Shown: positions 1 to 32,246 of the stretch, one piece after another | Numbering within the stretch: position 1 is the stretch's first letter | Layout: every line of letters starts with the position of its first letter | Made by a program: the position numbers and the translations under genes | Notes under the pieces: generated by a model | Database searches by the model: none | Seen by the model: the letters and a program-made list of their open reading frames with translations, nothing else | Told to the model about the DNA's origin: nothing | From: Gammaproteobacteria bacterium | GTDB taxonomy: Bacteria > Pseudomonadota > Gammaproteobacteria > Beggiatoales > Beggiatoaceae | Reading direction: 5' to 3' | Assembly: GCA_003645255.1 (NCBI GenBank) | Contig: QNES01000029.1 | Span: 1-32,246 of the forward strand | DNA: 32,246 nucleotides

Positions 1-154
1 CGCCCCATAGATCCATTTCGCAGCACAATTGTTCCTGTAGAGTACTTTTTTTAATTTTTTGAAACAAAAAACGAATAATTTATTTTTAGCACTTGACTTG
101 TGAAAGAGTTTTGCAAGAGGCTCATGGGTAAATAATAATAATTGGCGTGATAAC
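1..154. other. Left edge, no clear gene
   Basis: AT-rich stretch with no supported complete gene. Frame 1 of the plus strand is open from the first base to a TAA at 52-54 and reads RPIDPFRSTIVPVEYFF, which could be the last residues of a gene entering from the left, but 17 residues are too few to identify. The frame that leads into the small ORF at 155 is open back to about 104 without a start codon. Confidence 0.3.
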
Positions 155-235
155 ATGTCAGAAAAAGTAAAAATATTAGTATCAGAAGATGAATTAATCC
201 AGCCAATGACTGATATATGGGAGAATTACATTTGA
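155..235 (+). pseudogene. Possible antitoxin remnant (26 residues)
   Basis: A 26-codon ORF beginning MSEKVKILVSEDELIQPM and ending DIWENYI. Its stop codon overlaps by 4 bp the TTG that begins a PIN-domain-like reading frame, which is the usual spacing of an antitoxin and its VapC-type toxin. Its acidic, hydrophobic tail fits the C-terminal toxin-binding end of an antitoxin. It is far shorter than usual antitoxins (about 70-90 residues), so I read it as a decayed remnant. The family is not recognisable; the call rests on position next to the PIN fragment. Confidence 0.35.
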
Positions 236-372
236 ATTATCAATTTTTATTAGATACTCATGCCCTAGTATTTTGGATAAATCGAGAAAATATGTCTCAG
301 GCATTGCTGAAATTTTTAGACGAACAGGATTCGTTAGAGCTTCTTATGGTATCTAATAACTTTGTAAATTAA
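232..372 (+). pseudogene. Truncated PIN-domain (VapC-like) toxin
   Basis: The frame starts with TTG overlapping the preceding ORF and encodes 46 residues. Residues 5-16, FLLDTHALVFWI, are the N-terminal signature of PIN-domain ribonuclease toxins, with the first metal-binding aspartate at D8. Full VapC toxins of this type are about 125-140 residues; this one stops at 372 after MVSNNFVN and therefore lacks the second and third acidic clusters. Its 3' end runs into the convergent cobC gene (overlap 353-372). The remaining piece cannot be an active nuclease. Truncation is seen directly; the mechanism (deletion joined to the cob operon end) is inferred. Confidence 0.7.
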
Positions 373-895
373 TTTGGATGACTTGCCCATAATCAATTTT
401 AGTTTCAAATATTTTTAAGGGAGATATATCATTAATTATGGCTAAAAATGCCCGTATTGCCCCACCATGTGTAATAATGCAAATGACTTCATCAAAGGGA
501 AGTTGTTTTAGCTCATTTATAAAAGATGAAATTCGCGCAAGTAAATCTCGGTATGATTCGCCATGAGGGCATGGTGTATTTATATAGTCGTTAAACCAAT
601 GTTTGGCATCAATCGTATTCTGAATGGCTTCCCAACTTTTACCTTCCCATTTGCCAAAATCTAATTCCTTAAGCCGATCATCATAAATAATATTTTTGTT
701 ATTTTCGGCAAGAGTTTGTGCAAGTAAAGCACATCTTTGCAAAGGACTAGAATAGATTGCAGAAAACGGATGTAAGCTATTTTTTATTTTAAGAGCCTCT
801 TCTTCAAAGTCATCGGCAAGTCTAATATCACTTTGTCCATAGCAAATACCTTTGGCTAAATTAACTTTTGTATGTCTGATCAGAAATAGCTTCAT
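353..895 (-). CDS. cobC: Alpha-ribazole-5'-phosphate phosphatase
   Basis: A 180-residue histidine phosphatase superfamily protein that would remove the phosphate of alpha-ribazole-5'-phosphate (or of adenosylcobalamin 5'-phosphate) in the last part of B12 nucleotide-loop assembly, in the cytoplasm. The phosphohistidine motif is R7-H8-T9, with the family-typical GICYGQSD at 16-23, R54 in SPLQR, the acid E77 in ELDFGKWEG and the second histidine H143 in ITHGG. The ATG (893-895) overlaps the TGA of cobS as ATGA, so translation is probably coupled. It is the last gene of the cobU-cobT-cobS-cobC operon, which supports CobC over a generic phosphoglycerate-mutase-like enzyme. Confidence 0.9.
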   Translation of the reverse strand: MKLFLIRHTKVNLAKGICYGQSDIRLADDFEEEALKIKNSLHPFSAIYSSPLQRCALLAQTLAENNKNIIYDDRLKELDFGKWEGKSWEAIQNTIDAKHWFNDYINTPCPHGESYRDLLARISSFINELKQLPFDEVICIITHGGAIRAFLAIINDISPLKIFETKIDYGQVIQINLQSY

Positions 896-1674
896 AGGAT
901 GTTATTTTGAACAACGATAAAACAAATATAAAATACCAATTCAGCTAATTGCTGCAAAGCGCCGAGTACATCTCCGGTGTATCCTCCAATATGTTTTACC
1001 ACAAAAGCTTTGAATGTATATAACAGGATAACTGAAACCGGGATAATTAACAGAGTGACTTGCCATTGAATTAATGCCAGTGGTATTACTGCAAAAATTA
1101 AAGCGATTAACACATCCTGCCATGAACATTTTTGCCCTACTGGTTTTGATTTGCTGGTTGAACTTTTACCGACATATTTTCCAGTATAAATGAATAGCAC
1201 CGGTAACATCCTGCTAAATGTATGAGCAGCAATAATGACAACCGGTATTTGCAGCGGATTAATTGCCAACAAACTGAAAAATTTGAAAAGAAACATCATT
1301 AATAGCCCGATAGTACCGTAAGTTCCTATCCGGCTATCTTTCATTATTTCAAGAATTTGCTCTTGACTATATCCGCCACCAAAGCCATCACAAAAATCTG
1401 CAAAACCATCTTCGTGAAACGCGCCAGTCAGTAAAACGGTAGCTGCTAAACTAAAAAGTATCGACAAATGCAGATTCAATATGGTAGCCGTTATAAAATA
1501 AACAAAGGCACCAACACTTCCCACTATTATCCCGATTAAAGGAAAATATTTTGTGGCTCTGTTTAAATTGTTTTCTGAAAAACCGGTGCTTTGTGGCACA
1601 GGAATTCGTGTGTAAAACATTAGGGCTGTAAAAAATATCTGAATTTCTTTTTTCAAAATGACTTTTAGAATCAA
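892..1674 (-). CDS. cobS: Adenosylcobinamide-GDP ribazoletransferase
   Basis: A polytopic inner-membrane enzyme (up to 260 residues) that joins alpha-ribazole to adenosylcobinamide-GDP, giving adenosylcobalamin. Family marks are ALMFYTRIPVP near the N-terminus, the acidic FHEDGFADFCDGFGGG (metal binding, DG-A-D-DG pattern), then MKDSRIGTYG. Several hydrophobic helices follow, and YTGDVLGALQQ lies near the C-terminus. The start is uncertain: the longest frame begins at a TTG (1674), a second TTG lies six codons later, and neither has a clear ribosome binding site. The gene overlaps cobC by 4 bp and is separated from cobT by a 32-bp perfect hairpin. Confidence 0.93.
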   Translation of the reverse strand: MILKVILKKEIQIFFTALMFYTRIPVPQSTGFSENNLNRATKYFPLIGIIVGSVGAFVYFITATILNLHLSILFSLAATVLLTGAFHEDGFADFCDGFGGGYSQEQILEIMKDSRIGTYGTIGLLMMFLFKFFSLLAINPLQIPVVIIAAHTFSRMLPVLFIYTGKYVGKSSTSKSKPVGQKCSWQDVLIALIFAVIPLALIQWQVTLLIIPVSVILLYTFKAFVVKHIGGYTGDVLGALQQLAELVFYICFIVVQNNIL

Positions 1675-1675
1675 T

Positions 1676-1707
1676 AGAAATCCGATTTTTTCAAAAATCG
1701 GATTTCT
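1676..1707. repeat. Palindromic repeat, family A copy 1
   Basis: Perfect inverted repeat with 15-bp arms (left AGAAATCCGATTTTT, right its complement) and a 2-nt loop. It fills the gap between cobT and cobS exactly, and its last base is the first base of the cobT stop codon on the minus strand. It is one of about eight related hairpins in this window; the U-rich arm could also act as a processing or partial termination site inside the cob operon. Confidence 0.85.
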
Positions 1708-2708
1708 TAATTAGAACTATCTGAAACGCCAGCATTTTCAAAGCTTGCCATTTCATTTAAAAATAGAACCGCCGATTTAATTAATGGATAAGTGACGGCG
1801 GCACCCGTTCCTTCTCCCAAACGCATATTCAAATCAACTAAAGCTTCTACTCCCAAGTATTCGAGCATATACTTATGACCATTTTCCATGGAACAATGGC
1901 AAAATATGCAATTATCCAGTATTGATTTATCCAATTGATAAGCAGCTAATAACGCAGCTGTCGTAATAAAACCATCTACTAAAACTACCATTCCATTTTT
2001 TTTCGCTTGTAACATGGTACCACACATCATTGCAATTTCCAAGCCGCCGAAAGTGGCCAGAATTTCAAGCGGATCGCTGACATCGTATTTTTCGGCAGCC
2101 CGTTTTAAAATGGCTTTTTTCTTTCTCAAGCCCTCATCATCATGCCCTGTGCCTCTTCCAGTGCATTCTTCAATGGAATACCCGGTGTACTTATGCAAAA
2201 GAAGCGATGCCGCTGAAGTATTTCCAATACCCATTTCCCCAAAACCAATAATATTACATCCGGCTTCAAATTCCTTATTCAAAATTTCTTTTCCTTTATT
2301 GAGAGCCAGCATACAAATATCCATTGACATAGCAGGTTCTTTGAGGATATTTTTTGTACCCTTTGCAACCTTAGCATGGATCAGATTTAACGCCTTAGAA
2401 AAATCGTAATCGACTCCCGCATCCACAACTTTCAAATTAATATCGTGTTGGCGACAAAAAACATTAATGGCAGCTCCCCCATTTAAAAAGTTCATGATCA
2501 TCTGAAAAGTCACTTCCTTGGGATACCGGCTTACTCCTTCATCAGCCAAGCCATGATCAGCTGCAAATACCATAAGAGTCGGATTTTTCAAATCAGGTGA
2601 TAGCGTATTTTGTATCATTCCGATTTTATGAGCAATCATTTCTAACTTGCCCAATGAACCAAGCGGTTTGGTTTTCAAGTCGATTTTTGTCTGTAAAGCT
2701 TTTTTCAT
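1707..2708 (-). CDS. cobT: Nicotinate-nucleotide-DMB phosphoribosyltransferase
   Basis: A 333-residue cytoplasmic enzyme that transfers phosphoribose from nicotinate mononucleotide to 5,6-dimethylbenzimidazole (or another lower-ligand base), giving alpha-ribazole-5'-phosphate. Family motifs visible in order: KPLGSLGKLE near residues 14-23, VFAADHGLADEGVS, NGGAAINVFCRQ, IIGFGEMGIGNTSAAS and, near the C-terminus, RLGEGTGAA with the probable catalytic glutamate E299. Length matches the family (about 340-360). The ATG at 2706-2708 follows cobU by 26 bp; downstream a hairpin separates it from cobS. Which lower-ligand base it uses cannot be read from the sequence. Confidence 0.96.
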   Translation of the reverse strand: MKKALQTKIDLKTKPLGSLGKLEMIAHKIGMIQNTLSPDLKNPTLMVFAADHGLADEGVSRYPKEVTFQMIMNFLNGGAAINVFCRQHDINLKVVDAGVDYDFSKALNLIHAKVAKGTKNILKEPAMSMDICMLALNKGKEILNKEFEAGCNIIGFGEMGIGNTSAASLLLHKYTGYSIEECTGRGTGHDDEGLRKKKAILKRAAEKYDVSDPLEILATFGGLEIAMMCGTMLQAKKNGMVVLVDGFITTAALLAAYQLDKSILDNCIFCHCSMENGHKYMLEYLGVEALVDLNMRLGEGTGAAVTYPLIKSAVLFLNEMASFENAGVSDSSN

Positions 2709-2734
2709 GTTGATAAGTGTTTGATTTTAAAGGA

Positions 2735-3244
2735 CTATTTAATTTCCAAAGGAATACCGGAAACCATAAAATATACATTATCTGCTAATGCGGCTATATG
2801 TTGATTTATCCACCCTTGCAAATCAGTAAACTTTCTGCCACTTTCATTCTCAGAATGTATACCCATTCCAAGCTCGTTACTAACAACAATAAGTGTAAAG
2901 TCTTGTTGAACAAAATTATCCCATATTGATTTCGCCTCCTCAAGTGAATTTTCAAGATCGTATTCTGCGTCATGAAATATATTTGTGAGCCAAAGGGTAA
3001 TGCAATCAAGAACAATCGTTTCGCCTTGAAGCTCAAGTTTATCAAGGTTTTTTTCTTCCTCAATCGTTTGCCAATTTTCAGAACGGTCACTACGGTGCCG
3101 TTTTACCCTCGCTTTAAAATCTTCATCCCAAATTCTTGCTGTTGCCAAAAAAATCGGATTATCCGCTTTATCTTTTGCCAACTTTTGGGCATAGTGACTT
3201 TTACCGGAACGTTGACCGCCGGTAATGAATATTATTTTTCGCAT
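2735..3244 (-). CDS. cobU: Adenosylcobinamide kinase / guanylyltransferase
   Basis: A bifunctional cytoplasmic enzyme that phosphorylates adenosylcobinamide and transfers GMP to it. From the chosen ATG it has 169 residues, close to the family norm (about 170-185). The P-loop GGQRSGKS lies at residues 9-16, followed by the FLATARIWDEDF region, the RHRSDR-WQTIEE region that carries the guanylylated histidine and the family-typical VVSNELGMGI. I chose the ATG at 3242-3244 because GAGGG lies 5 nt upstream and the P-loop then begins at the usual place; an open frame continues 33 codons further upstream but reads through a palindromic repeat. First gene of the four-gene operon; no B12-riboswitch signature is visible upstream. 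Confidence 0.94.
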   Translation of the reverse strand: MRKIIFITGGQRSGKSHYAQKLAKDKADNPIFLATARIWDEDFKARVKRHRSDRSENWQTIEEEKNLDKLELQGETIVLDCITLWLTNIFHDAEYDLENSLEEAKSIWDNFVQQDFTLIVVSNELGMGIHSENESGRKFTDLQGWINQHIAALADNVYFMVSGIPLEIK

Positions 3245-3284
3245 TGATACCCTCATTTTGTGTGGATTTAACCCTATGTCAGCC

Positions 3285-3317
3285 AGAAATACCCTTTTTT
3301 GAAAAAATGGTATTTCT
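3285..3317. repeat. Palindromic repeat, family A copy 2
   Basis: Inverted repeat with outer arms AGAAATACC and GGTATTTCT, one mismatch, then six T facing six A around a single G. It lies about 40 bp upstream of the cobU start, in its probable leader. The variable part of the arm (ACC/GGT) differs from copy 1 (CCG/CGG), yet pairing is kept. Confidence 0.8.
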
Positions 3318-3374
3318 AACACACTAAGTTGACATTTTTCCACTCACTAGATTAAACTGTTAAATAGGTTTTTT

Positions 3375-3401
3375 AGAAATATCCTTTTTCAAAAAATAAT
3401 A
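3375..3401. repeat. Degenerate family A repeat
   Basis: The left arm AGAAATATCC is followed by a T-tract, a C and an A-tract as in the other copies, but the right arm (AATAATA) no longer pairs well. Probably an eroded copy, 58 bp from copy 2. Confidence 0.5.
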
Positions 3402-3465
3402 GCCGGGTAGGGAATGGACAAATTCTTCCCACCCTACTTGACTAACTTTTTAGGAACAACTAAGT

Positions 3466-3738
3466 ATGAATACACAAGTTTTAATCAAAGAGGCAAACTC
3501 TTTGCCGGTAGAAGAACGAGCAATTATAGTGGACTCATTATTAAAAACCTTAAACACGCCTGAATCCGATTTTGATAAAAAGTGGGTTATGGTAGCCAAG
3601 GCTCGTCTTCAACAAATGCGTTCTGGTAAAGTAAAAGCCATTCCCGGCGAAGAAGTGTTTTCAAAAATATGGAGTCGTTTTTCTAAATTAAATATTCATT
3701 TTACCCCGAAGCAGAACAATAATTTATTGAGGCAATAG
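3466..3738 (+). CDS. Addiction-module antitoxin, read-through end
   Basis: A small protein of the addiction-module component family found as antitoxin to ParE/RelE toxins. The N-terminal NSLPVEERAIIVDSLLKTLN and the IPGEEVFSKIW segment are typical. It has an ATG start and a weakly conserved upstream region. The family usually ends just after the position of SRFSK (residue 74); here the frame continues for 16 extra residues because the expected TGA at 3688-3690 reads TTA. The same base change would also have destroyed the toxin's ATG (see the next entry). The core is intact, so it may still bind DNA or a related toxin made elsewhere. Confidence 0.8.
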   Translation: MNTQVLIKEANSLPVEERAIIVDSLLKTLNTPESDFDKKWVMVAKARLQQMRSGKVKAIPGEEVFSKIWSRFSKLNIHFTPKQNNNLLRQ

Positions 3739-3971
3739 ATTATTTCGAGGAAAAAGGTCTTGGTTTAGATTTTGCCTTTGAGGTTTATGCAACCATAGAA
3801 AGGATTAAATCCTTTCCAAAAGCATGGCAAATTATTGAAGGGGATATTCGGCGTATTTTAGTGAACCGTTTTCCGTATGGAGTACTTTACTCAGAAGAAA
3901 AAGAAGAATTATATATTGTGGCAGTGATGCATCTTCATAGGAACCCTGAATATTGGAAACATAGAATCTAA
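3687..3971 (+). pseudogene. Broken ParE/RelE-type toxin
   Basis: In one frame from 3687 the translation reads IKYSFYPEAEQ, stop, FIEAIDYFEEKGLG and on to VMHLHRNPEYWKHRI, a full-length ParE/RelE-superfamily toxin of about 94 residues with the family-typical HPEAEQEF-AI-YYE start and the R-(I)L-(V)N-FPYGVLY and AVMHLHR-P-YW end. Two lesions are visible. The first codon is ATT where ATG is expected, and codon 12 (3720-3722) is TAA where GAA is expected. Both fit a single G-to-T change. No other start lies near enough to rescue the N-terminus, so the toxin is probably dead. Confidence 0.85.
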
Positions 3972-3997
3972 AACAATGAATTTCTCAGTAGCGTAGC

Positions 3998-4014
3998 GTG
4001 GGTAGAAAACCCAC
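3998..4014. repeat. Short hairpin GTGGGT/ACCCAC
   Basis: Inverted repeat with 6-bp arms GTGGGT and ACCCAC around AGAAA, 26 bp after the toxin remnant. It resembles the hairpins ending in CCCACC at 20763-20790 and 31480-31507. It lacks a T-tract, so it is not a standard terminator. Confidence 0.6.
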
Positions 4015-4174
4015 CCAATCTTAGTTGAATCGGTCAAATATAACTTAACTCATTGATTTATATAAAGATAAGCAAAACCATCCTATCAAATCAATAAACC
4101 AGTCAAATTGGATAAGATGAACAAACGTTTTCATTAATTATAATTATAAACCCTTTTTAATCAAAAATATCAGG

Positions 4175-4302
4175 TTAGGAATGAAGCTTTAATAACATCC
4201 GAAACTTTCAAGCCAAACCTGACAGGTTTAGTTTTCGAGGTTTGAATTTTTTGAAGAAAAACTCAAACCTCGAAAGTATATTATTCAATTCTCATTCCTT
4301 AA
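4175..4302. repeat. MITE-like palindromic element, long copy
   Basis: An element of about 128 bp bounded by near-inverted ends TTAGGAATGA and TCATTCCTTAA. Inside are two hairpins: a short one, AACCTG-A-CAGGTT, and a larger one with 13-bp arms TTTCGAGGTTTGA and TCAAACCTCGAAA. The left 40 bp (from TTAGGAATGAAGCTTTAATA) and the right ATTCTCATT recur at 26450-26520 around a different hairpin. No open reading frame inside. It could be a non-autonomous mobile element; no transposase is present in the window. Confidence 0.7.
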
Positions 4303-4320
4303 TAAAAAAATTTTATCTAC

Positions 4321-4430
4321 TTTGATGCGGGACGGGTTTGCAACCCCGTCCGTCACGTTTGAGCTACGTTTGAACTACGTGTCGATCATGAAAACTTTTA
4401 GGACGGTGTGCAAACCCCGTCCGCGTCAAA
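4321..4430. repeat. Nested palindrome with two GGACGG hairpins
   Basis: The outer ends TTTGATGCGGGACGG and CCGTCCGCGTCAAA form an imperfect inverted repeat of about 110 bp. Each side holds its own hairpin: GGACGGG with CCCCGTCC at 4330-4351, and GGACGG with CCGTCC at 4401-4422. Between them the direct repeat ACGTTTGARCTACGT occurs twice. It is much richer in GC than its surroundings and lies 43 bp before the murG start. The promoter of murG is presumably nearby, but I see no convincing -35/-10 pair. Confidence 0.7.
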
Positions 4431-4473
4431 TTTGATTTCTGTTCAGTATAATTATTAATTTATTAACTAATTT

Positions 4474-5553
4474 ATGAACCCTTTAACAAAATCAACACCA
4501 GAATCTATATTAATCATGGCAGGGGGTACCGGCGGGCATGTCTTTCCTGCCATCGCCATTGCAGAGGCTCTGCGAACACAGGGCATAACCGTATATTGGT
4601 TGGGAACACGATTGGGGTTAGAAGCGCGTGTTGTACCAGCTGCGGATATAGAAATAAAATATATTAGTATCAATGGTTTACGAGGGAAAGGCTGGTTCAG
4701 CTTGTTGGCTGCTCCCTTTAAAATTACTTTAGCGTTATGGCAATCGGTGCGCGTTCTACGTGCCTTACGCCCCGTTGCGGTCGTTGGAATGGGTGGATTT
4801 GTCACTGGACCAGGCGGTGTCGCGGCGTGGTTACTACGTATTCCTTTATTGATTCACGAACAAAATGCGATTGCCGGTTTAACTAACCGTTGGTTAGCGC
4901 GATTAGCATCAACCGTAATGGAAGCATTTCCTAACACCTTTCCAAAAAAATATCAGGCAGTGCATACCGGGAACCCACTCCGTGCTAATATTATGGCTCT
5001 ATTGCCACAAACGCCCAGGATTGTACATAAACCTCTGCGCGTATTAATCGTCGGTGGTAGTTTAGGAGCAAAAGCTTTAAATGATACCATGCCGATTGCT
5101 CTACGACAACTGCCCGATGCTATTGAAGTGTGGCATCAAGTGGGAGAAGCACATGCTTCTGCTATGCAATCGGCTTATGAGGGTGTGCCCTTTAAAGTGC
5201 GTGTCGCCGCTTTTATTGAAGATATGGCGGCGGCTTATGCCTGGGCTGATCTGGTGATTTGTCGGGCGGGGGCGATAACAGTTAGCGAATTGGCACAAGT
5301 GGGGGTTGCTAGTATTTTAATACCTTATCCTTATGCAGTGGATGATCACCAAACACGCAATGCTCAATTTTTGTCAAAAAACGATGCTGCAATACTGCTA
5401 CCTCAAACTGCGTTGAGCGTGGAAACATTAGTCCATTTAATGAAAGAATTATATAATAATCCAGATCGCTTACAAGCAATGTCAGCGGCGGCTCGGAATT
5501 GTGCCACACCAACGGCATTACAAAAAGTAGTGGATTCAGTTATCAGTTATTAG
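4474..5553 (+). CDS. murG: UDP-GlcNAc:lipid I GlcNAc transferase
   Basis: A 359-residue GT-B (GT28) enzyme on the inner face of the cytoplasmic membrane that converts lipid I to lipid II. The glycine-rich loop GGTGGH lies at residues 17-22, followed by GTRLGLEARVVPA. The family segments HEQNAIAGLTNR, VVGMGGFVTGPGG and GGSLGAKALND, and the donor-binding CRAGAITVSELAQVG with YPYAVDDHQTRNA, are all present. The length is normal. The ATG start has no strong Shine-Dalgarno; the start fits the family N-terminus. This is the first dcw gene in the window; ftsW and the other upstream dcw genes are not next to it. Confidence 0.97.
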   Translation: MNPLTKSTPESILIMAGGTGGHVFPAIAIAEALRTQGITVYWLGTRLGLEARVVPAADIEIKYISINGLRGKGWFSLLAAPFKITLALWQSVRVLRALRPVAVVGMGGFVTGPGGVAAWLLRIPLLIHEQNAIAGLTNRWLARLASTVMEAFPNTFPKKYQAVHTGNPLRANIMALLPQTPRIVHKPLRVLIVGGSLGAKALNDTMPIALRQLPDAIEVWHQVGEAHASAMQSAYEGVPFKVRVAAFIEDMAAAYAWADLVICRAGAITVSELAQVGVASILIPYPYAVDDHQTRNAQFLSKNDAAILLPQTALSVETLVHLMKELYNNPDRLQAMSAAARNCATPTALQKVVDSVISY

Positions 5554-5627
5554 TTTCGCTCAAGAAATACGCTTGATATGATGGTATATTTTTTAGAAGA
5601 AATCACTTAAAGCTACCGAATTTATAC

Positions 5628-7034
5628 ATGAAAGTTAATAACAATTCATCTCTTCCTAAACGTAGTAGGCGCATTCACTTTATCGGTATTGGAGGCTCCG
5701 GTATGGGTGGTATTGCTGAAGTCATGCAGCGCATTGGCTACGCAGTTTCAGGTTCTGATTTGCACAAAAATAGTATGACGCGACGTTTGACAGATCTTGG
5801 TGTTAAAGTGCAAATTGGGCATACAGCTGAACAGGTACATGGCTGTGATGTCGTCGTGATTTCTAGTGCCGTGACGGAAGATAATCCAGAAGTACAAGCA
5901 GCCCGTCTCCGAAGAATTCCCGTGGTACCCCGCGCTGAAATGTTAGGCGAACTCATGCGATTTCGTCAAGGTATTGCCATAGCGGGAACGCATGGTAAAA
6001 CCACAACAACCAGTTTAATTGCTAGTTTATTAGCTGAATGCGGTTTAGACCCTACCTTTGTGATAGGGGGACGTTTAAATAGTGTCGGCACCCATGCCAG
6101 TTTAGGGTCCGGGGAATATTTAGTCGCAGAAGCGGATGAAAGTGATGCTTCCTTTTTATACTTAAAACCGGTGATGGCTGTCGTTACCAATATTGGGGCA
6201 GACCATATACGAACTTATCATAATGATTTCAATCAGTTACGCCAAACTTTCATCGACTTTTTGCAACAACTCCCCTTTTATGGATTAGCCGTCTTATGTA
6301 TTGATGACTTGGTCATAAAAAATGTGCTACCGCAATTAACTAAACCTAAAATAACTTATGGCTTATCTTCACAAGCCGATATTCGTGCCGTTGATATTTT
6401 GCAAAATCAAGGACAAACGCATTTTAAAGTGCTACATGATCAAAGCCCTTGGTTAGAAGTCACACTCAATTTACCGGGCGAATATAATGTGCGTAATGCG
6501 TTAGCTGCGATAGCTATCGCACATGAAGTTGGTGTTTCTGATGCGGCGATTTATCGCGCATTAAGTGCCTTTAGTGGTATAGGTCGACGTTTTCAAATGC
6601 AAAATATTAAAATAGCCGCTGGGGAAATTTTGCATATTGATGACTATGGACATCACCCAGAAGAAATTGCCGCCGTGCTACAAGCGATACGTGATGGATG
6701 GCCAGGGCGACGTATCGTCGTCGCATTTCAGCCTCATCGTTATACACGGACTTATGACTTATTTGACGAATTTGTGCAAATCTTATCCACGATTGAAATT
6801 TTATTATTGCTTGATATTTATCCTGCCGGGGAAAAACCGATTGCGGAAGCTACGGGAGAGGTACTATACCAAACTCTCCGTGCTAAAAAGCCTGTTAATT
6901 TACAATTTGTAGCACGTCCAGAACAATTAGCTACCCAATTGCTGCCCTTATTACAAGATAATGATATTTTACTGACTTTAGGTGCAGGCAGTATTGGTGC
7001 CATTGCAGCAACTTTACCAAAGGCTTTAAAATAA
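5628..7034 (+). CDS. murC: UDP-N-acetylmuramate-L-alanine ligase
   Basis: A 468-residue cytoplasmic Mur ligase that adds L-alanine to UDP-MurNAc using ATP. The N-terminal nucleotide-binding fold carries GIGGSGMGG at residues 20-28. The ATP P-loop GTHGKTTTT lies at 120-128, followed by EADESDASFL and the NIGADH segment. The C-terminal domain has DDYGHHPEEIAA and FQPHRYTRTYDLF. All Mur-ligase invariant motifs are present. The gene follows murG by 74 bp and precedes murB by only 4 bp, so murC and murB are almost certainly cotranscribed. Confidence 0.97.
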   Translation: MKVNNNSSLPKRSRRIHFIGIGGSGMGGIAEVMQRIGYAVSGSDLHKNSMTRRLTDLGVKVQIGHTAEQVHGCDVVVISSAVTEDNPEVQAARLRRIPVVPRAEMLGELMRFRQGIAIAGTHGKTTTTSLIASLLAECGLDPTFVIGGRLNSVGTHASLGSGEYLVAEADESDASFLYLKPVMAVVTNIGADHIRTYHNDFNQLRQTFIDFLQQLPFYGLAVLCIDDLVIKNVLPQLTKPKITYGLSSQADIRAVDILQNQGQTHFKVLHDQSPWLEVTLNLPGEYNVRNALAAIAIAHEVGVSDAAIYRALSAFSGIGRRFQMQNIKIAAGEILHIDDYGHHPEEIAAVLQAIRDGWPGRRIVVAFQPHRYTRTYDLFDEFVQILSTIEILLLLDIYPAGEKPIAEATGEVLYQTLRAKKPVNLQFVARPEQLATQLLPLLQDNDILLTLGAGSIGAIAATLPKALK

Positions 7035-7038
7035 AAAG

Positions 7039-7974
7039 ATGACACAGTTACCGGATAATACTTCAACTGGGGAATTGCAATCAGCTCCCTTCAACCCGGT
7101 TGGTTTGCGAGGGAAACTACGTCATAATGAACCCATGTCAGCGCATACTTCATGGCGTATCGGTGGTCCCGCTCAATGGTTTTATGAACCTGCCGATGTG
7201 GAAGATTTAGCACAATTTTTGCGGAAACTTCAGAAAAAAATCCCTGTTTTTTGGCTCGGCTTAGGGAGCAACCTCTTGGTACGCGAAGGCGGAATACGGG
7301 GTGTTGTCATATTGACAGCCGGTTTGCTCAATGACCTGAAATTATTAAATGACAATACCTTATATGTTGAAGCGGGGGTTAGTTGTGCGAAATTAACCCG
7401 TTATGTGGCGCGTGCTGATTTGACAGGTACTGAATTTTTAGCTGGTATTCCAGGCAGCTTTGGGGGGGCTTTAGCTATGAATGCCGGTGCTTGGGGGGGA
7501 GATACCTGGTCATTGGTGCGTGGATTAGAAACTTTAGATCGACAAGGTGAACATCACCGTCGTCAGGTGACAGATTATGAAATTGGTTATCGTAGCGTCA
7601 AAGGACCAAAAGATGAATGGTTTATTGCTGCCACTTTACAATTGACTCCCAATCCCAAAAAGGATGGACAGGCAAAAATTCAAGCCTTACTGAAACAACG
7701 TAATGAAAAGCAACCTATTGGTTTAGCAAGCGGTGGCTCCGTTTTTCGTAATCCCCCTGGGGACTACGCTGCTCGTTTGATAGAACAAGCCGGGTGGAAA
7801 GGTAAAACTCAAGGTGGGGCTTGTGTTTCCGAAAAACATGCCAATTTTATTATTAATTACAATAGGGCAACTGCCACAGACATTGAACAGTTAATTGAAA
7901 AAATCCAGGCTGATGTCGTACAAAGCACGGGTATTAGTTTAATACCAGAAATACATATCGTAGGTGAAAAGTAA
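7039..7974 (+). CDS. murB: UDP-N-acetylenolpyruvoylglucosamine reductase
   Basis: A 311-residue FAD-containing cytoplasmic reductase that makes UDP-MurNAc with NADPH. The FAD-binding segments are LGLGSNLLVREGGIRG (around 73-88) and AGIPGSFGGALAMNAGA (135-151). The catalytic set is Y184-R185-S186 (YRS), S234 in SGGSVFRNP, and E304 near the C-terminus. The single short YRS-type insertion and the absence of the longer E. coli-like loop place it with type II (shorter) MurB proteins; this sub-type call is an inference. The ATG lies 4 bp after murC. Confidence 0.96.
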   Translation: MTQLPDNTSTGELQSAPFNPVGLRGKLRHNEPMSAHTSWRIGGPAQWFYEPADVEDLAQFLRKLQKKIPVFWLGLGSNLLVREGGIRGVVILTAGLLNDLKLLNDNTLYVEAGVSCAKLTRYVARADLTGTEFLAGIPGSFGGALAMNAGAWGGDTWSLVRGLETLDRQGEHHRRQVTDYEIGYRSVKGPKDEWFIAATLQLTPNPKKDGQAKIQALLKQRNEKQPIGLASGGSVFRNPPGDYAARLIEQAGWKGKTQGGACVSEKHANFIINYNRATATDIEQLIEKIQADVVQSTGISLIPEIHIVGEK

Positions 7975-7996
7975 TAGTTAGGGACAACAGTAAAAT

Positions 7997-8025
7997 AAAT
8001 ACTATTTTTTGAAAAAATAATATTT
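7997..8025. repeat. Palindromic repeat, family A copy (murB-ddl gap)
   Basis: Shorter copy whose arms AAATACTATTTTTT and AAAAAATAATATTT pair with one mismatch around a G. It sits in the 89-bp gap between murB and ddl. With a T-rich right flank it could cause partial termination inside the dcw operon. Confidence 0.7.
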
Positions 8026-8063
8026 GTAGAGCCATTACAAATAATAATAAAACTTATAAAATA

Positions 8064-8972
8064 ATGAAAAATGAATTTGGTAAAGTAGCCGTATTGATGG
8101 GCGGCAATTCTGCTGAACGAGAAATTTCCCTTTTAACTGGACATGCTGTATTAGCTGCCCTATTGCGTCAAGGTGTTGATGCAGTAGGTATTGATACTGC
8201 CCATCATTTTATTCCCCAACTGATAGAAACCACTTTTGACCGTATTTTTATTGCTTTGCATGGACGCGGTGGCGAAGATGGTACAGTACAAGGATTGCTA
8301 GAACAATTAGGTATACCTTATACTGGCAGTGGCGTATTAGGTTCAGCATTAGCCATGGACAAATACCGTACCAAACAACTTTGGCAAGAACAGGGATTAC
8401 CTACCCCCCCCGATGCCCTGGTATCGCCTAACAGTGATTTGACCCAAATCGTCAAGCAATTAGGTTTACCGCTTATGGTCAAACCAGTGTTAGAAGGCTC
8501 TAGTGTCGGTATGGCTAAAGTCAGCCAGCTTGATGAATTAGCGGATGCGATTAAAACGGCTGCCCAATTTAATTGTGAAGTGATAGCTGAACACTATATA
8601 AAGGGATTAGAATATACGGCGGCTATTTTGCATAATACAGTTTTACCTTTAATACAATTAGATACACCCCGTGATTTTTATGATTACACTGCCAAATATA
8701 CTGATACCAAAACCACCTATATTTGTCCCTGTGGTTTACCTACTGCACAAGAAAAAGCATTACAAACCTTATCTATGCAAGCTTTTTCATCAATCGGAGC
8801 TAGCGGCTGGGGGCGCGTCGATTTCATGACTGATGAATCAGGACAAGCCTGGTTAATAGAAGTGAACACCGTACCGGGAATGACGGATCATAGCCTGGTA
8901 CCTATGGCAGCAAAAGTGGCTGGTATTGGCTTTGATCAACTAGTATTACGTATTTTAGCGACGGCATGTTAG
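8064..8972 (+). CDS. ddl: D-alanine-D-alanine ligase
   Basis: A 302-residue ATP-grasp enzyme that makes D-Ala-D-Ala for peptidoglycan. The N-terminal GGNSAEREISLLTG contains the substrate-binding glutamate, and ALHGRGGEDGTVQGLLE is typical. ATP-grasp motifs are LPLMVKPVLEGSSVGMAKV (near 140), the GWGRVDFM strand and LIEVNTVPGMTDHSLVP, which carries the metal-binding E and N. Length and the dcw position match DdlB. ATG start; the preceding 89 bp hold a family A hairpin. Confidence 0.97.
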   Translation: MKNEFGKVAVLMGGNSAEREISLLTGHAVLAALLRQGVDAVGIDTAHHFIPQLIETTFDRIFIALHGRGGEDGTVQGLLEQLGIPYTGSGVLGSALAMDKYRTKQLWQEQGLPTPPDALVSPNSDLTQIVKQLGLPLMVKPVLEGSSVGMAKVSQLDELADAIKTAAQFNCEVIAEHYIKGLEYTAAILHNTVLPLIQLDTPRDFYDYTAKYTDTKTTYICPCGLPTAQEKALQTLSMQAFSSIGASGWGRVDFMTDESGQAWLIEVNTVPGMTDHSLVPMAAKVAGIGFDQLVLRILATAC

Positions 8973-9028
8973 AAAGTGATTTACCTGACAAACTATCTAT
9001 AGCATTTACCCAGGATTTAAAATATTAG
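8966..9028 (+). other. 20-codon ORF bridging ddl and ftsQ
   Basis: A short frame starts ATG inside the last codons of ddl (overlap 7 bp) and ends TAG two bases before the ftsQ GTG. It reads MLESDLPDKLSIAFTQDLKY. No homology is evident. If translated it would hand ribosomes from ddl to ftsQ; it may equally be chance. Confidence 0.2.
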
Positions 9029-9030
9029 CT

Positions 9031-9813
9031 GTGCAAAAACGTTCAAAATCTGATAACTGGTTTTCAGTCTATAAAATTGCTATACTTTATAACCTTGCTT
9101 GGTATCAGAAAATACTCTTAATGAGTTTGCTATTTAGCCTAATGGTTGGTTTTGGGTTGATCATGCTTGATCCGCATACACTTCCCATCAAAACGGTGCG
9201 AATTGACGGTCATCTCATTAATACTAATCCTCAAACATTGCGAACCATGTTATCGAAAATTGCTAAAGGCGGTTTTTTTAATATAGATTTTACAAAGGTG
9301 CGTTTAAGTATCTTGACTTTACCCTGGGTTAAAAATGTACAAATTCATAAACAATGGCCGGATACTCTGATCATACAGATACAAGAACATACTGTTGTTG
9401 CACGGTGGATGAATAAAGCTCTGGTAAATATTGAAGGTAAATTGTTCATTTCTTATCCCAAAATTCGGGCTAGCTCAGATTCAGTTAATCATAAATTCAG
9501 GGACTTACCCCTGTTTACAGGGCCTTTAAAAAGCCTAAAAGACATTTTAAAACGTTACAACCAACTTGCGCCCCTGGTATCAGCAGCCGGATTAAAAATT
9601 CAAGAATTTGGCTGTAATGCTCGCAAAGCCTGGTATATGGTATTAAATAACGGTATGAAACTTAAACTAGGACGCGGTGATAATCAAATGCGATTACAAC
9701 GCTTTTTTAAAGTCTATCAACGCCTAGTGATGTCTTATGGAAATTGGGAATCGTTGCTTATGGACTTACGTTATACCAATGGTATTGCGGTACGGACGGT
9801 GTTAGCCAAGTGA
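9031..9813 (+). CDS. ftsQ: Cell division protein FtsQ
   Basis: A 260-residue bitopic inner-membrane divisome protein linking early and late division proteins through FtsB and FtsL. It has a basic cytoplasmic N-terminus and one transmembrane helix (about residues 28-47). A periplasmic POTRA domain follows (about 50-120, starting PIKTVRIDGHLINTNPQTL and including LPWVKNVQIHKQWPDTLIIQIQE, split here only by quotation), then the beta domain with a GNWESLLMDLRYTNGIAV end. The start is GTG at 9031, without a strong Shine-Dalgarno. Its stop overlaps the ribosome binding site of ftsA. Sequence identity in this family is low, so the dcw position supports the call. Confidence 0.93.
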   Translation: MQKRSKSDNWFSVYKIAILYNLAWYQKILLMSLLFSLMVGFGLIMLDPHTLPIKTVRIDGHLINTNPQTLRTMLSKIAKGGFFNIDFTKVRLSILTLPWVKNVQIHKQWPDTLIIQIQEHTVVARWMNKALVNIEGKLFISYPKIRASSDSVNHKFRDLPLFTGPLKSLKDILKRYNQLAPLVSAAGLKIQEFGCNARKAWYMVLNNGMKLKLGRGDNQMRLQRFFKVYQRLVMSYGNWESLLMDLRYTNGIAVRTVLAK

Positions 9814-9821
9814 GGAAAAAT

Positions 9822-11060
9822 ATGCCACCTAGAGAAAAAAATTTAATTGTTGGCCTTGATATTGGTACCTCCAAAGTAGTTGCCATTGTAGGTGAGGTTT
9901 CTGAAAACGAAAATGAAGTCGAAATCATCGGCATAGGACAACATCCCTCACGGGGCCTCAAAAAAGGCGTGGTTGTCAATATTGAATCGACCACCCATTC
10001 GATTCAACGAGCAATGGAAGAAGCAGAGTTAATGTCCGGTTGTGAAATTAACTCCGTTTATACAGGCATTGCCGGCAGTCATATCCGCAGTATGAATTCG
10101 CATGGCATTGTAGCGATTCGTGACAAAGAAGTGAACCAAGATGATGTTGACCGCGTTATTGATGCAGCCCGCGCTGTTGCGATCCCTGCGGATCAAAGAA
10201 TTATTCATATTCTGCCGCAAGAATATGTGATTGATAATCAAGAAGGGATACGTGAACCCATCGGCATGTCTGGTGTCCGTTTGGAAGCTAAAGTCCACAT
10301 GGTGAGCGGTGCTGCCAGTGCTGCACAAAATATCATTAAGTGCATTCGTTTGTGTGGATTAGAAGTCGATGATATGATTCTAGAACAACTCGCCTCCAGT
10401 GCAGCTGTATTGACTGAAGATGAAAAAGATTTAGGTGTTTGTTTAGTTGATATTGGGGGGGGGACAACGGATATAGCGATATTTACTGAAGGGGCAATAC
10501 GTCATACGGCAGTGATTCCAATTGCAGGCGATCAGGTGACTAATGATATTGCAGTGGCTCTGCGTACCCCCACCCAATATGCTGAAAATATTAAAATTAA
10601 ATATGCTTGTGCTTTAACCAAATTAGCCAATGCGGATGAAATGATAGAAGTACCTAGTGTCGGTGCCCGTCCGCCCCGTAATTTAGCCAGGCAAACTTTA
10701 GCTGATGTTGTAGAACCTCGTTATGAAGAATTATTAAGCCTGGTACAAGCTGTATTGCGTCGTAGTGGTTATGAAGATTTAATCGCAGCTGGCATAGTAC
10801 TGACTGGCGGCAGTGCTAGAATGGATGGGGTTATAGAATTGGCTGAAGAAGTATTTTCTATGCCTGTACGTATTGGTTATCCTAAGTATATAACAGGATT
10901 AGTTGATGTCGTCCATAATCCTATTCATGCCACTGGTGTGGGTTTATTATTATTTGGCTACCAACATCGCCATGAACGGATATCGGAAATTACCCAACAA
11001 GGGGGAAATGTTAAAGGCATGTTGGGTAATATGAAAAATTGGTTTCAAGGTCATTTTTGA
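9822..11060 (+). CDS. ftsA: Cell division protein FtsA
   Basis: An actin-like ATPase of 412 residues that tethers FtsZ to the membrane and recruits later division proteins. Visible: phosphate-1 loop LIVGLDIGTSK close to the N-terminus, the FtsA-specific 1C domain (HILPQEYVIDNQEGIREPIG), phosphate-2 LVDIGGGTTDIAIF, the adenosine loop GIVLTGGSARMDG, and a C-terminal amphipathic helix MLGNMKNWFQGHF that would insert in the membrane. I start at the ATG 9822, because TGAGGA (partly the ftsQ stop) lies 6 nt upstream; an open frame runs 26 codons further back inside ftsQ. Cotranscribed with ftsQ. Confidence 0.97.
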   Translation: MPPREKNLIVGLDIGTSKVVAIVGEVSENENEVEIIGIGQHPSRGLKKGVVVNIESTTHSIQRAMEEAELMSGCEINSVYTGIAGSHIRSMNSHGIVAIRDKEVNQDDVDRVIDAARAVAIPADQRIIHILPQEYVIDNQEGIREPIGMSGVRLEAKVHMVSGAASAAQNIIKCIRLCGLEVDDMILEQLASSAAVLTEDEKDLGVCLVDIGGGTTDIAIFTEGAIRHTAVIPIAGDQVTNDIAVALRTPTQYAENIKIKYACALTKLANADEMIEVPSVGARPPRNLARQTLADVVEPRYEELLSLVQAVLRRSGYEDLIAAGIVLTGGSARMDGVIELAEEVFSMPVRIGYPKYITGLVDVVHNPIHATGVGLLLFGYQHRHERISEITQQGGNVKGMLGNMKNWFQGHF

Positions 11061-11091
11061 TAAGTTATTTAGTATATTAGCTTATGCTAAT

Positions 11092-11120
11092 TTGACAGAC
11101 TTGCGAAAGTTTAAGATAGT
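11092..11120 (+). promoter_or_regulatory. Candidate sigma-70 promoter of ftsZ
   Basis: A consensus -35 box TTGACA (11092-11097) is followed after 17 bp by GATAGT (11115-11120), which matches four of six -10 positions. It lies in the 128-bp ftsA-ftsZ gap, about 70 bp upstream of the ftsZ start. It would give ftsZ an independent transcript, as is usual in proteobacteria. Prediction by eye only. Confidence 0.5.
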
Positions 11121-11188
11121 CAACATGAATAAAAAATTGAAAATCGTGTATTGATTTTTTCATTTTTACTTATTTGGAGGTTTTAAAA

Positions 11189-12373
11189 ATGTTTGAATTA
11201 ATGGATACTTACAGCCAAAATGCTGTGATTAAAGTAATTGGTGTCGGTGGAGGTGGTGGCAATGCAGTTGAACATATGCTCGAAGGTAATATTGAAGGCG
11301 TTGAATTTATTTGTGCTAACACCGATGCACAAGCTCTCAAAAATTCGTCTGCACGGACCATTTTGCAACTGGGCACGGATGTCACCAAAGGTTTAGGTGC
11401 CGGTGCGAATCCAGAAGTGGGGCAACAAGCTGCCCTGGAAGATCGTGAACGTATCATGGCAGTCCTTGAAGGTACTGATATGGTATTTGTCACCGCTGGG
11501 ATGGGTGGCGGTACCGGTACTGGTGCGGCACCCATCGTGGCACAAGTGGCTAAAGATCTTAATATATTAACCGTAGCGGTTGTCACTCGCCCGTTTCCGT
11601 TTGAGGGTAGAAAACGTGCTCATCTTGCAGAAGAAGGCATTAGAGAACTGAGTGAACATGTGGATTCGTTAATTATTATTCCTAATGAAAAATTGATCGG
11701 CGTTTTAGGTAAAGATACCAGCTTATTAGATGCCTTCAAAGCCGCTAATGACGTTTTATTGAGTGCGGTGCAGGGCATTTCTGAGCTGATCACACGCCCT
11801 GGTTTAATTAACGTTGACTTTGCTGATGTTTCTACCGTGATGCAAGATAAGGGTTTAGCTATGATGGGAACAGCCCATGCGAAGGGAGAGGGGCGTGCTC
11901 GTAAAGCCGGTACGGATGCTATTTCCAGTCCCCTTTTAGAAGACATAGACTTATCGGGTGCCCGCGGGATTTTGGTTAATATGACAGCCGGTATGGATGT
12001 GAGCATAGGCGAATTTCAAGAAATGGGTGATGTGGTAGAAGAATTTGCTTCAGAAAATGCGACAGTGGTTGTTGGTACAGTGCTTGATCCGGAAATGAAG
12101 GATGAACTGCGTGTCACTGTGATTGCCACTGGTGTCGGAGCCATTAGCAAACAGCCACAAGAACAGCAGCCCGATAAAAAAGTGGTGTCATCACAACCAG
12201 TGGTGGAAAAGAAGAATAAAAGTCAAGTGGGTGATTATAGAGAGTTTGATAAACCCACCGTCACACGTTTACAGAGTAGTAATGACAATAGTCTTGATGG
12301 TAAGGGAAATAGTGAAACACCGTCGGGAGATTATTTAGACATTCCTGCGTTTTTACGTCGTCAAGCTGATTAG
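11189..12373 (+). CDS. ftsZ: Cell division GTPase FtsZ
   Basis: The tubulin homologue that forms the Z-ring; 394 residues. MFELMDTYSQNAVIKVIG is followed by the GVGGGGGNAVEHM loop, the tubulin signature GMGGGTGTGAAP, the T7 synergy region NVDFADVSTVM and, after a Gln/Lys-rich linker, the conserved C-terminal peptide DYLDIPAFLRRQ that binds FtsA and ZipA. The start is the ATG at 11189: TGGAGG (11175-11180) lies 8 nt upstream, whereas the longer frame begins at a TTG inside that ribosome binding site. It probably has its own promoter. Confidence 0.98.
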   Translation: MFELMDTYSQNAVIKVIGVGGGGGNAVEHMLEGNIEGVEFICANTDAQALKNSSARTILQLGTDVTKGLGAGANPEVGQQAALEDRERIMAVLEGTDMVFVTAGMGGGTGTGAAPIVAQVAKDLNILTVAVVTRPFPFEGRKRAHLAEEGIRELSEHVDSLIIIPNEKLIGVLGKDTSLLDAFKAANDVLLSAVQGISELITRPGLINVDFADVSTVMQDKGLAMMGTAHAKGEGRARKAGTDAISSPLLEDIDLSGARGILVNMTAGMDVSIGEFQEMGDVVEEFASENATVVVGTVLDPEMKDELRVTVIATGVGAISKQPQEQQPDKKVVSSQPVVEKKNKSQVGDYREFDKPTVTRLQSSNDNSLDGKGNSETPSGDYLDIPAFLRRQAD

Positions 12374-12538
12374 CTGATTTCAGATAGCGAAAAATATAAC
12401 TTAGCCATAAAGATTTGTAATTTATAAATAACATAAGGAGGATAGCAAACATTTAGTTTAATCATCAGAGTTGTCTTTGAGCGAAGCGAGATCATTAGAA
12501 CCGTGATTTTATGTTCGCAAAATAGCAGAATCTAAATA

Positions 12539-13456
12539 ATGATAAAGCAGCGTACTTTAAAAAATGTGATTAGTGCCACTGGTGTTGGTTTACATACAGG
12601 TGAAAAAGTTTATTTAACTTTAAGGCCAGCACCGGTTGACCGTGGAATTATTTTTAGACGAGTCGATTTAAAAAGGCCGGTAGAGATTGTAGCGTCTTCC
12701 GAAAATGTGGGTGACACTCGTTTATCAACGACTTTAGTTAAGGGCAATGTAAGAATATCGACGGTTGAACATTTATTATCCGCTTTGGCAGGTTTAGGGA
12801 TAGATAATGCTTATATTGATGTGAGTGCCCCTGAGGTGCCTATTATGGATGGCAGTGCTGGACCTTACGTGTTTTTGATTCAATCTGCGGGCATAGAGGA
12901 ACAAAATGCCCCTAAAAGTTATATTCGTATTAAACGCACGGTGAAAGTCCAACAAGGCGATAAGTGGGCACGTTTTGAACCCTTTAATGGTTTTAAAGTT
13001 CGTTTCCAGATAGATTTTGATCATCCGGTATTTAGAAAAAGTCCAGGTTATGTTGAAATTGATTTTTCTAAAACCGCTTTTGTCAAAGAAATAAGTCGTG
13101 CTCGTACTTTTGGTTTCATGCGTGATATTGAGTTATTACGCGAAAATCATTTAGCTTTAGGAGGAAGTCTTGATAATGCCGTCGTTATGGACGATTATCG
13201 TATCTTAAATGAAGATGGATTACGTTATGAAGATGAATTTGTGAGACATAAGGTACTTGATGCTGTGGGAGATTTATATTTATTAGGACATAGTTTAATA
13301 GGTGTTTTTAGTGGATATAAATCTGGACATGAACTTAATAATATTTTATTGCGTACCTTATTAGCGAATCAACATGCTTATGAAATGGTACGCTGTGATG
13401 ATAATTGCGTCACCGTGCCACGTTTAAGTTATTTTCAACCACTTTATAATGGTTAA
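12539..13456 (+). CDS. lpxC: UDP-3-O-acyl-GlcNAc deacetylase
   Basis: A zinc amidase of 305 residues that catalyses the first committed step of lipid A synthesis, showing that the organism makes an outer membrane with LPS. The zinc ligands are H78 in [15 protein letters not shown]237 and D241 in [16 protein letters not shown]; the catalytic H264 is in SGHELNN. Also present: [34 protein letters not shown]. Length is normal. The ATG lies 165 bp after ftsZ. The gap contains an AAGGAGG (12435-12441) too far from the lpxC start to serve it. Confidence 0.97.
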
Positions 13457-13471
13457 TATTTTTATTTTCAG

Positions 13472-13768
13472 TCAAATTGACGGACGTACTTGAACAACTA
13501 TTTGCTCAATGGTAGGCATTAACCGGTTTTGTTGCCATTGTTGCTTCAATTCGGGTGTTATATAACGTAGCCGAGTTGCCCAAAGAGATGAATCTGTGTG
13601 TATTACCAAGGTTTTTTCTCGTAAATTTGCGACATAACAATGCTGGTTTAATGGAGTAGGTAAACTTTCTTGAAATATTTTTTCTATTTGTTTTAAAAGT
13701 TTACTGTGCTGTGATAATTGGCTTAATAAGCCAGATGATTTTGCCAATAATTGATTAAAAGACTTCAT
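13472..13768 (-). CDS. dciA: DUF721 / DciA-like helicase loader
   Basis: A small DUF721-family protein (98 residues from the ATG at 13768; seven more if a TTG at 13789 is used). DciA proteins assist loading of the replicative helicase DnaB in bacteria without DnaC. Seen: a helical N-terminus, LPTPLNQHCYVANLREKTLVIHT split by a turn, SSLWATRLRYITPEL (the characteristic W-A-x-RLR), and a C-terminal IEQIVVQVRP strand. It is convergent with lpxC (15-bp gap) and divergent from the M23 peptidase, the same arrangement found around lpxC in Pseudomonas. It lacks the long disordered tail of some DciA proteins. Confidence 0.8.
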   Translation of the reverse strand: MKSFNQLLAKSSGLLSQLSQHSKLLKQIEKIFQESLPTPLNQHCYVANLREKTLVIHTDSSLWATRLRYITPELKQQWQQNRLMPTIEQIVVQVRPSI

Positions 13769-13809
13769 TTTTTTAGAGGTTAAATTCAACCAACAGGGAG
13801 CATTGATTG

Positions 13810-15087
13810 ATGGAAGTTATCCTAATTAATAAAAACTTTGAGAAAAACAGAACGATCCATTTAAGCCACTCATTTTTCGTTCCTGTTACTTTAGTTTCTA
13901 TGCTAACCGTGGCGACAGTCGGGTATTCTGCTTATTCTCACTATAGTGGACAATCAAGCAATCATGTCCTTTCTTGGTCCTCGCAATTTCCTATTGCCGT
14001 TTCAACAGATTATAAAACGCCTGAAACGGTAAATAAGGTATCATCACCTGCGGACCTTGAAGATTTTACACAACGTGTCAATGCTTTGGAAACTGAAAAA
14101 GTTCGACTGAATAATTGGGGCAGAAAGTTAATAGTGACCACTCAAGAATCAGATATGAGTCTACCTTGGGACCAAAACATCATTGAACAACGAAAACGCG
14201 CTGCTCAAATTCAAGCGCAATCTGCGCCAAAACAGTCGTCTGAACTTAAGACGATTTTAGGACAGAGTTCAATGTCCGGTAAAGATGTTCCCATCAAGCG
14301 TCCAGTGAGGACGATTTCAAATAAGCCGGTGAAGACAGTTTCAAATAAGCCTTTGCCAAAACTCGCTTTCCAGGGAAGAACGTTACCAACCCAGAGAATG
14401 CTTGTGTCTTCTCAGCCAACTCAACCCACTCAACTTAATAAGGGAGGTAAACACCAATTAGTCATGACCAGTCAGGCTCAAAAATCTGATTTTAGCCTAT
14501 CTTGGGACAAACTCATCTATAAACAACCACATTTGGCGCAAAATCTTGATAGAACTTCACATTCGCATTTATCGCCCATAAGGGATTTGCAACGTTCTAT
14601 CCAGATAGTCTCAAGGGACTTATTGCGGCAATATCGTTCCAAGGTCAAAAGTTTGCCTGAGGGCTGGCCATTAAAGCAGGGACGAATTTCCTCAAAATAT
14701 GGCTGGCGTGGTAGACGTATGCACAAGGGCCTTGATATTGCTGCTAAAAGGGGTACACCCGTTTTTACGGTAGAAGACGGTGTTGTAGTCCGCTCTAAAT
14801 ATGTACGAGGTTATGGTAATCTGGTTGAAATTCAACATAGTGATATGTATTCAACCCGTTATGGTCATAATAGTAAAAACTTGGTGAAAGTGGGTGCTTA
14901 TGTGAGCAAAGGCCAAGTTATTGCGTTAGTCGGTTCAACTGGTCGTTCTAGCGGACCTCATGTTCACTTTGAAGTGCGGCAATCGAAGGTTGCTATCAAT
15001 CCCCTTAAGTACTTGGGTGCCATAGAACATTTTACATTGACTGATAATATTAAGTTGTCAGAATATGTTAAGTTGTCAAAAAGATAA
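13810..15087 (+). CDS. M23 family (LytM-type) metallopeptidase
   Basis: An envelope peptidase of 425 residues, probably cutting peptidoglycan cross-bridges or acting as an activator. One membrane-spanning or signal-anchor helix lies at about residues 22-40. A long, low-complexity linker (about 45-280) is followed by a complete LytM domain with zinc ligands H305 and D309 (MHKGLDIA) and H384, H386 (GPHVHFEV). The linker carries an internal duplication: SDMSLPWDQNII near 115 and SDFSLSWDKLIY near 227, plus RTISNKP/KTVSNKP. The start is the ATG at 13810, with AGGGAG 9 nt upstream. In relatives with this gene order secA follows; here it does not. Confidence 0.93.
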   Translation: MEVILINKNFEKNRTIHLSHSFFVPVTLVSMLTVATVGYSAYSHYSGQSSNHVLSWSSQFPIAVSTDYKTPETVNKVSSPADLEDFTQRVNALETEKVRLNNWGRKLIVTTQESDMSLPWDQNIIEQRKRAAQIQAQSAPKQSSELKTILGQSSMSGKDVPIKRPVRTISNKPVKTVSNKPLPKLAFQGRTLPTQRMLVSSQPTQPTQLNKGGKHQLVMTSQAQKSDFSLSWDKLIYKQPHLAQNLDRTSHSHLSPIRDLQRSIQIVSRDLLRQYRSKVKSLPEGWPLKQGRISSKYGWRGRRMHKGLDIAAKRGTPVFTVEDGVVVRSKYVRGYGNLVEIQHSDMYSTRYGHNSKNLVKVGAYVSKGQVIALVGSTGRSSGPHVHFEVRQSKVAINPLKYLGAIEHFTLTDNIKLSEYVKLSKR

Positions 15088-15138
15088 TCTTGATAAAGTG
15101 TGACCGTGAGTTGTGATTTTGGTTTGGATGAGCATGTT

Positions 15139-15169
15139 AGAAATCTGATTTTAGAAAAATCTGATTTCT
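15139..15169. repeat. Palindromic repeat, family A copy
   Basis: Arms AGAAATCTGATTTT and AAAATCTGATTTCT pair except for two central mismatches. Lies 51 bp after the M23 peptidase, just before a better terminator hairpin. Confidence 0.7.
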
Positions 15170-15198
15170 TTCTTAACACATACTCTTCAAAAATATTG

Positions 15199-15222
15199 GG
15201 CAACCATTGTGGTTGCCTTTTT
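15199..15222 (+). terminator. Intrinsic terminator after M23 peptidase
   Basis: Perfect 8-bp stem GGCAACCA / TGGTTGCC with a 3-nt loop, followed directly by five T. Located 112 bp after the peptidase stop and before the PH-domain gene. Confidence 0.75.
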
Positions 15223-15264
15223 CTGGAAGTCCCTAATTCTGATAACTGATAAAGGTGAAAAATT

Positions 15265-15834
15265 GTGAATCAAAAAGTGAATGAAAAAGTGAATGAAAAA
15301 GTGAATGAAAAAGTGAATGATAAGGAAGAAAAGGTGCTATACGATTCTGCACCTTCCATGATTCGTAACCGCCCTTTTTTGTATATTTTTTCGGTGGGAG
15401 CGGCGGTTGTGGGGAGCATTGGATTGATAATTTTGCTTAGTTCCGATAGGGAAAAAATTGAACCTCTTTGGTTCTTCCTTTATAGTATGGCGACGATTAT
15501 GGGGGCGGTTGGTATAGTGACTTTGTTCTTTTGGTGGCTAAAAGTCATTAATACTAGACTCACAGTGACGAACGAAAGAGTCAGGCTTAGAGCTGGTATT
15601 CTTTCTAAGAGGATACTGGAAGTCTTTTTGTCTGATATCCGCAGTGTTGAAATAAACCAGGGGCTTATGCAACGAATTTTTGGTACTGGCTGTTTGGATG
15701 TTGCCAGCGCTGGAAGTGCTGAGTCTGAAATTAAAATTGACGGAATACCCAATGCATACAGTGTAAAAGCCATTATAGATGAACATCGTCGTAGAGATCG
15801 AACTGAGGTAGTTGGTAAAGTTACTGATGATTAA
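15265..15834 (+). CDS. PH domain (DUF304/bPH2) membrane protein
   Basis: A 189-residue protein with two transmembrane helices (about 38-58 and 70-92), then a bacterial PH domain: RLTVTNERVRLRAGILSK, LEVFLSDIRSVEINQGLMQR, FGTGCLDVASAGSAESEI. This is the YdbS/YdbT-like family; its function is not well known. The cytoplasmic N-terminus is a run of VNEK units coded by a 12-bp tandem repeat (GTGAATGAAAAA, three exact copies plus variants), each containing an in-frame GTG. I use the first GTG at 15265 because AAAGGTG lies upstream; the other GTG codons could also start translation. Transcribed alone, between two hairpins. Confidence 0.85.
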   Translation: MNQKVNEKVNEKVNEKVNDKEEKVLYDSAPSMIRNRPFLYIFSVGAAVVGSIGLIILLSSDREKIEPLWFFLYSMATIMGAVGIVTLFFWWLKVINTRLTVTNERVRLRAGILSKRILEVFLSDIRSVEINQGLMQRIFGTGCLDVASAGSAESEIKIDGIPNAYSVKAIIDEHRRRDRTEVVGKVTDD

Positions 15835-15836
15835 TT

Positions 15837-15898
15837 GGTAACCACAAGGGATTACCACTACGGATTGTATTATGTAGTGGCAATCTTTTATGGTTGCC
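15837..15898. repeat. Long palindrome between convergent genes
   Basis: Imperfect inverted repeat: outer arms GGTAACCA and TGGTTGCC, inner arms GATTACCACTAC and GTAGTGGCAATC, loop of about 12 nt. It lies right after the PH-domain gene and before the convergent transporter gene, so it probably works as a bidirectional terminator. The segment CAAGGGATT recurs at about 31543-31550 in a related hairpin. Confidence 0.7.
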
Positions 15899-15919
15899 CT
15901 CATTATTTCAGGCACGTTC

Positions 15920-18736
15920 CTAAGTCAATAAATGACGCACTTTTTGGTTGGTATTTTTCAGTTTCAATCTCCCCGTTTTTTCTTGTTCAATATATAGCAA
16001 GCACGCTTTCAACATATCATGCTCTAATGCAAGTAATTGTGAATAATAACGATTTTGATCTATTTTTAAATATTCGTTAAATAGCACTAGGTAAATACGA
16101 CGGATACCTTTAAGATCACTCACACGTTCATCAAAGTATTTAAGTACTTGACTGCTTAGACATTTTTCTCTAGCATTAGACAATACTTCTAAAGCATTAC
16201 CTTGATTTGCACGACTTAATGATAGTAAGCCAAGACTCACTCTTTGATAAAATTCTATATTTTGTTCGGAGGCAAACGTGATAATAGTGAGCACATGATG
16301 CAGATAGTCTTCTGCAATTTCTTGCAATATTTTGGCGATTAAATCGTCTGCTTCGCTACTATATTCATTCAATTCGTGCAATTTTAACAAACCATTTACT
16401 TGTACGAATTTTTTAAATGCTTCTATCGCACCTTGTTGCAAGTGTTGAAGTTGATTCTCATCAAGTTTAGGATATATAAGCGACAGTATTTCAAACCGTT
16501 GTTGTTCTGATATTTTTTTGACAAACAGATGGTCAACGAGTATTTTTTTGCATACCTTCAAATTCAGGCGCAATAGTTCTTTGCTTTCTGTTACTACAGT
16601 TCGATCTCTTTCACCCAAGATTTCAATAACGGGTTCCCAATCTTCTAAAGGCTTACATTCTTTGAGTGCCCTTAGAGTGATAATTTTAATTTCCTTATCG
16701 GGTAATTTCAGAGCTTTAATAAGACAATACTTTTGAGCTTCTAGCAGTTCACCTTCAAGCATACAAATAAATGCTGTGAATGCTGCTACACGCACCTCAG
16801 ATTTTTTATGCTCGAAGTAAGGTTTAACAATGTCACTATAGTGGGCTTGATGTAATTCTCCCAATGCATATAAGTAAAGTTCCGTATCTCGTAATTTAGA
16901 ATCCTTAATACGTGCTATAATTTTATTTTCAATCATGTATTTACGTGAGTATTTTGGATGAGCATGTAAACATAAGCAGGCTTCAACAAATACTAACGGT
17001 GATGGGTGTATCAATAATTTTTCTATGGTGTCATTTAAGTTTACACTTTGGAATTGAGCCAGTTCTTTTAGAATAAGGGGTAGTACTTTTGCCTCTTTTT
17101 CGGTTTGTAATGCTTCTACCAAATAGGTTTGATTATCTTGAGTTTGCGGTAACGCTGCTAAAGTATTAATACAATGTTTTTTAACTTGAAAAACTTGAGT
17201 TCTCAATAGCAAATTACCTACTTGGTTTACAAATTCATTCATTCTCAAGACGCGAATCATTTCCAATACGACAGTGACTTGGTATGGATCGGTGCTATTC
17301 AATTTTTGCTGTATCATTTGTTTGAGGCTATTGCTTGGCTTGCCACTTATTTTTTGAGGTTCAAATAATTTACGGTTGAGTGAGTTAAACATATCTATGT
17401 CATAAGCTACCCATTGCGGAAAGGCGACAATAATCCCCAATAATGATACGATGATTACAATTAATGGTAATAAATATTGAATTTTTTCTTTTGATACCAG
17501 CAAGGTTAATCCAGGTATGCCTGGTTCTGTTATCAAAATTAATAATCCCCCTGCAATAAAAGTTGATAGTGGAAATACAATGCCATTTAGAAATGCTTTA
17601 TGGCTTCCCCAAAAATTGGGTTCTATGGCATTAAACAGCAAATTATTGGCAGGGGTACGTAATGCCCAACGCATTTCTTGATTAATAAATTGAGTCGCTA
17701 TGCCTAATATGAGCATGATGCTCATCGTGCTATCTTGGATATGCCCTAAGCTTTTAGCATAAAAATAGATAAACAATGCGAGTGCTACCAGGGTTGAGAA
17801 TATCGGATATAGCATATTACTGGCACCAACCCCCATTCTTATGACAACACGCGATGTGATAAATAATTGAATAAATAGCCAAGCCAGATTAGCAAAGATT
17901 TCATAGAAGGCAAAAAATGCGGTTCGTTCTGTCGTATCTTCAAAAATTTCAAAATAAATTAGGGTTTGATAGTGATATTCTAATAATTTGTTACCTATAA
18001 CAAAAAGGATTAAACCTAGAGACATAAATATCATTAACTTAGATGCAGTGACGTATTTAAAGGCTGCTATCATTTCGTTTATTGGATTTTTATTGCCTCG
18101 AAATTGGGGATCGGTAGTACGTACTGGTGTTAAACGTGTCTTAATGATTCGCAATAGCAAAAATGCCCCCAAGCAAGCACCGCTTAATATCCCAATGAGT
18201 TGTTGTGGCTGAAATTGATAAAGCTTTAATAAGACGAATAGAGTCGTTCCGCCTAAGATTCCTCCAATAGGGAATCCTGCATTGATTATTGGAGTGACGC
18301 GCTTGACTTGAATTGCCGTAAAATAAGATGCCACTATACTGCTTGAATGTATAGAAATCAGTATGAAAAAAAAGGAAAAGCCGACAAAGAAAAATCCATA
18401 CACCCATTTTTGCTGTGCCCACCAAAAAAATAAAGCTTGTACAATGATTGAAAATATGGCTGTTGACATTAGGAAAAATTTAAATATATTGATGCCACTG
18501 AATTTTTTCGTATAGTGAGCATATAGTATGAAGCCTATCATTACCGTTAAATCTATAAGGATGAACATGTGAGGTAGTTTGTCACCCCCTACTTTTTCTA
18601 CCAGTAATGCCATACTAATACTCCTGGCAAAACTGGCTCCGAAGGAGAACACCAATAATACCAAAAATAAATATGATACTCCCTCCCATTCATTGGGTTT
18701 GATGGATAATAATTTGCCAAGGAGATGTGCTTTCAT
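15920..18736 (-). CDS. NTT/MFS-like transporter with HEAT-repeat tail
   Basis: A 938-residue inner-membrane protein of two halves. Residues 1 to about 460 hold about twelve hydrophobic helices with the layout of nucleotide-transporter (NTT/TlcA-like) or MFS proteins; the first helices, FLVLLVFSFGASFARSISMA and LVEKVGGDKLPHMFILIDL, resemble NTT N-termini. Residues about 470-900 are all-alpha with repeated 35-40-residue units typical of HEAT repeats (for example PSPLVFVEACLCLHAH, KSEVRVAAFTAFICMLEG, PDKEIKIITLRALKECKP). Substrate unknown: the fold does not prove nucleotide transport. The ATG lies 8 bp after the stop of the cNMP-binding gene, so the two form an operon. Confidence 0.75.
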   Translation of the reverse strand: MKAHLLGKLLSIKPNEWEGVSYLFLVLLVFSFGASFARSISMALLVEKVGGDKLPHMFILIDLTVMIGFILYAHYTKKFSGINIFKFFLMSTAIFSIIVQALFFWWAQQKWVYGFFFVGFSFFFILISIHSSSIVASYFTAIQVKRVTPIINAGFPIGGILGGTTLFVLLKLYQFQPQQLIGILSGACLGAFLLLRIIKTRLTPVRTTDPQFRGNKNPINEMIAAFKYVTASKLMIFMSLGLILFVIGNKLLEYHYQTLIYFEIFEDTTERTAFFAFYEIFANLAWLFIQLFITSRVVIRMGVGASNMLYPIFSTLVALALFIYFYAKSLGHIQDSTMSIMLILGIATQFINQEMRWALRTPANNLLFNAIEPNFWGSHKAFLNGIVFPLSTFIAGGLLILITEPGIPGLTLLVSKEKIQYLLPLIVIIVSLLGIIVAFPQWVAYDIDMFNSLNRKLFEPQKISGKPSNSLKQMIQQKLNSTDPYQVTVVLEMIRVLRMNEFVNQVGNLLLRTQVFQVKKHCINTLAALPQTQDNQTYLVEALQTEKEAKVLPLILKELAQFQSVNLNDTIEKLLIHPSPLVFVEACLCLHAHPKYSRKYMIENKIIARIKDSKLRDTELYLYALGELHQAHYSDIVKPYFEHKKSEVRVAAFTAFICMLEGELLEAQKYCLIKALKLPDKEIKIITLRALKECKPLEDWEPVIEILGERDRTVVTESKELLRLNLKVCKKILVDHLFVKKISEQQRFEILSLIYPKLDENQLQHLQQGAIEAFKKFVQVNGLLKLHELNEYSSEADDLIAKILQEIAEDYLHHVLTIITFASEQNIEFYQRVSLGLLSLSRANQGNALEVLSNAREKCLSSQVLKYFDERVSDLKGIRRIYLVLFNEYLKIDQNRYYSQLLALEHDMLKACLLYIEQEKTGRLKLKNTNQKVRHLLT

Positions 18737-18744
18737 AATAATTT

Positions 18745-19224
18745 TTAAGTTTTGTTATTAAGTACCATGCCGCGCATACGACTAATTAACATTTTGATAA
18801 ATCCAAAGGCTATCGCCGGATATTCGTGCGCTAATTGTTCCATATCATTGCGTTCAATGACTAAAAATGTGCATCTGTCACGGCAGCGAGCCGTTGCAGT
18901 TCGAGTTTCTGCATCAAACAATGATAATTCCCCTAGAAATTCATTTTCTTTCAATGTTGCAAGGTGCTTTTCTGTGCTATCCTTACTTTTTCTAAAAATC
19001 ATGACTTCACCTGATACAATAATAAACAACCTATCACCAATATCACCTTCATAAAATAAGATGTGTCCATCTTCATAGATTTCTTCACTGGCAATCGTTG
19101 ATATCATGTGGATATCTTCCGTTTTTAAGGTGGAAAATAGGGAGACTTTATTTAGTACAATGATTTTTTCCAGCGGAATCATCTCACCTGCGTCATAATG
19201 TAGATTCATAATTCCAGCAAACAT
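18745..19224 (-). CDS. Stand-alone cyclic-nucleotide-binding protein
   Basis: A 159-residue protein made of a single cNMP-binding domain without a DNA-binding domain. The beta-roll runs over about residues 28-125, with ILFYEGDIGDRLFIIVSGEV and the phosphate-binding cassette FLGELSLFDAETRTATAR, which keeps the key E99 and R108-T109-A110. It could therefore bind cAMP or cGMP. Helices follow to the C-terminus. The start is either the ATG at 19224 (no clear Shine-Dalgarno) or the ATG at 19209 (GGA just upstream). It is the first gene of an operon with the NTT-HEAT protein and probably regulates it; that is an inference from context. Confidence 0.85.
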   Translation of the reverse strand: MFAGIMNLHYDAGEMIPLEKIIVLNKVSLFSTLKTEDIHMISTIASEEIYEDGHILFYEGDIGDRLFIIVSGEVMIFRKSKDSTEKHLATLKENEFLGELSLFDAETRTATARCRDRCTFLVIERNDMEQLAHEYPAIAFGFIKMLISRMRGMVLNNKT

Positions 19225-19363
19225 AAAAATATAAGAGAGAAGTTCACTCTGATATGTGTTGTCATTTCTATTTGATAAAGCAAAATAATGGTTAATAGTA
19301 AACTATTCTCGTTCATGAATGTGTATAAAATCGGCAATTAAATTAGCAGATTTTAGCTTTCAG

Positions 19364-19383
19364 CCTTGAAATTTCTTTCAAGG
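19364..19383. repeat. Perfect hairpin, possible operator
   Basis: 8-bp arms CCTTGAAA and TTTCAAGG around TTTC. It lies 140 bp upstream of the cNMP-binding gene. Could be an operator or the end of a short transcript; there is no T-tract. Confidence 0.5.
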
Positions 19384-19390
19384 TAGTTAC

Positions 19391-19418
19391 TAATTATTAA
19401 TCATTAATTATTAATAAA
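19391..19418. repeat. Heptamer tandem repeat TAATYAT
   Basis: Three exact-phase copies of TAATYAT (TAATTAT, TAATCAT, TAATTAT) and a partial fourth. Non-coding. Confidence 0.7.
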
Positions 19419-19585
19419 GCAACTTGTCAAAAATAATATAAATATGTTTCACATAAGGCTATTCACGTTTTACTCCTTCAGAGTTGAAATATATCACATT
19501 AAGTGGAACGAAAATGGCTTGAATTGCTTAAATATGTTTAAATATTTTTGCATATCGTTAATACCTTTGCCCACCCTGGCTATTA

Positions 19586-19607
19586 GCCAAAAAAATTATT
19601 TTTTGGC
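19586..19607. repeat. A/T-tract hairpin GCCAAAAAA/TTTTTTGGC
   Basis: Perfect 9-bp arms around ATTA, preceded by the small palindrome TGGCTATTAGCCA. Looks like a bidirectional terminator, but no gene ends within 350 bp on either side. Confidence 0.6.
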
Positions 19608-19877
19608 GGATTATGTATAGAGAGTAGCTTAATAAGTATTTGATTATTACTAAATTTATTTTAAGGCAAATTATATACCATACTATATTTTAAGAAATTA
19701 AATGCCCTATGTTTAGGTGTTTTTGTACTCAAGGCATGCGCGTGGGATTGCCTTTATAATAAAAATATGGTTAAGTTTTATTTCTGCCATGTTTCTAAAA
19801 ACCTGTTTGCCGTTTTCTTCAATTACGGATAGTTTTTAGCCGTTCAAAGTATATAAAAACCATAAACCAAGACTATC

Positions 19878-20387
19878 ATGCTTCATTTATTTTTTAAAGT
19901 TAAGGGCTTTACGCTCATAGAAATCATGGTTGTCATGATCATTATCAGTGTCATTTTAACTTTTATGACACTTTCTATTGGTGACGGTGGTTTAGCACAA
20001 AAATTGAAACAAGAAGCACAACGCTTCGCTTCGTTATTGACGATGGCAAGTCAAGAAGCAATTATGCAATCTAAAGAAATGGGGGTTTCTTTTGAAATTG
20101 ATGGTTATCATTTTTATGTATTGCAAGAACAACAATGGCAAGCATCGCAGGATGAAATTTTTCGCCCCCGCAGGCTTCCACCAGGAATAGAGTCAGAACT
20201 CTACTTAGAAGGCGAGTCTATCGTTTTAAACAATATGGAAAAAAATGCACCGCAATTATTATTACTTTCCAGCGGCGAATTAACCCCGTTTAAAGTTATA
20301 TTCAAATATGAATCTGAAGGGCTGCATTATCAGCTAATTGGAACAGCTACAGGAAAAATGAGTCTTCAACAATATGAGTCATTTTAA
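19878..20387 (+). CDS. gspH: Type II secretion minor pseudopilin GspH
   Basis: A 169-residue pseudopilin of the periplasmic type II secretion pseudopilus. It has a 10-residue basic leader ending in G, the prepilin peptidase site G|FTLIE, the hydrophobic helix IMVVMIIISVILTFMTLSIG with E at +5, and a GspH-type globular domain (RFASLLTMASQEAIMQSKEM, LPPGIESELYLEGE, LLLLSSGELTPFKV). The ATG has no obvious Shine-Dalgarno. The stop overlaps gspI by 14 bp. Another type IV pilin-like role is possible, but the gspI partner supports T2SS. Confidence 0.88.
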   Translation: MLHLFFKVKGFTLIEIMVVMIIISVILTFMTLSIGDGGLAQKLKQEAQRFASLLTMASQEAIMQSKEMGVSFEIDGYHFYVLQEQQWQASQDEIFRPRRLPPGIESELYLEGESIVLNNMEKNAPQLLLLSSGELTPFKVIFKYESEGLHYQLIGTATGKMSLQQYESF

Positions 20388-20751
20388 AAAACAAGGTTTT
20401 ACACTTTTAGAAGTGCTGGTTGCCTTAGCTGTTCTTGCTATTGGGCTGGCTGCGGTGATTAAAGTCAGCATGGAAAATGCGGAAAATACGCGCTATTTAC
20501 GTGATAAAAGCATAGCGCATTGGGTTGCCATGAATGTGTTGACAAAAATTCAAGTACGCGAAGAATGGTCAACAGGCAAAGGGGTAGCTATAATGGCAGA
20601 GCGTGAATGGTATTGGCTTTTGAAAGTTTCAGAAACCGTAGATGATGAATTACGCCGTTTAGAGGTACAAGTTTATTACCATTCTAAGGATGAAGAGCCT
20701 ATAGCAATATTAGTCGGATTTGTGGGTGCGCCAAAGTCGTATTCAAGATAA
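20374..20751 (+). CDS. gspI: Type II secretion minor pseudopilin GspI
   Basis: A 125-residue pseudopilin with the leader MSHFKKQG, cleavage site G|FTLLE, helix VLVALAVLAIGLAAVIKVS, and the family segment ENTRYLRDKSIAHWVAMNVL followed by EWYWLLKVSETVDDELRRLE. With GspJ and GspK it would form the tip of the pseudopilus; neither gene follows here, and a hairpin comes directly after. Translation is probably coupled to gspH through the 14-bp overlap. Confidence 0.9.
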   Translation: MSHFKKQGFTLLEVLVALAVLAIGLAAVIKVSMENAENTRYLRDKSIAHWVAMNVLTKIQVREEWSTGKGVAIMAEREWYWLLKVSETVDDELRRLEVQVYYHSKDEEPIAILVGFVGAPKSYSR

Positions 20752-20762
20752 TGAGTTTTTTT

Positions 20763-20790
20763 GGTGGGCAACAAAAGGACGTTGCCCACC
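20763..20790. repeat. Hairpin GGTGGGCAAC/GTTGCCCACC
   Basis: Perfect 10-bp arms with an 8-nt loop, 11 bp after gspI and 12 bp before the end of the convergent glycosyltransferase gene. Preceded by a T-tract (seen from the minus strand it ends in A/T sequence), so it can terminate both genes. Right end CCCACCCTAC is shared with 3427-3436 and 31501-31510. Confidence 0.75.
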
Positions 20791-20802
20791 CTACATAAAA
20801 GT

Positions 20803-23800
20803 TCAAATGTTATAACAATCTAACAAATCATGCAATTTATGACGCACGGCTATTTCACCATAGTGCTTTTCTATATAATCCCTACCTTGACGAGAGAGTT
20901 TTTCCCATAATACATTTTCAGTGTATAAACGACAAACGGCTTCTGCAAAACGCGCCGGTTCATCGGCAATCAAAGCCGTTTCTGCCTCCTTCAGTCCCAT
21001 GCCCTCTGCACCGATAGTTGTCGTGACAACGGGTAATCCTAAAGATAAAGCTTGCCCCAATTTGCCTTTCATACCGGCACCATAACGTAAGTAGGAGACA
21101 AAAACACGCCGTTTAGCAAATTCGGGTTTGACTTGATCTACCCAGCCCACTATTTTGATCGTTTCGCTTGCTAACGCTTTCATTTTTGCTGTCATATAAC
21201 TACCAATCAGGTATAAACAAACATTTGGTAATTGGGCGTGAATTTTTGGCAAGACGTTTTCAACAAAATAATACACCGCATCTTGATTCGGTTGGTGATT
21301 ATAGTTGCCAATGAAGACTAAGCCTTCTCGTTGTTCAAAATGGTTATCCGACTGCGGTTGCTGTTGGTGAATATTGGGTAGTACAGAAAAGGCTAAGTTG
21401 GGTAATTCCTTTTGTAAGTGATAACCGTCGTCTTCTGTGACTGTCATGACGCGATTGGCTAGTAAACAATTAGCGAGTTCTTGACGTTTTGTGTCTTGGG
21501 CTTTTGCTAACAGTTTAGAATCGTTTTCAATTTCCGCTTGGCGTTGTTCACGGATATAGTGGATATCCACCGTGTCATAAAAAATCACCGTTTTAGGGGA
21601 TAATAAACGCACAAAAGGTATATAACGTTGCCCGATATCTACTCGACAAATCAGGGCAAAATCAAATTGCCGGTTCGCCATCACATCTGCAATACGGTAA
21701 TTCCCATGAAAGACTTCAATACCCAAAGCTTCAAGGGGATGACGATACTTAAATTGACTATCCAAGTTATCTGGAAAAAACGTGATTCGATAACCTAAAG
21801 ATACCCATAATTTCAATAGTGTATACAGTCGCAGGGAGCCAGAATCTTCGTCATACATGGGTAAAGTGGCATCAATGACTAAAACAGTTGGTTGCCCAAG
21901 TGGATTTAAGGGCGTTTTCTGATGAGTCCTAACTGTTTTCTGGTTGGCTAGTTTTTCAGCCCAGCGTTGATAAAAATACTGACTGTCATGGTTATAATCT
22001 GATTTAACTAATTTTGGATAAGATTGACTATGCTCATAACAAAGTGCCGCTTCATAGATCGCTTCATATTGTTCCTTCAATTGCCAAATCATTTCCGTTA
22101 GTTGATACATCGGAATATGATAAGTAGCGATTTCGTTAATATCTAGTTGAGATAAGCAAGCCGATTTGATGATCACCAACTGACTACTCGCTGCTTCAAC
22201 GGTGCGTCGATAGGCATAATAGGGATGATCAGCCGGCGCACCGGCTAAGGGGGTTTCTAAAACACCGTCGCGCATTAATAATGCATAACCTGCTCGGATT
22301 TTGCTATCGGCATATTTTTCCATCGGTACCAATAAAGCAGCGTTAGGGCAATCCGTTATGATTTCTAAGGCACGTTCAATGATGTCCGGTTGAGGAGTCG
22401 CATTGAGATCGCAGCACCATATATATTTTTCCGTTTTGATTGATTTTAGCTGATTTTTCCCCCAGTCAAGCACAGTGGGTAAGTTGACTATAATTTGTGT
22501 TGTTTCTAAATGGCTTAATTGATATTGCTGACAATAGTGTTGTATGTCAGGATTCAATTGTCCACAAATAACGACTTTTCCCTGACTATTGGCTTGTTCT
22601 AGGGCTTCACCTAGTTTCCTTAAAAAGAGATGTAAGTCGAGAATAGGTGTCGATTCGGTAATGCCAAATAGCATGAAAATATGAATAGCTGATTGAGCTG
22701 CTAAAGGACTTGGCAAAGGTAAATCTAATAAGCTCTGTTGTAACCATTGAGGTAATCCGTTTATTTCTTCAATCCGTTGTACTCGATCTGGTACTAGATT
22801 ATCATCATTCTGCTGTTGAAGATAGGAGGGCATTTTAGGATGACACCATACTGCTACGCCCGAATTTTCATTGGCATCCGGTGAGTCTATTTCAATTTGA
22901 TAAGTTTTACCGGCAGAATCAGCTATTGGCTGAAAGCTGATAGGGTGAAAGCGATTATCAAATATGTTGAGGGCATCTAGCTCTATTTCACGCAGTGGCG
23001 TTTCCAATTCACGGATAATAATGCGCACCTGACAGGTATTGATGCGTAAACGGGTGCCAAAGAAAATATCGAAGCGGAAAAAATCATCCAAAGTACAATA
23101 TACTGTAAATACTAATATAGCACCGGGCTCAAGTAGAAAGGGCAGCGTTCCTAATTCCTTCACGTTTTCCATAAATTGTGGATTTTCTGGGCTGCCGGCA
23201 ACACTGATCAATGTTGGGTAAACGTCCGACAAAGGGTGTGGTATGTTGTTTCCTGTTTCCCACCCATCTACTTTTGATATCGGGAGTTGTTCATGTTTTC
23301 GCACCGCGCTTAACCCGATGCGATTGCCAATATCACGGCTACTTGAAATATAATTTTCCGTTTCAACGAATAATTTTTCGACGCTTTTGTCAATTGTTTG
23401 CACCGCATTGGCGTAGCGGCGGATTTGAGGCCAATGTGAAGCAGAAATGAGTTGAATTAAATCGGCTAACTGTTGGCGCAAGGATTGATAATTGGTTTGC
23501 AAAGGTTGAATGTGTGTTGACAAGTGATCTGAAAGCTGGCTCAATTGTTTTGCTTTATTTCGAGTCCATTCAAGGAGACGCTGATAATCATCAATAATAT
23601 TACCCGATGACGTGGCTAAGGCATAAGCGGCGGCGGGTGAGGATTGTATAATTTGCTCAATCGCGCTTTGATTCATGCCAACCGCTATTTGCTTGCTCAA
23701 TTCGTGCAAGTTATTTTGTAAAGATTGAATTTGTAGCTGTTGTTGTTGTGCCGTTTCCTGTGATTGGATATAGTTTTCTTCAAGTAGGGAATAAGTTGCC

Positions 23801-25248
23801 TGCATTTTTGCCTGTTTTTTGGCAATGTTTGATTCCAATAGTTGATACTTTGTTTTCCAATCCGATTGTAACTGGGCATGATCAGACTGCAATTGTTGAT
23901 ATTTGGCAGTCCAATCAGACTGTAATTTGGCTGATTCTTTACTGCATTCCAGTTGTAATTGTTGATATTTAGCGGTCCAATCGGATTGTAGTTGATTATA
24001 ATCGGATTGTAATTGTTGATAGTTAGCACTCCAATCAGACTGTAACTTGGCTGATTCTTTACGACTTTCCAATTGTAAGAGTTGATATTTTGCTATCCAA
24101 TCGGATTGTAACTGATGGTAATCTGACTGTAATTGTTCATATTTAGCGGTCCAATCTGACTGTAACTTGGCTGATTCTTTACGACTTTCTAATTGTAATT
24201 GTTGATATTTCGCGATCCAATCGGATTGTAGTTGATTATAATCGGATTGCAATTGTTGATATTTAGTACTCCAATCGGATTGTAATTGGGCAAATTCCGA
24301 TTGCATTTTTTCATACTGTTGTTGCAACTGTTGCTGTTGTTCCAAACATTGTTGGTGTTGTTCCAAACTTTGAGTGGTTTGATCTAATTGCGATTGCAAT
24401 GCTTGTTTTTCCACCCTGATATCTTGCATAATACCACGCCGTTCTTGGCTTATTCGCCAATATTCCGCCAAGTATTCTAATTGTTCTGGTTCAGATTGGG
24501 GCAGATGTTTTTGCAAAAAATGACGATAGGAGTCACGCCAGCGTTTTTGTACCATGCTTTGAGTCGTTTGAGTGCCTCCCCAAATCGCATATTCGGTGGT
24601 AATTCGATTAACATGATAGAAGGGTGTGTGTTTAGATAGGCGCAGTAAGACATCCCAATCTTCAAAAACATCAAAAGATTCGTCAAATCCTCCCACTTTA
24701 AGCCATAAAGTACGATCAATCAATAAATTAATTAGGGGAATATAGTTTTCATAACGTAGACGTTCAACATCATAAGCGTCGTTAAATTCACCAATCGGCT
24801 TTTCTTGCAGAATAACCTCATCTCCTAACATATCCCTTTTAAGCAAACGACACCCGGCATAAGCTACTTTGGTGTCAAAATATAGTATAACTTTTTCTAA
24901 GCGTTGCAAATGATCAGGTAAATAACGGTCATCATCATCTAAAAAACCGATGAAATCCATATTTGTAGCTTGCACCCCTTGATTGCCAGCGTGTGATCGT
25001 CCCTGATTAGTTGCATTATGAATGAGGTGAATATTAAGAGCCGAAAAATCATTTACCACGTCATCAATAGCAACGCCCCCATCATTAACAACTATGATTT
25101 CATCAGGCAATCGTTTTTGTTCTGCCAAACTTTGTAAAGAGCGGGTGAGCAGGTGAGGGCGGTTTTTTGTCCTGACAATAATAGCAATCCGCAGGGCAGT
25201 TAGCGGTTTACTATGGCGACGAATTTGAGTCGATAAATTAGGTTGCAT
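20803..25248 (-). CDS. Giant multi-domain glycosyltransferase
   Basis: A 1481-residue cytoplasmic protein. Residues 20-270: GT2 (GT-A) glycosyltransferase with IIVRTKNRPHLLTRSLQSL, VVNDGG, the metal-binding DDDD in GFLDDDDRYLP and FEDWDVLLRL. Residues about 275-600: Gln-rich coiled coil with a 40-residue tandem repeat. Residues about 680-805: beta-sandwich-like segment. Residues about 850-1075: a second, degenerate GT-A-like domain without a clear DxD. Residues about 1118-1480: GT-B (GT4-like) domain with VLPNIHQQQ, FIGNYNHQPN and GMKGKLGQALSLGLPVVTT. Likely builds surface or O-antigen-type polysaccharide; acceptor and donor unknown. A heptamer repeat lies just upstream of the ATG, which has no clear Shine-Dalgarno. 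Confidence 0.88.
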   Translation of the reverse strand: MQPNLSTQIRRHSKPLTALRIAIIVRTKNRPHLLTRSLQSLAEQKRLPDEIIVVNDGGVAIDDVVNDFSALNIHLIHNATNQGRSHAGNQGVQATNMDFIGFLDDDDRYLPDHLQRLEKVILYFDTKVAYAGCRLLKRDMLGDEVILQEKPIGEFNDAYDVERLRYENYIPLINLLIDRTLWLKVGGFDESFDVFEDWDVLLRLSKHTPFYHVNRITTEYAIWGGTQTTQSMVQKRWRDSYRHFLQKHLPQSEPEQLEYLAEYWRISQERRGIMQDIRVEKQALQSQLDQTTQSLEQHQQCLEQQQQLQQQYEKMQSEFAQLQSDWSTKYQQLQSDYNQLQSDWIAKYQQLQLESRKESAKLQSDWTAKYEQLQSDYHQLQSDWIAKYQLLQLESRKESAKLQSDWSANYQQLQSDYNQLQSDWTAKYQQLQLECSKESAKLQSDWTAKYQQLQSDHAQLQSDWKTKYQLLESNIAKKQAKMQATYSLLEENYIQSQETAQQQQLQIQSLQNNLHELSKQIAVGMNQSAIEQIIQSSPAAAYALATSSGNIIDDYQRLLEWTRNKAKQLSQLSDHLSTHIQPLQTNYQSLRQQLADLIQLISASHWPQIRRYANAVQTIDKSVEKLFVETENYISSSRDIGNRIGLSAVRKHEQLPISKVDGWETGNNIPHPLSDVYPTLISVAGSPENPQFMENVKELGTLPFLLEPGAILVFTVYCTLDDFFRFDIFFGTRLRINTCQVRIIIRELETPLREIELDALNIFDNRFHPISFQPIADSAGKTYQIEIDSPDANENSGVAVWCHPKMPSYLQQQNDDNLVPDRVQRIEEINGLPQWLQQSLLDLPLPSPLAAQSAIHIFMLFGITESTPILDLHLFLRKLGEALEQANSQGKVVICGQLNPDIQHYCQQYQLSHLETTQIIVNLPTVLDWGKNQLKSIKTEKYIWCCDLNATPQPDIIERALEIITDCPNAALLVPMEKYADSKIRAGYALLMRDGVLETPLAGAPADHPYYAYRRTVEAASSQLVIIKSACLSQLDINEIATYHIPMYQLTEMIWQLKEQYEAIYEAALCYEHSQSYPKLVKSDYNHDSQYFYQRWAEKLANQKTVRTHQKTPLNPLGQPTVLVIDATLPMYDEDSGSLRLYTLLKLWVSLGYRITFFPDNLDSQFKYRHPLEALGIEVFHGNYRIADVMANRQFDFALICRVDIGQRYIPFVRLLSPKTVIFYDTVDIHYIREQRQAEIENDSKLLAKAQDTKRQELANCLLANRVMTVTEDDGYHLQKELPNLAFSVLPNIHQQQPQSDNHFEQREGLVFIGNYNHQPNQDAVYYFVENVLPKIHAQLPNVCLYLIGSYMTAKMKALASETIKIVGWVDQVKPEFAKRRVFVSYLRYGAGMKGKLGQALSLGLPVVTTTIGAEGMGLKEAETALIADEPARFAEAVCRLYTENVLWEKLSRQGRDYIEKHYGEIAVRHKLHDLLDCYNI
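23806..24285 (-). repeat. Four 120-bp coding repeats (coiled coil)
   Basis: Residues 322-481 of the glycosyltransferase are four 40-residue units: LQSDWSTKYQQ, LQSDYNQ, LQSDWIAKYQQ, LQLESRKESAK and variants. Units 1-3 are nearly identical, the fourth is degenerating. The sub-blocks have lengths 11, 7, 11 and 11, each starting with LQ, i.e. a mix of hendecads and one heptad. Confidence 0.9.
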
Positions 25249-25254
25249 ATTATT

Positions 25255-25281
25255 AGTTATCAGTTATCAGTTATCAGTTAT
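25255..25281. repeat. Heptamer tandem repeat AGTTATC
   Basis: 3.9 perfect copies of AGTTATC, beginning 6 bp upstream of the glycosyltransferase ATG (which is read leftward from 25248). The array occupies the place where its ribosome binding site would be expected. Confidence 0.85.
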
Positions 25282-25303
25282 AAATTTAGTGTAAAATTTT
25301 ATA

Positions 25304-25336
25304 AGAAATACGATTTTTTCAAGAAATCGTATTTCT
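25304..25336. repeat. Palindromic repeat, family A copy
   Basis: Perfect 13-bp arms AGAAATACGATTT and AAATCGTATTTCT with a 7-nt loop. It ends 11 bp before the stop of the DUF2333 gene and may terminate it. Confidence 0.85.
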
Positions 25337-25347
25337 GAAATTCGAAT

Positions 25348-26436
25348 TTAACCTCTTTTTAATAAATTATACAACTCAATAATACCGGTGTTAGCCCTGG
25401 AAATATAAGAAGAAAGTACCAAAGAATGATTAGCAAATAAACCAAACTCTGAACCATTCAAAATCATAGGACTCCATACCGTTTTTTGAGTCGCTTCTAA
25501 TTCCCGAAGCACTTGTTGTAAAGTCATCATCGCGTGTTTTTTTTCTAACACATCTTTAAAATCAATTTCGACTGCTTTTAAAAAGTGAATCAAAGCCCAA
25601 CTGGTACCTCTTGCTTCATAAAACACATTATCCACCTGTTTCCAGGGCGTTTTATCTTCTATTTCAACGGAGCTGACAGTTGATTGTTGATCATCATTAC
25701 TATCGCTAAATGATTTCATCATAATACGCCTTTGTCCGACACTCGTACTTAAACGTTGCGATAAACTGCCCAGGCGTTTAATCACTTCTTCTAGCCAATC
25801 AGCCAAATAGTTGGAACCCACTAAAAATTGGGCAGTGTTATTTTTAGCTGCCAAGCGGTGTAAATAGCTTTCAACTAACACAATACCTTTCTGATATTCC
25901 CCTTCACTTGCCGGCCAAAACCATGAATCGTTATCCATATTAAATTTTGGCGTTGCCTTGGCTAAATCTGGATCCTCAGACTGGGTTTGGGAGCGGCTCA
26001 TATCATTGCGTAAAGCTTTTGAAAAATCGCGCACTTGTTGTAGTACACCCCATTCCCAACTGGGAATATCGTCCATAAAAACGCTAGGCGGCATAATGTC
26101 GTTGCTCAAATAGCCACCCGATTTATACAATAATGTATTGGCAACTTCAATCAAAGTGTGGGTAGTGATATAGCCGGGTACCATTTCTTCACTATAATAT
26201 TCCGCTTTTTCTTGCGCCATTTCTTGTACATCAAAAAAATAGGGGGTACGGTTCCACCATAACCCAATTAAAAGCATCAATCCCAAGACTGTCAGGGTAA
26301 TCAGTACGAAACTGTGTACACCCCCCCGTTTTTTAAGATTGTCTGGATGGTAGACACTTAGTAAAAATTTCCAAATCCATTTAATAATACTGAGCGTTTT
26401 TTGAACCAATGTATGGAAAATGTTTTTAGCTGTCAT
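25348..26436 (-). CDS. DUF2333 family membrane protein
   Basis: A 362-residue protein of the gammaproteobacterial DUF2333 family, function unknown. One transmembrane helix (about residues 43-62, SFVLITLTVLGLMLLIGLWW) follows a basic cytoplasmic segment. The periplasmic part contains VPGYITTHTLIEVANTLLYK, GGYLSNDIMPPSVFMDDIPS, WEWGVLQQVRDFSKALRNDM and LEATQKTVWSPMILNGS, all family-like. The ATG start has AAGGAG 9 nt upstream, partly inside the end of a repeat element. It is followed by a hairpin and the glycosyltransferase in the same direction; a functional link is unproven. Confidence 0.85.
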   Translation of the reverse strand: MTAKNIFHTLVQKTLSIIKWIWKFLLSVYHPDNLKKRGGVHSFVLITLTVLGLMLLIGLWWNRTPYFFDVQEMAQEKAEYYSEEMVPGYITTHTLIEVANTLLYKSGGYLSNDIMPPSVFMDDIPSWEWGVLQQVRDFSKALRNDMSRSQTQSEDPDLAKATPKFNMDNDSWFWPASEGEYQKGIVLVESYLHRLAAKNNTAQFLVGSNYLADWLEEVIKRLGSLSQRLSTSVGQRRIMMKSFSDSNDDQQSTVSSVEIEDKTPWKQVDNVFYEARGTSWALIHFLKAVEIDFKDVLEKKHAMMTLQQVLRELEATQKTVWSPMILNGSEFGLFANHSLVLSSYISRANTGIIELYNLLKRG

Positions 26437-26449
26437 TTTTAAATTCTCC

Positions 26450-26520
26450 TTAGGAATAAAGCTTTAATAATTTCCGAAACTTTTAACCCAAGGTTCGGGT
26501 TTTATTAAATTCTCATTGAA
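26450..26520. repeat. MITE-like element, short copy
   Basis: The left 40 bp (from TTAGGAATAAAGCTTTAATA, then TCCGAAACTTTTAA) and the right ATTCTCATT match the element at 4175-4302, but the internal hairpin is different (AACCC/GGGTT). It lies directly upstream of the DUF2333 gene; its left end contributes the last two bases of that gene's AAGGAG. Confidence 0.7.
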
Positions 26521-26543
26521 TATCTATATATCAATAGACAAGT

Positions 26544-26704
26544 CTAATAAATATCGCGTCTTGATCCCACTTTCACAATGATCAGTAACAACACATCATC
26601 ATGTACTTCATAAATCACGCAATAATCGCCAATACGAATACGGTAGCGATTTTCAAAACCTTTGAGTTTTTTATGACCGTGTGGACTTCGACAGAATAAG
26701 TCAT
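26544..26704 (-). pseudogene. RelE-type toxin with internal deletion
   Basis: An ATG at 26702-26704 starts MTYSVEVH, a normal RelE-family N-terminus. The C-terminal half, PHGHKKLKGFENRYRIRIG and then DYCVIYEVHDD to VKVGSRRDIY, follows at once but in a different frame. A complete toxin has about 85-90 residues; only about 53 codons remain. This fits an out-of-frame internal deletion of roughly 30-35 codons at the CCACACGG junction (about 26678-26685). Neither fragment alone should be active. A longer frame from a TTG at 26741 covers only the C-terminal half. Confidence 0.8.
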
Positions 26705-26707
26705 TGC

Positions 26708-27077
26708 TTATAATCTTAATTCTTGTTTGACTTGTTCCCAATGGATTGAACCTTCTTCTTTAAGCATCATCAGCATCAGCATTGTCAATGCAATCTTCAA
26801 GTTGTTCAATTACCTCAATGTCTTCTATTGGCACCACCGCTAAAAAAACCTTTTTTTGGTATGTCAAAGTCATACGTTCCTTTTTTATCGCCACATGGTT
26901 TAAAAATTCGGTTAAAGTTTTTTGAGTATTAACAGGTTGATTTTGGATTGCATGATAATTTGGGATAGATTTTAACACTTCCAATGCTTTAAGCATTTGT
27001 TGGTAATCTGCCATCTTTAAAAAAACACCAGCTTGCTGGTTTTGAGTTTCAACTAAAGTCAGTTCATTTGGGTACAT
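26708..27077 (-). pseudogene. Phd/YefM-type antitoxin, frameshifted tail
   Basis: The ATG at 27077 gives 105 residues: an N-terminal extension (about 1-52), then TLTEFLNHVAIKKERMTLT and the Phd/YefM core end AVVPIEDIEVIEQLEDCID, stopping after NADADDA at 26760. In another frame the DNA continues at once with EEGSIHWEQVKQELRL and a stop at 26708, exactly the tail expected for this family (the pattern I-P-WEQVK-EL). One extra base or a loss of two near 26758-26762 explains this. The DNA-binding part is intact; the toxin-binding tail is lost. Confidence 0.8.
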
Positions 27078-27358
27078 TATTGTCTGTACCTAATGATTAA
27101 TTTCAAAAATTTTCAGATTAGCAAAGATATTATAATAAATCACGGGTTTAATTAATCGTCAGATTAATTTCAATTTTAAATCTTTTATCTATAAGAAAAA
27201 TATTATATAATTTGTCTATAATAATAAAGCAAGCTTAATTGACTTTAGCCCATCCTGGTGAAGAAGCTTATCAACGGGAATTGGAAATTGCTAAAGGGCG
27301 AAAATTGATCTTCGCTTTCATTAATAACTTTTTAATTAGATACTCAAAAATTAATAAA

Positions 27359-28045
27359 ATGACTCAACCAAAAGCTCGTAAACACTCATTTTCTCGTTAT
27401 ATTATCACCGGTATTATTACCGTGATACCTTTATGGCTCACTTGGATAGTTTTCCATTTCCTTTTTACGCAACTATCCCACATTGGCACGCCTATAGTAC
27501 AAGCACTCGCAAATATGTTTAAAGACTCATCACCAGGGCTTGCTCAGTGGATAGTCACCCTGGATCCCTGGTTTTTATCAATTATTGCGGTGATATTTAC
27601 CTTGGTTGCACTTTATTTGCTCGGTTGGATATCGACATTTGTCATCGGCAAAAGTATTATGGCTGGGATTGACTCACTTCTTAATAGGGTACCCTTCGTA
27701 CAAACCATTTATGGTTCATCCAAAAAACTCATGGCTGCTCTTCAGCAAAAGCCGGGCGGCACACAACGGGTAGTTTTTATTGAATTTCCATCTGCACCGA
27801 TGAAAACGGTGGGATTTGTAACCCAAACCATGATAGATGAAGATACGGGGCAAAAATTGGCTGCGGTTTATGTTCCTACGACACCCAATCCGACATCAGG
27901 TTATTTGGAAATTGTGCCTGTGGAGCACCTTGTTTCAACCGATTGGAGCATGGATGAAGCGATGACATTTATTATTTCCGGCGGTGCCGTTGCCCCAGAA
28001 CGCTTAAATTACACTCAAAGTGTTAATAGGGAGTCATTAAAATAG
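27359..28045 (+). CDS. DUF502 family membrane protein
   Basis: A 228-residue inner-membrane protein of the DUF502 family, function unknown. Two or three hydrophobic helices: IITGIITVIPLWLTWIVFHF near the N-terminus and SIIAVIFTLVALYLLGWIST. Family segments follow: NRVPFVQTIYGSSKKLMAAL, GGTQRVVFIEFPSAPMKTVG, YVPTTPNPTSGYLEIVP and MDEAMTFIISGGA. I start at the ATG 27359, where the family N-terminus begins; the open frame extends 40 codons upstream to a TTG (27239) and reads LAHPGEEAYQRELEIAKGR, which is not part of the family and may be the remnant of another gene. Confidence 0.87.
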   Translation: MTQPKARKHSFSRYIITGIITVIPLWLTWIVFHFLFTQLSHIGTPIVQALANMFKDSSPGLAQWIVTLDPWFLSIIAVIFTLVALYLLGWISTFVIGKSIMAGIDSLLNRVPFVQTIYGSSKKLMAALQQKPGGTQRVVFIEFPSAPMKTVGFVTQTMIDEDTGQKLAAVYVPTTPNPTSGYLEIVPVEHLVSTDWSMDEAMTFIISGGAVAPERLNYTQSVNRESLK

Positions 28046-28131
28046 CTACCAGGGACTTCCAAATAAATAACATACCCATAAATGGAACCAGCAAATTTTT
28101 TCACTGGAAGGTATATTATTTATTTTTCCTT

Positions 28132-28155
28132 GGTGATCCCAATGGTGATCCCAAT
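28132..28155. repeat. Direct repeat GGTGATCCCAAT x2
   Basis: Two exact adjacent copies of a 12-mer, in the gap between the convergent DUF502 and rpoH genes. Confidence 0.85.
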
Positions 28156-28184
28156 CACTAAAGACTTCTATAAAAAAAATGCTT

Positions 28185-28210
28185 CCTCTGAGGTTTTAAC
28201 AACTCAGGGG
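28185..28210 (-). terminator. Intrinsic terminator of rpoH
   Basis: Read on the minus strand: CCCCTGAG, a 10-nt loop, CTCAGAGG, then AAGCA and eight T. It begins 9 bp after the rpoH stop codon. Confidence 0.85.
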
Positions 28211-28218
28211 CAAACTAA

Positions 28219-29085
28219 TTAAGCTAATAAAGTTGTCATACTCTTTTTTAGCTTTTTTATAGCGTTGCATTCAATTTGACGGATCCGCTCTGCGGAAACT
28301 TTATAACGTTTAGCCAACTGTTGTAGCGTTGTTTTTTCTTCGGTTAACCAACGTTGTTGCAAAATATCTTGGCTACGGGCATCCAGTTTCCCTAACGCTT
28401 TGCGTAATTGTCCATGTTTGTGCTCTTGAAACTCCTTTTCTTCGACGATAATAGCCGGCTCAAAACGATAATCTTCCAAATAACCCGCAGGGGAAAGTAT
28501 CTCACTTTCCTCGTCACCATCGCTAGGGGCATCAAATGCCACGTCATGTGCATTTAAACGTTTATCCATTTCAAGCACATCTCTTGCGCTAACACCTAAA
28601 TCTTTAGCAATATATTCAATTTCACCTTGATTCAACCAACCCAAACGTTTTTTCGCACCACGCAAGTTAAAAAACAACTTACGTTGAGATTTCGTGGTGG
28701 CAACCTTAACTATACGCCAATTGCGTAAGATATATTCATGGATTTCTGCCCGTATCCAATGCACAGCAAACGAAACTAAGCGTACCCCAACGCCAGGATC
28801 AAAACGCTTCACAGCTTTCATCAAACCAATATTGCCCTCCTGAATCAGATCCGATTGTGATAAACCATAACCCCGGTAACTCTGAGCAATGTGCATCACA
28901 AATCGCAAATGCGACAACACGAGTGTACGTGCCGCCTCAAAATCATTGTTTTGATGTAGAACCTCTGCTATCCTACGTTCCTCATCAGCACTGAGTATCG
29001 GAATCGTTTTCACAGCCTTAGCATAGCCTTCGATAGTCGCGCCAGGAACAGCAAGTTGCATATTTAATGTGAGTGCGTATGACAT
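28219..29085 (-). CDS. rpoH: RNA polymerase sigma-32 (heat shock)
   Basis: A 288-residue sigma-70-family factor that directs RNA polymerase to heat-shock promoters. Region 2 is complete ([58 protein letters not shown]). The RpoH box QRKLFFNLR lies at residues 134-142 and separates RpoH from other group 2/3 sigmas. Region 4 ends with [20 protein letters not shown]. Length matches the family. The best Shine-Dalgarno, GGGAGG at 29099-29104, is 13 nt from the ATG, an unusually long spacing. No RNA-thermometer pairing was found by eye. Confidence 0.97.
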
Positions 29086-29106
29086 AATTTGAATGCTTCC
29101 TCCCTA

Positions 29107-29134
29107 TCAATAAATCAACATTTCAATAAATCAA
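29107..29134. repeat. Direct repeat TCAATAAATCAA in rpoH leader
   Basis: Two exact 12-bp copies separated by CATT (period 16 bp), directly upstream of the rpoH Shine-Dalgarno. Could be an operator or a structural leader element. Confidence 0.75.
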
Positions 29135-29253
29135 TATTGAAAACATTTTTTTGTAATTATAAATTAGTATATAATAAAAGTAATTATATTTCTAGTCTTT
29201 TATTTAATTCTAATTATAAATGGATGTTCAGAAAAATAATTTAATCAAAGGGA

Positions 29254-29273
29254 GGCAAACACACAGGTTTGCC
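29254..29273. repeat. Hairpin GGCAAAC/GTTTGCC
   Basis: Perfect 7-bp arms with a 6-nt loop; followed by CCCTACAA. Same style as the GGCAAC hairpins elsewhere in the window. Confidence 0.65.
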
Positions 29274-29346
29274 CCTACAAGATGTTATATACTCAATGTT
29301 CAAATTTTTTGTTTTGTTAGAAAATAAAGGGATATAGGTTGCCCTT

Positions 29347-29378
29347 AGAAATACTATTTTTGGTAAAATAGTATTTTT
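29347..29378. repeat. Palindromic repeat, family A copy
   Basis: Arms AGAAATACTATTTT and AAAATAGTATTTTT, paired except near the end. The variable arm triplet is ACT/AGT, again different from other copies but still complementary. Confidence 0.75.
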
Positions 29379-29778
29379 TGAAGCCTTTTGACTTTAAAAA
29401 CTAGAACATCAAATCTATAGATGTTCAGAAAAATAAATTCTTATTCACCTGCATTTTTTCAAAAAACGTGGGTTATTCTTAGTGAAATTATTTATTTGAA
29501 AAACGATATTTACAGATTCATGTAGGCTCCCTTTAGTGTTCGCCCTTATTTCGCCCTTATTATTTATTTGAACAATTATAATTTAAAATTCTCCTTTTAT
29601 GAAAAATCAAGTTTTTGTGACTATTAATTACCAAGTATAATGCTAAAGTATTATCCTGTCAAATCATTGAAAACGCATAAATTGATCAACAAAAATTAAA
29701 ATGACTATATATTACAAATAGTTAGGCTTATATAGTTCAGCGAATAGCATTCAAAAAATAATTTTTTAGATATTTGAA

Positions 29779-29799
29779 TTAACCATTAACCATTAATCA
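29779..29799. repeat. Heptamer tandem repeat TTAAYCA before amgK
   Basis: Three adjacent heptamers TTAACCA, TTAACCA, TTAATCA, followed by TTAAACTC and the amgK ATG. The array lies in the ribosome-binding region; no Shine-Dalgarno is visible. Confidence 0.8.
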
Positions 29800-29807
29800 T
29801 TAAACTC

Positions 29808-31474
<1,667 letters not shown>

Positions 31475-31479
31475 AATCA

Positions 31480-31507
31480 GGTGGGTTTCGTTTTCACTCT
31501 ACCCACC
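31480..31507 (+). terminator. Hairpin after murU, probable 3' end
   Basis: Perfect 7-bp arms GGTGGGT and ACCCACC with a 14-nt loop, 6 bp after the murU stop. No T-tract follows, so it may stabilise the 3' end rather than terminate by itself. Confidence 0.5.
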
Positions 31508-31587
31508 CTACGCTCCAATGCCATTAAGTTAAGGGCAACCACAAGGGATTGCCTCTACCAAAAATCACGGTTCACGTAGCCAGGTAG

Positions 31588-31630
31588 GTCGGGTTAGATT
31601 TTTTTGCGCAGCAAAAAAACGTAACCCGAC
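31588..31630. repeat. 43-bp hairpin GTCGGGTTA/TAACCCGAC
   Basis: Outer arms GTCGGGTTA and TAACCCGAC, a two-base mismatch, then inner arms TTTTTTTGC and GCAAAAAAA around a GCA loop. Almost fully paired. A GTCGGGTTA...TAACCCGAC palindrome of this kind is widespread as an intergenic repeat in bacteria; I cannot tell its class. Confidence 0.8.
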
Positions 31631-31765
31631 ATTTACCATGTATGTAGGTCCCTAAAGTCTGTGCAACGGCTGCCTCATTCAGATTGACCTTTTTTTTTAT
31701 TTTACGCCCTTTTCATTTTAAACGGTATGTGATAAAATATTTATACTTTAAACGGCTGAAATTTG

Positions 31766-31789
31766 GATTTTTATGTAGATTTTTATGTA
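31766..31789. repeat. Direct repeat GATTTTTATGTA x2
   Basis: Two exact adjacent 12-mers in non-coding sequence, followed by GCCCACCAACC. Confidence 0.75.
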
Positions 31790-32052
31790 GCCCACCAACC
31801 GTTAAAAAAAAGTCCAAAATTTACCCGTTAGTAGTATAACAATGATGTGCTTTACTCGACTTGATGATTTAAGTTGACGGATTGGAGTGTACTTGAAAAA
31901 AGTGAAAATTCTTATTGACAAACGCATTTGAACCAAAAGTACTTTAGACTCATCAATTCTGAGTTTGATAACATTTTTCTCATAGATTAGCAAGCGTAGG
32001 CTGCATAAGTGATAGCGTCATGCACCAAATATCGCAATCATGGTTTTCCGTC

Positions 32053-32078
32053 GATTTTTTCAAAAAAGGGTATTTCTG
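32053..32078. repeat. Family A repeat, one arm only
   Basis: The core of a T-tract, C, A-tract and the right arm GGGTATTTCT are present, but the left arm is replaced by unrelated sequence (TTTTCCGTC). Lies 18 bp after the NUDIX gene (minus strand). Confidence 0.55.
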
Positions 32079-32095
32079 CCCTTGTGATTGCCCTT

Positions 32096-32246
32096 TCAGG
32101 CAACCGGCGGAATCATTTCACTGACATGCACGGGAAATTGATTAACGACGCGATCTTGAAAATAATGGGTTAAAGTTTTGCGTATGACTGGAAAGGCTAG
32201 TTTTTCCCAAGGAATTTTATCCTGACTAAAAAGCTGTACTTCTAAA
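32096..32246 (-). CDS. NUDIX hydrolase, C-terminal part (partial)
   Basis: Open from the right edge to a TGA at 32096-32098; the last 49 residues. The segment EVQLFSQDKIPWEKLAFPVI, then RKTLTHYFQDR, is the usual C-terminal end of a NUDIX-family pyrophosphatase subgroup (pattern F-x-x-D-I-PW-x-x-LAFP-x-x-R). The NUDIX box itself would lie outside the window, so substrate and start cannot be judged. The gene is convergent with amgK-murU. Confidence 0.7.
   Translation of the reverse strand, partial: LEVQLFSQDKIPWEKLAFPVIRKTLTHYFQDRVVNQFPVHVSEMIPPVA

Follow-up and report, generated by a model that had tools for sequence, protein, structure and literature searches.

The locus described here lies within a 32,246-nucleotide stretch of DNA, which we refer to as the window. 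Two genes occupy it on the minus strand. The ORF of a small cNMP-binding protein comes first and is followed, after 8 bp, by the ORF of a 938-residue protein that joins a membrane half to a HEAT tail (NTT-HEAT). Both ORFs and the short gap had been described from the sequence alone, and both are present at these positions:

15920–18736, minus strand: NTT-HEAT ORF, 938 aa (ORF list and relatives)
17357–18736, minus strand: membrane half, residues 1–460, probably NTT/TLC-related (hhalign to TLC proteins; PDB 9j3n)
15923–17341, minus strand: predicted HEAT/ARM solenoid, residues 466–938 (HEAT_2, model, Foldseek)
18737–18744, minus strand: gap of 8 bp between the sensor gene and the NTT-HEAT gene (ORF coordinates)
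18745–19224, minus strand: cNMP-binding protein ORF as listed, with a single cNBD (PF00027 match)
18886–18939, minus strand: phosphate-binding cassette FLGELSLFDAETRTATAR, complete in the window copy
18901–18903, minus strand: codon of the cassette Arg, which is Arg in 29 of 33 copies

The small protein, called the sensor below, matches PF00027 with an E-value of 7.6e-23. This is its sole Pfam family at E ≤ 1, and no DNA-binding domain or helix-turn-helix was found at that threshold. The sensor shares the cNBD fold and the cassette with CRP/FNR-type regulators but, unlike them, carries no helix-turn-helix. Among solved structures, PKA, PKG and CRP domains are relatives of the sensor profile. 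The ORF at 18745–19224 exists as first read, whereas its start probably lies further inside. Since conservation across the 33 copies in the alignment begins at residue 15, an in-frame Met (MIPLEKIIVLN), the true start is probably at 19182, which gives a gene of 145 aa at 18745–19182.

The cassette had been read as complete, and in the window copy it is. Across the 33 sensors, Gly and Glu of the cassette are always kept, and His replaces the Arg in four (G018, G024, G032 and G035). These four genomes keep the transporter, as might be expected if the small protein were a structural or ligand-independent subunit whose cNBD fold stabilizes or places the HEAT tail and senses no cyclic nucleotide. 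With the Arg kept in 29 sensors and the Gly and Glu in all 33, we consider such a role distinctly unlikely. Second-messenger gating, as proposed in the sequence-only reading, was nevertheless overstated: gating is something we infer, and the Arg is lost in 4 of 33 sensors.

Transporter matches at E ≤ 0.001 occur in 38 of 57 relatives, some of them both weak and partial. Within the own bacterial family, 32 of 36 genomes carry a near full-length transporter, and one of them (G013) has two, giving 33 copies. The transporter of G019 is split over two ORFs; it is counted among the 33 pairs and is not in the 32-protein alignment (A2). G014 has a transporter piece beside Ns and enters no pair count. 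In G001, G007 and G030 we found no close relative of the transporter, and no close relative of the sensor either.

The sensor lies directly upstream on the same strand in 30 of the 33 copies (32 genomes), with gaps of −32 to 201 bp, so the pairing of sensor and transporter is beyond chance. The gene order, which had been put forward as a check, is conserved. In the three separated pairs, the sensor is about 53 kb away (G010) or on another contig (G005 and G027). These three are what one would cite for two genes that are neighbors by chance. We find that explanation extremely improbable, because the other 30 pairs are adjacent though their surroundings have mostly changed, and the same parts also occur fused. 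When 12 of the 33 loci were compared over 5 kb on each side, the neighbors mostly differed. A gene for a bacterial PH-domain protein, present at 4 of the 12, was the only specific neighbor that more than two loci had in common. A cluster of ORFs from seven loci, at varying distance and orientation, looks like cross-hits between common domains. Relative to the window copy, BLAST identity is about 56 to 89% for the sensor and about 42 to 68% for the transporter, and the sensor is thus the better kept of the two. One sensor alignment (A3) contains 22 of the 33 sensors.

The long HEAT domain is borne out by profiles and by the model. HEAT_2 is matched at E ≤ 0.01 in all 32 aligned proteins including the window protein (best E-value 9.9e-11); for the window protein alone the E-value is 0.0097, and this match falls short of the Pfam cut-off. 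From about residue 466 onward, the AlphaFold model is a HEAT/ARM solenoid, with pLDDT of about 60–88 in most blocks and weak values at residues 822–862. A Foldseek search with the HEAT part returned importin-alpha and alphaRep solenoids, at low TM-scores that are normalized by the whole query.

Hydropathy of the membrane half reveals 11 hydrophobic segments, and a low-confidence model has 12 long helices, which makes the initial count of about twelve membrane helices a fair one. The AlphaFold models were made from four sequences. The mean pLDDT of the whole protein is 52, with membrane blocks at 24–40, and the membrane half modeled alone reaches 39. As neither form is usable for this half, we dropped the model as a basis for the membrane fold and argue the fold from profiles.

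At E ≤ 1 the window protein does not match Pfam PF03219, and no match is listed for the 32 relatives at E ≤ 0.01. One relative outside the own family scores 16.7 bits, below the cut-off of 21. A PF03219 profile search of the own genome also found no match; control genomes were equally blank, so this result says little. Across the class, PF03219 matches occur in 67 of 369 genomes. By searching PDB sequences with the profile of 32 proteins, we obtained a match to 9j3n, ‘ADP,ATP carrier protein 1’, at an E-value of 8.6e-5 over profile positions 8–361. At E ≤ 1 the profile matched 24 PDB sequences, of which 9j3n is the only membrane transporter; the plant NTT chain 9j3j is not one of them.

In profile–profile comparison with hhalign, 23 NTT-HEAT membrane halves align to a profile of six TLC proteins at 98.5% (E-value 3.2e-15, about 416–419 columns) and to the six TLC proteins singly at 85.9–97.4%. 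For five ordinary MFS proteins taken singly, the score of the same 23 halves does not exceed 1.2%; these controls are five of the six hits in the own genome. The own-family members alone score 81.6% against the TLC profile; against single TLC proteins they score 84.5% for one and at most 18.7% for the other five. The underlying alignment (A4) draws on 9 of the 33 own-family copies together with 14 of 15 loci from the class, with L112 (619 aa) left out. The membrane half thus appears to be of distant NTT ancestry, which is well supported with the wider set. The NTT-like character that had been read from the sequence agrees with this result. Of the two outcomes named at the outset as refuting, a lack of conserved pairing in relatives and a membrane half unrelated to NTT/MFS, neither came up. 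The word ‘channel’ used in that reading is a poor description of an MFS-type carrier.

The NTT-HEAT protein resembles the single-domain NTT/TLC carriers (PF03219; AtNTT1, 9j3j, 9j3n) in distant homology of the membrane half and in one key residue. It differs from them in its HEAT tail and sensor partner and in the equivalents of three other residues. Two papers (PMC4256464, PMC10654386) report that K155, E245, E385 and K527 of AtNTT1 matter for transport and are conserved in many NTTs. According to another, K155E loses binding of both ADP and ATP, and K527E loses binding of ATP (PMC3306366). We placed the AtNTT1 residues on the TLC proteins by the 9j3j alignment (a single offset of 84 suits all four) and transferred them by hhalign, which gives the following predicted equivalents in the window protein:

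18563–18565, minus strand: F58 at the site of AtNTT1 K155, the ADP-binding lysine (hhalign mapping)
18374–18376, minus strand: S121 at the site of AtNTT1 E245 (hhalign mapping)
17978–17980, minus strand: E253 at the site of AtNTT1 E385, kept (Glu in 32 of 32 own-family proteins)
17561–17563, minus strand: T392 at the site of AtNTT1 K527, the ATP-binding lysine (hhalign mapping)

K155, E245, E385 and K527 are kept in 0, 0, 32 and 0 of the 32 own-family proteins, and in 0, 11, 1 and 0 of 14 NTT-HEAT proteins from outside the family. All four are kept in 6 of 6 TLC proteins. Equivalents of both K155 and K527 are absent from all 46 NTT-HEAT proteins checked. In a second alignment, obtained in a different way, the TLC residues fall in the same columns; this alignment is unreliable at some sites in the most distant paralogues.

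With both lysines absent in 46 of 46 proteins, ATP/ADP exchange is not to be assumed. Nucleotide transport, which the sequence-only reading had raised, is not supported, given the absence of these two nucleotide-binding lysines. Meanwhile, the microsporidian ThNTT1 and ThNTT3 are reported to transport ATP and GTP although three of the four key residues are missing from them (PMC4256464), and a nucleotide substrate is therefore compatible with such losses. The same paper states that sequence does not allow NTT substrates to be predicted. From these alignments, nucleotide transport by the NTT-HEAT protein seems less likely. A genuine transporter of nucleotides (ATP/ADP, NAD or another), with cAMP adjusting it to the energy state in the way proposed by Major et al. 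(2017), would fit the NTT ancestry found by hhalign, the E385 equivalent kept in every own-family protein, and the microsporidian precedent. Against the missing lysines, set beside the complete residue sets of the TLC proteins, we consider it unlikely. ATP/ADP bound through the canonical NTT lysines is probably not the substrate. An anionic metabolite is our guess, which rests on seven invariant Arg/Lys residues in the membrane half (32 proteins).

The same residues bear on whether the membrane half is a carrier at all. If it were a receptor or an anchor, with the signal passed through the HEAT tail, the absence of most of the key AtNTT1 transport residues and the lack of a known substrate would be natural. 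The membrane half has conserved charged residues throughout, as in a carrier, and its homologues are carriers; we consider a receptor or anchor very unlikely.

Searches for NTT-HEAT proteins found matches in 42 of 369 genomes of the class and 82 of 398 of the phylum, many of them HEAT-only or HEAT-less. From these matches and those of the class-wide PF03219 search we picked loci by hand for long frames and best scores. They comprise 15 + 15 regions, L190 repeating L101, and are not independent. Among 21 NTT-HEAT loci outside the own family, a separate cNBD lies directly downstream in 11 and is fused to the C-terminus in seven. It is absent from the stretch read in the remaining three (L100, L112 and L179). 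At L101 and L103, a CRP-type regulator additionally precedes, and that of L101 carries HTH_Crp_2. No cNBD was found at eight HEAT-less NTT-like loci, over 10–11 kb. The presence of a cNBD thus follows that of the HEAT tail, with 18 of 21 NTT-HEAT loci and 0 of 8 HEAT-less loci having one; the Fisher p of 3.8e-5 for this comparison is descriptive only, because the outside loci were picked rather than sampled and are not independent. The window locus differs from these in having its sensor gene upstream; 18 of 21 outside relatives have the cNBD downstream or fused C-terminally.

A paralogue search added 12 loci. Two fused cNBDs are found at L195 (G006), L196 (G022), L197 (G027) and L198 (G033, at a contig end), and one at L202 (G017), L204 (G007), L205 (G010) and L206 (G015). 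No cNBD was found at L199 (partial), L200 and L201. L203 (G039), from another bacterial family, has a separate cNBD upstream, and we accordingly dropped the idea that the upstream order is unique to the own family. In G007 the fused form is present and the split pair is absent. A search for fusions, suggested at the outset, thus yielded NTT-HEAT-cNBD proteins both among the outside loci (7 of 21) and among own-family paralogues. The own-family fusions, in which the cNBD follows the HEAT part, support contact between the sensor and the HEAT tail. The HEAT tail had been named as the natural docking site for the sensor; the association of the two and the fused cNBDs of the relatives agree with this, and docking itself is what we infer from them.

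We compared the sensors of the different arrangements in cNBD trees of 80 and 46 domains. The free tree drew on 13 of 33 own-family sensors and on 11 of 25 domains as outgroup; in it the own-family sensors fall nearer to CRP-type regulators, with weak support (90/83). A constraint that groups the own-family, downstream and fused sensors is rejected when L113 is included (p-AU 0.0009) and is not rejected when L113 is left out (p-AU 0.41). The 80- and 46-domain trees do not settle whether upstream, downstream and fused sensors form one lineage, and we claim no gene relocation from them.

Proteins of this kind are already in print (Major, Embley and Williams, 2017; PMC5381601). According to the accessible text of that paper, NTT-HEAT proteins are broadly conserved, cNBD genes follow NTT-HEAT genes at a distance of several nucleotides, NTT-HEAT-cNBD fusions exist, and cAMP may control ATP uptake. 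The three parts, the separate adjoining cNBD gene and the cAMP idea are thus the same as here, whereas the cNBD gene follows there and precedes in the window. Major et al. also contradict the earlier remark that nucleotide transport is unusual in free-living bacteria. For double cNBD fusions their paper gives oomycetes and Bacilli, a range that the gammaproteobacterial ones found here widen. Cyanobacterial and chlamydial members are called uncharacterized, and the accessible main text does not name Beggiatoa. We met the term ‘NTT-HEAT’ in this paper and in a diatom review that cites it, as far as their accessible text goes. In literature chiefly outside subscription, we found no functional study of NTT-HEAT proteins. 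Our analysis adds the conserved upstream split form, the own-family fusions, the absence of both lysines, and the finding that some sensors have lost the cassette Arg.

Other transport modules carry cNBDs as well. In SLC9C1 Na+/H+ exchangers (PMC6052114), too, the transport module in the membrane bears a cNBD, and Na/H-exchanger-cNBD, MscS-cNBD and MMPL-cNBD proteins were also seen in this analysis. In such transporter-cNBD proteins the cNBD is fused, whereas in the window it is a separate protein and the HEAT solenoid is the likely adaptor.

Taken together, we favor the reading, with a probability of roughly 0.55, that the two genes form one unit: a cNMP-regulated secondary carrier of the NTT family whose sensor docks on the HEAT tail. 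The 938-residue protein would be an MFS-type carrier, and its cytoplasmic HEAT solenoid would offer the docking surface for the small cNMP-binding subunit. A cyclic nucleotide, once bound, would alter the position of the sensor on the HEAT tail and in this way turn the carrier on or off. The ligand would most likely be cAMP made by class III cyclases, in which the own genome is rich (20 PF00211 matches); at least one match occurs in 50 of 57 relatives.

More tentatively, and as a possibility we would not yet call probable, the NTT-HEAT clade as a whole may make up its own class of second-messenger-gated secondary carriers of another anionic substrate rather than a family of nucleotide exchangers. 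Their detachable cNMP sensor would dock on the HEAT solenoid, and its gene may have moved between upstream, downstream and fused positions more than once. The microsporidian counter-example made us lower our estimate for this broader reading slightly.

If true, control of a secondary carrier by a separate cyclic-nucleotide sensor that acts through a HEAT adaptor would be uncommon among regulatory designs. The split form presents it as two separable pieces, the sensor and the HEAT tail. The wider NTT-HEAT family spans Cyanobacteria, Chlamydiae and oomycetes, and our residue comparison cautions against annotating its members as ATP/ADP transporters without a test.

Three features lie beside the pair formed by the small cNMP-binding sensor gene and the NTT-HEAT transporter gene:

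15265-15834, bacterial PH-domain gene (bPH_2), convergent with the transporter gene
19878-20751, pseudopilin genes, GspH-like and T2SS protein I-like, divergent from the sensor gene
20803-25248, 1481-aa ORF with a long near-repeat stretch rich in 'QLQSDW'

In the neighbor comparison, the bPH_2 gene occupied the same place beside the transporter gene at 4 of the 12 loci. The ends flanking the near-repeats of the 1481-aa ORF are presumably glycosyltransferase-like. Within the family, we also notice one disrupted transporter copy: in the relative's genome G019, the transporter ORF (L029:1480-4202) is broken into two overlapping frames, and the sensor gene beside it is whole.

Fused cNBDs were observed on other membrane proteins. 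In the window's own genome, a single frame of at least 1139 aa (L134:1585-5001, contig G000:C4) has a C-terminal cNBD together with a Peripla_BP_6 periplasmic-binding/receptor domain and a mechanosensitive-channel domain; frames of about this length with cNBD matches are also present in other family genomes. On contig G000:C123 of the window's genome, an MscS-type channel of 481 aa (L125:1688-3130) likewise carries a C-terminal cNBD. Among the relatives, a C-terminal cNBD is joined to a Na/H-exchanger domain in G017 (L127:135-2666), and by Pfam to an MMPL-type exporter (L104:2066-4810) near that locus's NTT-HEAT gene. Locus L107 has a frame as long as this exporter's, also with a cNBD (L107:9304-12054), close to its own NTT-HEAT gene.

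At three further loci (L195, L196 and L197), two cNBDs are fused to NTT-HEAT itself, giving proteins of approximately 1260 aa from the same family as the window. Major et al. (2017, PMC5381601) described this double-cNBD arrangement in oomycetes and Bacilli.
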